Below are positions 1 to 64,000 of a stretch of 64,000 nt of DNA, in pieces. Numbering within the stretch: the first letter of the stretch is position 1; every line of letters starts with the position of its first letter. Where the stretch lies: assembly GCA_001603035.1 (NCBI GenBank), contig LVAS01000004.1, positions 1 to 64,000 on the forward strand, written 5' to 3'. Made by a program: the position numbers and the translations under genes. Origin of the DNA: Clostridiales bacterium Firm_13. Lineage in GTDB: Bacteria; Bacillota; Clostridia; Saccharofermentanales; Saccharofermentanaceae. The notes below the pieces were generated by a model. The model was not told where the DNA came from. It saw only the letters and a program-made list of their open reading frames with translations, and ran no database searches.

Positions 1-518
1 CTGTTCCGCTCTTTTAGTGTGGCCAGATGAACTTCATAGTCTTGCTTCTCCAGGAGGTCGCGATTCGCCTGTTCTAGGAGCATCTGCTTTTCGGTGATTT
101 CGTCGCGGAGGCGGTTATACTCCTTTTGCCGTTGAAGCAGGGAGTCGGAGCGATACCGAAGAATCCATGCGGTAAGGATCAGAAGCAAAAGGAAAAGCGG
201 CGTCATGCCGATCCCGGTTCTCGTGATCTCGGCGACAATCGGGAAAAGCGTGATAAGACCGAAGAGGCGGTAACGTGTTCCGCAGGTTTCATAGACAAAA
301 AGCGGAAGAAAATATGCGAACTCCGGGAGAAGAATGGAGAGACACCCGGCAACAAGTAAGAGTGTGAGATGAACCCAATCCGGCTCGATCAAGACGGAAA
401 TTCCTGCGAGGGTTACGGCTCCCAGAATGATGACGATCGCATAACGACTTGTCGACTTTGAGAGATAAAGCGCCACGCAAAAGGTGAAAAGAACGAGTTT
501 ATCGAACAGAGAGGTCAT
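1..518 (-). CDS. sensor histidine kinase, N-terminal part (cut by window edge)
   Basis: Not in the ORF track because it runs off the left edge. The minus strand reads open from an ATG at 518, with AAAGGAGG four bases upstream, for 172 codons to base 1. The product starts with about five hydrophobic segments (for example LVLFTFCVALYL, VHLTLLLVAGCLSILL, PLFLLLLILTAWILRY). A charged helical stretch follows and ends in LATLKERN. That ending resembles the entry to the dimerisation/H-box helix of NarL-partner (HPK7) kinases, usually LxERxRIAREIHD; the H-box itself lies outside the window. The gene is divergent from an ABC-2 exporter, a common pairing in which a two-component system controls a drug or peptide exporter. 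The kinase assignment is inference from topology and this last motif. Confidence 0.6.
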   Translation of the reverse strand, partial: MTSLFDKLVLFTFCVALYLSKSTSRYAIVIILGAVTLAGISVLIEPDWVHLTLLLVAGCLSILLPEFAYFLPLFVYETCGTRYRLFGLITLFPIVAEITRTGIGMTPLFLLLLILTAWILRYRSDSLLQRQKEYNRLRDEITEKQMLLEQANRDLLEKQDYEVHLATLKERN

Positions 519-586
519 ACTACCTCCTTTAAAGCCGGATTCGTCGCGTACAGTATCATTTTATCATGACGAGGAAAGAGAAGAAG

Positions 587-600
587 ATGACATTTGTCAT
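587..600. promoter_or_regulatory. inverted repeat, possible response-regulator operator
   Basis: ATGACA-TT-TGTCAT is a 6+6 palindrome between the divergent kinase and the ABC exporter. A TATAAT box lies at 648-653 on the plus strand, but no good -35 sits at 17 nt from it. The palindrome is placed where an activator would bind, so a site for the partner response regulator is plausible. This is inference only. Confidence 0.35.
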
Positions 601-708
601 GTGCGAATCGGGAGGATTGTCACTATCCGATTTCGTCGGGTGATTCCTATAATGAGAGTCATGAAGAAGGCCAAAATCTTTTGTCGGGTAGAAGGAACGG
701 AGAGAAAT

Positions 709-1644
709 ATGGTTGTTGAAGTTAAGAACTTGGTCAAACGTTACGGAGATCTGATCGCCCTCGATCATTTAGACATGGAAGTTCGAGAAGGAGAGGTTTT
801 CGGGCTTCTCGGACCGAACGGCTCGGGCAAGACGACCGCCATTAATTGCATTCTTTCTTTGCTGTCTTACGATAAGGGGGAGATCCTGGTTTTCGATCAG
901 CCGATGCGACCGACATCGTACCAGATTAAGAAAGATATCGGTATTATCATGCAGAATGTCGCCGTCATCGATGAATTGACTGTCTATGAGAATATCGATT
1001 ATTTTTGCGGGCTCTATGTCGCCGACAAGAAGAAGAGAGCGCCTCTTGTGGAGGAGGCGATTGATTTTGTCGGGTTGAATGATTTTCGTAAATTCTACCC
1101 CAAGAAACTCTCCGGCGGTCTTTTGCGCCGACTGAATATCGCCTGCGGGATCGCGCACAAACCGCGGCTCATCATACTCGACGAACCGACCGTCGCAGTC
1201 GATCCGCAGAGCCGCAACAATATTCTCGAAGGGATTGAGCGCTTGAACAAAGAAGGCGCGACCATTATCTATACCTCCCATTATATGGAAGAAGTCGAGC
1301 AGATCTGTTCCCGGATCGCCATTATGGATAAGGGACGAATTATTGCGCAAGGAACGAAAGACGACTTAAAGAACATGATCCGAATCGGGGAAAAGATCAC
1401 GATTGAGTGCTTAACGGGAGATCCGAACGACCTTATTGACGCAATCGGCGAACTTCCCTTTGTCGCTTCGGCGGACGCGCGCGAAAAGAATCTTTTGGTT
1501 ACGACAGAACGCGGGCATAACGGGCTTAGTTCTTTGGTACAAATCGTTCACGACAAAGGGATTCAGACCGGAAGGGTATATTGCGAACTGCCCACACTGA
1601 ACGACGTCTTCCTCGAAATTACGGGGAAAGAACTTCGCGATTGA
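709..1644 (+). CDS. ABC-2 exporter ATP-binding protein
   Basis: A 311-aa ATPase that should power the two membrane proteins encoded directly downstream, most likely an ABC-2 exporter for a drug, lipid or peptide. Walker A is GPNGSGKT, the signature is LSGGLLRR and Walker B is LIILDEP; the H-loop follows in IIYTSHYMEE. The C-terminal 80 residues form the extension usual in DrrA/NatA-type exporters. The ORF track starts at 484, but that would add 75 residues of low-similarity sequence. I prefer ATG 709 (MVVEVKNLVKRYG), preceded by GGAACGGAGAG and aligned with the start of the domain. It lies 13 bases ahead of the first permease, so the three genes form one operon. The substrate cannot be read from the sequence. 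Confidence 0.93.
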   Translation: MVVEVKNLVKRYGDLIALDHLDMEVREGEVFGLLGPNGSGKTTAINCILSLLSYDKGEILVFDQPMRPTSYQIKKDIGIIMQNVAVIDELTVYENIDYFCGLYVADKKKRAPLVEEAIDFVGLNDFRKFYPKKLSGGLLRRLNIACGIAHKPRLIILDEPTVAVDPQSRNNILEGIERLNKEGATIIYTSHYMEEVEQICSRIAIMDKGRIIAQGTKDDLKNMIRIGEKITIECLTGDPNDLIDAIGELPFVASADAREKNLLVTTERGHNGLSSLVQIVHDKGIQTGRVYCELPTLNDVFLEITGKELRD

Positions 1645-1657
1645 AAGGAGAACGCCC

Positions 1658-2803
1658 GTGTTTTTTCATCTGTTTATCTACCGGATCAAGAGCTCCGTCC
1701 GCAATGTGCAACTCATGTTCTGGACGCTTGCCTTCCCGATTTTGCTGGCGTCGTTTTTCGGACTTGCTTTCTCGAATCTGAACAAAGCGGACGCTTTTTC
1801 CGAAATTCCGATCGGCGTGGTCAAGACGGGAACCTTCGGCGCCGATTCGACGCTCCAATCCCACTTGGACGCGGTCAGCTCCGAGAGTGACGACCCGCTT
1901 CTTACCATAACTTACTATTCCACCGCGGAAGAAGCCGAAACCGCGCTTTCCGATAAGCAGATCAAAGGGTTTCTTGTCGACGACGCGGATGGGCTGCACC
2001 TCCACTTGCTCAGTAACGGGCTCGATGAGACGATCACCAAGCAGTTTCTCGATTGGTATCTGCAAGTTTCGGCCTCCGTCGAACGGATCGTAAGGACCAA
2101 TCCATCCGGTGCGCCCGCAATTTCCGGCATTCTCGAGAAAAACGTCACGTATATCACCGAACAGAAAACCGGTGCGAATGCTCCGAACAGCACGTTAACG
2201 TATTATTACGCGCTGATCGGTATGACATGCCTATACGGTGCCTTTATGGGCCTGGATCAGGTCAGTTGCGTGCAGGCCAATCAGTCGCCGGCAGGCGCGC
2301 GTCTGAACCTTGCGCCCGTCAGTAAATTGAAAGTTTTCGCTTGCTCGCTTTGTGCGGTTACACTCATTCAGTATTTGACGATTCTTCTTCTTGTCGCCTA
2401 TTTGTCTTTTGTGCTGCACGTCGACTTTGGGAACCGAATCGGTTTCATTTTGCTGGCTTCGTTCGCCGGATGTTGCGCGGGTGTCTCCTTCGGAGCGGTA
2501 CTCGGCGCGGTAATTAAAAAGGGAGACGGCATCAAATCGGGAATCCTAATCGGAAGTACGATGACAATGTCCTTCTTTGCGGGACTGATGCAGGCATCGA
2601 TCAAATACGCGGCGATTAAAGCGGCTCCGTTTCTCGCTTATATCAACCCGGCGGAGTGGATTTCGGATGCGTTCTACGCACTCTACTATTTTGATACGTA
2701 TGATCGCTTTTTTCAGAATGTCGCGCTGCTTTTTGCGTTCTCGTTCGTGATGTACCTAATCGTCTACGCAATTATGAGGAGGCAACAGTATGCGAGTCTT
2801 TAA
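1658..2803 (+). CDS. ABC-2 type exporter permease, first subunit
   Basis: A 381-aa membrane protein of the ABC2_membrane_3 type: one N-terminal TM helix (about residues 20-45), a roughly 170-residue extracytoplasmic domain, then about five or six TM helices in the C-terminal half. It starts with GTG and has AAAGGAG upstream. Its 3' end overlaps the second permease by 14 bases, indicating translational coupling. Together with the ATPase and the second permease it should form a heterodimeric exporter. It shows the same N-TM/large loop/C-terminal TM plan as its neighbour. Confidence 0.9.
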   Translation: MFFHLFIYRIKSSVRNVQLMFWTLAFPILLASFFGLAFSNLNKADAFSEIPIGVVKTGTFGADSTLQSHLDAVSSESDDPLLTITYYSTAEEAETALSDKQIKGFLVDDADGLHLHLLSNGLDETITKQFLDWYLQVSASVERIVRTNPSGAPAISGILEKNVTYITEQKTGANAPNSTLTYYYALIGMTCLYGAFMGLDQVSCVQANQSPAGARLNLAPVSKLKVFACSLCAVTLIQYLTILLLVAYLSFVLHVDFGNRIGFILLASFAGCCAGVSFGAVLGAVIKKGDGIKSGILIGSTMTMSFFAGLMQASIKYAAIKAAPFLAYINPAEWISDAFYALYYFDTYDRFFQNVALLFAFSFVMYLIVYAIMRRQQYASL

Positions 2804-3974
2804 AGCTTGTTTTCGAATCATTTGGAAGAATCTGCCGACACTTGCCATCTATCTTGCGATATTCCTATTCTTCGCGTTGATCCTGTCCTTCTCCGGCGCA
2901 TCCAATCAACCGGAGCACTATGCGGACAAAAAGAGCCGCATCATGATCATCAATGAAGATGAGGGAGGAGAAGTCGCGGACGGTTTAGTGCAGTTTTTGA
3001 GCGGCGAATGTCAGATCGTTACTCCGGAAAAAGAGAAAGTGGCGCAACTCGATTCTCTATTCAGCGAAGATGCCGAATACATTCTTTCGATCCCTTCCGG
3101 ATTTACCGATGATTTTCTTTCGGGAAAACACTCTCTGACAATCGGGAAGATGATCGTTCCGAATTCGACAACCGGCGTGCAGGTCGATCTTTTGGTTCAA
3201 AAATACCTTGACACCTTTCGACTCTATGCGGAGACCGGGCGGGTGACGTCGGACGATACGGCGGCGCTCGAGACGATTCGAAAGAACATTCGGGAAGACC
3301 TCGATCATTCGACGGATATCGTATGGGCGGGGGCGGCGCAGACGGGATCCGTGCAGACAGCGGCTTACTATTTCAAATATTTGTCCTACACAATTTTGTC
3401 TGTCATGATTCTCGGCGTTTCGACGATCATGCGTGTGTTTAATAAGCCGGACTTGCGGCGAAGAATGCTGGGTTCTCCTCTTGCCGCAACAAGAGTCAAT
3501 CTGGAGCTCTTTCTCGGAATGCTCTGCTATGCCGTCGCCGTGTGGGCGGTCATGATGGCGATCAGCCTGGTGTTTGTCGGACCGGCTGTCGCCGATCAAA
3601 GAATCGTTCTTATGATTCTGAATGCGCTGGTTCTTACTGTTACCGCATTGAGTTTGAGTTTCCTTTGCGCGCAATTCATTCGGGGGCCCGGCTCGCAGCA
3701 TTCGGTCGCAAATGTAATCGCGCTCGGTACAAGCTTTGTCAGCGGGGTCTTCGTACCGCAATCCCTTCTGGGCGACACCGTGAAAAATGTCGCAAGTTTT
3801 ACTCCGACATACTGGTATGTAACGGCGGTGGAAGATATCTCGACGTTGTCGTCTTTCGGACTTCAGAATACGCGCGATATTTATCTTGCCATGCTGATCC
3901 AGATGGCCTTTGCGGCGGCTTTTCTTGTCGTCGCTCTCGGACTCGGACGGCAGAAACGAAGGAAATCGAACTAA
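2790..3974 (+). CDS. ABC-2 type exporter permease, second subunit
   Basis: A 394-aa ABC-2 permease with an N-terminal TM helix (LAIYLAIFLFFALILSF), an extracytoplasmic domain to about residue 190, and about six C-terminal TM helices, including the segment near FVSGVFVPQSLLG typical of this family. The start is ATG after GAGGAGGCAACAGT and overlaps the first permease. It is the last gene of the three-gene exporter operon and is followed by a weak hairpin facing the convergent phoH-like gene. Confidence 0.9.
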   Translation: MRVFKACFRIIWKNLPTLAIYLAIFLFFALILSFSGASNQPEHYADKKSRIMIINEDEGGEVADGLVQFLSGECQIVTPEKEKVAQLDSLFSEDAEYILSIPSGFTDDFLSGKHSLTIGKMIVPNSTTGVQVDLLVQKYLDTFRLYAETGRVTSDDTAALETIRKNIREDLDHSTDIVWAGAAQTGSVQTAAYYFKYLSYTILSVMILGVSTIMRVFNKPDLRRRMLGSPLAATRVNLELFLGMLCYAVAVWAVMMAISLVFVGPAVADQRIVLMILNALVLTVTALSLSFLCAQFIRGPGSQHSVANVIALGTSFVSGVFVPQSLLGDTVKNVASFTPTYWYVTAVEDISTLSSFGLQNTRDIYLAMLIQMAFAAAFLVVALGLGRQKRRKSN

Positions 3975-4003
3975 CCTGTCTTACAATATTCGAAAAGGAG
4001 TCC

Positions 4004-4037
4004 GACCCGGGTCATTCGGGCCGGGCTTCTCTTTCTT
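4004..4037 (+). terminator. weak intrinsic terminator of the ABC exporter operon
   Basis: CCCGG (4006-4010) pairs with CCGGG (4021-4025), followed by a pyrimidine-rich CTTCTCTTTCTT. It lies in the 64-bp gap between two convergent genes and may serve both. The stem is short and the T-run is interrupted. Confidence 0.4.
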
Positions 4038-4038
4038 A

Positions 4039-5508
4039 TCAGAGACTCTTTTCCGCCAAAGATGCGAGCCGGGATCGCTCGACCTGGCGAAGCGTTACGT
4101 GCCCGGTCAGAGGATGATGATTCATGCGTTCGATCACGTAGACAAGGCCGTTCGACTTGGAATCGACAAGAACATTGTCAATCTGATTGTCGGAAGGGTC
4201 TCCGAGAAAAATAAACTTCGAGCGCTCGCCCGCTCTTGTCAGCATAAGCTTTGCCAGATGAGGTGTGATTTCTTGCGCTTCGTCGACGATGACAATCGCG
4301 TCGGAGATCGTCCGGCCCCGCATGTATGTGAATGTCTTTATCTCAATGATGCCCCTGCGCCGGAACTCGTCGATGAAGAGTTCGACTTGCGAGCCTTCTT
4401 CGGCACGCTTACTCCGCTTGATGGATGCGCTTTCTTTATCGGTTGTCATCAGACAGTCGATCGCGTCGTAGAAACTGCCCATCCAGGGCCGAAGCTTCTC
4501 TTCTTCCGTGCCCGGGAGATACCCGATGTCGTTCCCGGCCGGGACAGTCGGCCGAACAAAGACGACCTTACGGTACTCTCTTTGCTCCAACACTTTCTCT
4601 AGCGCTACGGCGGTCGCAAGAATTGTCTTACCGCTTCCGGCACCACCTGTAATTGAGACAAAAGGGATATCCGGATCCATCAATAACTCGAAGGCCATTT
4701 TTTGCTCGAGATTCAACGGCTTAAGTCCCCACGCCGTCGCGTTGGCGAATCGGAGCGGGACCAGATTGGTTCCGTCGAACCGGGCTAGAGCCGTGTGCGC
4801 GCTGTTTTCCCGTGATGTCACAACAGCGAATTGGTTCGGAAGAAGGACTTGATTTTTCGGCAATTTCGCACCGCCGTCATAAATATGATTTACCGATTTT
4901 TCACTCATCGAAAAATGCGCGTAGCCCGTATAGAGTTCATCGGTTTTAATTTTGTCCGTCTCATAATCCTGCGACGGAATCCCCATGACTTCGGCCTTAA
5001 TGCGGAGACATACATCCTTGGAGACCAGAAACGTTTGCCTCTCGGCGAATTCGGTCTGAATTCGTTTCGCACAGGCAAGAATCTCATTGTCATTCTTCTT
5101 CGACTCAAACGACGGGCCGCTTGTAATTTCTTTTTTCCCGTCACTGTGAATCGCCCCGTTTTTTTCCGGAAAGGCGACATGCAGAATAACATCGTTCTGA
5201 AGCTCAATTCCCTGCGTCACGCAAAGCCTGCCCTTGCCGTCGATTCTTCGGTGGAGCGTGCGCACAGCTTCTCGCGCTTGATACCCGGTCAATCCCTCCC
5301 TTGATTTCAAGTGGTCGAGTTCTTCTAATACCGTGATCGGAATGTAAACGTGATTGCCGACGAAGTTGAGAAAGCAGCCCGGGTCGTGCAAGAGAACATT
5401 GGTGTCAAGAATGTAATTTTTCTGTTTGGTGCCGGATCGCGAGGTCTTCATCCGGGCTCTTTTTACTCCTACATTCTTTCGGTCAACCGCGGCTGTTTCT
5501 TTTCTCAT
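4039..5508 (-). CDS. PIN domain / PhoH family ATPase
   Basis: A 489-aa protein of the YlaK type. An N-terminal PIN nuclease-like domain begins with YILDTNVLLHDP (about residues 30-170). A C-terminal PhoH P-loop ATPase has Walker A GGAGSGKT and Walker B IVIVDEAQ. Such PIN-PhoH fusions are thought to be RNA-binding ATPases, possibly with RNase activity; the cellular role is not established. The track starts at a GTG (5526), but GGAAGGAG lies inside that extension, directly before ATG 5508 (MRKETAAV), which I take as the start. It is monocistronic, and a terminator-like hairpin sits in its 5' leader. Confidence 0.9.
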   Translation of the reverse strand: MRKETAAVDRKNVGVKRARMKTSRSGTKQKNYILDTNVLLHDPGCFLNFVGNHVYIPITVLEELDHLKSREGLTGYQAREAVRTLHRRIDGKGRLCVTQGIELQNDVILHVAFPEKNGAIHSDGKKEITSGPSFESKKNDNEILACAKRIQTEFAERQTFLVSKDVCLRIKAEVMGIPSQDYETDKIKTDELYTGYAHFSMSEKSVNHIYDGGAKLPKNQVLLPNQFAVVTSRENSAHTALARFDGTNLVPLRFANATAWGLKPLNLEQKMAFELLMDPDIPFVSITGGAGSGKTILATAVALEKVLEQREYRKVVFVRPTVPAGNDIGYLPGTEEEKLRPWMGSFYDAIDCLMTTDKESASIKRSKRAEEGSQVELFIDEFRRRGIIEIKTFTYMRGRTISDAIVIVDEAQEITPHLAKLMLTRAGERSKFIFLGDPSDNQIDNVLVDSKSNGLVYVIERMNHHPLTGHVTLRQVERSRLASLAEKSL

Positions 5509-5540
5509 ACGCGCTTCTCCTTCCACTGCTGAATCCCAAC

Positions 5541-5573
5541 AAAAAAGCGCCGTACCCCCTGGGCGCAGCGCTT
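5541..5573 (-). terminator. terminator-like hairpin in the leader of the PIN-PhoH gene
   Basis: Read on the minus strand, AAGCGC and GCGCTT close a hairpin that runs straight into TTTTTT, just 33 bases before the PhoH start codon. There is no minus-strand gene upstream that it could terminate, so attenuation of this gene is the simplest reading. Confidence 0.5.
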
Positions 5574-5741
5574 CTTACATCGGATTCATCTTCCATTCTT
5601 TCGCAACATACCGGACGTGCAATTCTCACAAGCATACCCTCGGATGACAAGTTTGCGAAGACCTATAATACGTTCAGCATAACCCTCCTTCCTGATCTCT
5701 ACAAGATGTTTTCCTGTAAAAAACAGAAGAGAATTTGTCGG

Positions 5742-5792
5742 TTGACACGAAAGTTAGTGTGTGCTAACTTAATTGTTAGGCCGATCTAACAA
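5742..5792 (+). promoter_or_regulatory. feo promoter with two tandem DtxR-like operators
   Basis: TTGACA at 5742-5747 is followed 17 nt later by TAACTT at 5765-5770. Two perfect inverted repeats with identical geometry lie on it: AAGTTAG-6nt-CTAACTT (5751-5770) and TTGTTAG-6nt-CTAACAA (5773-5792). Both share TTAG-n6-CTAA, which resembles the TTAGG/CCTAA half-sites of DtxR/IdeR-type metal repressors. One covers the promoter spacer and -10, the other the transcription start region. This fits Fe(II)-dependent repression of feo, as known in other bacteria. Confidence 0.75.
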
Positions 5793-5806
5793 AAGGGGGA
5801 AAAACG

Positions 5807-6019
5807 ATGCCGCTGCTTTTTGCACAAGAAGGAACAAAGAGTCATATCGTCAAAATCGGGGGTCTTCCCGAAACGAAACAATTCCTTGAGAATCTTGGGT
5901 TTGTCATCGGGTCATCGATCCTTGTCGTACATTCGATCGGAGGCAATGTGATTGTGAAGATCAAAGGCACTCGCGTTGCGATCAGTCGCGAGATGGCGGG
6001 CAAAATTTACGTGGAATAA
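5807..6019 (+). CDS. feoA: FeoA family protein (first copy)
   Basis: A 70-aa SH3-like FeoA domain protein, the small cytoplasmic partner of the FeoB iron transporter. It ends with the typical pattern of a glycine, a conserved arginine and ISREMAGKIYVE. It lies 12 bases upstream of a second feoA and shares an AGGGGGA ribosome site. Double feoA genes ahead of feoB are common in Clostridia. The DtxR-like operators upstream imply expression under iron limitation. Confidence 0.92.
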   Translation: MPLLFAQEGTKSHIVKIGGLPETKQFLENLGFVIGSSILVVHSIGGNVIVKIKGTRVAISREMAGKIYVE

Positions 6020-6031
6020 AAGGGAGGCAAA

Positions 6032-6256
6032 ATGAAAACACTGAGACAGGCAAAGTGCGGCGAATCACTCACCGTTCAGCGCGTCACGGGAGAGGGCGCA
6101 ATCCGAAGGAGAATCATGGATATGGGGATTACAAAGGGGGCGTCGCTCTATGTTCGCAAGGTGGCCCCGCTCGGGGATCCTGTCGAAATTACCGTGCGCG
6201 GCTATGAATTGTCAATCCGAAAAGAGGATGCGGATAACATTGAGGTAACACCGTAG
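6032..6256 (+). CDS. feoA: FeoA family protein (second copy)
   Basis: A 74-aa second FeoA domain protein containing RRRIMDMGITKGASLYVRK and a C-terminal GYELSIRKEDADNIEV, the classic FeoA core. It diverges from the first copy, so this is an old rather than recent duplication. It lies 76 bases before feoB in the same operon and presumably contacts FeoB and tunes Fe(II) uptake. Confidence 0.94.
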   Translation: MKTLRQAKCGESLTVQRVTGEGAIRRRIMDMGITKGASLYVRKVAPLGDPVEITVRGYELSIRKEDADNIEVTP

Positions 6257-6332
6257 GAGTCCTGAAGGCACACATTCACGATCCGACAAAATCGCATTTC
6301 ACGTCGAAGAACGAACCAAAAGGAGGAGAAAC

Positions 6333-8495
6333 ATGTCAATCCGAATTGCGCTGGCCGGGAACCCCAATAGCGGGAAGACGACCCTATTTAATGCGCTGAC
6401 CGGCGCCAATCAATACGTGGGAAATTGGCCGGGAGTTACCGTTGAGAAGAAGGAAGGCCGATTAAAAGGCAATCGAGAAGTTCAGGTTACCGATCTTCCC
6501 GGCATTTACTCGCTGTCTCCCTATACGCCGGAAGAAATCATTACGAGAAATTATCTGATTCATGAAAAGCCGGATGTGATCCTGAATATTCTCGACGGAA
6601 CAAATCTTGAACGGAATCTCTATTTGACGACACAACTTGCCGAAATCGGGATTCCGATGGTCATCGCCGTTAATATGATGGATGTCGTACAAAAATCGGG
6701 AGGTGAAATCAAAGTCTCCGCTTTGGAAAAACAGTTTGGTTGTCCGGCGGTAGAGATTTCGGCGCTTAAGGGCACGGGTGTCCTTCACGCCGCCGCAATT
6801 GCCCTTCAAGAAGCTCGTTCGCGGAAACCCGGATTAACCCCGATGCGGTTTCCGAAGGATATGGAGACAACGCTCTCGGAAATTGAGAATGCGCTTTCCG
6901 AGAAGGGCGCAGCTTTTGCGCGATGGAATGCGATAAAAGTATTTGAAAGAGACGAAAAAGTTCTTGCAGAGCTCTCTTTGTCTGCCGAAGAGAAGGAAAG
7001 ACTCTTCTCCTTGGTTGACCGCGTTGAGGCAGAACAAGAAGATGATGCAGAAAGCCTAATTACGAGCGCTCGCTATAATTACATCGCCGGAATCATCGAC
7101 TCGTGTCGTATTCAGAAATCGGACGGGAAGAGGAGCGTCACGGATCGAATAGACAGGATTGTCACCAATCGCATTCTCGCGATCCCGATCTTCATAGCCG
7201 TTATGTTTCTTGTCTACTTTGTGTCGGTGACAACGGTCGGAGGTTGGGCGACGGACTGGACGAACGACGTTCTTTTCGGCGAATATGTTCCCGGATTCTT
7301 CTCCGGTCTCTTGGAGCGTCTCGGAACGGCGCAGTGGCTGAACGGACTGATTCTCGACGGAATCATCGGAGGTGTCGGAGCCGTTCTGGGTTTTGTGCCC
7401 CAAATGGTCGTACTCTTTTTGTTCCTTGCTTTTCTTGAGGCATGCGGGTATATGTCGCGCGTTGCGTTTATTTTGGATCGTATTTTCCGCAAATTCGGAC
7501 TCTCCGGCAAATCGTTCATACCGATGTTGATCGGAACGGGTTGCGGAATACCCGGCATTCTGGCTTCACGAACAATTGAGAGTGATCGAGACAGAAGGAT
7601 GTCGATCATGACGACGACATTCATGCCGTGCGGCGCCAAATTGCCGATCATCGCCTTGATATCCGGGGCAATGTTCGGAGGCGCGTGGTGGGTCGCCCCG
7701 TCCGCTTATTTTGTCGGGATCGCGGCGACAGTCGTCTCGGGGCTCATTCTTAAGAAAACACGGATGTTCTCCGGGAACCCCGCACCCTTTGTCATGGAGC
7801 TTCCCGAATATCGGCTGCCGACAATCGGGAATATTCTCCGCAGTGTTTGGGAAAGAAGCTCGTCCTTTGTACGTAAGGCTGGGACAATTATTCTTCTTTC
7901 GTCAATCGGTGTCTGGCTATCTTTCCAGTTCGGCGTGACAGACGGACGGTTGGGCATGGTTTCGGATGTGGAAAACAGTCTTCTCGCGATTGCGAGCGGG
8001 AAGATTGCCCTGATTTTTGCTCCGCTCGGATTCGGCAATTGGCAGGCGACCGTGGCGACCCTTACGGGCCTGATAGCGAAGGAAAATGTCGTAAGCACCT
8101 TCGGCGTACTCTACGGTTTCGGCGAAGTCGCCGAGAACGGGTCCGAAATCTGGGGCGCACTAGCCGCAGCTTACACGCCGTTGGCGGCGTATTCCTTTCT
8201 CCTTTTTAACCTTCTGTGCGCGCCTTGCTTTGCGGCGATCGGCGCAATCCGAAGAGAGATGAACAGCGCGAAATGGACGTGGTTTGCGATACTTTATCAA
8301 ACGGGATTCGCCTATTTGACCTCTCTTGTCGTATATCAACTGGGACTCTTCTTGACGGGAGGAGGACTCGGTGTCTTCACCGTCGCCGCCTTTCTCATCC
8401 TCGGGCTTTTCTTCTATCTTCTGCTCCGACAAAACCCGGAAAAAAGAAAGGCGAAAATGAACTTGATCCGGAATACGGACGCGGGCGGGAGGTGA
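6333..8495 (+). CDS. feoB: ferrous iron transporter FeoB
   Basis: A 720-aa Fe(II) transporter. The N-terminal GTPase domain has G1 GNPNSGKTT, G2 NWPGVTVEKKEG, G3 DLPGIYSL and G4 NMMD. The S-domain follows to about residue 270, then two inverted Gate domains with many TM helices, including the conserved GTGCGIPG and MPCGAKLP segments whose cysteines are implicated in iron handling. The length matches full FeoB. The start is ATG after AAAAGGAGGAG. It is preceded by two feoA genes and followed directly by the Cys-rich partner protein, completing a Gram-positive feo operon. Confidence 0.98.
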   Translation: MSIRIALAGNPNSGKTTLFNALTGANQYVGNWPGVTVEKKEGRLKGNREVQVTDLPGIYSLSPYTPEEIITRNYLIHEKPDVILNILDGTNLERNLYLTTQLAEIGIPMVIAVNMMDVVQKSGGEIKVSALEKQFGCPAVEISALKGTGVLHAAAIALQEARSRKPGLTPMRFPKDMETTLSEIENALSEKGAAFARWNAIKVFERDEKVLAELSLSAEEKERLFSLVDRVEAEQEDDAESLITSARYNYIAGIIDSCRIQKSDGKRSVTDRIDRIVTNRILAIPIFIAVMFLVYFVSVTTVGGWATDWTNDVLFGEYVPGFFSGLLERLGTAQWLNGLILDGIIGGVGAVLGFVPQMVVLFLFLAFLEACGYMSRVAFILDRIFRKFGLSGKSFIPMLIGTGCGIPGILASRTIESDRDRRMSIMTTTFMPCGAKLPIIALISGAMFGGAWWVAPSAYFVGIAATVVSGLILKKTRMFSGNPAPFVMELPEYRLPTIGNILRSVWERSSSFVRKAGTIILLSSIGVWLSFQFGVTDGRLGMVSDVENSLLAIASGKIALIFAPLGFGNWQATVATLTGLIAKENVVSTFGVLYGFGEVAENGSEIWGALAAAYTPLAAYSFLLFNLLCAPCFAAIGAIRREMNSAKWTWFAILYQTGFAYLTSLVVYQLGLFLTGGGLGVFTVAAFLILGLFFYLLLRQNPEKRKAKMNLIRNTDAGGR

Positions 8496-8499
8496 TTCC

Positions 8500-8676
8500 T
8501 TGTACGAATGGTTTATCGAAAACGGATCGACACTCTTTGTCTCCTCCGTACTTCTCGCACTTGTGGCGGGCGTTGTTTTTTCCCTTTGGCGCAAGAAAAA
8601 GAAGGGGCAATCTGTCGGATGCGCGTGCAATTGCTCCGGCTGTCCCTCGGCTTCGCGCTGCGGCAAAAAAAGCTAG
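8500..8676 (+). CDS. FeoB-associated Cys-rich membrane protein
   Basis: Too short for the ORF track. It starts at TTG 8500, four bases after feoB, and its ribosome site GGGAGGTGATT overlaps the feoB stop codon. The 58-aa product has one TM helix (LFVSSVLLALVAGVVFSLW), a basic patch RKKKKG, then a Cys-rich tail CACNCSGCPSASRC. This is exactly the layout of the small FeoB-associated family (PF12669) found beside feoB in Firmicutes. Its role is unknown; the tail may hand iron to or from FeoB. It ends in a CTAG shared with the stop codon of the convergent M20 gene. Confidence 0.9.
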   Translation: MYEWFIENGSTLFVSSVLLALVAGVVFSLWRKKKKGQSVGCACNCSGCPSASRCGKKS

Positions 8677-9968
8677 CGCTTGTCCATGATTGCGAAATAC
8701 TCTTCTTTCGTAAGAACAGGCCGGAATGCATCTCTTAGCGCCGATAATTCGCTCGCAGCATTCTTAACAAGGTTGTAAGCGGTGAGCGCCATGATTTTAG
8801 CGGGAAGAATATACGCCTTATGCGGATCCGGAATCGCAAAGTCCTTCTGATGGAGCCCGCCGGTAAACCCACCCGTCGTGAAATTCACGATCGGATAAAG
8901 ATGCGACAGGTCGCCGACGTCGGTCGAAAGAGAGTTGTGTATCCGCAAATCGACCGGACGGATATCCGCGTCCGGCAACATCGATGTTACATCGAGAAGG
9001 GCTTTACAGGGGGCGGAGGGAAGAACGGGGAAGCAGCCCATCGAACTCTCGATTTGTATCTCTGCGCCCGTTGCGACCGCACCCGCCAGAAACGCGCGAT
9101 CTGTTTTTGCGGCGGCATCTTCTATGGCGGACAAAGTACCGGCTCGCACCATCATTTCAAGAACAGCGCGATCCGGAACAACATTTACCGCCTGCCCAGC
9201 CTCGCGGATAACCGGATGCACCCGGACATGGTCCTCTTCGCGAAATGTTTCTCTCGCGTACGCGAGGGCGTTGAGTCCGATCGCCGCGGCGTTTAGCGCG
9301 TTTATTCCGTCCCAGGGAGCTCCGCCGGCATGCGCCGCTTTCCCGATATATGTCACGGTCTTTGACTGGAACCCGTTTGTGGAATTGGACCCGATAAGGG
9401 CGTCCGCATCGCACGGATAATAGTGGACATGGTGCGTCACAAATGCCGCGATATCGTCAAAGTAACCTTGATAAAGGAATTCACTTTTGCCGCTCTTGCC
9501 GTATTTCACCTTCCCGGCGAGAGAAAGCGCCGCCGCCTCGCCGCGATATTCTTCGGCGGGGACCGCAAGAAGGCGAATTCTGGCTCCGAGTTGCGAAGCG
9601 ATTTCGGGATTGGAGAGAGCAAAAGCGCTGCCGATCAGAGCGGCGAGCTGCACATTGTGTCCGCAGGCGTGCGAGGCATAGGTTTGCGGGGAGGCGTAGG
9701 GATGTTCGGGACAAACAATCCCGTCCAGCTCTCCGATCAACGCCAGAGCCGGCCCTTTCGCCTCGCCGATCGTCCCGCGAACTCCGGTGATCGCGATATG
9801 CTCCTCCGTTTGAATTCCGAGTTCCCGAAAAATCTCGGCAACCTTTCCGGCTGTTCGCACTTCGTGATAACCGGGCTCCGCAGCCCGAAAAATATCGTCC
9901 GCGAAGGAAATGATTCGATCGGCGTTTGCGTCGATGCGTGAGAGAATACGTTCCGCTGTCTTATCCAC
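8673..9968 (-). CDS. M20 family amidohydrolase (AbgB-like)
   Basis: A 431-aa zinc-dependent amidohydrolase of the M20D/AbgB group, which cleaves N-acyl or aminobenzoyl-glutamate type amides. The metal-site motifs are ASHACGHNV and AVPAEEYRGE, with the family's late DVGDLSHLYP and TGGFTGGLHQ segments. The track start at 10088 runs into the terminator of the upstream gene. GTG 9968 (MDKTAERILSR) has AAAAAAGGATG upstream and fits the domain boundary. It lies downstream of the amino-acid-binding lipoprotein on the same strand, so its substrate may be what that transporter imports. No signal peptide is seen, hence it should be cytoplasmic. Confidence 0.87.
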   Translation of the reverse strand: MDKTAERILSRIDANADRIISFADDIFRAAEPGYHEVRTAGKVAEIFRELGIQTEEHIAITGVRGTIGEAKGPALALIGELDGIVCPEHPYASPQTYASHACGHNVQLAALIGSAFALSNPEIASQLGARIRLLAVPAEEYRGEAAALSLAGKVKYGKSGKSEFLYQGYFDDIAAFVTHHVHYYPCDADALIGSNSTNGFQSKTVTYIGKAAHAGGAPWDGINALNAAAIGLNALAYARETFREEDHVRVHPVIREAGQAVNVVPDRAVLEMMVRAGTLSAIEDAAAKTDRAFLAGAVATGAEIQIESSMGCFPVLPSAPCKALLDVTSMLPDADIRPVDLRIHNSLSTDVGDLSHLYPIVNFTTGGFTGGLHQKDFAIPDPHKAYILPAKIMALTAYNLVKNAASELSALRDAFRPVLTKEEYFAIMDKR

Positions 9969-9999
9969 AGATCCAACATCCTTTTTTCTACATAATAAC

Positions 10000-10032
10000 A
10001 CGCCGCCGCTCCCGATGAAGGAACGGCGGCGT
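10000..10032 (-). terminator. terminator after the solute-binding protein gene
   Basis: A perfect 9-bp stem (ACGCCGCCG / CGGCGGCGT) follows the solute-binding protein gene on the minus strand, with only a weak TGTTATTATG tail. It may reduce rather than abolish read-through into the amidohydrolase gene. Confidence 0.65.
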
Positions 10033-10059
10033 AATTTGCTATTCGTTTGACCCGTGCGC

Positions 10060-10947
10060 TTACGAAGGCTGGTTCGCGATGGCGTCATCCATCATCTTGT
10101 CCCGATCGGCCTGTGTAATGCCGCTCAGAACGCCGTTGATTTCACCTTGAAGAGCCGTGTTGTCGAGAGCCATACAGGCGCAAACATGTGTGCGCTCTTC
10201 TTCAAACTGGAATCCCTTGCCCTTTTCAAACTGAATGATCTTGAGATCCGGGTTGGTGGCGACCGCGGCGAGCGCCGTCGGATAATCACAGTCCAGAAGA
10301 TCCACTTTGCCGGAATTGAGAGCGACGATCATCGAAGGTACATCGGCGAGAGCGGGCTGGATGTCGGCGTTCGGGATCTGGGACAAGAATTCATACCAGG
10401 AAGTGCTCTGCTGCGAGGTGCACTTGACGCCGTCAAAATCGGCAAGGCTCGTGGCATTGGCATATTTGCCGTCGCCCTTTACGAGTGCCACGTAATCGGC
10501 GACATAGTACGGATCCGAGAAGAGAAGCGTCTGCTTGCGCTCTTCGCTTACTGTCATGCCGCAGATGCCGACATCCGCCTTACCGGACGTGATTGCGGTC
10601 GGGATGGATGTCCACTCCGTCTTGTAGATCTCGAGCTTGTAGCCGAGATCGGAAGCAATCTTTACCGCCATCTGTACATCATAGCCGTTGCAATACGCGC
10701 CTTCGCTGTTTGCGATCGGCACGGCGCCGTTTGAATCGTCCGTCTGCGTCCAGTTGAAGGGAGCATAGGCACACTCCATAACGACGCGAAGAACCTTTTC
10801 ACTCGCTGCCGCGGTGGTATCGGCAGCTCCGGCGGCGGAAGTTGTACCGGACGTAGAAGAACTACATCCGGTCGCAGCCATAAGGGATACGACCGTGGCA
10901 GAGAGTAGAAGCATGGACAGGATCTTTTTTACTCTTTTCATTCTCAC
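10060..10947 (-). CDS. amino-acid ABC transporter substrate-binding lipoprotein
   Basis: A 295-aa family 3 extracellular solute-binding protein for a polar amino acid or related compound. A lipoprotein signal peptide ends in the lipobox LMAATGC, with a Ser/Thr/Ala-rich linker after it. The mature part shows the family order YAPFNW, GYDVQMAVKIASDLGY, KADVGICGMTVSEERKQTLLFSDPYY. Start codons GTG 10947 and ATG 10941 both follow AGGAGGAG; the former has the better spacing. Its permease and ATPase are encoded divergently at 11381-12984. It has its own consensus promoter and a leader terminator. The ligand cannot be deduced. Confidence 0.9.
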   Translation of the reverse strand: MRMKRVKKILSMLLLSATVVSLMAATGCSSSTSGTTSAAGAADTTAAASEKVLRVVMECAYAPFNWTQTDDSNGAVPIANSEGAYCNGYDVQMAVKIASDLGYKLEIYKTEWTSIPTAITSGKADVGICGMTVSEERKQTLLFSDPYYVADYVALVKGDGKYANATSLADFDGVKCTSQQSTSWYEFLSQIPNADIQPALADVPSMIVALNSGKVDLLDCDYPTALAAVATNPDLKIIQFEKGKGFQFEEERTHVCACMALDNTALQGEINGVLSGITQADRDKMMDDAIANQPS

Positions 10948-10968
10948 ATTCTCCTCCTATTGTCTGAT

Positions 10969-11009
10969 AAAAAAACAGGATGCCAGCCTCGAAACGAAGT
11001 TAGCATCCT
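10969..11009 (-). terminator. intrinsic terminator in the solute-binding protein leader
   Basis: On the minus strand AGGATGC pairs with GCATCCT and is followed by G and seven T residues, only 22 bases before the solute-binding protein start. Its loop contains CTTCGTTT, complementary to AAACGAAG at 11048-11041 earlier in the same leader. This gives a ready antiterminator pairing, hence a probable attenuator. Confidence 0.75.
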
Positions 11010-11099
11010 TGTTAACACAGTTAGGTGAGAGGCCGCCGCGCTTCGTTTACCGATTTAGGCAACTCGTGCCGCGACATCTCGTTTATGAAGTTTGACTGC

Positions 11100-11128
11100 A
11101 TTCTACATGCAATTTTTTCGGGTGTCAA
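11100..11128 (-). promoter_or_regulatory. promoter of the solute-binding protein gene
   Basis: On the minus strand TTGACA (11128-11123), a 17-nt spacer and TAGAAT (11105-11100) form a near-consensus sigma-A promoter. It gives a leader of about 145 nt before the start codon. Confidence 0.8.
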
Positions 11129-11141
11129 GCCAAAAATCAGG

Positions 11142-11223
11142 CATTTGCAGGTGACGACGATAATTTTGTGCAATCCATCGCAAATACGGCTGCAAATGCA
11201 AGAAGGTCTGGCTACATTTGCAG
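11142..11223. repeat. three CATTTGCAG boxes in the divergent transporter promoter region
   Basis: CATTTGCAG occurs at 11142-11150 and 11215-11223, and its exact complement CTGCAAATG at 11190-11198, with a partial GCAAAT at 11180. The last two complete boxes form a 9-bp inverted repeat with a 16-nt loop. They may be operators for a shared regulator or alternative RNA pairings in the permease leader. Confidence 0.55.
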
Positions 11224-11308
11224 AATCGCCGGATTTCTTCTCGGTTTCCCTTGAAATGATTCCGTTTTCGTTGTAGGATGTGTTTGTTTTACATAGATCA
11301 CGCAACGG

Positions 11309-11343
11309 AGCGCGGCGGATTTTTATCTGCGGGCGCTTTTTTT
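11309..11343 (+). terminator. intrinsic terminator in the permease leader
   Basis: AGCGC/GCGCT and an inner GCGGAT/ATCTGC (one G-U pair) enclose a small loop and are followed by seven T residues. It stands 38 bases before the permease ATG, with no plus-strand gene upstream to terminate. Attenuation of the permease-ATPase operon is likely. Confidence 0.75.
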
Positions 11344-11380
11344 GTATCTATGAATTCTCACAACAATAGGAGGTACTTGC

Positions 11381-12247
11381 ATGATCGCCCTTCTACTTTC
11401 GTCACCGGGTTCGAAAGCCAATTTCTTCGTCTGGGTTGTGTACATCTTCCAACAGTATTGGCCGTTGTTTTTGGAAGGTTGCAAGACGACATTCTTTCTG
11501 GCGCTGACGGGTACGATTCTCGGTTGCGTTATCGGGCTTATGATCGGCGTCCTTCGCACTATCCCCAAGCCGAAGAAGGGGAACGGTTCCAATTTCTTCA
11601 CCCGGGCGGCTTACAAAATTCTTCAGTTCATTTTACTTACCTATATAGAAATCTTTCGCGGCACGCCCATGATTGTACAAGCGATGGTTGTCTATTATGG
11701 CATGTCCTACGTCGGGGTTGATCTTCCCGCCATGATGGCCGGTTTTCTCGTCGTATCCATCAATACCGGCGCCTATATGGCAGAGACGGTGAGAGGCGGT
11801 ATCGAATCGATTTCGATCGGACAAACGGAAGCCGCCAAAGCGCTCGGAATGACGCATTGGCAGACGATGGTCAGTGTCGTACTACCGCAGACATTTCGCA
11901 ATATCCTTCCGCAGATCGGGAATAACCTCATCATCAACATCAAGGACACTTCCGTACTGAATGTTATCGCCGTAACGGAGCTGTTCTTCAATACGAAGTC
12001 TGCGGCCGGTATTTACTATCGATATTTCGAGTCCTTCTTCATCGCAAGTATTCTCTACTTTATTATGACCTTTACTTGCGCGCAGATCCTTCGCTGGATT
12101 GAGAGGAAGATTGACGGCTCCGGTTTCTACAAGCTGGTTGACGCGCCGGTCGATCCCATGACGGATCCGAGCGGAACGCTTGCGACAAAGTCTTCGCCGA
12201 TCACCCGAAAAGTTTCCCTGAGAGGTATGCACGCATGGACGAAGTAA
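11381..12247 (+). CDS. amino-acid ABC transporter permease
   Basis: A 288-aa HisM/GlnP-type permease. The N-terminal helix region is followed by the EAA-loop segment seen as [20 protein letters not shown], the coupling motif that docks onto the ATPase. About five TM helices are visible. The start is ATG after AATAGGAGGT. It overlaps the ATPase gene by 13 bases. It forms a polar amino-acid importer with the ATPase and with the divergently encoded lipoprotein. The roughly 30-residue hydrophilic C-terminal tail is a bit longer than usual. Confidence 0.93.
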
Positions 12248-12984
12248 AAGATGTAATTCTTAGAGCCGAACATATAAGCAAAACATTCGGCACCAATAAA
12301 GTGCTCCACGATATCGATTTTGAGACAAAAACCGGAGAGGTTATCTGTATCATCGGCGCATCCGGATCGGGTAAATCCACGCTCCTTCGTTGCATCAATT
12401 ATCTGGAGACGCCGACATCCGGATCGATCATGTTCCACGGGGAGGCGGTGTCGTCTCACGGTCGCGGAGTTACGCGTTACCGTTCGCAGGTCGGCATGGT
12501 TTTCCAGTCGTTTAATCTGTTTGCGAACAAGACTGTCCTTCAAAATTGCATGACGGGCACAAGGAAAGTTCTCAAGAAGAGTAAAGAAGAAGCGGAAGAA
12601 TTGGCGATGCGATATCTGACCAAAGTCGGGATGGCGCCCTATATCAAAGCCAAGCCCTCGCAGTTGTCCGGCGGGCAACAGCAGCGCGTCGCGATTGCTC
12701 GCGCGCTTGCGATGGAGCCGGAAATTCTCCTGTTTGACGAGCCGACGAGCGCACTTGATCCTCAGATGGTCGGCGAAGTTCTTCAGGTTATGCGCGACCT
12801 CGCCAAGGAAGGCCTTACCATGATTATTGTTACCCACGAGATGGCATTTGCCCGTGATGTGGCATCGCGTGTCATTTTTATGGATAAGGGTGTCATTGAA
12901 GAAGAGGGCCCGCCGAAGCAGATTTTTGAGAATCCGAAGAGTCCCCGTACCAAAGAATTCCTTTCCCGTTTCATCCAGGGATAA
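12235..12984 (+). CDS. amino-acid ABC transporter ATP-binding protein
   Basis: A 249-aa GlnQ/HisP-type ATPase. Walker A is GASGSGKS, the Q-loop lies in VFQSFNLF, the signature is LSGGQQQR, Walker B is ILLFDEP and the H-loop is IIVTHEM. The start codon lies inside the permease gene, so the two are translationally coupled. It supplies energy for the importer whose binding lipoprotein is encoded divergently. Confidence 0.96.
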
Positions 12985-13049
12985 TTGACGTAAGCCCACT
13001 ATCGCGCGAGCGACTCCTTATCGTTCGTTTTGCTTCCTCAACAGCCGTT

Positions 13050-13095
13050 GGGCCGGAGAAATCGGTTTTGTCTTCAGCGCCGATCTCTCCGGTCC
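13050..13095 (+). other. long imperfect hairpin after the importer operon
   Basis: GGGCCGGAGA-A-ATCGG pairs with CCGAT-C-TCTCCGGTCC, about 15 bp with one mismatch and one G-U pair. No T-run follows directly. It may stabilise the importer mRNA or be part of the leader of the next gene. Confidence 0.5.
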
Positions 13096-13112
13096 GAGAA
13101 AACGGTTGCATT

Positions 13113-13136
13113 CCTGCCCTTGGCGGGATATTTTTA
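13113..13136 (+). terminator. terminator between importer and decarboxylase
   Basis: CCTGCC/GGCGGG with a 3-nt loop, followed by ATATTTTTATAT. It is a modest intrinsic terminator 40 bases before the decarboxylase start. It may close the importer transcript. Confidence 0.5.
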
Positions 13137-13176
13137 TATCTGGCTCCGGACTTGAAATTCTAAAGGACGGTGAAAT

Positions 13177-14586
13177 ATGAATCCGATTACCATTTCCAAC
13201 CTTTCTGTCGAACAGGATTCTCTCTCGATGGACGGTGTGAATCTCGTGAAGCTTGCCGAGGAATACGGCACGCCGCTTTATGTTTTTTCAGAGAAGAGAC
13301 TTCGACAGAATGTGCGGGAAATCCTCGACACATTCCGCCGCTTTCATCCCAAGACAAATCTTCACTACGCCTCAAAGGCGGAGACCACTTTGGGTGTGCT
13401 TCAAGTGATACACGACGAGGGAAGCATGCTTGAGGTCAATTCCGGAGGCGAGCTTTTTAAGGGGATCCAGTCGGGATTCCCCGGAGAAGAGATTGTTTTT
13501 AACGGTGTAGGGAAGACAAAAGAAGAGCTTGAGTTTGCGATTCGCCGCAATATTAAGGCAATTATTGTCGACTCCCCTTTCGAATTGGACCGTTTGATCC
13601 GGGTTGCGAAGCGCATCGGAAAGCCCGCGAACGTCATGCTTCGCATTGTTCCCGAGGTTTCGACGAATGTTGTGAAAGGCGATGAAACGGGGACGCATGA
13701 GACGAAGTTCGGCATATCAACGGATGAGTTGGACGGATGTGTTCAAGCGGTTCTCCATGAGAAGGAGACGCTTCGTCTGGTAGGACTTCACTTCCATATC
13801 GGAACACAGACGTATAACCTTGCGTCGTTTGTCGCGGCGTTTCGTGTTCTCCTAGAGACGGCCATTCGAATCTATAAGAAGACCGGTTATCGGCCGGCGA
13901 TTCTCGATATTGGCGGAGGACTGCCGGTTCCTCACTATATCGACCCTGCCGCAAGACAGTATATGCCCGAAAACATCTACCAAATGCTCCGCGGAGCTCT
14001 TTCCGTTGAGCAAATCGCGCATGCCGTCACCGACGAAATGAAGCCGCAGGCGGTTCGTGAATGGGCGGGAGATCTATATGCGAACTTTTTCGAAGATTGT
14101 GAATTGATTCTCGAATCCGGCCGAAAGGTGGTCGCCGATGCGGCCGTGGTTCTTTCGAAAGTCTTAAGTGAAAAGCGCCGCGCATCTCTCGACGAGGATT
14201 GGCTCGTGATTGACGCGGGCCTTCATACGATGCTCGAAGTGAAGACGTATCACTGGTATTTTCCGATCGTCTGCGCGAACAAGATTTCGAAGTCGCATGT
14301 CCGGCCGTTTAAAATCGCCGGACCACTCTGTGAATCCGGCGATGTATGGTTCGACTGTGATCACCACCGCGATCTGCCGGATTTCCGGATGCTTCCCGAC
14401 TCGACGACCGCAGGCGACTGGATTGCGATTCTTGTCGCGGGCGCCTACGGAACTCCGCTGATGACACGATATAACGGCAGACCGATGGCCGGTGCGCTGA
14501 TGATCCGAAATGACGGCTCTGTCGTCATGATCCGGGAGCCGGAGACTTTCGAGACTTTGCTGGCGGGCGAGAAGAGTTTATTCTGA
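13177..14586 (+). CDS. PLP-dependent decarboxylase, diaminopimelate/ornithine type
   Basis: A 469-aa fold-III (alanine racemase-like) decarboxylase. The PLP lysine is in HYASKAET (K67). GLHFHIGTQ, DIGGGLPVPH and ILESGRKVV follow in the order expected for diaminopimelate decarboxylase. The C-terminal substrate/PLP motif reads PLCESGDVWF, where classical LysA has CESSD. It is about 40 residues longer than typical LysA, with an insertion around MPENIYQMLRGALSVEQ. The context is catabolic rather than lysine biosynthesis, with no dap genes here, so the substrate may be another basic amino acid. It converges on and overlaps the M20 gene by 9 bases. Confidence 0.85.
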   Translation: MNPITISNLSVEQDSLSMDGVNLVKLAEEYGTPLYVFSEKRLRQNVREILDTFRRFHPKTNLHYASKAETTLGVLQVIHDEGSMLEVNSGGELFKGIQSGFPGEEIVFNGVGKTKEELEFAIRRNIKAIIVDSPFELDRLIRVAKRIGKPANVMLRIVPEVSTNVVKGDETGTHETKFGISTDELDGCVQAVLHEKETLRLVGLHFHIGTQTYNLASFVAAFRVLLETAIRIYKKTGYRPAILDIGGGLPVPHYIDPAARQYMPENIYQMLRGALSVEQIAHAVTDEMKPQAVREWAGDLYANFFEDCELILESGRKVVADAAVVLSKVLSEKRRASLDEDWLVIDAGLHTMLEVKTYHWYFPIVCANKISKSHVRPFKIAGPLCESGDVWFDCDHHRDLPDFRMLPDSTTAGDWIAILVAGAYGTPLMTRYNGRPMAGALMIRNDGSVVMIREPETFETLLAGEKSLF

Positions 14587-15783
14587 GACACCGACATAAT
14601 TCATCGCAATATCCGCGTAGACAGCCGCCGCTTGAATCAACTCGTCGAGGCTTACACACTCGCGCTCACTGTGAGCGCAACCGATATCGCCCGGGCCGAA
14701 TATCAGCGTCGGAGTGAATCCGAAATTCGAGAGAAGAGACGCATCCGTCCATCCCGGAAACGACTCTGTGGGAGGCGTTGTGCCGGTATAGCGAAGGATT
14801 GCCTTCTCCGCGCTTCGGACGATCGGGTGATTGGGATCAATCCGGCAAGGTCCGTGCTCCAGGATGTTCATATTGACCATATCTCTTTTGAGTTCCGCCG
14901 AAAATGACGGGTTCTCGGCGCGAAGTTCATCGATCAGGTCTTGAATTTCTGCGTAAATACTCTCGACGCTCTCCCCCGAAATCCATCGACGATCCAACTT
15001 AATAAGACAACTCTCCGCGACGGTGCTCGGCTGATTCCCGCCGCGAATAACGCCGAAGTTCAGGACGGGATGTCCGAGAATCGGATCTTCTCGATTCCGA
15101 AAATCCGGAATAAGGCGAGTCTCGATGCGCTCGATTAACTTCGCGGCTCCGAGTATGGCGTTTGCGCCTTGATCCGCCGCCGAACCGTGTGCCGCTTTGC
15201 CGTGAATCCATATATCCATCCATTCGAGACCCCGGTTCCCGACGCAAAGATGCATGCGCGACGGTTCGCCCAGAACCGCCGCTTCGGATCTCGGACCGTC
15301 TTCGATCAGCGCCTCCGTTCCGATGCTTTTAAATTCTTCGTCCGCGACAAATGCAAAACGTACGGTGATTTTGGGCTTGCGACCGGAACGGGTAATCGCG
15401 GTCGCGGCTCCGATCATCGATGCGATCGGTCCTTTCATATCGCAGGCGCCGCGTCCGTAGAGATATCCGTCGGCAATTTTCGGCGTGAAGAGGCCGGGAT
15501 GACCGTAGTCCTCGACTGTATCCATATGCCCGGTAAAAAGAATACTTGAAGCGGTGTCTTCTCCTTCGATTTCCGCGTAGACGTTGTAGCGATGCTCCTC
15601 GATACGTTTGAGTCGGCTGCGTATACCATGCGCGATAAAATACGCATGAATATACGCAGCGACCCCCTCCTCGCAGACGAGGTTTCCCGGATGACTTTCG
15701 ATGGAAATCAACTCGGACGCGAGCTGAATTACTTCATTCCTGTCGACTAATTTTTGCCAATTCAAACTATCGCCCACTGCCAT
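14578..15783 (-). CDS. M20 family deacylase (ArgE/DapE type)
   Basis: A 401-aa zinc peptidase/deacylase. Motifs are FTGHMDTVE (first metal His and Asp), GRGACDMKG, the catalytic pair FVADEEFKSIG, and a late GCAHSERECV. The family removes acyl groups from N-acetyl-ornithine, N-succinyl-diaminopimelate and similar N-acyl amino acids. It is the last gene of the minus-strand operon nitrilase - keto acid cleavage enzyme - aminotransferase - M20 and starts 29 bases after the aminotransferase stop. It may supply a free amino acid to the aminotransferase. The exact substrate is unknown. Confidence 0.87.
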   Translation of the reverse strand: MAVGDSLNWQKLVDRNEVIQLASELISIESHPGNLVCEEGVAAYIHAYFIAHGIRSRLKRIEEHRYNVYAEIEGEDTASSILFTGHMDTVEDYGHPGLFTPKIADGYLYGRGACDMKGPIASMIGAATAITRSGRKPKITVRFAFVADEEFKSIGTEALIEDGPRSEAAVLGEPSRMHLCVGNRGLEWMDIWIHGKAAHGSAADQGANAILGAAKLIERIETRLIPDFRNREDPILGHPVLNFGVIRGGNQPSTVAESCLIKLDRRWISGESVESIYAEIQDLIDELRAENPSFSAELKRDMVNMNILEHGPCRIDPNHPIVRSAEKAILRYTGTTPPTESFPGWTDASLLSNFGFTPTLIFGPGDIGCAHSERECVSLDELIQAAAVYADIAMNYVGVSE

Positions 15784-15812
15784 GCTCTCCCAAACTTCCG
15801 AAATTCTTCGGA

Positions 15813-17147
15813 TTACAGTTTGATTTCCAACTCAAGCTCACTTAATACCGTATCCATCGTGTCGACAATCCGGTCAACCTCTTCGCCCCGCACTTCAAAA
15901 TTCGGACCGACCATAATGCCGTCCCCGCTGACACCGCGATTAAATCGCGCCGTTCCCAGGGTGAGCATACGGTGCTTGCGGCAACCTTCCTCGACGCGCT
16001 GCCCGAAGGACAGATGCGGGGAGAACGGTTCCTTTGTTTTCCGGTCCGCGACAAATTCAATCCCTACCATAAGCCCAAGTCCGCGCACATCGCCGATGCA
16101 CGCATGCTTATCTTTTAACGCCAAGAGTCTTTCTTTGAGATAATCGCCCTGCTTTTTGACATTCGCGAGAAGATCTTCTTCTTCGATCACGGAGAGTGTC
16201 TTATCAATGATCGCGCAGGCTATCGGGTTCCCCGACCATGTGAAACCGGGGCTGAAAATCCCCTTTTCGATAATCGGCGCCGCGACTTCTTCCGTGCAGG
16301 CGGCGACGCCGACGGGAAAATAACCGCCGCTGATTGACTTGGCATAAGCCGCGATGTCCGCGCGCACGCCAAAATGATCTAAGGCGTTCCATGTGCCGGT
16401 ACGACCCGAACCGCACATGACCTCGTCGGCGATCATTAATACGTCATATCGCGTACAGATCTCGCGGATCGCTTTATAGTATTTAGCCGGCGCGACGGCA
16501 GCGCCGAGACTCGTACCGGATACGGGCTCAAAGATGAACGCCGCGATCGTCTCTTGTCCGCGGAGCTGGATTTCGCTTTCTAGCGCATGTGCGCATTCGC
16601 AATGACAGGTAGCGGGATCTTTCCCGAACCAACACCGATAACAATAGGGAGGAGCAATTTTGTAGTCGTTGTAGATTTCCGCATTGTATTCCTTGCGCCG
16701 CGCGGGATTCCCTCCGTAAGCGATCGCATTTCCGGTGTATCCGTGGTAACTCATCCAGCGTCCGATAATATGTCGCTTGGCAAATTTGCCCTGCTTGACG
16801 AAATGCAAGCGAGCGATTTTGCCGGCGATCTCGACCGCCTCCGAGCCGCCCGAAACAGGGAAGAAGCGATCCATGCCGAGGCAGCGATGCATATGTTCCG
16901 CCGCTCTTTCCCCGACATCGGCGGTGGCGATATCGCGGTGAATATAAGCCATTTTGAGCGCCTGATCATACAGCGTCTGCGCCATATCCGCACGCCCGTG
17001 CCCTAGGCTTACACTGATCGCGCCGCTTGATCCGTCCAGATATTCGTTGCCGTCTTTGTCGTAAAGAAAGACGCCCTTTCCGGACTCGAGTTTGGGATAA
17101 TCCCAATGAAAATCGTAGTACAATATGTTCTTATGAAAATCCGCCAT
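15813..17147 (-). CDS. class III PLP aminotransferase
   Basis: A 444-aa omega-type aminotransferase. It shows the expected GGSEAVEIAGKIAR, the YHGYTGN cofactor region, FEPVSGTSLGA, the Asp motif LMIADEVMCGSGRTG and the PLP lysine in AYAKSISGGYFP. Late FTWSGNPIACA fits the family. The start is ATG 17147 (MADFHKN) with CAGGAG upstream; the track's longer start overlaps the preceding gene. A CYRCWFGKDPATCHCEC insertion contains four cysteines and may bind a metal. The operon context suggests conversion of a beta- or omega-amino acid to a keto acid for the cleavage enzyme encoded upstream. Confidence 0.92.
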   Translation of the reverse strand: MADFHKNILYYDFHWDYPKLESGKGVFLYDKDGNEYLDGSSGAISVSLGHGRADMAQTLYDQALKMAYIHRDIATADVGERAAEHMHRCLGMDRFFPVSGGSEAVEIAGKIARLHFVKQGKFAKRHIIGRWMSYHGYTGNAIAYGGNPARRKEYNAEIYNDYKIAPPYCYRCWFGKDPATCHCECAHALESEIQLRGQETIAAFIFEPVSGTSLGAAVAPAKYYKAIREICTRYDVLMIADEVMCGSGRTGTWNALDHFGVRADIAAYAKSISGGYFPVGVAACTEEVAAPIIEKGIFSPGFTWSGNPIACAIIDKTLSVIEEEDLLANVKKQGDYLKERLLALKDKHACIGDVRGLGLMVGIEFVADRKTKEPFSPHLSFGQRVEEGCRKHRMLTLGTARFNRGVSGDGIMVGPNFEVRGEEVDRIVDTMDTVLSELELEIKL

Positions 17148-17166
17148 CTCTGTCACTCCTGTCTTT

Positions 17167-17991
17167 TCACTTTTTAAGATGCAACATTTCTCGCGCCTCG
17201 TCGGGGGTCGCCGGCTCTCGACCGAGCAGACGCGCAATCTTCACGACCTTATCTACCAGCTCGCCGTTACTTTTGGCGAGTACGCCCTTTTCCATGTAGA
17301 GATTGTCTTCAAAACCGACACGGACATTTCCGCCCATCGCAAGGGCCATCGCCGCGATCGGGAATTGATTTCGTCCGATTCCCGTTGCGCACCACGTTGC
17401 GTCTTCCGGCAGAGAATCGACCATGAAGGAGAGGTTTCTTGCGGTCGGCGCCATCGTGCCGATTACACCGAGAACCATATTAAAATGCATGTGTTCGGCG
17501 GGGAGGAGCCCCTTTCTCGCGAGACTGAGCGCGAGATCGACCATTCCCTGCTCGAAACACTCGTATTCGGGTTTGATTCCGCGCTCTGACATACGTCTCC
17601 CGAATTCTTTGATCATCGACACCGTATTGTCAAAAATATCGTCGTTCCCAAAATTGCATGTTCCGCAATCAAGAGTTGCAATTTCGGGCAGCAGTTCTGT
17701 GGGTTGAAGGCGTTCGTCCGCACTCATTCCGATCGCGCCGCCCGTGCTCGGAAGAATAATGAGATCCGGCGCGACTTCACGAATCGCGGCGATATTCTCT
17801 TTAAATCTCTCCTTGTCCTGCGTGGGGGTCCCGTCGTCGCGTCGCACATGGAGATGAATGACCGCGGCTCCGGCATCGGCTGCACGCTTAGCCTCGCGAG
17901 CGATCTCCGCGACCGTATAGGGAACGTTCGGATTCTGTTCTTTCGTCACTTCGGCGCCGCTGATCGCGGCGGTAATAATCACTTTACTCAT
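17167..17991 (-). CDS. beta-keto acid cleavage enzyme (BKACE, Kce-like)
   Basis: A 274-aa zinc-dependent enzyme of the DUF849/BKACE family, which condenses a beta-keto acid with acetyl-CoA to give acetoacetate and a new acyl-CoA. The metal and substrate motifs are VIHLHVRRDDG near residue 45, LPSTGGA, EYECFEQGM and the C-terminal RVGFEDNLY. The best-known member is 3-keto-5-aminohexanoate cleavage enzyme of lysine fermentation, but the other lysine fermentation genes are absent here. Together with an adjacent aminotransferase it points to catabolism of a beta-amino acid. It is separated by 16 and 19 bases from its operon neighbours. Confidence 0.93.
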   Translation of the reverse strand: MSKVIITAAISGAEVTKEQNPNVPYTVAEIAREAKRAADAGAAVIHLHVRRDDGTPTQDKERFKENIAAIREVAPDLIILPSTGGAIGMSADERLQPTELLPEIATLDCGTCNFGNDDIFDNTVSMIKEFGRRMSERGIKPEYECFEQGMVDLALSLARKGLLPAEHMHFNMVLGVIGTMAPTARNLSFMVDSLPEDATWCATGIGRNQFPIAAMALAMGGNVRVGFEDNLYMEKGVLAKSNGELVDKVVKIARLLGREPATPDEAREMLHLKK

Positions 17992-18007
17992 TTTGCCCCT
18001 CCTAATA

Positions 18008-18940
18008 TTATTTCCTTATGTCGGGTGCCTTCGAACCGATATGACTCTCTTCCAAGGATTGCCGATAGACTTTCGGGTGAGACGGGCCGGTATCCAAATC
18101 AAGAAAGACCGGAGCTTCCTTTATATTCCCCGCAAAGGGAGACGGGAGATCGAAGTCGCGCAAGTGTTTGAGATAATGGTCCGAGAAATTCGTTCCGTAT
18201 TCGCGCGCGCGTTTGACTTCGTCGATATCGAGTGTGATCGAAAGAAGCGCCTCTTCGCGTCCGGCCTCCAGCAGAAATCGACCCGCCGGGTCAATCGCGC
18301 AAGAATGACCGTACATCGTACAGCCTTCCGCCTGCCCGACTGCGTTGACCGACACAAGAAACGCCTGATTCTCGATCGCCCGCGCCTGGTGCAGGGGACG
18401 GTTGATCGCATAGGCTTCCTCGAGATCTTCGGTTAACTTAATCAGTACCTCGGCACCTTGTAAAGTCAGATTACGGGCGATTTCCGGAAAGTTCAGATCG
18501 TAGCAGATCATGACGCCGACGCGGATATTCTTTTCGGGGATCGTAAAAACGACGTACCTTTGTCCCGGCGTTGTCTTGAATTCGACCGGCAACCACGGCG
18601 CCATTTTGCGGTAAACATCGATCAGTTCTCCGTCAGGCCCGAAAATCGGTGCGGAATTATAATGGAATCCTTCCGCGCAATCGTCGCTTGTCTCGAACAA
18701 TGTTCCGGGAATGAGGTAGATCCCGTATTCTTTTGCAAGGCGTGAATACGGTTCGGTCAACGGACCCGGAATTCGGTCACAGGTTCGGAATCCGATACCG
18801 CCTTCGACACCGACAATGAGATCCGGTCTCGGATTTCTTCGCATCAGTAGTTTGACTTGAGCTTCAATCGAGTGGAAATTCTCAGATGAGGTCGAGAAAA
18901 CGGGCATTTGCATCATACCGACGGTCAAAAAACGTGCCAT
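18008..18940 (-). CDS. carbon-nitrogen hydrolase (nitrilase superfamily)
   Basis: A 310-aa amidase of the nitrilase superfamily with the Glu-Lys-Cys triad visible as VGVEGGIGF, YRKMAPWLP and MICYDLNFPE. Members include aliphatic amidases, beta-ureidopropionase and N-carbamoyl amino acid hydrolases. The track ORF begins 60 codons upstream, inside the regulatory region. ATG 18940 (MARFLTVGMMQ) follows GGGAGGTATCGGTT and is the clear start. It is the first gene of the four-gene operon, transcribed from a MerR-type promoter, so the pathway probably starts with release of an amine from an amide or carbamoyl compound. Confidence 0.9.
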   Translation of the reverse strand: MARFLTVGMMQMPVFSTSSENFHSIEAQVKLLMRRNPRPDLIVGVEGGIGFRTCDRIPGPLTEPYSRLAKEYGIYLIPGTLFETSDDCAEGFHYNSAPIFGPDGELIDVYRKMAPWLPVEFKTTPGQRYVVFTIPEKNIRVGVMICYDLNFPEIARNLTLQGAEVLIKLTEDLEEAYAINRPLHQARAIENQAFLVSVNAVGQAEGCTMYGHSCAIDPAGRFLLEAGREEALLSITLDIDEVKRAREYGTNFSDHYLKHLRDFDLPSPFAGNIKEAPVFLDLDTGPSHPKVYRQSLEESHIGSKAPDIRK

Positions 18941-19070
18941 AACCGATACCTCCCGCTGTTCGATCCGTGTGTACATAAAAAGAAATGAGCTGAAAGAACC
19001 TTCTTCCAACTTCATTGTTAGGAATTTCGAATCTGGTGTGGAATTTGCAGGAACAATCTGCTCGAAATTC

Positions 19071-19101
19071 ATATTAAACCCTAGTATAATACAAGGGTCA
19101 A
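19071..19101 (-). promoter_or_regulatory. MerR-type divergent promoter of the nitrilase operon and its regulator
   Basis: On the minus strand TTGACC (19101-19096) and TAATAT (19076-19071) are 19 nt apart, the long spacing typical of MerR-activated promoters; a 17-nt alternative TTTAAT exists. A near-perfect 21-bp palindrome lies in the spacer at 19078-19098: ACCCT-a-GTAT-a-ATAC-a-AGGGT. The centre of the palindrome is also the TATAAT box (19085-19090) of the plus-strand merR gene, so one site could activate the operon and restrain the regulator. A further 9-bp inverted repeat, GAATTTCGA/TCGAAATTC, lies at 19022-19070. Confidence 0.7.
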
Positions 19102-19120
19102 GAGTGGCGAGGTATTGCAT

Positions 19121-19942
19121 ATGCGTGTAAAAAGTAAATACAAAATCAGTGAAATTTCTTCGATGTTTGGGATTGGTCTCGATTCACTCCGCTATTATGA
19201 ACGGCTCGGAATTCTCTCTCCGGAACGCGATCCTACGAATGACTACCGCTACTACGGTTTGGAGGATATTAAGGCGCTGAATCTCCTGATTGAGTTGCGG
19301 CAACTCGGCTTCACAATCGCGGAAATTCGCGATTACCTTCACGATCGCTCCGTGCAGAGAACGAAGGGACTTTTGGAAGCCGAGATTGATTCGATTGACC
19401 GTCAGATCGAACGACTTCTTCAAACCAAACAAAGTATCGAGAAGAGATTGAGCAACATTCGCCGTTATTATCCTTGCAGGTTACCGTCGGAAATTGTCGT
19501 TCATGAATATCCCGAACGCTATGGCATCGTGATTGAGAGCCTCGGCAATACTGTGCCTGAATTAAACTACGTAACGCGGGTTCTTCTGTCTGTCGACGAA
19601 CGGGCACTTTACTCGATCGGAAATTGTGACTGTTATCTTCTTGATGCGGAAGAAACGGACAACGATTCTTTGTACCTTACAAATAAGAATATCTTCTTCC
19701 TTTTGGAAGAACGCACTCCGAAGTCGAATTTCACACTTCCGCAAGGGACATATCTGTCTGTCTCTTATACGGGCGAATTAGGGCAAACGCGTACGTATGT
19801 AGAGAAACTTATGAACTATTGTATCGAAAAGGGCCTTCGCGCAATTTCCGATCCGATTGAAATGTGTAGAATCGATACGTTTGAAACTGACCGACAAGAA
19901 GAATACGTAACGGAGATTCAACTTCGCGTGTCGGCGGAGTAA
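19121..19942 (+). CDS. MerR family regulator with GyrI-like effector domain
   Basis: A 273-aa activator. The N-terminal MerR HTH reads YKISEISSMFGIGLDSLRYY then ERLGILSPERD (residues 6-40), followed by a coiled-coil dimerisation helix (to about 115) and a C-terminal domain of BmrR/GyrI type that should bind a small organic ligand. There is no Cys pair typical of metal-sensing MerR proteins. The track start is a TTG; ATG 19121, with GAGG eight bases upstream, is preferred. It is divergent from the nitrilase operon and most likely regulates it through the palindrome at 19078-19098. Confidence 0.88.
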   Translation: MRVKSKYKISEISSMFGIGLDSLRYYERLGILSPERDPTNDYRYYGLEDIKALNLLIELRQLGFTIAEIRDYLHDRSVQRTKGLLEAEIDSIDRQIERLLQTKQSIEKRLSNIRRYYPCRLPSEIVVHEYPERYGIVIESLGNTVPELNYVTRVLLSVDERALYSIGNCDCYLLDAEETDNDSLYLTNKNIFFLLEERTPKSNFTLPQGTYLSVSYTGELGQTRTYVEKLMNYCIEKGLRAISDPIEMCRIDTFETDRQEEYVTEIQLRVSAE

Positions 19943-20080
19943 CGCGTGGAATTCCGCGCAATTTGACAAAGAAATCCTACAGTTTTGCTGCAATGTCGTC
20001 GCTTCTCTCCGGTATTCTAAAAGCATCGAACCATGTTCCGATAAATGACGGAGCAAACCGCACTATCTGATGCTGACTTC

Positions 20081-20102
20081 AAAAAAGCGGAGCAATCCGC
20101 TT
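20081..20102 (-). terminator. small minus-strand terminator in a gene-free stretch
   Basis: On the minus strand AAGCGG-6nt-CCGCTT runs into TTTT. No minus-strand gene is seen between here and 20332, so it either ends antisense or unannotated RNA or is incidental. Confidence 0.45.
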
Positions 20103-20194
20103 CCGATAGAAAGACGCCGACAAAAGTTTCGTATGTGTATATGAAACAGCACATTTCCTCCTTTTTGTGCCGTCGAAGCGCATTCTTCTTAAAC

Positions 20195-20228
20195 GCCCGT
20201 CCCCTCCGCACAGGGACGGGCTTTTTTT
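20195..20228 (+). terminator. strong intrinsic terminator
   Basis: GCCCGTCCC/GGGACGGGC, a perfect 9-bp stem with a 9-nt loop, followed by seven T residues. It is the only clear plus-strand terminator after merR (stop 19942), 250 bases downstream. The 390-base gap 19943-20332 otherwise holds no gene I can support; a small RNA ending here is possible. Confidence 0.85.
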
Positions 20229-20332
20229 GTGCAGGGATTTATTCGGTTTTGACGGACGCTCTCTCGGTTGACAGAGATTCTTATCGCCGATTACACTGCG
20301 TATAAGAATCGGATGACAAGAAGGAGCTCGCA

Positions 20333-24032
<3,700 letters not shown>

Positions 24033-24035
24033 CTA

Positions 24036-24065
24036 TTCATAGCACAAACAAGCCGTTTCGTCCAA
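24036..24065 (-). promoter_or_regulatory. probable lacZ promoter
   Basis: On the minus strand TTGGAC (24065-24060) and TATGAA (24041-24036) are 18 nt apart, in the 98-bp gap between the MFS stop and the lacZ start. Each box matches four or five of six consensus bases. Confidence 0.45.
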
Positions 24066-24070
24066 AGGAT

Positions 24071-25516
24071 TCAATGGTTGGGCTCCTGTTTCTTCTTCGC
24101 ATTTTTGCCTTTCGGCTGCCGAAAAAGTCGGAAGGCGGTAATGGAAAGGCCGATGAGACAGACCGCAAATCCCGTCCAGTATGCCCACTCCATTCCGGTG
24201 AGGAATGCCTCGGGTTTCTCGTGCGGGAAATCCGTGACATGTCGCCCCAAGGTCATGCTGATTCCGCTATAGAGAAGAACATTCGTAAGTGCGATTCCAA
24301 CACTCTGGCCGGTCGTTCTCGCCAATGCATTCATGCTCCCCGCGACACCCCTTTGTTCGGGGCGCACACTCGACATGACGATAACTGTGTTCGGGGACTG
24401 AAACATGCCGTTCCCGAGAGACATAAAAACGACAAAGACGGCGACAAGCGGAAGAGGAGTCGAAATCCCCAAAAAGGACATCAGGAGGAGTCCTAATGCG
24501 GTCACGGACAAGCCGATTACGGTGAGCCGTTGCGGCCCGAATTTGTCGGATAAATACCCGCTTAGAGGTGAGATGACAGCCAAAACAAGCGGATATATGC
24601 TCATAAAAAGCCCGGCAGCCGCCGGTGACATAAGCCGCACGCTTTCAAGATAGAAGGGTTGCAACAAAGAATAGCAAGAGATCGCGACAAAAGAGGCAAA
24701 AGCGCAACCGAGACTGATCATAAACCAGCGATTGTGAAACAACGCTAGGTTGAGAAGCGGTTCGGCCGCCGTTTTTTGTCGACGGATAAAAAGAAGAAAC
24801 AGAAGTATTCCGACTGCGAATCCGGTCCAAATCAGAGGGTGCGAGAATCCGAGAGTCTGAATCTCTTGCAGCGGAAGAAAGAAGGCGATCATCGCGACGG
24901 CAAACAGAAGACTGCCCGGAACATCGGTCTTTCCGGATGCACGTACATCTTTCGGGAAGAAATAAATCCCCGCGATAAGAACAAGAATTCCGATCGGGAC
25001 ATTGATCCAGAACAAAAAATGCCAGTCGGCGACGGAGAGAATAAATCCGCCGAGTGAAGGGCCGATCAATGTGCCGAGAGCAACAAAGGCGCCGTTAATG
25101 CCGAGAGCACGTCCGCGTTCTCCGTCGCCGAAAGCCTGACTGATAATCGCCTGATTATTGGCAAGTGTGGCCGAAGCACCGATCGATTGCAGAATTCGGG
25201 CGGCGATGAGAATCGGAAAAGTTTGTGAGAAACTGCAAAGGACCGAGCCGAATGTGAAGAGGAGTACCCCGAAAAGAAAAACTCGCGCGCGCCCGAGACG
25301 GTCGCCCAATCGTCCGAAATAGAGGAGGGTCGCAACTTGAATAAGAAGATAGATACTGACAACCCAGGCGATCTTTGCCGTGTCGACCGACAGTTTTTGC
25401 GCGAGGACGGGAAGGGCCACGTTTACAATGGACGCGTCGACGGTCGCCATGAAAGGACACATCACGGCAACGGCAAGGATGATCCAACGATTTTTCGAGG
25501 AGGGGATCGAATGCAT
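24071..25516 (-). CDS. MFS transporter, DHA2 (EmrB/QacA) 14-TM family
   Basis: A 481-aa drug:H+ antiporter-like protein with about 14 TM helices. The motif D1 region VDASIVNVALPVL lies in TM1, motif A appears as GRLGDRLGRARVF in loop 2-3, and motif C-like glycine repeats occur in TM5. Such proteins export cationic or lipophilic drugs. ATG 25516 (MHSIPSSKNR) is chosen over the track start, which lies beyond a hairpin, and gives a normal N-terminus. No regulator gene is adjacent. A 6-bp inverted repeat, GTGTCC/GGACAC (25546-25563), just upstream could be an operator. Confidence 0.92.
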   Translation of the reverse strand: MHSIPSSKNRWIILAVAVMCPFMATVDASIVNVALPVLAQKLSVDTAKIAWVVSIYLLIQVATLLYFGRLGDRLGRARVFLFGVLLFTFGSVLCSFSQTFPILIAARILQSIGASATLANNQAIISQAFGDGERGRALGINGAFVALGTLIGPSLGGFILSVADWHFLFWINVPIGILVLIAGIYFFPKDVRASGKTDVPGSLLFAVAMIAFFLPLQEIQTLGFSHPLIWTGFAVGILLFLLFIRRQKTAAEPLLNLALFHNRWFMISLGCAFASFVAISCYSLLQPFYLESVRLMSPAAAGLFMSIYPLVLAVISPLSGYLSDKFGPQRLTVIGLSVTALGLLLMSFLGISTPLPLVAVFVVFMSLGNGMFQSPNTVIVMSSVRPEQRGVAGSMNALARTTGQSVGIALTNVLLYSGISMTLGRHVTDFPHEKPEAFLTGMEWAYWTGFAVCLIGLSITAFRLFRQPKGKNAKKKQEPNH

Positions 25517-25568
25517 ATGTAATTTCTGCCTCTCATTTGATGTCCGTGTCCGCGTTCGGACACAAAAC

Positions 25569-25593
25569 AAATGCCGCACGGACTGCGGCATTT
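25569..25593 (-). terminator. hairpin ending the PAS-GGDEF-HD-GYP transcript
   Basis: AAATGCCGC-7nt-GCGGCATTT, a perfect 9-bp stem. On the minus strand it is followed by GTTTTGTG. It lies between the signalling gene and the MFS gene. Confidence 0.7.
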
Positions 25594-25685
25594 GCAAGAA
25601 TTATGATAAATCGGAATCGAAATGCGGTCAATGACGTAATAGATTCATTTGTTCGAAGCGAAGGCGGTTGCCGATGCGTCCGCCT

Positions 25686-28649
25686 TCAAATTACGACCAC
25701 ACCGGAATTCAATTCGGGGGCGACTTGACGCACGAAGATTCGTGCGAGCTCCGGATCAAACTGGGTTCCGGAACAACGGGTAATTTCGGCGAGGGTTTGC
25801 TCGACGGACAGAGCCTTACGATACGGTCGATCTTCGATCATCGCGTCATAGGAGTCCGCGATTGCGATAATTCGCGCAAATAATGGAATTCTCTCCCCGG
25901 ACAATGAATTGGGATATCCGTTTCCGTCCCATCGCTCGTGGTGCGCCCAAACGATATCCGCCAGAGGTGCGTAGGCGTTTGCGGAGCAAAGGATATTGTA
26001 TCCGACTTCCGGATGTCTTCTGATTTCGGTCATTTCTTGTGAAGACAGGCCGCCAGTCTTATTGAGAATATCGTTACTGATCGCGATCTTTCCGATGTCG
26101 TGCAGTTCTCCCGCCGTGACAAGCGCCCGGAGCTCGTTTTGCGTGAGTCCGATTTCTTCACCGATTTTCTCACTGATCTCGCCGACTCGCCGCGAATGCT
26201 CTCTTTCTCTCGGAGACTTCTCATGCAAAGTTCGCATGATCATCTGAATCGCCTCATAGCGCTGGTTGTTGCGATCGAAAATCTTATCGCGGTACATCAG
26301 ATCTTCCGCTTCTTTCTGAACGGATTCGACGGACATCGTATTGTCTCTCCTTACGCCGATTCCTACGGAGACGGAGATCTGTATTCCTTCGACACGCTCT
26401 TGATTGACGCGTTCCTTGATCGAACGAACGATTTCTCTTGCGCTTTCTATGCCGCAACGCGGTAAAAGAATCACGAATTCATCGCCGCCGATTCTTGCGA
26501 TACAGGAATTGCCCGGACAATTTTGCTCCAAAACGTGGGCGACGGCTTTCAGAAGACGATCGCCGGCGGCATGTCCGAATGCGTCGTTGATTAACTTGAG
26601 TCCGTTAACGTCGAACATAATTACGCTCGTCGGAAGATCCGCTTTAGAACGACATTTTCGGGTGCGCTCCTCGAAAAAACGTCGGTTGTAAAGCCCCGTT
26701 AACTGATCGTGAAAGCTTAGGAATTCCACTTGCTTTTGCTTGGCTCTCTTTTCGGAAAAATCCCGAAATACGAGTACCGCGCCCGTACTGATCTGGGTCT
26801 CTTCGTTTCGGATCGGCGAGGCGGTGCATTCGATCGGCAAGCGTTTGCCGGACGGCGAGAGCAGTTCCAATGGATGGGCGGGGTGAACGGACAGCTTGGC
26901 GCGGAGAGAAAGAAGGACCGGGTTTGGATATGCATCGCCGGTCTCTTCGTCAACAATCCGGACAATCTCCTCAACCGGCCGCCCGATCGCTTCGCTCTGA
27001 CTTTTCTCGGTCAACTGCTCCGCGACGCGGTTCATAACACGAATCTTGCCGTCGGAGTCCGTCGCGATTACCCCGTCGCCGACCGAGAGAAGAGTCGTAC
27101 GGAATTGCTCTTTTTCCTTAAGGAGTGTTTCCTGCATTTGAATCTCTTCGTCGATTTCTTCCGCATAAACGATCAGTCCTCCGATCGATCCGTCCTCCTC
27201 ATACCATGGGCGACATTCCCAACGCGACCAACCCGTTTTCTCTCCGCAATCAAAAAGATATCGATCCGCTTTCACGATTTCTCCGTTTAGTGCCTTTTGG
27301 TGGGCATCCACAAGATTTTGCGGTAGATTGGGAAATACATCGTAATGATTCCTGCCGATGATGTCACAATCATGTAGACCTAATCCGTCCAAATAGCGCT
27401 GACTTACGTAAAGGTAGTTCATATTCTTGTCGTGCACGGCGATACTATGATGATTGTGTTCGACGATATAGCGAAGAAGGTGCATGGTGTGATCTCGCTC
27501 AATCTGTGCCGACCTTTTTTCGGTTATGTCATGATAGTGTACGAGAATTCCTCGGATGTGTTCGTCATTCAGAAGATTAATCGCAAATAACTCGATGCTT
27601 CTCTCAAGCCCCGACTTTGTGATCACACGAAAGAGAACAGAACCCGATCCGATACCGGTTGCGGTTATCTTGGAGAAGGCATCTTCGACACGCTTCCGGT
27701 CATCTTTGTGGATATATTCCCAGGGTTTGTAACCGAGTCTCTCGTCGGGTCCCCAGCCGAGATATTTGGCGGAATTCGGACTCTGGTACGTAATCTTTCC
27801 GTCTTGATCCAAAACGACGATAACGTCGGTAATATTCGAGACGACGGCACGAAGAAGAGCGGCATTCTGCTCGATTTTCTGTGATTCCACGCGAAGATCC
27901 GTAATGTCTCGAAGGACTCCCGAAATTCTCTCGGGAACGCCGTCAACTTCAAGAAGAACAGATTTGGATTCCAAATAGACCTCTTCATTATCGCTCTTTC
28001 TTAAAAGCTTGAATTCAAAATCACAGATGCCCTTATCGAGTATCCTTCGCTGCAACGCGTCATCGATTCCTTCGACGGTGAGCGTCGGAAGCCAATTCAC
28101 AATGGACGATAAGTCAAAGCTTGTCGTCCCAGCGGAAAGGCCTGCGAGCCTTAGCGCTTCTTCCGACAACCACAATTTGCGTGTTCGGATATCAATTTCC
28201 CAATCCGCCACATGGCCTAATTGTTGCAAGGAATGCAGCCTTGTCCAATTTCGTTCTCCAAAACTTGCCGGTTTGGCAAATCTTGGAAGTTCGATCAGAA
28301 CACAATAAAGATACGTGTTGTCGTTCTCTCGAATTAGGCTGACACTGACTGCGCTTAAAATGTTTTGCCCGGCACGGGTGCGCAAAAGGATTGGCGTCTG
28401 CCGGATTGGAGAGCCACGCAATAATTCCTTCTGGAGAAAGCCGCGATCGATTGTGTCGGAATAAATATCGATTTCTACCGCAGTCTTTCCGATAAAATCT
28501 TCCTTCTCATAGCCGGTCAATTCGGTAGCCGCTCGATTGATTGCGATACATTTCAGGCTCGGAAATGCGAAGACGCCCATCGGGGACACGTTGTCATCAA
28601 AAAAGGGGATATGTGCGATGGACGGGGCGGGAGTCGCGTCACAATTCAC
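25686..28649 (-). CDS. multi-PAS GGDEF and HD-GYP signalling protein
   Basis: A 987-aa cytoplasmic c-di-GMP enzyme. Five PAS-like sensor domains can be counted, for example MGVFAFPSLKCIAINRAA, ADWEIDIRTRKLWLSEEA, DVIVVLDQDGKITYQSPN, HSIAVHDKNMNYLYVSQR and DGVIATDSDGKIRVMNR. Next comes a GGDEF cyclase domain (FHDQLTGLYNRRFF, ARIGGDEFVILLP), then a C-terminal HD-GYP phosphodiesterase domain with HDIGKIAI and HHERWDGNGYP. Both catalytic signatures are intact, so it could make and degrade c-di-GMP. It starts with GTG; a run of nine G residues forms most of its ribosome site, 8-10 bases ahead of the start. No TM helices. Confidence 0.93.
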   Translation of the reverse strand: MNCDATPAPSIAHIPFFDDNVSPMGVFAFPSLKCIAINRAATELTGYEKEDFIGKTAVEIDIYSDTIDRGFLQKELLRGSPIRQTPILLRTRAGQNILSAVSVSLIRENDNTYLYCVLIELPRFAKPASFGERNWTRLHSLQQLGHVADWEIDIRTRKLWLSEEALRLAGLSAGTTSFDLSSIVNWLPTLTVEGIDDALQRRILDKGICDFEFKLLRKSDNEEVYLESKSVLLEVDGVPERISGVLRDITDLRVESQKIEQNAALLRAVVSNITDVIVVLDQDGKITYQSPNSAKYLGWGPDERLGYKPWEYIHKDDRKRVEDAFSKITATGIGSGSVLFRVITKSGLERSIELFAINLLNDEHIRGILVHYHDITEKRSAQIERDHTMHLLRYIVEHNHHSIAVHDKNMNYLYVSQRYLDGLGLHDCDIIGRNHYDVFPNLPQNLVDAHQKALNGEIVKADRYLFDCGEKTGWSRWECRPWYEEDGSIGGLIVYAEEIDEEIQMQETLLKEKEQFRTTLLSVGDGVIATDSDGKIRVMNRVAEQLTEKSQSEAIGRPVEEIVRIVDEETGDAYPNPVLLSLRAKLSVHPAHPLELLSPSGKRLPIECTASPIRNEETQISTGAVLVFRDFSEKRAKQKQVEFLSFHDQLTGLYNRRFFEERTRKCRSKADLPTSVIMFDVNGLKLINDAFGHAAGDRLLKAVAHVLEQNCPGNSCIARIGGDEFVILLPRCGIESAREIVRSIKERVNQERVEGIQISVSVGIGVRRDNTMSVESVQKEAEDLMYRDKIFDRNNQRYEAIQMIMRTLHEKSPREREHSRRVGEISEKIGEEIGLTQNELRALVTAGELHDIGKIAISNDILNKTGGLSSQEMTEIRRHPEVGYNILCSANAYAPLADIVWAHHERWDGNGYPNSLSGERIPLFARIIAIADSYDAMIEDRPYRKALSVEQTLAEITRCSGTQFDPELARIFVRQVAPELNSGVVVI

Positions 28650-28873
28650 TTATATTTCCCCCCCCCTCTTTATTTCGCGTGCCTCAGCACAGAATTCAAC
28701 GCATTTCGGAATATTACAGGTGTTAACAAACGGTTCATTTGAAAGGTTGACCGAAAACAAAAGTGCGCAAAGTTCGAAATTATGTCAATAATATGAAAAT
28801 TATACCACATGCAACGTGTCATTAACATGTTAGAATTTGCGATTGCGCTATTTTGCAAGGGAAACGGAAGCGC

Positions 28874-28914
28874 TCGACAGATCGAGTAGTACAAATTATA
28901 CTAGTTATACTACT
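28874..28914 (+). promoter_or_regulatory. promoter and overlapping operator of the abrB-like gene
   Basis: TCGACA (28874-28879), a 17-nt spacer and TATACT (28897-28902). An inverted repeat AGTAGTA/TACTACT (28885-28891, 28908-28914) and a direct repeat TTATACTA (28896-28903, 28905-28912) cover the -10 region, consistent with autoregulation. The flanking gap 28650-28939 shows nothing else. Confidence 0.6.
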
Positions 28915-28939
28915 TGAATTTGCTCTGCGGAGGCGCGGT

Positions 28940-29242
28940 ATGATAGAGAAGAACACACATTTTATGAGTACGCTCAAGGTGGGCCCCAAGGGTCAGATTG
29001 TTATTCCGAAAGAGATTCGCGATATGTTTCAGATAAAGCCCGGTGACAATTTGATCATTATGGCCGACTCGCGTAAAGGGATCGCTCTACATCGGCAAAA
29101 TGTACTCGAGAAAATGGCGCAGGCTATTTTTGAAGGGCAGGGGAAAGAGATTTACCCGGAAGAGGACGAGAGTGACGTCCAACAATTTGCCGAGACGATT
29201 CGAGAGACGGTAAAAAACGACATATCCGATTCTACAGTTTGA
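28940..29242 (+). CDS. AbrB/MazE-type DNA-binding protein
   Basis: A 100-aa transcription factor with an N-terminal SpoVT/AbrB swapped-hairpin domain: KVGPKGQIVIPKEIRDMFQI then KPGDNLIIMADSRKGIAL. The C-terminal part is acidic and of unknown role. The track ORF begins 29 codons upstream, inside the promoter; ATG 28940 has GGAGG six bases before it. No MazF-like toxin gene follows, so this is more likely a regulator, perhaps of its own promoter and of the small gene downstream, whose -35 box overlaps this gene's stop. Confidence 0.88.
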   Translation: MIEKNTHFMSTLKVGPKGQIVIPKEIRDMFQIKPGDNLIIMADSRKGIALHRQNVLEKMAQAIFEGQGKEIYPEEDESDVQQFAETIRETVKNDISDSTV

Positions 29243-29285
29243 CAAATAAGTAATCTTTGCTACGATGATCTTACTTAAATAAGTA
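29239..29285 (+). promoter_or_regulatory. promoter with AAATAAGTA repeats before the 108-aa gene
   Basis: TTGACA (29239-29244, overlapping the abrB stop), a 16-nt spacer and TACGAT (29261-29266). AAATAAGTA is repeated at 29244-29252 and 29277-29285, and TAAGTAA/TTACTTA form an inverted pair around the -10. This suggests a regulator site. Confidence 0.55.
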
Positions 29286-29297
29286 GGGGGAATTGTT

Positions 29298-29624
29298 ATG
29301 TCACGCTATACCAATACAATCGGAACATCTTTATCGGCCGAAGAAGTCGCCGGCGTAACGTCACAGTATTTACGGGGCGAGGGCTTTGAACTGTCCGTAA
29401 TCGACGGACAGCAGGTCTGGAAGAAGGGAATGGGGCTTCTGACGGCACCGCAGATGATCCTTGTCGGGATTGTTCCCGGATCCGTTCGCGTTGAAGCGTG
29501 GATCAAGTTCGCGCTTTTGCCCGGCGTCTATGTCGGCGAGATGGGATTGGACGGATTCTTCGGCGCCATTCCGAAGCAGGCACTGAAGAGCCGTGTGAAA
29601 GAGCTGGAGAAAAGACTCGGCTGA
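29298..29624 (+). CDS. small protein of unknown function
   Basis: A 108-aa protein that I do not assign to a family. The start is ATG after AGTAGGGGGAA. The sequence has a mid hydrophobic stretch (APQMILVGIVPGSVRVEAWI and FALLPGVYVGEMGLDGF) that may be membrane-associated or a beta-sandwich core, and a charged C-terminal helix KSRVKELEKRL. It has its own promoter with repeats and lies directly after the AbrB-like gene, so it may be that regulator's target. Codon use looks like the neighbours. Confidence 0.7.
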   Translation: MSRYTNTIGTSLSAEEVAGVTSQYLRGEGFELSVIDGQQVWKKGMGLLTAPQMILVGIVPGSVRVEAWIKFALLPGVYVGEMGLDGFFGAIPKQALKSRVKELEKRLG

Positions 29625-29699
29625 TCGGAAACCTCGGAATCAAGAGGCTGCCGATGCCGCCGCTTCCTTCCGATGAATATTCTCTTTTTGTTTAGGCGA

Positions 29700-29755
29700 A
29701 AGCCCCGGATTCACGTTTCTTCGATTTGCAAGGAAGAAACCACAATCCGGGGCTT
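29700..29755. repeat. long two-part palindrome between convergent genes
   Basis: AAGCCCCGGATT (29700-29711) pairs perfectly with AATCCGGGGCTT (29744-29755). Inside, after a CAC/CAC internal loop, GTTTCTTC pairs with GAAGAAAC. It may work as a bidirectional terminator between the 108-aa gene and the convergent MerR gene, although T-runs are absent. Confidence 0.65.
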
Positions 29756-29778
29756 AATGCATACTATTTCTGGCGGAA

Positions 29779-30756
29779 TCAGATTTTGTCTCGGATCGGA
29801 ACCAAGAGATCAAGTTGGAGTTCTTCGGGTTCTGTATTCGGAAGTTTCAGGTGCCCGACATAATTCAAGTGTTCTTCTAAAAGACCGTGCATGTGTTTGC
29901 CGTCGTTCCAGTCACCGGCGAAGAGATATTTCTCGCTTTTGTTCACCCAGGCGAGGAGCCATTCCCATTCATGGAAGTCCCCCATCGAGATCATGTGCGC
30001 GGCATAGAGTCCTCCGGGGAAGAACTTCTTCTTAAGTCCTTCCGGGAGTCGCTCATCTTCGGGAACGGTAACCCACATCTCGTATCCGTGACTGCCTGTC
30101 GAGTCGGTCGGATTCGGGTGGTTAAATCCGAAATGTCGCAAGTCGGGTTTGCGTGTCAGAAGGTCTGATTCTCTTACATAATCGTCGATCATTCTTCCGA
30201 CGTAGTCTTCCGGATCATCTCCGATATAGTGGGCCGATGCAACATAAAAGGGCGGTAAGTACAGAATTCGAACATCCTGTAAAAGGGCTGGTCTTTGCGT
30301 ATTCCAATCATTACGAGCCATTTTGTCCTCCTTGTACCATGTGCTTTGTCTGGGGAGGTTCTCGATGGAGTTCAATAACAGCGCAGAATGATCGATCCAG
30401 TCGCCCGGATTCTGTCTGCCTTTCTCCAATGTATTGCACAACTGAAGCAATAAGTGGCGAATCTGTTCGAGCATTTGTATCTCGACGCCAACCTCTTGCA
30501 TCTTTTCTTCAAGGACTTTTAGTGCGGTCGATGCATCCGGATTATCAAGAATGATTCGGATGGATTGCAGAGAAAGCCGAAGCCGACGAAGAAGAAGGAT
30601 CTGACGAAGCCGCAGAACGGCATTTTTGTCATACGTGCGATAGGCGTAATCCGATCTTCTCGAGCTCTGCAGTAGCCCGATTTGTTCGTAATAACGCAAC
30701 ATTCTCGCAGATACGCCATAGGTGTGGGATACTTCTATCACAGTCATGTTGTCCAT
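29779..30756 (-). CDS. MerR family regulator with GyrI-like C-terminal domain
   Basis: A 325-aa regulator. The N-terminal MerR HTH contains VSARMLRYYEQIGLLQSSRR, followed by a long coiled coil to about residue 120. The C-terminal AraC/GyrI-type effector domain includes YVASAHYIGDDPEDY and GGLYAAHMISMGDFHEWEWL, as in multidrug-sensing regulators. It lies downstream of an EamA exporter gene on the same strand with a 69-base gap and may control it. A weak promoter of its own (TTGACT-17-TTTAAA, 30808-30780) is visible. Confidence 0.87.
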   Translation of the reverse strand: MDNMTVIEVSHTYGVSARMLRYYEQIGLLQSSRRSDYAYRTYDKNAVLRLRQILLLRRLRLSLQSIRIILDNPDASTALKVLEEKMQEVGVEIQMLEQIRHLLLQLCNTLEKGRQNPGDWIDHSALLLNSIENLPRQSTWYKEDKMARNDWNTQRPALLQDVRILYLPPFYVASAHYIGDDPEDYVGRMIDDYVRESDLLTRKPDLRHFGFNHPNPTDSTGSHGYEMWVTVPEDERLPEGLKKKFFPGGLYAAHMISMGDFHEWEWLLAWVNKSEKYLFAGDWNDGKHMHGLLEEHLNYVGHLKLPNTEPEELQLDLLVPIRDKI

Positions 30757-30825
30757 TTGAGTTCCTCCGTAGTTCGAAGTTTAAACGGCGACACGATGTT
30801 CGAGTCAAGATGCTTTTCGCGGAAT

Positions 30826-31704
30826 TTAGTTATTTTTTTTTCGCGAAAATTGAAAGAGAAAGAGCCCGAGCAAAATGACGACGCCACCGACCAGGATCGA
30901 TACGGTTGGTGTCTCTCGATGAATCAAAAATCCGAAAAGCGCCGCAAGAAAAGGAGTGACGAACATGAAGTTTGTCACATCACTCGTTTTTTCGGAGATC
31001 GACAACGCTTTCGTCCACCACATGTATCCGACCGCACCCGGGAATATTCCGAGATAGGCGACTGTCAAAAGATCCTGGAGTGACGCTGTTTGGAGGGTGG
31101 GGATTGTCTGGGGCAAAAAGACGAGCAGAAGGATCGTCCCGGCAAAAATACTATAAGCGGATGTCTGCAAAGCCGTGTATTTTGCGGTGAAAGAACGTTG
31201 GCACAAATTGTATACACTAATGCAGAGCGCGGCGAGAAGCATCCAGAAAATTCCGATATTGACCGAGAATGCGCCGTTCCAAAGTGTAAGAATCAGAATC
31301 CCCAGGAATTCGATCGCGACGGAGATCCATCCGACGAGGAGGAGCTTCTCCTTAAAAAGAATTCTTGCGAGGATCGCGGTGAGAATCGGTCCCGTTGCGA
31401 TTAGAATACTTGCGGTCGCCGAGGTTAATGTCATCGATCCCATATTGAATGCGACCATATAAAGTGCGAACCCGGAAGCTCCCGCGAGAAAGAACTTCGG
31501 AATATCGCGAGCGGCAGGAATCGGAATTCTCTTGACGGAGACGATAACGAGGAGAAGGGCCGACGCGAAGAGGTAGCGCAATAGCCCGACCGAGAATGCG
31601 GAGAAGTGGACAAGCGCTACTTTGGTGAGTGGGAACGAGGATGCCCATAGAAGGACCGTCCCAAAGGAATAGAGAAGAACTTTGTATTTACTTCGGTCGG
31701 TCAC
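30826..31704 (-). CDS. EamA/DMT family transporter
   Basis: A 292-aa membrane protein with ten predicted TM helices in two EamA repeats. The first begins VLLWASSFPLTKVALVHFSA and the second WMLLAALCISVYNLCQRSF. The family exports metabolites or drugs; substrate unknown. It starts with GTG after CGGAGGATATAAATC. A TATAAT -10 (31748-31743, minus strand) lies upstream, with a TGACATATG box at its start site that is shared with the divergent NifX-like gene. Confidence 0.9.
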   Translation of the reverse strand: MTDRSKYKVLLYSFGTVLLWASSFPLTKVALVHFSAFSVGLLRYLFASALLLVIVSVKRIPIPAARDIPKFFLAGASGFALYMVAFNMGSMTLTSATASILIATGPILTAILARILFKEKLLLVGWISVAIEFLGILILTLWNGAFSVNIGIFWMLLAALCISVYNLCQRSFTAKYTALQTSAYSIFAGTILLLVFLPQTIPTLQTASLQDLLTVAYLGIFPGAVGYMWWTKALSISEKTSDVTNFMFVTPFLAALFGFLIHRETPTVSILVGGVVILLGLFLFQFSRKKNN

Positions 31705-31727
31705 GATTTATATCCTCCGTCGTCGTC

Positions 31728-31837
31728 TGACATATGAGAACCATTATACGAGAAAAAAGAGGATGTGCAGCTTAATTGTTATTGACATATGCCCGAAACT
31801 GCGAGAGAATGACGATGTAAAGAACATATGTCAATAA
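31728..31837. promoter_or_regulatory. divergent regulatory region with three TGACATATG boxes
   Basis: The 9-mer TGACATATG occurs at 31728-31736 and 31783-31791, and its complement CATATGTCA at 31825-31833. The last two extend to a 13-bp perfect inverted repeat TTATTGACATATG / CATATGTCAATAA (31779-31791 and 31825-31837). TTGACA inside the second box with GAGAAT 17 nt later gives the plus-strand promoter. The first box lies at the EamA start site. Confidence 0.65.
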
Positions 31838-31854
31838 TTAAAGGAGGAAGCAAA

Positions 31855-32289
31855 ATGAAAATTGCAGTTGCGAGCGAAGGGTTACAGGTGTCGAATCATT
31901 TCGGACATTGTTCAAATTTCAACATCTATACGGCAGAGGACGGCGTGATTCTATCGGAGGAATCGGTAGATAATCCCGGGCATCGCCCCGGATTTCTTCC
32001 GAATTTTCTGGCGGATGCCGGGGTGAACACAATCCTTCTCGGTGGAATCGGACAGGGCGCGCGAGATATTTTTGCATTGAGACAGGTTCAGGTGATTATG
32101 GGAGTCGAAGGCGATTCGCGTAAAGCTGCCGAGGATTATCTAAAGGGGAAGCTAATATCGAAGGAAGTGGTCTGTGAAGGACACCATCACGGGGAAGGAC
32201 ACCATCACGGGGAAGGACAGCATAAAGATTGCGGCAATCACGGACATCACGGCGAAGGCCACGGCTTCGGGAATCATTCAGAGAAGTAA
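31855..32289 (+). CDS. NifB/NifX-family protein with His-rich tail
   Basis: A 144-aa protein of the dinitrogenase iron-molybdenum cofactor (NifX/NafY-like) fold: MKIAVASEGLQVSNHFGHCS, then GVNTILLGGIGQGARDIF and VQVIMGVEGDSRKAAEDYL. Similar proteins in anaerobes without nitrogenase are thought to handle iron-sulfur or other metal clusters. The last 35 residues are mostly His, Gly and Glu and include two identical EGHHHG units encoded by an exact 18-bp repeat, a likely metal-binding tail. The true start is ATG 31855 after AAAGGAGG, nine codons inside the track ORF. Confidence 0.9.
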   Translation: MKIAVASEGLQVSNHFGHCSNFNIYTAEDGVILSEESVDNPGHRPGFLPNFLADAGVNTILLGGIGQGARDIFALRQVQVIMGVEGDSRKAAEDYLKGKLISKEVVCEGHHHGEGHHHGEGQHKDCGNHGHHGEGHGFGNHSEK

Positions 32290-32319
32290 CTTCCACGGCA
32301 TTTTTTCGTATCTGAGATG

Positions 32320-32356
32320 AACCGCTTCGTATCGAATGATCGCGAGGCGGTTTTTC
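32320..32356 (+). terminator. intrinsic terminator after the NifX-like gene
   Basis: AACCGCTTCG pairs with CGAGGCGGTT (one T-G pair) and is followed by a run of T residues. It cleanly ends the NifX-like transcript before the PucR gene. Confidence 0.85.
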
Positions 32357-32469
32357 GTGCGCTTCGAAAAGTTTTTGAATCCATTGCCGATCTCGTCGGT
32401 AATGATGTATTTTTAGAGAATCAAAGATAGCAAAGACGACAAAAGAGAGCGGGCATACGGAGATCACGG

Positions 32470-33645
32470 ATGGTTATTGTTAAAGATATTTTCAAGTTAG
32501 ATATCTCGCAGAACTTTCGCCTTCTTACCGGTGAAGACGGCCTGACCAATCCGGTCAGCTGGATATATGTATGCCGTGAGAATGACATTCGACCGTGGGT
32601 GCAGGGGCATGAGATCCTGATATTATACGGTTCCGGCATCGACTGCGACGAGAAAAGCCTGATCCAGATGGTAGAAGACTGTGTTCAGTGTGAAATTGCC
32701 GCCCTGGTGGTTTTAACGGGGAATTATATCGAGAAGATTCCGGACCGGATGATTGAGACGGCAAGGCAACACGCGATTCCGTTGATTGAAGTCTCGTATA
32801 CGATACCGATCTCGCAGATAACAAAGGAAGTTGCCAATCTTATTATTTTGCAAAGCCGGCTGATGAAGAGTAACTCGGAAGAAGTCTTAAGGGGCATCCT
32901 CTCCGGTTATGAAGCCTGCACGGGGGAGGAAAAACAGAAGCTCATGCAGGGCGGGTATCTCTGGAAGGAGAGAAATGTCATTTTCGCACTTCGGACTCCT
33001 TATGTCGAGACGGCAAGCCAGATTAAAGGTATTCTCGCGAATCTCATCGCCGCCGTGATCGGAACCGAGACATTCTTCGTGCAAAAGAGTTGTGTGATCG
33101 GACTCATCGGCGACGGCGGTGCCGACCCCGCTCGAGAACTAAGTAAGAGAATCGAAATCCTCGTGCGCGAACTGAAGAACAAATATGGGTTAACATGCCA
33201 TGTTGGGATCGGCGGCTTTTTCTCCGAGATTGCCGGACTTACAGAGAGTTACGGAATGGCGATGCAGGCATTAAGAGCGCAGGAGTATCTTCTTTCGGAG
33301 GAGAATATTGTCTTTTTCGATCGCTTGCCGGGTCTCCTTCGTATCCTTTACGATTCCTCGCGGAGCAAAGTGCCGGAGAGTCTTTCCGAAGAGCTTCTCG
33401 GCCCGCTGGTTCGCCATGACGCCGCCAAGGGAACGAATCTGATCGAGACGCTTCGCGTCTATCTCGCGAGTAACTGTAATGCCAAGCTTGCGTCCGAGAA
33501 GATGTTTGTGCACCGCAATACGTTGAATTACCGGCTCAAATTGATCGAGTCGCTGTCCGGACGGGATTTGTCGCTGACGACGGACTGCTTTGAGTTCCTC
33601 ACGGCACTGTATTGTCAACAACAGATTTTGGCGCCGATGTACTAA
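32470..33645 (+). CDS. PucR family transcriptional regulator
   Basis: A 391-aa regulator. The N-terminal PucR domain (about residues 5-125) includes LTNPVSWIYVCRENDIRPWV and GHEILILYGSG. A GGDEF-like degenerate central region follows. The C-terminal helix-turn-helix (HTH_30) reads YLASNCNAKLASEKMFVHRN then TLNYRLKLIE. PucR-type proteins activate purine or nucleobase catabolism genes in Bacillus. It lies directly upstream of codA and the urea-type importer, so it is the probable regulator of that module. Confidence 0.92.
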   Translation: MVIVKDIFKLDISQNFRLLTGEDGLTNPVSWIYVCRENDIRPWVQGHEILILYGSGIDCDEKSLIQMVEDCVQCEIAALVVLTGNYIEKIPDRMIETARQHAIPLIEVSYTIPISQITKEVANLIILQSRLMKSNSEEVLRGILSGYEACTGEEKQKLMQGGYLWKERNVIFALRTPYVETASQIKGILANLIAAVIGTETFFVQKSCVIGLIGDGGADPARELSKRIEILVRELKNKYGLTCHVGIGGFFSEIAGLTESYGMAMQALRAQEYLLSEENIVFFDRLPGLLRILYDSSRSKVPESLSEELLGPLVRHDAAKGTNLIETLRVYLASNCNAKLASEKMFVHRNTLNYRLKLIESLSGRDLSLTTDCFEFLTALYCQQQILAPMY

Positions 33646-33678
33646 GAAATGTGATTCGTTCACCAAAAAGAAACGATT

Positions 33679-33725
33679 CATTGTGCACGGTGAACAATGA
33701 CATCGCGCGCCTGAAATGGGATAAT
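33679..33725 (+). promoter_or_regulatory. codA promoter with operator-like inverted repeat
   Basis: ATGACA (33697-33702), 17 nt, GATAAT (33720-33725). CATTGT-9nt-ACAATG (33679-33699) overlaps the -35 and could be the PucR site. Confidence 0.55.
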
Positions 33726-33749
33726 TCCTTCAAATGTTGAGTGTAGACA

Positions 33750-33787
33750 GAGAAGTCGCGTCCGTAAAAGGCGACTTCTCTTTTTTT
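33750..33787 (+). terminator. strong terminator in the codA leader
   Basis: GAGAAGTCGC/GCGACTTCTC, a perfect 10-bp stem followed by seven T residues, 31 bases before the codA start. It either ends pucR mRNA or attenuates the codA operon. If the promoter at 33697-33725 is real, the codA transcript must pass it. Confidence 0.85.
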
Positions 33788-33818
33788 CTGCCGACTCTTT
33801 GAAAAGGAAGGTTATGTT

Positions 33819-35060
33819 ATGTATATTGCCAATTGCCGAATCCGGGGAAGAGAAGGGCTGTGGAATGTCGCATGCGAAAACGGCAAATTTGACCGGATCC
33901 GCCCCGCCGACGGAATCATCCCGGAAGGTGCGACCGATGCGAAGGAGAGGCTTCTGATGCCTCCTTTTGTCGAGCCGCATATCCACCTTGACTGCGTGAT
34001 GACGGCGGGTATCCCACATTACAATATGTCCGGTACACTTTTCGAGGGGATCTCAACATGGCATGAGTACAAGACGACGCAGCCACTCCTAATTCCCGAG
34101 ATCAAGGACAGGGCGCGTCAGGCATTGCGACTTATGGCAGAACACGGCGTTCAATTCGTTCGGACGCATGTCGATGTGACCGAGACATCTTTTCAGAGCG
34201 CGAAAGCTCTTCTCGAGTTGCGCGATGAATTGAAAGGCATTCTTGAGCTCCAGCTTGTCGCTTTCCCGCAGAACGGAATTCTTTCGACGGTCGGAGGGAA
34301 AGACCTGATGATCCGAGCGATGGACATGGGTTTTGACTGCGTCGGCGGAATTCCGCATTTCGAGTTCTGCCGGGAGTACGGCGTGGAATCGCTCGATTTC
34401 ATTTTTGCACTGGCCGAAAAGTATGACGCGATGGTCGATGTTCACTGCGATGAGATGGATGACGAGCAGTCCCGCTATCTTGAAGTCCTGGCGACGAAGG
34501 CCTGGGAGCGCTCTTTAGGACCGCGGACGGTCGCGGCGCATACATGTGCGATGGGCTCATACAATAACGCTTATACGACAAAGCTTTTCCGCGCGCTTCT
34601 CGAATCGAAGATTAATTTCAATTCTTGCCCGACGGAAAGCGTACATCTCCAAGGCCGCGCGGAGAACTATCCGAAACGTCGGGGCGTCACCCGGATTCGT
34701 GAGCTGACCGAAGCGGGAATGAATGTCGCTTTGGGGCAGGACTCGATCGCGGATCCCTGGTATCCGATCGGAGTGGGGGACCTTCTTCGCGTACTCGAGA
34801 TGGGCATTCATATCGAGCACCTGATGGGGTATAAGGATTTGTCGAAGTGTCTCGACTTTATCTCGCAAAACGGAGCGAAAAATCTCTGTATCGAGGACGT
34901 TTACGGCATCGAAGAGGGAAAGCCCGCGAATTTTATCCTGCTTGACGGCAAAGACGATTACGATGTCGTGCGCTTTCACAGCGCCGTTGTTCTTTCCGTT
35001 CATAACGGCGAGATCCTTTCACAAAAAACACCGGCGACCGCCGTTGTTCATAACATTTAA
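33819..35060 (+). CDS. codA: cytosine deaminase family amidohydrolase
   Basis: A 413-aa metal-dependent deaminase closely resembling E. coli CodA along its whole length. Metal and active-site motifs are PPFVEPHIHLD, LVAFPQNGIL, VDVHCDEMDDEQSR and VAAHTCAMGSYN. The catalytic Asp loop reads GQDSIADPWYP, where E. coli has GHDDVFDPWYP; the metal Asp is kept but the flanking H and second D are changed. That second Asp shapes substrate choice in E. coli CodA, so the true substrate could be cytosine, creatinine or another cyclic amidine. It starts an operon with a urea/amide-type importer and follows the PucR gene. Confidence 0.92.
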   Translation: MYIANCRIRGREGLWNVACENGKFDRIRPADGIIPEGATDAKERLLMPPFVEPHIHLDCVMTAGIPHYNMSGTLFEGISTWHEYKTTQPLLIPEIKDRARQALRLMAEHGVQFVRTHVDVTETSFQSAKALLELRDELKGILELQLVAFPQNGILSTVGGKDLMIRAMDMGFDCVGGIPHFEFCREYGVESLDFIFALAEKYDAMVDVHCDEMDDEQSRYLEVLATKAWERSLGPRTVAAHTCAMGSYNNAYTTKLFRALLESKINFNSCPTESVHLQGRAENYPKRRGVTRIRELTEAGMNVALGQDSIADPWYPIGVGDLLRVLEMGIHIEHLMGYKDLSKCLDFISQNGAKNLCIEDVYGIEEGKPANFILLDGKDDYDVVRFHSAVVLSVHNGEILSQKTPATAVVHNI

Positions 35061-35073
35061 AGGGGGAAACACT

Positions 35074-36282
35074 ATGAAGAAATCGAGCAAATTCACGGCG
35101 CTCCTGCTTAGCCTGGCACTCTTAATCACGGGAGTCGGCGCATGCGGAAAAGGGACGTCCGGCGACGCGACAAAGGCTTCGTCCGGCGACACAATCAAGA
35201 TCGGACTTGTCTTTTCTCTTACCGGAGGGACAGCAATCTCGGAGCAATGCATGTATAACTCCGCGCTTCTTGCGATCAATGAGATCAACGCAGCCGGCGG
35301 GATCGGCGGCAAAAAGATTGAATATGTCGTCAAGGATTATGCGACGGACGCGGACACCGCGGTAAAAGTCGTCAAGGATCTGATTCTTCAGGACAATGTC
35401 AAGGCGATCGTCGGTCTTTACACCTCCTCGTCGCGTATTGCCGTCGAGCCGGTTCTGGAAGAATACAAGATTCCTCTTGTTTACCCGACTTTCTATGAAG
35501 GCGAGAAGCCCAACCCGTACGTCGTATACACCGGCTGTGTTCCGAATCAGCAGGGCGACTATTTTGTTCCGTACCTCATGGATAATGTATCCAAGAATTT
35601 CTATCTGATCGGGACGGATACGACATATGCTTCGATCATCAATGACCAGGCAAAGACATTGATTACTTCGCTCGGAGGTAACGTCATCGGTGAAGAGCTT
35701 GTCTCCTCCGATACGACCGAGTTCTCGGATGTCATCGCCAAAATCAAGGATCAGTGCGGAGATCAGGGTTGCGTCATTTACTGTAACTTAAACGGCGACA
35801 GCGGAACTTCTTTCTATACGCAGTTCTCCGCGGCGGGGCTCTCCGACAACTATACGATCGCGTCCTTCATTATGGATGAATCTTTCTCAACCGCGTTGGG
35901 CAAAGCCGCTGTAGGAACTTACGCATGTGTCAACTACTTCAACACGATTGACACGGATGCCAATACCAAGTACCTTAAGGCCTATTCGGACGCATACGGC
36001 GCAGATTCGGCGAAAGCGGTAACCGCCGTCGGCGAATCGACATACGATGCGGTCTATCTTCTTTCTAAGTCTCTTGAAAAGTGCGGCGCTGACATCACGA
36101 CCGACAATATTCTTAAGAATTTTGACGATCTGACCTTTGACGCTCCGCAGGGGACGATTCAGGTAGATCCCGATACGCATCACATCTATTGCACGGCGCG
36201 CGTCGGACTTGTTCAGGACGACGGCACGATCAAGATTGTCTATCAGAGCGACAAGCCGATCAAGCCTGAACCGACAAAGTAA
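35074..36282 (+). CDS. urea/amide-type ABC substrate-binding lipoprotein (UrtA-like)
   Basis: A 402-aa periplasmic-binding protein-like lipoprotein. The signal peptide ends in the lipobox TGVGAC, then a Ser/Thr/Gly/Asp-rich linker. The family core includes GLVFSLTGGTAISEQ, NAAGGIGGKKIEYVVKDYA and IPLVYPTFYEGEKPNPYVVY. The last stretch matches the UrtA/AmiC pattern (YPxxYEGxxxSPNxxYTG) better than leucine-binding LivJ. The track start lies inside codA; ATG 35074 with AAAGGGGGAAAC upstream is right. It should deliver a small amide, urea or nucleobase-like ligand to the permeases encoded next. Confidence 0.9.
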   Translation: MKKSSKFTALLLSLALLITGVGACGKGTSGDATKASSGDTIKIGLVFSLTGGTAISEQCMYNSALLAINEINAAGGIGGKKIEYVVKDYATDADTAVKVVKDLILQDNVKAIVGLYTSSSRIAVEPVLEEYKIPLVYPTFYEGEKPNPYVVYTGCVPNQQGDYFVPYLMDNVSKNFYLIGTDTTYASIINDQAKTLITSLGGNVIGEELVSSDTTEFSDVIAKIKDQCGDQGCVIYCNLNGDSGTSFYTQFSAAGLSDNYTIASFIMDESFSTALGKAAVGTYACVNYFNTIDTDANTKYLKAYSDAYGADSAKAVTAVGESTYDAVYLLSKSLEKCGADITTDNILKNFDDLTFDAPQGTIQVDPDTHHIYCTARVGLVQDDGTIKIVYQSDKPIKPEPTK

Positions 36283-36312
36283 TTTTTGAACGGCACAATG
36301 CACCGGATTTTG

Positions 36313-36342
36313 GTTCCCGGCAGGCGGAGTCCTGCCGGGAAC
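36313..36342 (+). other. 12-bp intercistronic hairpin
   Basis: GTTCCCGGCAGG-6nt-CCTGCCGGGAAC, a perfect stem with no T-run. Its position between the binding protein and the permease genes fits an mRNA-stabilising or partly terminating element that raises binding protein over permease expression. Confidence 0.7.
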
Positions 36343-36409
36343 TTCGGGTGCCGGCGGGTGCGGTTCTCGTTTTTTTAGCAAAATGTTCCGAAGGGAAGAG
36401 GTGAGTTAC

Positions 36410-37279
36410 TTGTCCTTATCCATGCTCTCGCAACTTCTGGTCTCCGGACTATCCGGCTCGTTTGTCTTACTGCTTACGTCGCTCGGTCTTGTGATCATTC
36501 TCGGTTATATGAAAGTCGTCAATCTGGCGCATACGGAAATGCTGATGGCGGGCGCTTATATCTGTTATTACGCCTTTCAGGTTGCCAAGCTGCCTTTTGT
36601 CGCGGCGCTGGCGATTGCGTTTGCCGCGTCGTTTCTTTTTGGTGTCGTCATTGAGCGCCTGATTATCTGTCACTTTTACGGCAAGATGTCGGAGACGCTT
36701 CTCGCGACCTACGCGATATCGATGCTGCTCAAACAAGGTGCCTTACTGTTGTTCGGCAAGAATTACAAAAAAGTAGATTATCCGACTTCCGAGGTCTTTA
36801 CCTTCGGGTCTGTCTATATCGAGAGTTACAAGGTCGTTCTCGTCGGGATATCGATTCTTGTGCTCGCGTTTACGTTCTTTTTTATTCACAAGACAAAGAT
36901 CGGCAGAAAGATTCGTTCGACCACGCAAAATCGCTCGATGACCGAGTGCCTCGGCATCGATACCAAACGGGTCGACACAATTACTTTTTCTTACGGTATG
37001 GGGCTTGCGGGACTTGCGGGCGCGGCGATCGCTCCGATTTCGACCGTCACGTATTCCCTTGGAGAGAGTTGGCTTACCAACACCTTCATGAACGTCGTAA
37101 TGGGCGGAGTAAGTTCCCTTTTCGGAACGTTTGCGTCGTCTGTTATTATTCAGGAGTCCATCTCTGTCATAAGCGGGCTGTCAAATAGCGTTACCGCGCA
37201 GATTATTGTTCTCCTTGTTGTTATTGTCATCGTGAGACTGAAGCCGGAAGGCCTCTTCACGTCGAAAGAGAGGAGGTAA
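36410..37279 (+). CDS. ABC importer permease, LivH/UrtB type
   Basis: A 289-aa integral membrane permease of the branched-chain amino acid/urea importer family, with about eight TM helices. Typical segments are LGYMKVVNLAHTEMLMAGAY near the N-terminus and FSYGMGLAGLAGAAIAPIS then SSLFGTFASSVIIQES later. The track begins at ATG 36383, but GAGGTGA is ideally placed for TTG 36410, six bases downstream; ATG 36383 has no ribosome site. Which start is used is uncertain. It is the second gene of the transporter set, after the hairpin. Confidence 0.88.
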   Translation: MSLSMLSQLLVSGLSGSFVLLLTSLGLVIILGYMKVVNLAHTEMLMAGAYICYYAFQVAKLPFVAALAIAFAASFLFGVVIERLIICHFYGKMSETLLATYAISMLLKQGALLLFGKNYKKVDYPTSEVFTFGSVYIESYKVVLVGISILVLAFTFFFIHKTKIGRKIRSTTQNRSMTECLGIDTKRVDTITFSYGMGLAGLAGAAIAPISTVTYSLGESWLTNTFMNVVMGGVSSLFGTFASSVIIQESISVISGLSNSVTAQIIVLLVVIVIVRLKPEGLFTSKERR

Positions 37280-37282
37280 GCG

Positions 37283-38374
37283 ATGCGCGAGCGATTGAAG
37301 AAGATCCCAGTCAACAAATACATCGATTTGGCTCTTTTCCTTTTCCTTGTTACCTTCCCTCTGTATCAGAAAACGTATTGGATTTACGTCATGTCCGGAA
37401 TTATGGCGTATATGATTTTCGCGCTTTCGTTGGATCTCCTTTGGGGATATACCGGATTAATGAGTATGGGGCACAGCGTCCTTTTCGGTGCGGGCGGATA
37501 TATGGTCGGCATTTCTTGCGCTTATCTGAGCGAGGCAAGCTGGATCAAATATGACCGGTTACCGTGGTTTTTGACTCCGCTTTCATCGGAGATCGGCGCG
37601 TTTATCATGGCGCTTGTCGTTCCCGGAATCATCGCCTTGTTTATCGGACTCTTTATGTTCTCCGGCAAGATACGCGGCGTTTTCTTCTCCCTGATTACTC
37701 TTGCACTTGCCGGTATCGCGGAACTCTTCGTGATCAATCAGAGCACATATACACACGGGGACAGCGGAATTACGATTACCTCCAGAACGGTTCTTTCCAA
37801 CTCTGCCGACAAAAGGATGACCGACTTCGGATTCTATTTCGTGGTATTTGCATTCCTTCTCGCTGCCTATCTGCTCTGTGTTCTCTTGATGAAGTCGAGA
37901 ACAGGGAAAGTACTTAAAGCCGTACGCGAAAATGAGAGTCGACTGCAATTTTTGGGCTACAAACCGGCGAGTTTCAAACTCTTTATCTTTGTCGTATCCG
38001 GGATGATGGCGGGTCTGTCCGGCGTGCTTTTTGTACGAGTGCAAGGAAGCATCAACTATACGGCGATCGGAATCAATTTGGCGACTCTCGTTCTGGTTTG
38101 GGTCGCCGTCGGAGGACGCGGAAATTTGACCGGCGCAATGGTCGGCACAATTCTCTTGCAGGTAGCGGAAACGATATTGAACTCGACATTCTCGAATATT
38201 TCGGCGGATTTTGCCCAGTACTGGAAACTTGCGCTCGGCGTTATCATCCTGATCATTGTCTTTTTTATTCCCAAGGGTTTCGTCGGGACGCTGGTCGAAG
38301 CGGAGCAGCGGCGAAAGGATCGGAATCGCAAAGAGAGAATCCTCAGAAAAGGGGGGGTGAACGGCAATGGCTGA
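37283..38374 (+). CDS. ABC importer permease, LivM/UrtC type
   Basis: A 363-aa permease with about ten TM helices and the family's GYTGLMSMGHSVLFGAGGYM and KSRTGKVLKAVRENESRLQF segments, the latter being the loop that contacts the ATPases. The start is ATG after GAGGAGGTAAGCG, three bases past the preceding stop. The C-terminus is a basic cytoplasmic tail (EQRRKDRNRKERILRK). It overlaps the next ATPase gene by 8 bases. Confidence 0.93.
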   Translation: MRERLKKIPVNKYIDLALFLFLVTFPLYQKTYWIYVMSGIMAYMIFALSLDLLWGYTGLMSMGHSVLFGAGGYMVGISCAYLSEASWIKYDRLPWFLTPLSSEIGAFIMALVVPGIIALFIGLFMFSGKIRGVFFSLITLALAGIAELFVINQSTYTHGDSGITITSRTVLSNSADKRMTDFGFYFVVFAFLLAAYLLCVLLMKSRTGKVLKAVRENESRLQFLGYKPASFKLFIFVVSGMMAGLSGVLFVRVQGSINYTAIGINLATLVLVWVAVGGRGNLTGAMVGTILLQVAETILNSTFSNISADFAQYWKLALGVIILIIVFFIPKGFVGTLVEAEQRRKDRNRKERILRKGGVNGNG

Positions 38375-39116
38375 TTCCAAAGTCTTATTGGAAGTTCGCA
38401 AACTCTCGGTTGAATTCAGCGGGTTCCAGGCGCTCACAGATGTGAACATGAAGATCTACGAGGGGGAACTCCGCGTGATTATCGGGCCGAACGGAGCGGG
38501 GAAGACCACCTTTATGGATCTCGTTACCGGGAAAACTACGCCGACGGCGGGCCGGATTTATTTTGACGGAGCCGATATTACCAAGAAATCTGCGTCGGAA
38601 ATCGCGAAAAAATACAAGATCGGTCGCAAATTTCAAGGCCCGAATGTCTTTGATAACATGACCGTGAAAGAGAACGTCGAGATTGCCACGGAAGGGTACG
38701 AAGGCCTTTTTCGGAGCATTTTCTTCCGGAAGACGGATGCGTTCAAAGAGCGAGTCAATCAGATTCTCCGCGAGATCGAACTGTATGACTACCGCCACTT
38801 CATGGCGTGCGACCTTTCGCACGGGCAGCGCCAATGGCTTGAGATCGGAATGGTTTTCGCGCAGAACCCCAAGCTCATCATTCTCGACGAGCCGACCGCA
38901 GGGATGACGGCGGAAGAGACCTTTAAGACCGGCGAAATGATCAAAAAGCTCAAAGGAGAGCATACGATCATTGTTGTCGAACACGACATGGATTTTGTAC
39001 GTCAAGTGGCGGAATTCGTAACCGTCTTCAATTATGGCCGTCTTCTGGCGGAAGGCCCGCTCGAAGAAGTACAGAAGAATCCGGAAGTAATCGCCGTATA
39101 TTTGAAAGAGGATTAG
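38367..39116 (+). CDS. ABC importer ATPase, LivG/UrtD type
   Basis: A 249-aa ATPase. Walker A is GPNGAGKTT, the Q-loop region is KYKIGRKFQGPNVFDNMTV, Walker B is LIILDEP followed by TAGMTAEET, and the H-loop is IVVEHDMDFV. The signature is a diverged LSHGQRQWLEIG, typical of UrtD rather than LivG. This supports the urea/amide assignment of the transporter. It is coupled to the preceding permease by overlap. Confidence 0.94.
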   Translation: MADSKVLLEVRKLSVEFSGFQALTDVNMKIYEGELRVIIGPNGAGKTTFMDLVTGKTTPTAGRIYFDGADITKKSASEIAKKYKIGRKFQGPNVFDNMTVKENVEIATEGYEGLFRSIFFRKTDAFKERVNQILREIELYDYRHFMACDLSHGQRQWLEIGMVFAQNPKLIILDEPTAGMTAEETFKTGEMIKKLKGEHTIIVVEHDMDFVRQVAEFVTVFNYGRLLAEGPLEEVQKNPEVIAVYLKED

Positions 39117-39118
39117 AA

Positions 39119-39823
39119 ATGAATATACTGGAAGTCAGTCATATCGATGTTTCTTACGGGAAGAGCCGTGTGATCAGTGATCTGTCACTTACCGTTTCGT
39201 CCGGAAGCCGAACCGTGATACTCGGTCGCAACGGAGTCGGCAAGACGACTCTTCTCAAAAGTCTTGTCGGAATTCTCCCGATCTCGGCGGGATCGGTTGT
39301 TTTCGACGGAAGCGATGTCGCGAAACAGAAGCCTTATCAGAGATCGCTTTCCGGGATCGGCTATGTCCCGCAAGGTCGTGAAATTATTCCTCTTCTTACC
39401 GTGAACGAGAACCTTGAACTGGGTTCCCTCGGGCGTCCCAAGCTTCGATTTGAGGAGAAGAAGGCGTGGGCACTCGACTATTTTCCGATGCTTAAGGCAC
39501 ACTTAAATCGAAATGGCGGCGTCCTTTCCGGCGGTCTTCAGCAGCAGCTCGCTCTCGCGCGATGCATCATCTGCGAGCCGAAGATGATGCTCCTTGACGA
39601 ACCGACCGAAGGGATTCAACCGAATGTTGTTGCTGAGATTGCCGAGACGCTCAAAAGAATCGCCGCGGAAACGGGGATAACGATCCTTCTCGTTGAACAG
39701 AACTTGAAATTTGCCCGAAAAGTGGCAGAAAATTACTTCATTATGCAGAAGGGTACCGTGGTCGCATCCGGACTTACGGATGGCCTTGACGATGAGACGA
39801 TCCGGAAGTACTTGTCTGTGTGA
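39119..39823 (+). CDS. ABC importer ATPase, LivF/UrtE type
   Basis: A 234-aa ATPase. Walker A is GRNGVGKTT (the GRNGVGKT form is usual in UrtE), the signature is LSGGLQQQLALAR, Walker B is MMLLDEP followed by TEGIQPN, and the H-loop region is LLVEQNLKFA. It starts two bases after the preceding stop and is the last gene of the codA-importer operon, followed by a terminator at 39937. Confidence 0.94.
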   Translation: MNILEVSHIDVSYGKSRVISDLSLTVSSGSRTVILGRNGVGKTTLLKSLVGILPISAGSVVFDGSDVAKQKPYQRSLSGIGYVPQGREIIPLLTVNENLELGSLGRPKLRFEEKKAWALDYFPMLKAHLNRNGGVLSGGLQQQLALARCIICEPKMMLLDEPTEGIQPNVVAEIAETLKRIAAETGITILLVEQNLKFARKVAENYFIMQKGTVVASGLTDGLDDETIRKYLSV

Positions 39824-39936
39824 ATTGGCATTCGGATTGTAAGATCTTTACATAGGAGAAGAGAATAAGGGAAAATAGCAAATTCTCTTTAACTTCTTAT
39901 CTTAGAAATATGATAGGATTAAAGAAATGTCAACTG

Positions 39937-39967
39937 GGGAGGTTCGGCTGAACGAACCTCCCTTTTT
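39937..39967 (+). terminator. terminator after the codA-importer operon
   Basis: GGGAGGTTCG/CGAACCTCCC, a perfect 10-bp stem followed by TTTTTA. It lies 113 bases after the last ATPase gene and 48 before the CarD start, so it could also sit in the CarD leader. Confidence 0.85.
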
Positions 39968-40014
39968 ATGCCCCCCCGCGACGTGAAGTTAAAAATAACG
40001 ATTGAGGTGACGAT

Positions 40015-40554
40015 TTGATCTATCGATTGAATGATGCGGTTATGTACAGTGTTCACGGTGTTTGTCGGATTACTGCCATTACGGAGATGTCCTTTAGCGG
40101 GACAGAAAAGCTCTATTATGTTCTGAAGCCGATCGCTGAACGTGAATCCACGATTTTTATCCAGACGGATAATCGGAAAGAAGTGGAGCGAATGCACCCC
40201 GCGTTGACGCATGATTCCGCGATGGAATTTATTCTGTCGTTGCCGGACGAAGAGGTTGCGTGGATTGATGACGACCCTCTTCGGAAAGAAACGTATGCGA
40301 CGGTGTTTGCGAATGCCGACAGAAGTGAATTAATCCGTTTGATTCGGATGACTGCGCATAGACGGGCGGAACTGGGTCGAGTCGGTAAAAAGATGCGCGT
40401 CACCGACGAGAACTTTATTCGGGATGCGGAGAAGATCCTTTTCGGGGAATTAGCCTTTGCTCTTGAGATTCCCTTTGAATCGGTACAGAACTACATTTCC
40501 CGAACGCTGCATCGCGATTTTTACGAGATTGACCCGGCAGAGACATCTGCGTAA
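40015..40554 (+). CDS. CarD/CdnL-type transcription factor
   Basis: A 179-aa protein. The N-terminal CarD/TRCF-interacting Tudor-like domain (MIYRLNDAVMYSVHGVCRIT, then KLYYVLKPI) binds the RNA polymerase beta subunit. An all-helical C-terminal domain contains FIRDAEKILFGELAFALEIP, the conserved DNA-contacting segment. Such proteins stabilise open complexes, often at rRNA promoters. It starts with TTG after GAGGTGACGAT, a strong site with a weak start codon, possibly to limit expression. Confidence 0.9.
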   Translation: MIYRLNDAVMYSVHGVCRITAITEMSFSGTEKLYYVLKPIAERESTIFIQTDNRKEVERMHPALTHDSAMEFILSLPDEEVAWIDDDPLRKETYATVFANADRSELIRLIRMTAHRRAELGRVGKKMRVTDENFIRDAEKILFGELAFALEIPFESVQNYISRTLHRDFYEIDPAETSA

Positions 40555-40644
40555 TTCTACCGTGTTTCGGAATGATCGAGCACTCGAAGATCTTTTTATT
40601 CCGGTGTAAAATAAAACGAAGATTTTCGAAGGAGTACAGACGAT

Positions 40645-41421
40645 ATGCGGGATAAGCACTTGGTTCAGATAGATACCGATCTTTGTGTCGGTTGCGGAGA
40701 ATGCGTCCGCGATTGCCCTTCTGATGCCATTGTTCTCCGGGACGGGAGAGCGATGACACGCAGGTCAGACTGCCTTTTCTGCGGGCATTGCGTCGCAATT
40801 TGTCCGACCGGATCCGTATCCATTACGGGATTTTCCGATACGTCCGAGTCGCTTGACTCCGCGGAAGCTCTGTCGCCAGAGAGACTCCTTACCGCGATTA
40901 AGGGCCGCCGCTCGATTCGTCGATTCTTGCCTGCGCCCGTCGAAGAGGAGAAAATCGAGAGAATTCTTGAAGCGGGCCGTTATTCGCCGACCGCGACGAA
41001 TTCGCAAAACGTATCCTACGTAGTTCTATGTGACAAAATCCAAGAGGCGGAGTCTCTCGCGACGCAATTTGCCGCACAAATCGCGCGCTTTGTCCTGCCG
41101 CTACTTCCGCGATATCGCAATATGGAATTCGGCCCGCATTTCTTCTTTAAGGGCGCTCCGATCGCGGTCGTTCTCCTTTCTCGGAACCGGATCGATGCGG
41201 GGATTGCCGCGGGAAATATGGCTTTGACTGCCGAAGCTGAAGGCTTGGGCGTTCTTTACAGTGGATTCTTCACGATTGCCGCGAATCGCGGTCGCCGCGT
41301 GCGCCGTCTGCTTGGTCTTTCCCGTAAGGATAAAGCCGCGATTACCCTGGTGATCGGTTATACAGATATTCATTATCGACGTACCGCTCCGAAGGAGCGC
41401 CCGCGCGTAATCCGACGCTGA
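40645..41421 (+). CDS. nitroreductase with N-terminal 4Fe-4S ferredoxin domain
   Basis: A 258-aa protein. Residues 1-60 hold two ferredoxin motifs, CVGCGECVRDCP and CLFCGHCVAICP. The rest is an FMN-dependent nitroreductase fold starting AIKGRRSIRRFLPAPVEEEK, with ATNSQNVSYVV and a late AEAEGLGVLYSGF. These fusions in anaerobes are thought to pass electrons from ferredoxin to FMN for reducing nitro or unsaturated compounds. The start is ATG after AAGGAGTACAG; a monocistronic position. Confidence 0.93.
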   Translation: MRDKHLVQIDTDLCVGCGECVRDCPSDAIVLRDGRAMTRRSDCLFCGHCVAICPTGSVSITGFSDTSESLDSAEALSPERLLTAIKGRRSIRRFLPAPVEEEKIERILEAGRYSPTATNSQNVSYVVLCDKIQEAESLATQFAAQIARFVLPLLPRYRNMEFGPHFFFKGAPIAVVLLSRNRIDAGIAAGNMALTAEAEGLGVLYSGFFTIAANRGRRVRRLLGLSRKDKAAITLVIGYTDIHYRRTAPKERPRVIRR

Positions 41422-41462
41422 GTAGGCATAAGGCGCGATTCGCTGATATACGAGGGGGAAGA

Positions 41463-42140
41463 ATGAGAGACTACAACGTTTATTTTGTCGATGCGGACGG
41501 TACGCTTTTTGACTTTGAGAAGGCGGAGAGCGAGGCGCTTTCCGGACTCTTTCTTTCGCACCACTATCCTTATGACGACACGGTTCTGATGAATTACCGC
41601 GAGATCAACCACGATTTATGGCGCCGATTCGATTCCGGTGAGATCGCGAAAGACGATCTGCTCCCGAAGCGGTTCTTTCTCCTTTCGCAAAGACTCGGTT
41701 TAAGTTCTGACGCGTCGGAGATGAATCGGGAGTACCTGTATCGACTCGGTCAGGGCGCCTATCTTCTGGAAGGCGCACTCGAATTCTGCCGGGAAGTTTC
41801 TGCCAGAGGAAAGAAGCTCTATATCGTAACGAACGGTGTATCATCGACGCAGCGTATGCGTCTTATGAAATCCCCGTTATTGCCGTATCTTTCGGAAGTA
41901 TTCATTTCGGAGGAGATCGGAACACAAAAGCCCGCTATTGCTTTTTTTGAGGCTGTCTTTTCCGCGATACCGGAAACCGACAAGAGTCAGATGTTGATTG
42001 TCGGCGATTCCCTGACGGCGGACATCGCGGGCGGACGGAATGCGGGAATAGACAGTTGCTGGTACAACCCGGCGAGTTTGGCGAATTCCGGGCCGATCCG
42101 ACCGACAATGGAGATCCGGCATCTTTCTGAACTGTTGTAA
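41463..42140 (+). CDS. HAD family phosphatase, YjjG-like
   Basis: A 225-aa haloacid dehalogenase-type hydrolase with motif I VDADGTLFDFE, motif II YIVTNGVSST, motif III EIGTQKPAIAFF and motif IV IVGDSLTADIAGG. The cap and overall length match YjjG/YfnB pyrimidine nucleotidases, which dephosphorylate (and house-clean) dUMP/dTMP-type nucleotides. Motif I reads DADGT, with the usual DxDGT pattern kept. Confidence 0.9.
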   Translation: MRDYNVYFVDADGTLFDFEKAESEALSGLFLSHHYPYDDTVLMNYREINHDLWRRFDSGEIAKDDLLPKRFFLLSQRLGLSSDASEMNREYLYRLGQGAYLLEGALEFCREVSARGKKLYIVTNGVSSTQRMRLMKSPLLPYLSEVFISEEIGTQKPAIAFFEAVFSAIPETDKSQMLIVGDSLTADIAGGRNAGIDSCWYNPASLANSGPIRPTMEIRHLSELL

Positions 42141-42181
42141 CCCCGTCGTTTTCGCTCGCTTTTTTGTGCCGACAAGACGCC

Positions 42182-42198
42182 ATGCAAGATCCTTGCAT
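42182..42198 (+). terminator. small hairpin after the HAD gene
   Basis: ATGCAAG-ATC-CTTGCAT followed by TTTCTG. A perfect 7-bp stem with a weak T-tail, so a modest terminator candidate. Confidence 0.4.
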
Positions 42199-42315
42199 TT
42201 CTGTCATCATTCCGTAGCATTATTTGACGGGAAACGTCTGGTAAAATAGAAAAAGCATCTTTCTTTTCTGACTTAAGGGTGCCAAAGACAACTCGATATG
42301 CACCGGAGGTTATTC

Positions 42316-43632
42316 GTGAAAAGACCCCTGTCCGCTATTCTCTCTATTTTCCTGATCCTTGGAAGCACCGCCTCCGGCGTTTACGCGACGGATTCCGAGC
42401 AATCGGTCTCGGAGCCCTCCGAGACCGCCGGGCAAGTCGTGACGGCGACAGAACTACCTTCCGATTCTCCGCTCACTTCTGCCGCCGAAGCGGATTCGGA
42501 TCCGATATCCGAATTTGTCTCGCGATTCTATATACAATTCTTGAACCGAACCGCCGACCCTTCCGGTCTTCAGAATTGGACGGAGCAACTTGTTTCCGGT
42601 AGTGCGACGGGCACTGACATTGCTGTAGGCTTTGTCAACAGTCCCGAATTCCAAGGAGCCGGAGTAAGCGACGAGACATACGTCCGGATTCTGTATCGAG
42701 CTTTTTTTGACCGCGAAGCCGATTCTCCCGGGCTGTCGATGTGGACGGAAGCGCTCGCATCCGGTCTCAGCAGACAATACGTATTGCAGGGATTCTGCAA
42801 TTCGGACGAATTTACGAATCTCTGTGCCCGCTTCGGTATCGCGAGAGGAACCTTGACACTTACGGCGGCGGCGGACAATAATCCGGGCGTCGCACAGTTC
42901 GTCATCCGATTTTACAGACAATGCCTAAACCGCGAACCGGATACGGCCGGCCTCAACGACTGGGTCAGCCGTCTTGTCAATAACCAGTCAAAGGGCGCGG
43001 ATGTGGCGTTCGGCTTTGTTTTTAGTCAGGAGTTTTTGAATCGCAACGTAACCGACGAAGATTTCGTCAACATTTTATACGCCGCGTTTTTCAACCGTTC
43101 GGCGGACGCGGCCGGTTGGGATAATTGGCTAAGTCAACTCAAAGCGGGGGAGACAAGAAGAGCTGTGCTCGCCGGATTTGTCAATTCGGAAGAGTTTAAG
43201 ACCTTAGCGCAGAAATACGGCATTGACAGCGGAACTCTTTCCGACGGCAAAACGCCGGCTGCCGCGCCGGCGCCATACGACGGGCTCGCCGCCTATTGCC
43301 GGCAGTTTCTCGGCGTTCCGTATGTTTACGGCGGATCCACTCCGCGTGCTTTCGATTGTTCCGGCTTTGTCTGCTACGTTTTCAAGAACAAGTACGGAAT
43401 TATTCTCCCGCATTACTCGGCATCGATCTCGAAGCTCGGGACGCGCGTCGATGCTTCGTCCATGCAACCCGGAGATGTCATCTGCTATGACTATAAGCGT
43501 GACGGTACGGTCGACCATGTCGCGATCTATGTCGGAGACGGCCGCATGATTCACGCATCGACGGTGCGCAATGCGATTGTAGACGATCCGCTCGATATGG
43601 GAGGAGCTACGACGATTCGTCGCTTTCTCTAA
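42316..43632 (+). CDS. secreted NlpC/P60 peptidase with DUF4214 repeats
   Basis: A 438-aa exported protein. The signal peptide is MKRPLSAILSIFLILGST then ASGVYA. A Ser/Thr/Glu-rich linker and two tandem DUF4214-like repeats follow, each with FVxRFYxQxLNRxxD and a later VNSxEF, here about residues 55-180 and 190-310. An NlpC/P60 domain ends the protein, with catalytic Cys in STPRAFDCSGFVCYVF, His in TVDHVAIYVGDGRMIHAS. It should cleave peptidoglycan stem peptides, with the repeats perhaps binding wall or S-layer. GTG 42316 with CCGGAGG six bases upstream is a better start than the track's ATG 42298. Confidence 0.9.
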   Translation: MKRPLSAILSIFLILGSTASGVYATDSEQSVSEPSETAGQVVTATELPSDSPLTSAAEADSDPISEFVSRFYIQFLNRTADPSGLQNWTEQLVSGSATGTDIAVGFVNSPEFQGAGVSDETYVRILYRAFFDREADSPGLSMWTEALASGLSRQYVLQGFCNSDEFTNLCARFGIARGTLTLTAAADNNPGVAQFVIRFYRQCLNREPDTAGLNDWVSRLVNNQSKGADVAFGFVFSQEFLNRNVTDEDFVNILYAAFFNRSADAAGWDNWLSQLKAGETRRAVLAGFVNSEEFKTLAQKYGIDSGTLSDGKTPAAAPAPYDGLAAYCRQFLGVPYVYGGSTPRAFDCSGFVCYVFKNKYGIILPHYSASISKLGTRVDASSMQPGDVICYDYKRDGTVDHVAIYVGDGRMIHASTVRNAIVDDPLDMGGATTIRRFL

Positions 43633-43800
43633 TCTTTTCCTCTTTTCTTGGGATGAATCAGAGCGTACTTGTTTGTCTCTCCGATTTGGATCCGTCTTCC
43701 TCCTTTTTTCACGTATAGAGTATACTGGAGACAGAAGGGTCTGTAAGAAGCGGGAGTCCTGTCTTATATCCCGACGGAGAAATACGAGAGGAGAAGCGGT

Positions 43801-44163
43801 ATGACTAGAGACGAGTTAATTGCCGTTTGTCTGTCTTATCCGGATTCCTATGAAGACTACCCGTTCCATGACGAACCCGGAGCGCCCGACGCGTGGACCG
43901 TGATGCGACATTTGGGGAATCGGAAGTCTTTCGCTTTTATTTTCGATCGCGAAGGACTCTGCATCAATCTTAAATGTACGCCGGATCGTTCGATCTTTCT
44001 TCGCGGATACTATCGCGGGATTTCCCCTGGTTATCACATGAATAAGGAACACTGGAATACGTTGAAACTGAATATGGATGTTCCTGAGCAAGAACTCCTT
44101 ACTCTGATCGCACTAAGCCATGCGCTGACAAACCCGCCGATACGAAGAAGGCGATACGAATGA
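43801..44163 (+). CDS. MmcQ/YjbR family protein
   Basis: A 120-aa protein matching the MmcQ/YjbR fold: SYPDSYEDYPFHDEPGAPDA, then KSFAFIFDREGLCINLKCTP and GYHMNKEHWNTL. The family adopts a CyaY-like fold and is suggested to bind DNA, but its role is unclear. The start is ATG after GAGAGGAGAAGCGGT. It is followed at 13 bases by a small membrane protein gene and then a Sel1 protein, possibly one operon. Confidence 0.88.
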   Translation: MTRDELIAVCLSYPDSYEDYPFHDEPGAPDAWTVMRHLGNRKSFAFIFDREGLCINLKCTPDRSIFLRGYYRGISPGYHMNKEHWNTLKLNMDVPEQELLTLIALSHALTNPPIRRRRYE

Positions 44164-44176
44164 ACGGAGGAAACAG

Positions 44177-44521
44177 ATGAATACCGATACGGAAGTTCTG
44201 GCGACACTTCTTAACAAGCAGAACCAAATCATACGACGTCAGACGCGGATTCAGATTGCGATTCTCTGCGTGCTCGTTCTTTTTGTGATAACTGCGGGCA
44301 TCGTCCTTTTCCAAGTCGCGTCAGTTATGAATCGCATCAACACAAAGCTCGAATCCATTGATACGGACGGATTAAATCGTTCGATTGCGTCCTTGAATGA
44401 GGCTTCTGACAAATTCGGGCAGATCGACACCGAGGAACTGAACCGCTTGATTACTTCTTTGAATCAATCGGCGGAGAAGATGGAGCAAGCGGTCGGCGTT
44501 CTTTCCGGACTGTTCTCCTGA
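44177..44521 (+). CDS. small single-TM coiled-coil protein, unknown
   Basis: A 114-aa protein with a cytoplasmic N-terminus, one TM helix (IAILCVLVLFVITAGIVLFQ, residues about 28-47) and a heptad-rich C-terminal half. The latter repeats IDTDGLNRSIASLNEASDKF and IDTEELNRLITSLNQSAEKM, an internal duplication. No catalytic motif. It resembles generic bacterial membrane-anchored coiled-coil scaffolds. The start follows CGGAGGAAACAG and sits in a tight gene cluster. Confidence 0.75.
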   Translation: MNTDTEVLATLLNKQNQIIRRQTRIQIAILCVLVLFVITAGIVLFQVASVMNRINTKLESIDTDGLNRSIASLNEASDKFGQIDTEELNRLITSLNQSAEKMEQAVGVLSGLFS

Positions 44522-44566
44522 TTTGCGCCGAGATGTATAACACTTCCTCGGAAAGGACCTCGCGCT

Positions 44567-45919
44567 ATGCCGGAGAATGACGAGAACGGAAAAGACAAGA
44601 GGACCGAAGAATTACTCCGGGCGATTCGCCTTGCTTTCGCGAAAGAAGATAACGCGGAGGTCTTTCGCTTGTTACAAGCTCCCGAACTCTCCGACAGTCC
44701 GGATGCCGCCTTTCTCCTCGGAAATTATTACAAGGATATCGTGACCGACCGAGAGAAGGCGATCACGGCGTATCGTCGTGCCGTTTTCCTCGGCAGTGTG
44801 AAGGCATGGTCGCCGCTTGGCATTCTCCTTACAGAGACGAAAGATTGGCACGAATACATGGAGGGACGGCGATTCCTGATGCGAGCGGCTCGCGAATTGG
44901 AAGATATTCCGGCGCAATACCGTCTCGGGTGGTATTGCCTGTACGGGCGAACCGGTGAATCAGAGCCGCAGTCCGCGATCTACTGGTTCTCGCTCGCCGC
45001 GGAAAGGGGACATCCCGAATCGATCTATTCGTTGATACTCCTTTTCATAAATGAGAAATATATTCCGCGCGATATCGACCGTGCCCTTACGTATATCCGG
45101 CGGCTCCTTGAGATCGGGAGGGCGGATGCCGCGATTGAGTTCGGCCTTTTTCTTTATTTCGGAGAAGACATGCGGCGGGATGTTGCGGACGCCCTTCGAA
45201 TTCTGGAGCCGATTTCCGGTGCCGGAAGCGCGCAGGCTTCCGCCCGAATCGGATATATCTATTTGTTCGGCGCCGACGGTGTCCTGCCGGACCTTAAAAA
45301 AGCGCTGCGATATATTCGTCAGGCGGCCCGCTCCGGAGAACCCTATGGGGAAGAATTACTGGGATATTGCTATTTCCATGGAATCGGGGTCGAGAAGGAT
45401 ACCGTTAAAGGGCTGCAACTCTTTCGGAAAACGGCAGACGCCGGTTGGATGGGCGGACAATATCAGCTCGGCATGTATTATGCGTATTGGACGAATCCGC
45501 ACCAATTCAAAAAGGCGGCGTACTGGTTTTCGCTTGCCGCGGAGCAGAATCATACGGATGCGCTTGTTAAACTCGGCTTCTTATATCGATACGGATTCGG
45601 TGTCGAAAAGAATCAAGAGAAGGCATTCGAATCCTTCCGCCGCGCGGCAAGCCGGGGAGATAAGACGGCGATGCATCACCTGGGCGACGCGTATGAACGA
45701 GGACTTGGTGTGGAGAAGGACGATACGAGAGCACTCTCTTGGTACCTGATGGCGGCGGAAAGAGGCGAACCTCTCGGCATGTTTGCCGCCGGAAAAATGA
45801 TCTGGAACGGGGTTGGGCACGTGAAGGATAAAGCGGGCGGTGTGGAATGGATCCGGCGCGCCGCAGCGAAAGAATTACCGGACGCGACAGAGTGGCTTTT
45901 GCGGCACGAAGGGAAATAG
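44567..45919 (+). CDS. Sel1-like (TPR-type) repeat protein
   Basis: A 450-aa cytoplasmic protein built from about ten Sel1-like repeats of roughly 36 residues with the pattern A-x2-LG-x-Y-x-G-x-GV-x-D-x3-A-x3-F/W-x3-AA. Examples are LGYCYFHGIGVEKDTVKGLQ, LGFLYRYGFGVEKNQEKAFE and LGDAYERGLGVEKDDTRALS. Such solenoids mediate protein-protein contacts. The N-terminus is acidic and irregular. Partner unknown. Its 3' end overlaps the small convergent gene by 45 bases. Confidence 0.92.
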   Translation: MPENDENGKDKRTEELLRAIRLAFAKEDNAEVFRLLQAPELSDSPDAAFLLGNYYKDIVTDREKAITAYRRAVFLGSVKAWSPLGILLTETKDWHEYMEGRRFLMRAARELEDIPAQYRLGWYCLYGRTGESEPQSAIYWFSLAAERGHPESIYSLILLFINEKYIPRDIDRALTYIRRLLEIGRADAAIEFGLFLYFGEDMRRDVADALRILEPISGAGSAQASARIGYIYLFGADGVLPDLKKALRYIRQAARSGEPYGEELLGYCYFHGIGVEKDTVKGLQLFRKTADAGWMGGQYQLGMYYAYWTNPHQFKKAAYWFSLAAEQNHTDALVKLGFLYRYGFGVEKNQEKAFESFRRAASRGDKTAMHHLGDAYERGLGVEKDDTRALSWYLMAAERGEPLGMFAAGKMIWNGVGHVKDKAGGVEWIRRAAAKELPDATEWLLRHEGK

Positions 45920-46108
45920 AAGCGCACAAAAAAACACGGAATCGGATGTGTCATCACTCCAATTCCGTGTCTTCTTTCTTCGATACGCCTTGGGGTCGAT
46001 CGGTTTTCTTGTAACGGGATTGATCGCGCCCCAGGTGCCTCGCCTCTTGGCGTAGATTTCTTTCTTTTTGCGTTTTGACAGCTTTTCAATCGGTATAAAT
46101 CGATCCAT
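45875..46108 (-). CDS. small conserved basic protein, unknown
   Basis: A 77-aa protein starting MDRFIPIEKLSKRKKKEIYA and containing GAINPVTRKPIDPKAYRRKK. I recall similar short basic proteins with an NPVTRKP...KAYxRKK core in many Firmicutes, of unknown role. The ribosome site AGGAGGACGT before ATG 46108 is ideal. Oddly, a strong minus-strand terminator (45927-45970) lies within the last third of the reading frame, which then continues into the Sel1 gene. The family usually ends near here, so a lost or altered stop codon is possible. Confidence 0.65.
   Translation of the reverse strand: MDRFIPIEKLSKRKKKEIYAKRRGTWGAINPVTRKPIDPKAYRRKKTRNWSDDTSDSVFFCALLFPFVPQKPLCRVR
45927..45970 (-). terminator. 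terminator (possibly bidirectional) inside the small basic gene
   Basis: ACACGGAAT/ATTCCGTGT, a 9-bp stem. On the minus strand it is followed by seven T residues; on the plus strand by CTTCTTTCTT. It probably ends both the Sel1 transcript and the small convergent gene. Confidence 0.8.
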
Positions 46109-46241
46109 ACGTCCTCCTATTGTCGCTCTTGTTATATTATCGTATCAAGAGTTGACCTATCGCGCAAGACATTCGGAGGCGACGGCGTTTTTGTGAACCG
46201 AAGATTCGAGTAACAATGGAGTTAAACAGCGGGAGGCAAAT

Positions 46242-46937
46242 ATGATTACAGACTATTCTTCCTTTCTTAAAGCACTTTCCGAAGCCGGATTCTCGATGGG
46301 AGGAGGAAACTCCGAAGGAATCTATGCGGTCGTTCCTTGGAATTGGAACGAAGCGCCGCCGTATGAGACGCCCGTTCGCTGGCACACGGGCGACCCCGAT
46401 ACCGATCCATGGGAGTGGAGAATGCGTGTTCTGGATGAACGTGACGATATCGCTTACGCCAAGGTCTTTTTTCGCAAAAGCGGCTATATCATGCGCGACT
46501 GGTACCCTCTTTTCCTCCGGCTGCGCCGACACGGAAAGGACTTTCAGCAGACCTATTCCGAAGGAACGATTAGCCGCGAAGCGAAAACGATCTACGATCT
46601 GATCGCGCAATACGATGCGCTTCCCGTGCATGTAATCAAATCGATGGCCGGTTTTGGCAAAGAGTCGGCGTCGCAATTTGAACGTGCACTTACCGATCTT
46701 CAAATGCGGATGTTTATCACGATGTGCGGGCGACAACAGAAGACCTCTCTGAAAGGAGAAGAATACGGATGGTCTTCGACTGTCTTTTGTACCGTCGGGA
46801 CCTACTTCGGTGAGGGCATCGAAGAAGAGGCGATGCGTATCACGGAGGCATCGGCAAGAGAGCAAATCCGCGAGCGAATTCTGCTTCTATCTCCCGATGC
46901 TCCCGAGAAACGAATCGCCAAATTTCTCGGCGAATAA
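46242..46937 (+). CDS. AlkZ-related protein
   Basis: A 231-aa protein that I recognise as the short AlkZ-related family: VRWHTGDPDTDPWEWRMRVL, then DWYPLFLRLRR, KSMAGFGKESASQFERALTD and LQMRMFITMCGRQQKTS. Full AlkZ/YcaQ are DNA glycosylases acting on crosslinks; the short relatives keep a winged-helix region, and their activity is not established. The start is ATG after GCGGGAGGCAAAT. It is flanked by unrelated genes. Confidence 0.8.
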   Translation: MITDYSSFLKALSEAGFSMGGGNSEGIYAVVPWNWNEAPPYETPVRWHTGDPDTDPWEWRMRVLDERDDIAYAKVFFRKSGYIMRDWYPLFLRLRRHGKDFQQTYSEGTISREAKTIYDLIAQYDALPVHVIKSMAGFGKESASQFERALTDLQMRMFITMCGRQQKTSLKGEEYGWSSTVFCTVGTYFGEGIEEEAMRITEASAREQIRERILLLSPDAPEKRIAKFLGE

Positions 46938-46954
46938 AGCGAATCTTTCGATGT

Positions 46955-47875
46955 TTACGGTAAAGTATTCCCCGCGGAAACGTAGATCTCGTACCATTCT
47001 TCACGCGTTAAGCGGATATCCGCCGCTTTCACGCAGTCGGCGAGACGCTCCGGATTCGTCGTGCCGGTGACCGGTTGCATGTGTGCCGGATGGCGGAGAA
47101 GCCATGCGATCGCAATCGTTGTCGAATTGACTCCATAGCGTTCGCCGATCGCGTCCAGTTTGGCGTTCAGGTCAGGAAACTTCGGACTCCCGAGGAAGAC
47201 GCCTTCAAAGAAACCGTACTGAAACGGCGACCAGGGTTGGATCGTTATATCATGAATCCGACAATAATCGAGTACGCTCCCGTCCCGATTCACCGCCTGG
47301 TCATCATTCATATTGACATGAATGCCCTGTGAAATCATATTCGCGTTGGTGATGCTGAGTTGGAGCTGATTCGCGACGATCGGTTGCCTTACGTATTTTT
47401 GGAGAAGGCTGATCTGCATCGGATTCTGATTGGAGACGCCGAAATGACGGACTTTTCCGCTTGATTCCAGTATGTCGAACGCTTCGGCGACTTCCTCCGG
47501 TTCGACGAGCGCGTCCGGACGGTGCAAAAGAAGAACATCGAGATAATCCGTCCGGAGACGACGAAGGCTTCCGTCGACCGATTCCAAGATGTGTTTTTTG
47601 GAGAAGTCAAACGAGATGCCCTTTCGGATGCCACATTTGGATTGCAGGAGGATTCTTTCGCGTACGGAGGGCGTCATACCGATTGCCTCGGAAAAAACGA
47701 TCTCGCTTCTCTCTCTCCCGTAAATATCGGCGTGATCAAAGAAGTTAGCGCCTAAGTCTAACGCGGTTTGCACGAATCGTTCGGCCGCATCCTTTTCGAG
47801 GGCGTGTATACGCATACAGCCGACCGCCAGCACAGGGACCTGCAGGGTTCCGTTTCCGAGAGGTATCGTTCTCAT
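46955..47875 (-). CDS. aldo/keto reductase
   Basis: A 306-aa NADP(H)-dependent reductase of the YdhF-like AKR group. The catalytic tetrad is visible as Asp/Tyr in FFDHADIYG, Lys in LLQSKCGIRKG and His in VLLLHRPDALVEPEE. The C-terminal cofactor loop is seen as TGTTNPERLADCVKAADIRL. It is second in an operon behind a VOC protein, 25 bases away, under a MerR-type promoter. That suggests a role in detoxifying reactive carbonyls, by analogy with AdhR/NmlR regulons. Confidence 0.92.
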   Translation of the reverse strand: MRTIPLGNGTLQVPVLAVGCMRIHALEKDAAERFVQTALDLGANFFDHADIYGRERSEIVFSEAIGMTPSVRERILLQSKCGIRKGISFDFSKKHILESVDGSLRRLRTDYLDVLLLHRPDALVEPEEVAEAFDILESSGKVRHFGVSNQNPMQISLLQKYVRQPIVANQLQLSITNANMISQGIHVNMNDDQAVNRDGSVLDYCRIHDITIQPWSPFQYGFFEGVFLGSPKFPDLNAKLDAIGERYGVNSTTIAIAWLLRHPAHMQPVTGTTNPERLADCVKAADIRLTREEWYEIYVSAGNTLP

Positions 47876-47899
47876 GTTGTTCTCCTTTATTTCTGTCTT

Positions 47900-48286
47900 T
47901 TATCGTTCTTCAAAAAATTCAATGACTTCGCCGTCGGGTCCTGTCACAAACGCGTTGACGACCTCTTTATCATCAAGGTAACCCTGCCAAGGCGCATGAC
48001 GGGATAAGGCACCCGCAGAAAGTGCGCGAGCATAGTCGGTCCGAGCGTCGGAGGACCGAATCGCAAGATGGGCCCACGGGATATTCGATTCGGTTCGTCC
48101 CTTGCCGGACGGCAGTAATTCGACGACAGCCCCGGGGGCGAGTTCGACGAGAATAATCTTACCTTCTCGATCGGCTGTGGGGAATTCGCGAACGATTTTC
48201 CCTCCGAGCCCATCCCTATAAAAAGCTAGACTTCGATTCATATCCGCCACATAAAGACCGATGTGATGTAACCCTAAATATCCCAT
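47900..48286 (-). CDS. VOC family protein (glyoxalase-like)
   Basis: A 128-aa vicinal-oxygen-chelate protein with paired beta-alpha-beta-beta-beta motifs: LHHIGLYVADMNRSLAFYRD, VELLPSGKG, AHLAIRSSD and FVTGPDGEVIEFFE. The likely metal ligands are the first His, the central Glu, the second His and the last Glu, as in lactoylglutathione lyase relatives. It is first in the operon with the aldo/keto reductase, which supports a shared aldehyde or methylglyoxal detoxification role. The start is ATG 48286. Confidence 0.9.
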   Translation of the reverse strand: MGYLGLHHIGLYVADMNRSLAFYRDGLGGKIVREFPTADREGKIILVELAPGAVVELLPSGKGRTESNIPWAHLAIRSSDARTDYARALSAGALSRHAPWQGYLDDKEVVNAFVTGPDGEVIEFFEER

Positions 48287-48334
48287 GGATCGGCTCCGTT
48301 TCTCTCTCTTTCGCGTTCGCCCGAATGTAGGGAA

Positions 48335-48397
48335 TTGACAACGCGAAATCCGACTCTATACTCAAAATCATAAACCTTCACGTTAACTCTAAGTCAA
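48335..48397. promoter_or_regulatory. divergent MerR-type promoter region (VOC-AKR operon and merR)
   Basis: On the minus strand TTGACT (48397-48392) and TATGAT (48372-48367) are exactly 19 nt apart, with a partial dyad around GTTAAC (CTTAGAGTTAACGTGAAG) in the spacer. This is the form of AdhR/NmlR-type MerR sites. On the plus strand TTGACA (48335-48340), 16 nt and TATACT (48357-48362) make a near-perfect promoter for merR that fires into the same dyad. Confidence 0.75.
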
Positions 48398-48463
48398 CCC
48401 CCCGGATTCCGTCCGGAGATGGATTGCTGTCACGATTCGCCGAATTCGAGTCAGGAGGACGCC

Positions 48464-48859
48464 ATGCACTATTCGATCAGACAAGTGTCGGAGCAAACAG
48501 ATTTAAGCGAACATGCTTTGCGCTTCTATGAGAAGGAAGGTCTCCTGCCTCCGATCGAACGCAGTCCGAGCGGAATTCGCCGTTACTCCGACGAAGATAT
48601 GGAATGTCTCAACCTGATCTGCTGCCTCAAGAACACCGGGATGTCAATCCGGCAAATCAAAACATTTATGGAGTTATGTGCGAAAGGGCCCGAAACCCTG
48701 AAAGCGCGCTGCGAGATGCTTCGTGAGCATAAAGGAGCGGTCGAAGCGCAGATCGAGGAAATGAATCGGCATCTTATCAAGGTCACACACAAAATCAGCT
48801 GTTTTACCGCGCAGTACGAAGAATATCGAGACGGCTGTAATAAAGGGATGTCGGATTAA
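48464..48859 (+). CDS. MerR family regulator (NmlR/AdhR-like)
   Basis: A 131-aa compact MerR protein. The HTH is YSIRQVSEQTDLSEHALRFY then EKEGLLPPIERS, the wing RRYSDEDMECLNLICCLKNT, and a C-terminal dimerisation coiled coil follows, with Cys residues at CCLK and LCAKG that could sense electrophiles as in the NmlR/AdhR group. ATG 48464 with CAGGAGGACGCC upstream is preferred over the track start. It is divergent from the VOC-AKR operon and most likely activates it. Confidence 0.92.
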   Translation: MHYSIRQVSEQTDLSEHALRFYEKEGLLPPIERSPSGIRRYSDEDMECLNLICCLKNTGMSIRQIKTFMELCAKGPETLKARCEMLREHKGAVEAQIEEMNRHLIKVTHKISCFTAQYEEYRDGCNKGMSD

Positions 48860-49016
48860 GGGTTCGCGTAAATCCACATCTGGAGTACCGATTGATCCGG
48901 CGGTATAATGATCATGACGGAGCGATGACTGTAAGGGATCGACACCTTTAACCCGACCGAAACTGCTCAAATAGACGCCGCATTGTGTTCCGCGAAGTGC
49001 GCGGGCGGGGTGATGA

Positions 49017-51119
49017 ATGATGAAACGAATCCGGATCCCTTTCGATCGACTTATCCTCCTTCTGATTCTTGCAATATTTCTTCTGACTTCGGTCTTGCAA
49101 GTAAGTAAATTCTTCGGTCGCAATGATCTGATCTTTGACCGCCTGTTGAGTAGCGGGAGGACGGCTTCTGTCGAATACTATATCGGCGGTACTGCCGACT
49201 CGCCGGTCAGTACAGTTGCTACGGCCGAGGATACTTCGTTTACGACGGATCGCAAAGCGCTTTCGACACTGGAATCTCCGACCTGGATCCGTATTCGAGT
49301 TCCCGATGTCTCCTCCGATTTGAATCGTGTCGTCTTTGTTCCGCATGAGTTTGTGAAGATGAGCCAGGCTTTTTGCTATTCGGGCGGCAAGTTAACAAGC
49401 CTGATCGTTGAGAATGACCATCTCTATCCGTTTATTCATCTGCCGGCAAGCCGGGATCCCGGCACTTACATTTATATGAAGTTTGATGATCTGGCGTCCC
49501 ACTTCAATTTCTCTGTGCGCACGGACAGGGAAGATGTGTTCATCGGATACCAGCATGTCCTTTTGATGTACAGACTTTCCAATATTGCGATTGTAGCGGT
49601 TATTTTTATCGTTAACCTCGCGTTCTATCGGATGGATCACTATCGGGATCATCTGATTCATTCGATCATGCTGATTTCGACCACGAATATACTATTCCAG
49701 ATCTCGGGTATCCAGAAGCTGCTTGTAGGATTCAACGACGCGGGATACAGCTATATCTGGGGCCTGGTCACGAGCCTCTCCGCGGTGTTTTTCTTGTATA
49801 CGTATTTTGGCGTTGATAAAATGTCCAAATTCCTTCGGTACTCTTTCCGGACGATCATTTTGCTGAATATCGGTCTCCTGATCGCGGTGAATTTGATACG
49901 CAATCTCTCGTTCATCTCCAACGAGTTCTCGGTTCTTCTTCTCGTGATCTGCGCCGCCGGGCTGTTTGTGTCGGCGTATGCGATCCTTCGAATACGAGAG
50001 ATTACCGCTCCGTTCGCGTTCGGGATGCTCTTCCTTTTTCTCGGAACGGGAATCTATGTCCTCGCGACCTTCGGGTATATCTCGTGGAATGACTTTACCG
50101 CGAATGCCATCTTTGCGGCGGCGGCGGTGGAGGCCGTGCTCTTTACGATCGGAATCTTCGGAAAGAGCAAGTTGGAACAGAAGCGGATTCAGGAACTTGA
50201 AACGGAAGTCGCGACAGACCCTCTTACGGGACTTCGCAATCGACTCTATTTCGAGCGAACTGAAATTCCTCACATCGAAGAAGAAGAGAAGGCGGGAACC
50301 CCAACTTCCTTTCTTATGATGGACATTGACCACTTCAAATTGATCAACGATACCTACGGCCATGCAGGCGGCGACAAGGTGCTGCAGGAATTGGCGCAAA
50401 TCCTCCACGAGAATCTCCGCGATCAAGACATCAGCATGCGATGGGGCGGAGAAGAATTCCTGATTACGTTAAGGAATACGAGTCTTCACAAGGCTTCTCT
50501 CACCGCGGAAAAGATTCGCGGCGCCGTCGAAAGTCATAGGTTTGGAGGAATCGGGAAGGTGACCGTCAGTATCGGTATCGCCGAAAAAGTAAAAGGAGAG
50601 TCCTTCGAAGACTGTATTCGGCAGGCGGACGATGCGATGTACCAAGCCAAGAAGCAGGGTCGGAATCGAGTTGCGGTCGCTTTTGAAGGCAATGCGCCGA
50701 TCCGGATTAAGTGGAGTAATCTTCTCGCCTGCGGTAACCCGATTATCGATGCGGAACATCGTGAGTTACTCGCACTGATGAACGCCGCGATTGAGGCTAA
50801 TTTTGAACAGAATGAGAAAGGTCGCTTCCCCGGTGTACTTGAGAAGATTCTTGCCCGATCCGCCGAGCATTTTCAGCATGAGGAGGCGATCCTGCGGGCG
50901 GCAATCTATCCGGAACTCGAAGAGCACTGTCGCATGCACGGGAAGATTCTTGCGGATGCCGAGTCCTTGCGCACCGAAATCATACGCGGTGAGAAGACCC
51001 CCGCCGATGCCGTTGAATTTCTTGTGAATCGGCTTGTGATGGGGCACCTCATCTCCGATGACATTCGCTACTTCTCTTATCTTCACGGAGAAGAGATATC
51101 CTCGAAAGAAGAACAGTGA
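49017..51119 (+). CDS. 7TMR-GGDEF-hemerythrin protein (diguanylate cyclase)
   Basis: A 700-aa membrane signalling protein. TM1 (LILLLILAIFLLTSVLQV) is followed by an extracytoplasmic domain to about residue 175, then a seven-TM block (about 180-395). A GGDEF domain comes next (DPLTGLRNRLYFERTE, RWGGEEFLITL), with the active-site GGEEF form. The C-terminus is a bacteriohemerythrin domain: IIDAEHRELLALMN, HFQHEEAILRAAIYP, HCRMHGKIL and HLISDDIR. All seven usual di-iron ligands seem present. It should make c-di-GMP in response to oxygen or redox state as well as an external ligand. The start is ATG 49017 or 49020. Confidence 0.92.
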   Translation: MMKRIRIPFDRLILLLILAIFLLTSVLQVSKFFGRNDLIFDRLLSSGRTASVEYYIGGTADSPVSTVATAEDTSFTTDRKALSTLESPTWIRIRVPDVSSDLNRVVFVPHEFVKMSQAFCYSGGKLTSLIVENDHLYPFIHLPASRDPGTYIYMKFDDLASHFNFSVRTDREDVFIGYQHVLLMYRLSNIAIVAVIFIVNLAFYRMDHYRDHLIHSIMLISTTNILFQISGIQKLLVGFNDAGYSYIWGLVTSLSAVFFLYTYFGVDKMSKFLRYSFRTIILLNIGLLIAVNLIRNLSFISNEFSVLLLVICAAGLFVSAYAILRIREITAPFAFGMLFLFLGTGIYVLATFGYISWNDFTANAIFAAAAVEAVLFTIGIFGKSKLEQKRIQELETEVATDPLTGLRNRLYFERTEIPHIEEEEKAGTPTSFLMMDIDHFKLINDTYGHAGGDKVLQELAQILHENLRDQDISMRWGGEEFLITLRNTSLHKASLTAEKIRGAVESHRFGGIGKVTVSIGIAEKVKGESFEDCIRQADDAMYQAKKQGRNRVAVAFEGNAPIRIKWSNLLACGNPIIDAEHRELLALMNAAIEANFEQNEKGRFPGVLEKILARSAEHFQHEEAILRAAIYPELEEHCRMHGKILADAESLRTEIIRGEKTPADAVEFLVNRLVMGHLISDDIRYFSYLHGEEISSKEEQ

Positions 51120-51682
51120 GAGATCCGGCGCGGCGTGCCTTGCGCCGAAGACCGGTCCTTATGACGGAACGCCTGATTTTGCGACATTTACGCCGCCGCG
51201 ATCTTCCGTCGCTCTATTTAATTCTTTGCGATGACGAAGTCATGTATGCCTATAACGGCGCATTCAGTAAGCGAGAAGCCCGCGCGTGGTTCAATAAACA
51301 GCGCGTTCGATATAGGCGGACCGGTTTGGGGCTTTGGGCGGTTGTTCTTCGAGAAACGGGCGAGATGATCGGCCAATGCGGCCTGACGCGACAGCCGGCA
51401 GGCGATCGGGAGGTTCTCGAGATCGGCTATCTACTCGCTCGCAAATACTGGCATCGCGGATACGCCGTCGAAGCGGCGGGTGCATGCCGGGACTTTGCCT
51501 TTCATACCCTGCATGCTCCTTTTGTCTGCTCGATTATACGAGATACCAACACCGCATCGCAGAAGGTTGCGCTGCGGATCGGCATGCGTCGCGAAAGTGA
51601 ATTTGTCAAACACGATCGAGGAATCGACATGCTACATTATCTCTATCTCATGACCGCCGACGATTACCAAAGACTGTGCTGA
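51116..51682 (+). CDS. GNAT family N-acetyltransferase (RimJ/RimL-like)
   Basis: A 188-aa acetyltransferase of the GNAT_3/RimL type: MTERLILRHLRRRDLPSLYL, then LGLWAVVLRETGEMIGQCGL, GYLLARKYWHRGYAVEAAGA and NTASQKVALRIGMRRES. The GTG start overlaps the cyclase stop (GTGA), implying translational coupling. An internal ATG at 51158 would give the canonical N-terminus but lacks a ribosome site. Substrate unknown. Confidence 0.88.
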   Translation: MRDPARRALRRRPVLMTERLILRHLRRRDLPSLYLILCDDEVMYAYNGAFSKREARAWFNKQRVRYRRTGLGLWAVVLRETGEMIGQCGLTRQPAGDREVLEIGYLLARKYWHRGYAVEAAGACRDFAFHTLHAPFVCSIIRDTNTASQKVALRIGMRRESEFVKHDRGIDMLHYLYLMTADDYQRLC

Positions 51683-51821
51683 ACCTCCGATTTTTTGTGC
51701 GCCCAAAACAGGAATATCCGTTACAATAACAGGATAGTAATTCTCTTAAACATCCGCCGGGGGGCGGAGGGTGTCCGGTTCTCGGATTCCGAGCACATCG
51801 GAAAGAGGAATAGGGGTTGTC

Positions 51822-52718
51822 ATGAAGAATCGTCAATTACGGTCCAATCTTATTCTGTTTTTAACGGCGATCATATGGGGCTTCGCGTTTGTCGCGCAGA
51901 GCGTCGGAATGAAATATGTCGGCGCCTTTACCTTCAACGGAATCCGATTCCTTCTCGGCGCCGTCTCTCTCTTACCGCTTCTCCTTTTCTTAAAGAGCAA
52001 GAAATCGACCGACGCTCCGGCTGTATCTCGTCGACGCGTGATCGGTTCCGGCGCTGCGGCGGGGACGGTCTTATTTCTGGCGGCCACGCTGCAACAAGCG
52101 GGGCTTGCCTATACATCGGCAGGTAAGGCGGCTTTTCTTACGGGACTCTACATCATCCTTGTACCGATCCTCGGGATCTTTCTCCGACATAAGGCGGAGA
52201 TAAATACATGGATCGGCGTCGTACTCGCCGTTCTCGGGCTTTACTTACTCAGTGTCAAAGGCGATTTCTCGGTCGAGTTCGGCGATCTGCTCGAGATCAT
52301 CGGCGCTTTCTTCTGGGCGATTCATATTCTGTTAATTGATCGATTTACCAAGAAGATGGATGCGATTTCACTTTCGTTTGTTCAGTTTCTGATGTGTTCG
52401 GTACTTAGTATTGCCGCCGCGTTCCTTTTTGAGACCGTCTCCCTTCAGGGTATCTTTTCTGCGGGAGTGCCGATTCTCTACGGGGGACTTCTTTCGGTGG
52501 GAGTCGCTTACACCTTACAAGTCGTCGGACAGAAACATGCGAAGCCTTCCCATGCCGCAATCATTATGAGCCTCGAATCCGTTTTCGCGGCAATCGGCGG
52601 AGCGATCCTCCTCCATGAGAATCTTGGCATTCGCGGGTATATCGGCTGTGCGCTGATGCTTGCGGGCATGGTGGTCACGCAGCTTCGCTTTCCCAAACGT
52701 GAGCAGGCAAAGGCATAA
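51822..52718 (+). CDS. EamA/DMT family transporter
   Basis: A 298-aa exporter-like protein with ten predicted TM helices in two EamA repeats (NLILFLTAIIWGFAFVAQSV; FGDLLEIIGAFFWAIHILLI). The second repeat contains SHAAIIMSLESVFAAIGGAI, the family's conserved C-terminal signature. ATG 51822 with AGAGGAATAGGGG upstream is chosen; the track's longer start lies in a hairpin region. Substrate unknown. It is a different subfamily from the EamA gene at 30826. Confidence 0.9.
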   Translation: MKNRQLRSNLILFLTAIIWGFAFVAQSVGMKYVGAFTFNGIRFLLGAVSLLPLLLFLKSKKSTDAPAVSRRRVIGSGAAAGTVLFLAATLQQAGLAYTSAGKAAFLTGLYIILVPILGIFLRHKAEINTWIGVVLAVLGLYLLSVKGDFSVEFGDLLEIIGAFFWAIHILLIDRFTKKMDAISLSFVQFLMCSVLSIAAAFLFETVSLQGIFSAGVPILYGGLLSVGVAYTLQVVGQKHAKPSHAAIIMSLESVFAAIGGAILLHENLGIRGYIGCALMLAGMVVTQLRFPKREQAKA

Positions 52719-52786
52719 CTGAGCAGCGCCGCATGTCTGTTGTATTCCTCGCGACGTATAGAATCAAGCACGATTCGACACAGAGG

Positions 52787-53482
52787 TTATAACTTGATCC
52801 AACCCTTTTCAAGCCAATACCTGTTATCGACGGAGAGCGTCTTTTCCTTCGGTGCCAACATCTGGTGCATGGCTCTTGTCGCGGCGAAAAGGAATCGGAC
52901 TTTAATTCCCTTTCGTCCGGGGCGAAAAGAACGATAGCGTCGTGCCAACCGGCGTGCCTTTTTCACAATCTGATCTCGTCTCTTTGGAGACAGATCTTTC
53001 CAATAAACACCCTCTAAGAGACCGATGCCCAATCGCTTTACGTCGGACACGCCGAGCCACCGAAGACTCGTTTGAATATCCTTCTGTGCGCCGCCGTTAA
53101 AAACTCCGATTGCGTCGGTCAGGATGACAGCTCTCTTTTTGAACATGCGGTCATCCGGTCGATGGACCATCCAGCGGACACAGAGATGATCGAGAAGAGA
53201 TTTCATTTGGCCGGTCGTACGGAGAGCGTAGACGGGTGAGGTAAAGACAAGAAGATCCGCATTGAGAAGGGATTCCCAAATCGGAAGCACAAAGGCAGAA
53301 TGAGGGCAATGCGCTTCACCTATCAGGAAACAGCTTTTACAGCCGCAACAGAAATGCGGTAAATCCTTGGGCAGATAGAACTCTGTGATCGTATTTCCCG
53401 CTCGAAGCGAATCGAGAAAAGCCTCCTTGATCTTGTAGGTACAGCCCCGGACTTCGGTGCCGTTGATGACGGTGATTTTCAT
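52787..53482 (-). CDS. NADPH-dependent FMN reductase-like flavoprotein
   Basis: A 231-aa flavodoxin-fold protein. The N-terminal MKITVINGTEVRGCTYKIKE is the phosphate-binding loop region. CCGCKSCFLIGEAHC carries a Cys cluster like that of iron-sulfur flavoproteins, although its spacing is not the standard one, and FTSPVYALRTTGQMKSLLDH is the FMN-loop region. A basic C-terminal tail follows. ATG 53482 with GGAGTACCGCT upstream is the start. It lies 40 bases after the tetR-like gene on the same strand, so the two are probably co-transcribed and co-regulated. Confidence 0.87.
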   Translation of the reverse strand: MKITVINGTEVRGCTYKIKEAFLDSLRAGNTITEFYLPKDLPHFCCGCKSCFLIGEAHCPHSAFVLPIWESLLNADLLVFTSPVYALRTTGQMKSLLDHLCVRWMVHRPDDRMFKKRAVILTDAIGVFNGGAQKDIQTSLRWLGVSDVKRLGIGLLEGVYWKDLSPKRRDQIVKKARRLARRYRSFRPGRKGIKVRFLFAATRAMHQMLAPKEKTLSVDNRYWLEKGWIKL

Positions 53483-53522
53483 AGCGGTACTCCTCACTTC
53501 ATAAAATATGATTGGTATGAGA

Positions 53523-54116
53523 TTACGATTGCGGCGAAGAAGGCGCGAACCCATCCAACAGCCCCGCGACCAATTTCTCGACAAAGGCATGTCGATCGAC
53601 TGTCTTTTGCATATCAAGCCGCAGCATACCCGGTATTATTTTCTTTCCCAGAAAGGCAGTCTGGAGAGCCGATGTCAGAAGGAATGCGATCCAGTTCTTC
53701 TCCTCAGTCGTACGATTCTCCTGCAATGCGAGCGCGAATCCTTTCTGCGATCTGGCAGAATTCGACTCCTCTGTATAATCGCCGTAATCGCCGAGAATCG
53801 AGATTCTCGAGATCGAGTCATTTTCGAAAAGAAAATCGAAGACCTGAACGGCCCAATCGGTCAAACGTTCCCGGTCATTACAATATGTCTTGTTGACCGA
53901 TGCGAACCCGGATATGACCTGATTGATGATTCGTTGTACACAGATGGTTATGAGGTTCTCCTTAGTTTGAAAATGATAATTGACCAGACCGACTCCGATA
54001 CCGGCTCTTTCTGCGATCGCGCGAGTAGTGATCGCAGATATATTGCCGGCACTCTCTCGGATCAGTTCGGTGGTTATTCGGATAATTTTTTCCTTCCCTT
54101 TGGAATCTCTCTGCAT
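53523..54116 (-). CDS. TetR family regulator
   Basis: A 197-aa repressor. The N-terminal TetR HTH is IIRITTELIRESAGNISAIT then TRAIAERAGIGVGLVNYHFQ, with a helical ligand-binding domain after it. The track begins 48 codons upstream within the promoter; ATG 54116 after CGAGGGGGCGTT is clear. A palindromic operator lies just downstream of its -10 box, indicating autorepression, and the flavoprotein gene follows in the same operon. Confidence 0.92.
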   Translation of the reverse strand: MQRDSKGKEKIIRITTELIRESAGNISAITTRAIAERAGIGVGLVNYHFQTKENLITICVQRIINQVISGFASVNKTYCNDRERLTDWAVQVFDFLFENDSISRISILGDYGDYTEESNSARSQKGFALALQENRTTEEKNWIAFLLTSALQTAFLGKKIIPGMLRLDMQKTVDRHAFVEKLVAGLLDGFAPSSPQS

Positions 54117-54199
54117 AACGCCCCCTCGAAGTTCTTGTTGTCTGCTATCGTCATATTCCGGGTGTGACAGAGACGGCTGATCGGTGACTGTCTGAATGA

Positions 54200-54260
54200 A
54201 CTGAACAATAAACTGAACGACGTTCAATTTCCAGTATAGATGAGTCGAGCGACTTGTCAA
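54200..54260 (-). promoter_or_regulatory. tetR-flavoprotein promoter with TGAAC operator
   Basis: On the minus strand TTGACA (54260-54255), a 16-nt spacer and TATACT (54238-54233). TGAAC-GAC-GTTCA (54214-54226) lies at the start site, and ACTGAAC is repeated at 54200-54206 and 54212-54218. This is the typical arrangement of a TetR self-operator. Confidence 0.75.
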
Positions 54261-54451
54261 TACTAAGAGAGCCGGTTCGTCGGCATAAGGGAAGCATTGA
54301 AGTATCTGCTCAGTTTGTCTAAAAAAGACGTCCCGTCATGCTGATCTGGAGGTTTATGCCAATCAATAATTTCATTGGATAAAATTATCCGTTACTACTA
54401 GATTGCCACTAATTCGTTTATCTTTTCGTCATTAAACAATAGATAATAACG

Positions 54452-54694
54452 TTGACAAAAATATTCCCGGATGATAAAAATGAACTAGACTCAAAAAACT
54501 TTTTATGGAAAAGATTACAGTGCGCTTTAAAGAGCACAAAAGAGAACACAATAGAATCTCTTGTTAATGGATTGGCAAAGAACATGCCCGTTGCGGTGTT
54601 TTTTGCGCTAAACGATCGATTGAATAACACTGAAGTCTTTCGTCCAGACGGATCATCCTGGATACAAGATAGCTTTGAGCGGTATTGGGATTGA
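54452..54694 (+). pseudogene. short ORF or gene remnant in the AT-rich insert
   Basis: An 80-codon open frame from a TTG, with no ribosome site and an in-frame TAG just upstream. The sequence looks protein-like (SLVNGLAKNMPVAVFFALND then RLNN; SSWIQDSFERYWD), but I do not recognise it. The TTG coincides with a TTGACA motif, so it may be a promoter rather than a start. It ends exactly where repeat copy 1 begins. More likely the 3' part of a decayed gene than an intact gene. Confidence 0.35.
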
Positions 54695-54869
54695 TGAGCG
54701 AGACAATTATTTTAATAGAACCATGTGCTAAGTATCCGGCCGCATATTTGACTGTTCAACGCTCCAATGGATTGGATGCTTCAGATTGAAACTACGCTTC
54801 AAATATCTATATCGGCGGACATACCTGCCTTCATTCGGATGATGATCTTGCAGGTTCTTAGGTCAATCG
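54689..54869 (+). repeat. 181-bp direct repeat, copy 1
   Basis: The 181 bases from GATTGATGAGCGAGACAATT to CTTAGGTCAATCG recur at 56113-56293 with about nine mismatches and no net indel; the last 125 bases differ at two positions. Each copy starts at a stop codon of the preceding ORF. Copies are 1424 bp apart and bracket the two paralogous genes. An open frame MDWMLQIETTLQISISADIP runs through both copies. Confidence 0.9.
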
Positions 54870-54929
54870 AGGCCCTGATGTTTATTCATTGCTACATTGT
54901 CGTAGTAGATCAACGGGAGGCCATCCACA

Positions 54930-55433
54930 ATGAAAAAGGCGAATAAGCACAAGACAATTTTGATCATAGGTATTGCTTTGGTGCTTTTTTCAGAGGCATT
55001 TGTTGGAGCATTTATCCTATTTACGCAATGGCGAGATGGAAATGCGAAATGGTTGCACATGAAATCTCAAATTGTCCAAGACAACTCGGTGGTTAAAAAC
55101 ATATATCGTATAGACTCCGGATCCCACTGTGACATTATGATCGATTTAAATGCTTATGCAAGCTACGAACAAGTAGACGCAATTCAACATGACATAAATT
55201 CTCAGTTGAAAAACAAAGAAACTTTGCAAGAAATTACGACGTATCACAAAGCACATGCTTCCGGAGATCTCGACAGCATTAAAATCTATATTCTTAATGC
55301 AGGCGATGATGTGTACCTGCTCAGTTATGTTGCATCAAAGAAAGATGATTATGATATGTGGCATTGCGACATTATCGTTGATCATAATAATAACGAAATG
55401 GAAGGTTGTACATCTGATTTCGAACCGAAATAG
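54930..55433 (+). CDS. single-TM secreted-side protein, unknown (paralog 1)
   Basis: A 167-aa protein with a basic N-terminus, one TM helix (TILIIGIALVLFSEAFVGAF then ILF) and an extracytoplasmic domain of about 125 residues. It is a paralog of the next gene, sharing NAKW, QIVxxNSxVKNxYR, TYHxxHASG and ASKKD. No family recognised and no catalytic motif. The start is ATG after GGGAGGCCATCCACA. AT-richer than the surrounding genes, which suggests acquisition by transfer. Confidence 0.75.
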   Translation: MKKANKHKTILIIGIALVLFSEAFVGAFILFTQWRDGNAKWLHMKSQIVQDNSVVKNIYRIDSGSHCDIMIDLNAYASYEQVDAIQHDINSQLKNKETLQEITTYHKAHASGDLDSIKIYILNAGDDVYLLSYVASKKDDYDMWHCDIIVDHNNNEMEGCTSDFEPK

Positions 55434-55605
55434 GCAGGTCAAATCCCGCGACTCTTATCTTAACGGAGCAACGTTATTCCAGACAAACTACCTAGCATGA
55501 ACATCAGAAAAGTGCCCAGTATCGCCATCTGTTTTCTTATTTTTCGACCGAGGCTCTTATGTCTTTGCTACATCGTTGAAGCAGATAAGCGGGAGATCGT
55601 CCTAA

Positions 55606-56118
55606 ATGAAAATGACGAAAAAGCACAAGATAATATTGATCAATTGTATTGCAATGGCACTTGTTTCCGGAGCCTTTGTCGGAGCGTTCCTTCTTTTTAA
55701 TAATTGGAGAAATGAGAATGCGAAATGGTTTGCCTTGAAAGAACAAATTGTTGAGGAGAATTCGCTGGTTAAAAATGTATATCGAAGAGATATGGGCCCT
55801 GCCTGTCACATTATGATTGTATTGAATTCTTCTGCAAACTTTGATCAAATCGAAGCAATCTATAAAAGTGTACTAACGCATTTATGCGATGAAGAAACAC
55901 GTAAAGAACTCATAACGTATCACAACGGACACGCTTCCGGAGAGCTTGCTTTTTTGGAGATTGATTTCCGAGATTCAGAAGATAAAACATTGCTATATGG
56001 ATTTATTGCATCTAAAAAAGATGGATTTGAAGAATGGTATGTTGATGACGCAATCGACCCAGACAGCCAACATCTGAAGTACAACATGTCAGATTACACA
56101 ACGACAAACGATGATTGA
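55606..56118 (+). CDS. single-TM secreted-side protein, unknown (paralog 2)
   Basis: A 170-aa protein, tandem paralog of the preceding gene: basic N-terminus, one TM helix (IILINCIAMALVSGAFVGAF then LLF) and an external domain ending in an acidic tail. Roughly half of the residues match paralog 1. Even the upstream leader is related (GCTACAT...CGGGAG), so gene and leader were duplicated together. GCGGGAG precedes ATG 55606; a second ATG two codons later is also possible. Its stop codon lies in the start of repeat copy 2. Function unknown. Confidence 0.75.
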   Translation: MKMTKKHKIILINCIAMALVSGAFVGAFLLFNNWRNENAKWFALKEQIVEENSLVKNVYRRDMGPACHIMIVLNSSANFDQIEAIYKSVLTHLCDEETRKELITYHNGHASGELAFLEIDFRDSEDKTLLYGFIASKKDGFEEWYVDDAIDPDSQHLKYNMSDYTTTNDD

Positions 56119-56293
56119 TGATCGAGACAATTATGTAATAAGAACCATATGCTAAGTATCCGGCTGCATATTTGACTGTTCAACGCTCCAATGGATTGGA
56201 TGCTTCAGATTGAAACGACGCTTCAAATATCTATATCGGCGGACATACCTGCCTTCATTCGGATGATGATCTTGCAGGTTCTTGGGTCAATCG
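56113..56293 (+). repeat. 181-bp direct repeat, copy 2
   Basis: Second copy of the repeat at 54689-54869, about 95 percent identical by eye. Downstream sequence diverges at once from that after copy 1. It leads into a 126-base stretch with no supported gene before the helicase start. Confidence 0.9.
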
Positions 56294-56419
56294 GCGAGCG
56301 GTTTTGTGCCATTCGCACGGTATCGTTTTCGTTGCAAATGCTGGGTGATCGTTTTAGTATGTTAACAATGTTTCTTGACGTTGCATTGCAAGACTCGATC
56401 CGGGCTGGGGGGGATTATC

Positions 56420-59137
56420 GTGCGAGTACTTTCTGATTTGCGATTTCGGGGTGAGTTCCGCGATTACCAAAGCGAAGTTCTCAATTCGACCGATCAATAT
56501 CTGAAGGATGGGAAGCTCCATATTGTCGCCGCGCCCGGCAGCGGGAAAACAACGCTGGGAATGGAGTTGATTTGTCGGGTGAATCGGCCGGCGCTCATCC
56601 TCTCGCCGACGGTCACGATCCGGCAGCAATGGGGCGAACGGTTTGCGGAGAGTTTCCTGCCGATTGGCGAAGATGCCTCGGACTATGTCTCGTTCGATCT
56701 GCACCGACCCTCGCAGATTACGACAATTACCTATCAAGCGCTTTACGCCGCCTGTAACCGGATATCCGTGAAGGAAGAGTCGGACGACGAAGAGGGCGAG
56801 AGCGGAACCGTGATTGATTTCCGGGATTTTGACTTGCTGCGTGTTATCCGTGAGGCCGGTATCGGCACGATTTGTCTTGATGAGGCGCATCACCTCAAGA
56901 ATGAATGGCACAAGGCGCTCTCCGCCTTTCTTTCCGCGCTCGGGAGAGATGCGACGCTGATCTCACTGACCGCGACGCCCCCTTACGACAGCACTCCCGG
57001 CGAATGGGAGAAATACATCGGCTTATGCGGCGAAATCGATGCGGAGATCTATGTGCCTCAGCTTGTCGCGCAAAAGTCGCTCTGTCCGCACCAGGATTAT
57101 GTGTATTTCAATTACCCGACGGCGGAAGAGAAAGAAATATTCAACCAATATAAGCAAAAGGCGCTGACCTGCACCGAAACGGTTCTTCTGAGTCCACTCT
57201 TTGACGAGCTTCTGGCGAGTTCTGGGTTGCTGACCGATTTTCGCGCAAAAGAGGAGTGCATTCTCGAGAATGCCAAAGGCTTTATCGCGATTCTCTGTAT
57301 GGCGAAACATCGCTCGATTCCGTTGCCCAAGGCCCTGATCCGATTGCTCTCTCCGCGCGGGCGACTTCCGGCGTTCTCGCTTGCCTTTGCGGAAACGGCG
57401 TTTCAGTTTGTGATCGATTCTCCGGACATTTTTTCGGAACGTGTTTCGACCCGCCTGCACACCGTTCTTTCCGAGAACGGGGTGATTGAAGAACGGAAGG
57501 TATGTCTGCAATCGACCGCGAAGCTCAACCGTCTTCTTCTTTCTTCGACGGGAAAAGCGATCGGAATCAACGAGATCGTCCGGAGTGAATCGAGTAACCT
57601 CGGGAAAGATCTTAGAATGCTGATTCTGACCGATTACGTCCGGAAAAATGCGATGAAGACAATCGGAGGGGACGAGCCCATCGCCGTGATGGGCGCCGTG
57701 CCGATCTTCGAATCGGTGAGGAGAAGCTGCGGAAATCAGGTCCGCCTCGCACTTCTTACAGGGCAGGTCGCTCTTATTCCCAAAGACATATTTGGCGGAA
57801 TCCTTGCAATCGCCGAAAAGCAAGGGGTAACCGTTCGCGAACGGGAACTCCCGAACACGGACTGTCTCGAAATTGTTTTCGGCGGCACCGGCAAGAGCCG
57901 AGTCGCCGTCATAACGGAGGCGTTCGGCTGCGGACTCATCCAGGTTCTTGTCGGCACGAAGTCCCTGCTCGGAGAGGGATGGGATTCGCCTTGCATCAAT
58001 TCACTTATCCTTGCGAGCTTTGTCGGAAGCTTTGTACTTTCCAATCAGATGCGAGGCCGCGCCATCCGCACGGATGTGAATACACCGGGAAAGGTGGCCA
58101 ATATCTGGCATCTGGTTACGGTGGAGCCTCCCTTTGTCTCGGACAATCCGATTCTGGAAACCCTGGCAAAGCCGATGCTCGAGGACAAAGAATCGATTCC
58201 GAGTGAGGATTTTCAGACGCTACAGCGACGATTCGAGTGCTTTCTTGCGCCCTCCTATTCCGGCAATCGGATCGAGAACGGAATCGAACGGTTGGATATC
58301 ATCCGGCCGCCCTATAACGAAAAAGGGTTCCGGCATATCAACGAACAGATGCTTCGAATGGCGGCGGACAGAGCGTCCGTGGCTGCGCGCTGGAACGGGA
58401 CGGTGGGAAGGATGGAAGTACTCGAAGCAGACGAGGTACCGAAGACGGTTGTTCCCCGAGGGTTTCTGTTCGTCAACGCATTTCTTATACTGATCGTATC
58501 GATTCTTTTCTACGGTTTTACACAAGTGTTTTCGCGTTCGATCACGACCGTGGGACTAAAGTCCCCAACTTTCGCGAGTTTTGCCATTACACTTCTCGTC
58601 CTCCTTTTTTGCGCTTATTTGTTCTGCTGGGGACTCGTCAAAATCGTGAGGTATATCTCACCGCGAAAGACCATAGAAGAACTCGGAAAATGCGTGTTCC
58701 TTACACTGAAAGACATGAGCGAGATCGAGAGCCGAGATGCGAGGGTCGAGGTTTCATCAGACAATCTGAGAACCTCCGTCTACTGCTGCCTGGCAAATGC
58801 GACCCTGCATGAGAAATATGTGTTTGCGGAGGCGGTCCGAGAATTGCTATCCGGGATAGCCAATCCCCGGTACGTCCTGGTGAAACGGTACCGGATCCTG
58901 TTCCTTCCCGTTCTTTCCTATTCCCACAGCTATGCCTGTCCGTCGGTCATCTCACGCAAAAAGGAGAATGCGGAGATTCTCGCGCAGTATCTCAGTAAAA
59001 GTGCGGGAGGATTTTCTCTTGTCTATACACGGAGCGAAGTGGGAAGGAGGGCGCTGCTCAAGTGCCGCAAACGATCTTATATGAATTTGAACGAATCGAT
59101 GACAAAGAGAAAGAAGATGACGAATTCTTGGGAGTAG
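56420..59137 (+). CDS. SF2 DEAH-type helicase with C-terminal transmembrane helices
   Basis: A 905-aa protein. The N-terminal RecA-like domain has a Q-like RDYQSEVLN, Walker A VAAPGSGKTTLG (about residue 39), DEAH box TICLDEAHHLKNEW (about 154) and motif III LTATPPYDS. A long helical insertion follows. The second RecA domain has LVGTKSLLGEGWDSPCINSL and QMRGRAIRTD (motif VI). Two TM helices follow (about 683-702 and 720-745), then a C-terminal domain of about 150 residues. GTG 56420 after CTGGGGGGGAT is the start. Helicases with TM anchors are rare, so the role is unclear; a defence or nucleic-acid uptake function is speculation. Base composition matches the chromosome rather than the AT-rich insert. 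Confidence 0.85.
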   Translation: MRVLSDLRFRGEFRDYQSEVLNSTDQYLKDGKLHIVAAPGSGKTTLGMELICRVNRPALILSPTVTIRQQWGERFAESFLPIGEDASDYVSFDLHRPSQITTITYQALYAACNRISVKEESDDEEGESGTVIDFRDFDLLRVIREAGIGTICLDEAHHLKNEWHKALSAFLSALGRDATLISLTATPPYDSTPGEWEKYIGLCGEIDAEIYVPQLVAQKSLCPHQDYVYFNYPTAEEKEIFNQYKQKALTCTETVLLSPLFDELLASSGLLTDFRAKEECILENAKGFIAILCMAKHRSIPLPKALIRLLSPRGRLPAFSLAFAETAFQFVIDSPDIFSERVSTRLHTVLSENGVIEERKVCLQSTAKLNRLLLSSTGKAIGINEIVRSESSNLGKDLRMLILTDYVRKNAMKTIGGDEPIAVMGAVPIFESVRRSCGNQVRLALLTGQVALIPKDIFGGILAIAEKQGVTVRERELPNTDCLEIVFGGTGKSRVAVITEAFGCGLIQVLVGTKSLLGEGWDSPCINSLILASFVGSFVLSNQMRGRAIRTDVNTPGKVANIWHLVTVEPPFVSDNPILETLAKPMLEDKESIPSEDFQTLQRRFECFLAPSYSGNRIENGIERLDIIRPPYNEKGFRHINEQMLRMAADRASVAARWNGTVGRMEVLEADEVPKTVVPRGFLFVNAFLILIVSILFYGFTQVFSRSITTVGLKSPTFASFAITLLVLLFCAYLFCWGLVKIVRYISPRKTIEELGKCVFLTLKDMSEIESRDARVEVSSDNLRTSVYCCLANATLHEKYVFAEAVRELLSGIANPRYVLVKRYRILFLPVLSYSHSYACPSVISRKKENAEILAQYLSKSAGGFSLVYTRSEVGRRALLKCRKRSYMNLNESMTKRKKMTNSWE

Positions 59138-59223
59138 AAACTTTTTTGAACTGCCCCATTAATGAAGTGCGATCTTTGCTGTCTCGCTCGATTGCCGGTT
59201 GGATTCGTACGTGGGGAAGCCGA

Positions 59224-59271
59224 ATAAAAAGAAACACCGGAAGCAGCGCAAATGCCTGTTATTCCGGTGTT
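59224..59271 (-). terminator. terminator of the tRNA-Ser gene
   Basis: On the minus strand AACACCGGAA pairs with TTCCGGTGTT, followed by TCTTTTTATT. It sits 34 bases after the tRNA 3' end. Confidence 0.85.
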
Positions 59272-59304
59272 CCTGGTGCCTGAAAAATATTCCAGACAAA
59301 TAAT

Positions 59305-59395
59305 TGGCGGAGAAGGAGGGATTCGAACCCTCGTGCCAGTTGCCCGGCAAACGCATTTCGAGTGCGCCCCGTTATGACCACTTCGATACTTCTCC
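59305..59395 (-). tRNA. tRNA-Ser (anticodon CGA)
   Basis: On the minus strand GGAGAAG pairs with CTTCTCC as the acceptor stem, with discriminator G and an encoded CCA. The T-arm reads GAGGGTTCGAATCCCTC. The anticodon loop CTCGAAA on a GCGCA/TGCGT stem gives CGA, decoding UCG. A long variable arm (GCCGGGCAACTGGC region) is typical of serine tRNAs. Its own promoter and terminator flank it. Confidence 0.97.
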
Positions 59396-59424
59396 GAATC
59401 GACGTCGCTTCGTGACGTCATTCG

Positions 59425-59454
59425 ATTATAGAGGTATGACAGGCTTTAAGTCAA
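59425..59454 (-). promoter_or_regulatory. promoter of the tRNA-Ser gene
   Basis: On the minus strand TTGACT (59454-59449), an 18-nt spacer and TATAAT (59430-59425), about 30 bases before the mature tRNA. Confidence 0.8.
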
Positions 59455-59631
59455 GAGTGGGAATCGAATGTCGGAAGGGATGTTTTCTCGAGGGAACAGC
59501 CGGGGGGAGAAGATCGAATGGATACCTTTTTCATGCTGCAACCCACACGAGAAAAATATTGCCCATTCTTGTGAAAAGCGATAAGATTATTCGGAGAATA
59601 TACGTTTTTCGTAGGAGAGACCGAGGCAAGG

Positions 59632-60288
59632 ATGACTGAGGAACTGAAGGACATTGTATACAGTGATCTGTATCGATTTACGGGGAACAAACGCAGGCTT
59701 TCCCGCGTCTATCTGACGTTCCTTGAAGAGTGGGCGTCGAGTCCCGAGTTCCGCTTTCTTAACTCGTTCCGGAGGACGCAGTATTACTATCTTGCACGTA
59801 CGAATGCGCCGAAGAACTTGACCTACTTGAAGAACGGTTTTCTTTTTCATATTAACAATTTCTTTTTTAATCACTATACCTATAAGTATCACTTCCAAAT
59901 TCCCTTTGAGACGAAGATCGGCAAGGGTCTCTATATCGCACACTTCGGACGTATCATCATTCACCCGAAGTCGGTGATCGGTCACAATGTCAATATTTCT
60001 ACCGGGACGGTGATCGGAACGCAATTCCGCGGACCGAGGAAGGGCTCGCCCAATATCGGCAATTATGTCTGGATCGGCGCAAACGCGATTCTTGTCGGCA
60101 ATATTCGAATCGGCAATAACGTTCTCATCGCCCCCGGCGCTTACGTGAATTTTGACGTGCCGGATAACTCGATCGTTATCGGCAATCCCGGACTGATCCG
60201 CCGATCCCCCGGTGCGACGCTCGGCTATATTAATAACACGATTCTTTTCGATGAATATAACGTAAGATCAGGAGAACCCGCCCGATGA
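59632..60288 (+). CDS. hexapeptide-repeat acetyltransferase (serine acetyltransferase-like)
   Basis: A 218-aa acyltransferase with a helical N-terminal part (to about residue 85) and a left-handed beta-helix of hexapeptide repeats: KIGKGLYIAHFGRIIIHPKS, VIGHNVNISTGTVIG, NIGNYVWIGANAILVGNI. The layout resembles serine O-acetyltransferases or capsule acetyltransferases; the substrate is unresolved and no cysK neighbour exists. It overlaps the aminopeptidase gene by 4 bases. Confidence 0.85.
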   Translation: MTEELKDIVYSDLYRFTGNKRRLSRVYLTFLEEWASSPEFRFLNSFRRTQYYYLARTNAPKNLTYLKNGFLFHINNFFFNHYTYKYHFQIPFETKIGKGLYIAHFGRIIIHPKSVIGHNVNISTGTVIGTQFRGPRKGSPNIGNYVWIGANAILVGNIRIGNNVLIAPGAYVNFDVPDNSIVIGNPGLIRRSPGATLGYINNTILFDEYNVRSGEPAR

Positions 60289-61583
60289 AGAATGATATTC
60301 GCAGTGTGCGGCTTCCGGTCGATTTTTTCGCCGGGAATCGCCGCAAACTCTCGGCCAAATTGCCGGATAATTGTCTGGTTGTCCTTTTTGCGGGGAAGGC
60401 TCCCGTCATGTCCGCCGATATGGACTATCCCTTTTTTGCCGACCGCAACTTCTATTATCTGACTGGTATTGAACAAGAAGAATCCGTCCTTGTCCTCCGT
60501 AAGGAGGGTGGGAATACGTCGGAATCTCTCTTTATTCAGACGAAGGATCCGCTCCGCGAACGTTGGACGGGGAGACGACTTTCGCAGGAAGACGCCTCGA
60601 CTCTTTCGGGTATCGATTCGATCCGTTATGTAACGGGATTGGAGGACTATCTGAAACCGTTCCTCTCAGACCATAGCATCCCGATCGCACTGGAAGAAGG
60701 GGTCAAGTACGGACCTGCGAAGGAATTCGAAAAATCGATGCGTTCCATTTCCTCCGAGCGCGAACGAATCTCGCTCGGCCCGATCCTCGCGCGCATCCGA
60801 ATGAAAAAGGAGCCGGTCGAAATCGAGTGTATCGAACGCGCGATCGCGCTGACTCTTGAAGCGATGGAGGAGATGTGCGCACACGTTCGACCCGGCGTGA
60901 CCGAACTTGAACTCTATACGACCTTCGACCATGCGCTCGCCCGACGCGGATGCCTTGCCAATGCCTTTTCCTCCATTTTCGCCGCCGGCCGAAATACCCT
61001 CTGCTTGCACTACCCTGTACCGCTTGACACGGTTGAAGACGGCGATCTGATTCAAGTTGACGTCGGTGGACGGGTCGCCGGCCTTTGTGCGGATATTTCG
61101 CGGGTCTACCCGGCGAACGGGCGATTCACGGAGCGACAAGCCGATCTTTACGCCGCTGTCCGCGCCTGTCAGGAATCCGCATTTCGTACGATACGACCGG
61201 GAGTGTATCTTTCGGAGATCAACGATGCGGCGAAGAATACCGCACAGGAAGAGCTTACGCGGATGGGCGTGATCCCCGGTGATACGCCGGCCGACGCCGA
61301 TGTTACGTCCTACTATTGGCATAATGTCTCACATCATATGGGACACGATGTCCACGACGTTTGCATTCGAGAGCTTCCGCTCGAGGAGGGCATGGTGATC
61401 ACGGTCGAGCCGGGCATCTATATTGAGAAGTGGGGCTTCGGCTTCCGGATTGAGGACGATGTTCTCGTTACCAAAGACGGATGTCGCGTACTGTCGGCAT
61501 TCTTTCCGCGTGAAGCGGAAGAGGTATCCGCGCTGATAACCGGAGTAAAGGGGGGCGATTCGCCTTGCCAAACTTCAGTCTGA
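60285..61583 (+). CDS. pepP: Xaa-Pro aminopeptidase (aminopeptidase P)
   Basis: A 432-aa M24B metallopeptidase. The N-terminal AMP_N domain contains MDYPFFADRNFYYLTGIEQE. The pita-bread catalytic domain has metal ligands Asp in IQVDVGG, Asp in ADISRVYP, His in HHMGHDVHD, Glu in TVEPGIYIE and Glu in GFRIEDDVLVT. It removes an N-terminal residue before proline. The ATGA overlap with the preceding gene and the 19-base overlap with the next point to a three-gene operon. Confidence 0.95.
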   Translation: MKNDIRSVRLPVDFFAGNRRKLSAKLPDNCLVVLFAGKAPVMSADMDYPFFADRNFYYLTGIEQEESVLVLRKEGGNTSESLFIQTKDPLRERWTGRRLSQEDASTLSGIDSIRYVTGLEDYLKPFLSDHSIPIALEEGVKYGPAKEFEKSMRSISSERERISLGPILARIRMKKEPVEIECIERAIALTLEAMEEMCAHVRPGVTELELYTTFDHALARRGCLANAFSSIFAAGRNTLCLHYPVPLDTVEDGDLIQVDVGGRVAGLCADISRVYPANGRFTERQADLYAAVRACQESAFRTIRPGVYLSEINDAAKNTAQEELTRMGVIPGDTPADADVTSYYWHNVSHHMGHDVHDVCIRELPLEEGMVITVEPGIYIEKWGFGFRIEDDVLVTKDGCRVLSAFFPREAEEVSALITGVKGGDSPCQTSV

Positions 61584-62545
61584 CCACATGGATTATCCTT
61601 CTGTTTCTGATTGTCCTTCTGCTGGCGCTTGTTTTCGGAGGAGGTTACCTCCTAATCACGTATACGCTCTTTCACCGGATTTTTGACCGTCCTTTTGCGC
61701 GGCCGCTCTATGACAGATCTCCCAAAGAAATTCGACAGGACACGATTATCGGGCGAGGTAAGAACTGGTTCTACGCGAATCGGCTCGATTTTATGGATGT
61801 CTCCATTACCTCCTATGACGGAGTTCGCCTGTACGGATATTACCGCCCCGCCAACGACAGAACAAATCGTCGTCTCGTCATTCTGGTACACGGGTGGCAG
61901 GGACATCCGTCGGAGATGGGAGCCTTTGCGGAAATGTATCTGCGGAAGATGGATTGCCATGTTCTGATGATTCATATGCGCGCACACGGTATGAGCTACG
62001 GCGACTATATCGGTTATGGACTCGCGGAGAGTCAGGATCTTCTTACGTGGATTCGATATATGAAGAAGATCTTGGGCGACTCGACGCGGATCCTCTTGCA
62101 CGGGTGGTCTATGGGAGCCGCAACGATACTGATGACGGCGGGGAGCGGCAAGCTGCCCGAAGAGGTGCGCGCCATTGTCGCGGACTGTCCTTTTTCGTCT
62201 CTTCAGGACCAGTTGCGTTACCTGATTCGAAGGAAAATTCACTTTGCACCTTCGGTCCTTCTGACCGGAATGAGTCGTTATACTCGTAAATATCTCGGAT
62301 ATACGATCGCGCAAGTTTCGCCTTTGGCCGTTGCTTCGAGGATTCGCGTTCCGGTCCTTCTTTTTCACGGAACGGAGGACACGATGGTCCCGCCTTGGAT
62401 GAGCGAAGAGATTTTTAATCAGATCCGCGCGCCCAAGAAACTTGTCTTTGTGCAAGGTGCGGCGCATGTTCGCGCCTTTGACGTCGAGCCGGCGGCGTAT
62501 GAGAATGAAGTTGAGAAACTCATGCAGGCAAGTAAATTCGGATAA
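61565..62545 (+). CDS. membrane-anchored alpha/beta hydrolase
   Basis: A 326-aa protein. The N-terminal TM helix (TWIILLFLIVLLLALVFGGG) anchors an alpha/beta hydrolase of the serine aminopeptidase/BAAT-like group. The oxyanion region is LVHGWQGHPSEMG, the nucleophile Ser is in LHGWSMGAATI, the Asp in LLFHGTEDTMVPP and the His in QGAAHVRAF. Similar proteins occur widely in Firmicutes with unknown substrate. It starts with TTG inside the pepP gene (GGGGGGC upstream). Last gene of its operon. Confidence 0.88.
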   Translation: MPNFSLTTWIILLFLIVLLLALVFGGGYLLITYTLFHRIFDRPFARPLYDRSPKEIRQDTIIGRGKNWFYANRLDFMDVSITSYDGVRLYGYYRPANDRTNRRLVILVHGWQGHPSEMGAFAEMYLRKMDCHVLMIHMRAHGMSYGDYIGYGLAESQDLLTWIRYMKKILGDSTRILLHGWSMGAATILMTAGSGKLPEEVRAIVADCPFSSLQDQLRYLIRRKIHFAPSVLLTGMSRYTRKYLGYTIAQVSPLAVASRIRVPVLLFHGTEDTMVPPWMSEEIFNQIRAPKKLVFVQGAAHVRAFDVEPAAYENEVEKLMQASKFG

Positions 62546-62549
62546 ATCG

Positions 62550-62578
62550 TTGCAATCGTGAAGAGACTGCGATAAGAT
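62550..62578 (+). promoter_or_regulatory. promoter of the thiT leader
   Basis: TTGCAA (62550-62555), a 17-nt spacer and TAAGAT (62573-62578), just upstream of the TPP riboswitch. Confidence 0.6.
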
Positions 62579-62589
62579 CAATCTGTTCA

Positions 62590-62686
62590 CAGACGGGGAG
62601 CTGGACCCTATCGTTCGGCTGAGAGGATACGATTTTGGCGTATCGACCCGATTACCTGAACCGGATAATGCCGGCGGAGGGATCAA
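62590..62686 (+). ncRNA. TPP (thiamin pyrophosphate) riboswitch
   Basis: It has the conserved THI-box order: ACGGGGAGCTGGA, the pyrimidine-sensing CGGCTGAGAGGATA, then GACCCGATTACCTGAACCGG and ATAATGCCGGCGGAGGGAT, which closes the P1 helix with the first segment. Directly downstream a terminator overlaps an ATG that the ORF track used as a start. TPP binding should promote termination and reduce thiT expression. Confidence 0.97.
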
Positions 62687-62689
62687 ATG

Positions 62690-62712
62690 TCGAAGCGCTC
62701 GCTTCTTTTTTG
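62690..62712 (+). terminator. riboswitch-controlled terminator of thiT
   Basis: GAAGC-GCTC-GCTTC followed by TTTTTTG. It is the expression platform of the TPP riboswitch. Confidence 0.75.
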
Positions 62713-62746
62713 TTCATTCGTCGGACATAAAAGGAGGAGTTTTTTT

Positions 62747-63568
62747 ATGTCCAATCAATTAACCCACCCCAACTATCGCGAACGTATCATGGCTGTTGCA
62801 GCCGGAGGCATCTGCCTCGCTCTCGCCGAAGTCCTCTCGCTCGTCAAAATTTTCGAGATGCCGCAAGGGGGATCTGTCACACTCGCCTCGATGTTGCCGA
62901 TTATTCTCTATGCTTTCTGCTTTGGCCCCGTCTGGGGAATTGCGGTTGCCTTCCTTTACAGCCTGCTGCAAACTTTCATCGGAGGGTATATCCTTTCGCC
63001 GATGCAGGTTCTTTTGGACTATACGCTCGCCTTTACCGCTTTGGGGTTTGCCGGATTTTTCGCCGCGCGTGCGAAAGATCGCATCGAAGAATCCAACATT
63101 CTGCACCGACTGAGACTCATTCCCGAATGGAAGATGACGGTTGTCACGTTTGGGGTCGTTGCGATTCGCCTCCTTTGCAGTTTTCTTTCCGGCATCATTT
63201 TCTATGCGGATTACGCTCCCGAGGGACAGGCCGTCTGGATCTACTCCCTCATCTATAATGGGTCCTTCCTTTTGCCGGAAGCGATCATCACCGTCTCGGT
63301 ACTCTTTGTCCTACTCGGCTCGCTCTTTTTTAAAAAAGAGGAGGCGGAAGTTATCAGCGTTTCCTATCCGAGATGGCTCCTGACATTTCTCATCGCATTG
63401 ATCCCGATTATCGGGCAGGTTTACTTGATTGTCTGGGCGTTCGACAAGAAGAACAGTCCGTCTCGCCGAACATGGGCACAGGCCGTTTTGACACTGCTTG
63501 GAGCGCTTTCCGTTCTTTGGATTCTTCTCTCTCTGATTCATAAGTCTCCGTATATTCCCTTTGGCTAA
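62747..63568 (+). CDS. thiT: thiamine ECF transporter S component ThiT with C-terminal extension
   Basis: A 273-aa membrane protein. Residues 1-190 match the ThiT/YuaJ S component (KIFEMPQGGSVTLASMLPII then GGYILSPMQVLLDYTLAFTA; LCSFLSGIIFYADYAPEGQ), which captures thiamine and docks on the shared EcfA-EcfA'-EcfT module encoded elsewhere. About 80 further residues add two TM helices (WLLTFLIALIPIIGQVYLIV; AQAVLTLLGALSVLWILLSL) beyond the usual length of about 190. ATG 62747 after AAAGGAGGAG is the start. The TPP riboswitch upstream confirms the thiamine role. Confidence 0.95.
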   Translation: MSNQLTHPNYRERIMAVAAGGICLALAEVLSLVKIFEMPQGGSVTLASMLPIILYAFCFGPVWGIAVAFLYSLLQTFIGGYILSPMQVLLDYTLAFTALGFAGFFAARAKDRIEESNILHRLRLIPEWKMTVVTFGVVAIRLLCSFLSGIIFYADYAPEGQAVWIYSLIYNGSFLLPEAIITVSVLFVLLGSLFFKKEEAEVISVSYPRWLLTFLIALIPIIGQVYLIVWAFDKKNSPSRRTWAQAVLTLLGALSVLWILLSLIHKSPYIPFG

Positions 63569-63596
63569 TTCGAACGGATTTATGATATGCTTTAAG

Positions 63597-63625
63597 CCTC
63601 GATCGGTTTTCCGGTCGAGGTTTTT
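63597..63625 (+). terminator. intrinsic terminator after thiT
   Basis: CCTCGATCGG/CCGGTCGAGG (one T-G pair), a 4-nt loop and five T residues. Confidence 0.9.
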
Positions 63626-63669
63626 CTTCGGATGCGCTCTTGGTTATCTGTCACTCGAGGAGGACGCGT

Positions 63670-64000
63670 ATGCAGTCGCAAATGCCGCTCCGATCCCTGC
63701 CATTCTACAGGCGGAAGATGTTCTTTCTTTGGGCCTTTTCTGCGCTTCTTCTTTTCGTCACATTTTATTCGTTTGACCAGACTTTTGACATGTCACTCAC
63801 AACTTGGCAAGCGAAGGACTTTCTTGATTCTCTTTTCTCGGGTCATCCGCTTGATTTCTATCAGATCGTATACAACAAAGCGGCGTCAGGTCTTTATTAT
63901 GGACATCCGCCGGCCATCGATGCGGCCTATTACAGCCCGGCGGTCTATTTTTTTGTCGGAATTGCGATTTTTCCGATCTATCTTTTCGATAAATTCATCC
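63670..64000 (+). CDS. multi-pass membrane protein, N-terminal part (cut by window edge)
   Basis: Open from ATG 63670 (CGAGGAGGACGCGT upstream) for 110 codons to the window end. A basic N-terminus and a TM helix (KMFFLWAFSALLLFVTFYSF) are followed by an external loop rich in Tyr and His (LYYGHPPAIDAAYYSPAVYF), then a second TM helix (FVGIAIFPIYLF). The layout recalls the start of GT-C type or other polysaccharide-related membrane glycosyltransferases, but the visible part is too short to assign. Confidence 0.6.
   Translation, partial: MQSQMPLRSLPFYRRKMFFLWAFSALLLFVTFYSFDQTFDMSLTTWQAKDFLDSLFSGHPLDFYQIVYNKAASGLYYGHPPAIDAAYYSPAVYFFVGIAIFPIYLFDKFI

Follow-up and report, generated by a model that had tools for sequence, protein, structure and literature searches.

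A patchily distributed DEAH-type helicase with a predicted membrane hairpin and an unmatched C-terminal domain

The window, by which we mean the whole 64,000-nucleotide stretch of DNA analyzed here, carries a gene whose product, judged from its motifs, is an SF2 DEAH-type helicase or translocase with predicted ATPase and nucleic-acid activity. A hydrophobic hairpin and a C-terminal alpha/beta domain follow the helicase core, an architecture that is confirmed here and that none of the libraries searched describes. No description of the family was found in the open-access papers searched. Some bacteria may use the family against incoming foreign DNA, but most members do not lie beside known defence genes. 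The gene, its parts and its neighbours in the window are as follows.

54689-54869 and 56113-56293, direct repeats of 181 nt each, 95% identical, bracketing an AT-rich insert
56420..59137, plus strand, helicase gene with GTG start, 905 aa (alternative TTG at 56375, 920 aa)
56420..57115, plus strand, first SF2 helicase domain (aa 1-~232), holding APGSGKT (motif I), DEAHH and TATPP
57116..57613, plus strand, largely helical segment inserted between the RecA-like domains, aa ~233-398, from AlphaFold secondary structure
57614..58195, plus strand, second SF2 helicase domain (aa ~399-592), holding motif V as GEGWD and motif VI as QMRGRAIR
58457..58549, plus strand, hydrophobic helix 1, predicted to span the membrane, aa 680-710, from hydropathy, AlphaFold and homologues
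58571..58651, plus strand, hydrophobic helix 2, predicted to span the membrane, aa 718-744, sharing residues with the basic stretch KIVRYISPRK
58649..59134, plus strand, C-terminal alpha/beta domain, aa 744-905, unmatched in Pfam, PHROGs, PDB and viral structures
59305..59395, minus strand, tRNA-Ser(CGA), first gene of a conserved block, its 3' end facing the helicase gene

The open reading frame was confirmed at 56420-59137 on the plus strand, ending with a stop codon at 59137. Since the N-termini of homologues line up near the GTG at 56420 in sequence alignments, this codon is a reasonable start. Inspection of the 905-residue protein reveals SF2 motifs I, II, III, V and VI intact and in order (APGSGKT at 38-44, DEAHH at 154-158, TATPP at 184-188, GEGWD at 518-522 and QMRGRAIR at 543-550), as a sequence-only reading of this DNA had claimed for motifs I, II, III and VI, and most of these motifs are invariant across 19 homologues. 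Pfam matches to the protein comprise ResIII (7e-16), DEAD (7e-7) and a weak Helicase_C. The gene has a GC content of 53% and a GC3 of 62%, where the window as a whole has 51% GC.

Both hydrophobic helices proposed in that earlier reading are borne out. Hydropathy calculated in 19-residue windows peaks at 2.47 and 2.45, and shuffling the protein 5000 times yields two such non-overlapping windows in 13 cases. The full-length AlphaFold model (mean pLDDT 79.9) places helices at residues 680-710 (31 residues) and 718-744 (27 residues). At least one hydropathy window of 1.8 or higher is present in the hairpin region of 28 of the 29 proteins measured, and homologues of the transmembrane (TM) type retain the hydrophobicity of the segment with hardly any conservation of its sequence. 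Some Bacilli members and a long branch of the family have mainly one strong hydrophobic segment. Basic residues flank the hairpin on both sides (VPR before, KIVRYISPRK after), a charge pattern which suggests that both ends lie inside the cell. The two-helix hairpin probably tethers the helicase to the bacterial inner membrane, where we infer both its insertion and its topology.

We consider it quite unlikely that the same segments form a buried helical hairpin or an amphipathic surface within a soluble helicase that is regulated through its C-terminal domain. Such a protein would be consistent with the Rhodobacterales homologues, in which the C-terminal domain is present and the hydrophobic segment is absent, and with homologue L105, in which hydropathy in the hairpin region is weak. 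It is difficult to reconcile with peaks of ~2.4 in two helices of 27-31 residues, with the basic flanks, and with a hydrophobicity that is kept despite high sequence turnover. The earlier reading had named homologues without the helices as evidence that would count against its defence idea; this describes the Rhodobacterales proteins, whereas nearly all TM-type homologues keep at least one strong segment. Hydrophobic helices of bilayer-spanning length, as expected of an integral membrane protein, are conserved in homologues other than those of Rhodobacterales.

The C-terminal domain, previously described only as unrecognized, proves to have a confidently predicted fold and no counterpart in the collections compared. 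Predicted alone, its ~160 residues give a pLDDT of 84.9 and a pTM of 0.80, with secondary-structure elements ordered H-EE-H-EE-H-E-H-H in the predicted structure. Foldseek returned no match for it in the PDB (best E 0.43) or among the viral structures of BFVD, PHROGs returned none, and no Pfam match to the C-terminal third rose above the curated cut-off (best 0.087). On the strength of this model, the domain would represent a new fold. A profile of the domain found 20 matches among 381 genomes, every one of them within an ORF of 833-1028 aa, and each of the seven newly found long-branch ORFs that we opened (7/7) carries helicase motifs. As the matches always lie in ORFs of this length and those opened are helicases, the domain seems to be confined to this one helicase family in the genomes searched. 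In the DECH branch of the family the simple motif-VI pattern was unmatched, and one of the seven opened members is truncated at a contig end. The domain probably recognizes a partner or a substrate.

Comparison with known systems places the core among DNA translocases, where the solved relatives found by profile and fold are XPB, Hef, FANCM and others. XPB/RAD25 (XPBII and TFIIH XPB) shares the SF2 core and provides the best profile and phmmer matches in the PDB. The sequence match, however, spans only ~100 N-terminal residues, and XPB lacks both the membrane hairpin and the C-terminal domain. NCBIfam yields only weak XPB/UvrB-type matches, with the XPB model NF045503 scoring 31.4 against a cut-off of 610. 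Fold matches of the predicted model are to Hef, XPB and FANCM, the best being the translocase domain of Hef/FANCM (1wp9, E 2.5e-12; TM-score 0.46 by target). Hef carries a helical insertion between its RecA domains, as does the model here; in contrast to Hef/FANCM, the present family has no nuclease domain and its C-terminus differs. A ResIII-type ATPase core is likewise shared with type I/III restriction translocases and with PbeA, with weak matches to PbeA (PADLOC), Cas3 and REase_I, whereas no nuclease, methylase or specificity subunit and no pbeBCD partners were seen. PADLOC-DB 2023 holds no full-length match to a defence helicase, the best being a weak PbeA match (E 7e-4) limited to RecA2. 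A full-length homologue from Paenibacillus, WP_152404286.1, at 32% identity, bears only the generic NCBI name 'DEAD/DEAH box helicase family protein'. To our knowledge, the helicases that bacteria use in immunity and repair are as a rule soluble proteins or components of soluble complexes.

ComFA, too, is a membrane-associated SF2 helicase, which would speak for a ComFA-like motor of DNA uptake. We regard such a motor as very improbable. No competence genes were noticed in the neighbourhoods read, no ComFA model was matched where NCBIfam gave only its weak XPB/UvrB-type hits, and the gene is patchy within probable Streptococcus, a generally competent genus.

Full-length homologues at 32-45% identity are scattered across Bacillota. 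In the window's class, 13 of 391 genomes have one, counting the window's own and two with only a distant homologue. They also occur in 14 of 301 genomes of a second class, in 15 of 78 species of a single genus, probably Streptococcus, and in 2 of 399 genomes of a phylum-wide draw, again counting the window's own. Within two families the gene is present in 1/16 and 6/32 genomes, and further homologues were found in one Oscillospiraceae MAG and on one Paenibacillus plasmid. Such patchy occurrence within families and genera points to an accessory gene, a character that the distribution supports. Two homologues, L119 (G1196) and L029 (G065), look broken, one split into two ORFs and one with an internal stop; gene calls were made by simple longest-ORF picking.

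The immediate surroundings in the window are as the sequence-only reading had them, with a repeat-bracketed AT-rich insert on one side and tRNA-Ser(CGA) on the other. The block formed by tRNA-Ser(CGA), an acetyltransferase and a Xaa-Pro aminopeptidase is kept in relatives without the helicase gene, and the side of the tRNA that faces away from this block has variable content among relatives; in a same-genus relative the contig ends just past the tRNA. The suggestion of a hot spot for accessory or defence loci thus holds in its accessory half, given the patchy occurrence and the block kept without the gene, and is weakened in its defence half, as no defence genes were recognized among the ORFs read around the helicase gene. 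A defence island at this gene was accordingly rejected, PADLOC giving only weak RecA-domain matches on the protein itself. We also rejected a mobile element at the tRNA, as no integrase was noticed and the 3' end of the tRNA is not duplicated anywhere in the window at up to 3 mismatches. The AT-rich insert (54689-56293) has 39% GC, so that the helicase gene, at 53%, was rejected as a part of it. The insert holds a tandem pair of paralogous genes for small membrane proteins (54930-55433 and 55606-56118, ~72% alike in DNA), the first without a Pfam match. Farther off, at 49017-51119, lies a membrane protein that by eye has a GGDEF-like domain and then a hemerythrin-like C-terminus.

Across the TM-type family, defence genes are found in one of ~19 distinct contexts, a raw tally counted by eye. 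This one context belongs to a single probable-Streptococcus clade, where the helicase gene adjoins a VTT-domain gene at one shared site in 11 genomes. In most of these it is followed by genes for type I restriction-modification (R-M), AbiH, RhuM, PrrC, Tmn-like, Ppl-like or EcoRI-type methylase proteins, with E values of 5e-164 for HsdR, 7e-115 for PrrC, 2e-28 for AbiH, 2.5e-45 for the Tmn-like and 3e-38 for the Ppl-like match. At this site, relatives lacking the helicase have genes for type I R-M or AbiH, or toxin-antitoxin-like ones; among 12 with the same flank, 10 have R-M or similar cargo and two have ABC-transporter-type genes. In this clade the helicase gene forms the first cargo of a defence hotspot, and it is present in some genomes only. 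Helicase identity is ~70% between subclades and 86-97% within them, while the flanking gene, at 92% and 99%, diverges more slowly. Across the loci of this VTT-adjacent hotspot (L102-L119 and L122-L133), the type I R-M, AbiH, PrrC, RhuM, Tmn-like, Ppl-like and toxin-antitoxin-like cargo is interchangeable. A Streptococcus suis study (PMC5398294) reports a variable defence site with unnamed genes that carry helicase domains; these could, but need not, be members of the present family.

The remaining ~18 contexts present the helicase gene alone among ordinary, unrelated genes. A PADLOC scan of 118 neighbours at 18 such loci gave no convincing defence match and no restriction, Cas or Abi model, with a few generic matches at 1e-10 to ATPase-, radical-SAM- and regulator-type models. 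Pfam counts over the same 118 neighbours reveal no recurrent partner, and a conserved partner gene was rejected. Two adjacent EamA-like genes (L022, L033) are probably coincidental, as are two NUDIX neighbours. The earlier proposal of a defence role, to be judged by a survey of homologue neighbourhoods, is partly supported, by one clade's hotspot, and is weakened by the ~18 other contexts. Homologues confined to housekeeping neighbourhoods had been named as evidence against that proposal, and this is what we observe for a part of the family: members of the distant DECH branch lie beside pgk-tpi-gpmI in four genomes and beside rho-rpmE in two. Proteins of this sister branch (L169, L173; L037, L170-L172) are ~1000 aa long, share the C-terminal domain and have a hydrophobic segment rich in glycine and alanine.

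These neighbourhoods bear on a membrane-tethered helicase with a cell-intrinsic role, whether in DNA repair, in chromosome- or transcription-linked work or in the handling of DNA during uptake or conjugation, which some lineages would have kept and for which the hotspot position in one clade would be incidental. We hold this to be a real possibility, somewhat less likely than not. The ordinary genes of most neighbourhoods, the fixed position of the DECH branch beside core genes, and the repair and transcription helicases that are the closest solved relatives all speak for it. Most relatives, even members of one genus or family, lack the gene, and the TM-type family has no conserved operon partner, both of which speak against it.

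The reading that we favour is a membrane-tethered translocase that acts on incoming DNA, on the grounds that the gene is an accessory one, stands alone and belongs in one lineage to the cargo of a defence hotspot. In full, it describes a membrane-held XPB/Hef-like SF2 ATPase, encoded by an accessory single gene and bearing a new-fold C-terminal domain, which acts against incoming DNA; as a whole we would place it slightly short of an even chance. The motor would be the SF2 ATPase, a probable nucleic-acid translocase, anchored by the two-helix hairpin at the inner membrane, on its cytoplasmic side, with the cytoplasmic C-terminal domain probably recognizing a partner or substrate. The protein would engage DNA at the membrane or just across it, and ATP-driven translocation would displace, unwind or block that DNA, limiting phages or other incoming DNA. 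We infer DNA as the substrate, the membrane as the site of action and the anti-invader role, which is the leading idea for the family, unproven and tentatively held. Against defence, the hotspot is a single context, the core-gene synteny of the sister DECH branch points the other way, neither a nuclease domain nor a conserved partner was found, and the gene's composition is native to the window genome. A narrower version, in which the protein alone confers immunity by meeting injected DNA at its entry, with the new-fold domain as sensor and no nuclease, we regard as unlikely. If the family does hold a DNA translocase at the inner membrane through its own hairpin, together with a domain that has no known fold relative, the processing or blocking of DNA at its entry point would become directly testable. 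The small size of the C-terminal domain suits it to structural work, and since some relatives belong to a genus that has tractable laboratory strains, the system can be tested.

A phage origin of the family was rejected. Two matches labelled 'Bacteriophage sp.' are unverified gut scaffolds, one of them with ordinary bacterial genes, and an IMG/VR scan gave, among the matches listed, only partial helicase matches. One such record (L025, MT836806.1) carries an amino-acid ABC transporter and an apparent pyruvate formate-lyase, and is probably a bacterial fragment.

The plasmid-borne helicase relatives of Rhodobacterales have their start overlapped by a small gene, a possible partner, and DUF4178-type genes are found close by. 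The small upstream genes at two of these loci (L026:9540-12310 and L023:8486-10158) are 60% identical to each other, and the small upstream gene of Tritonibacter shows a weak Halogen_Hydrol match and an amphipathic-looking N-terminus.
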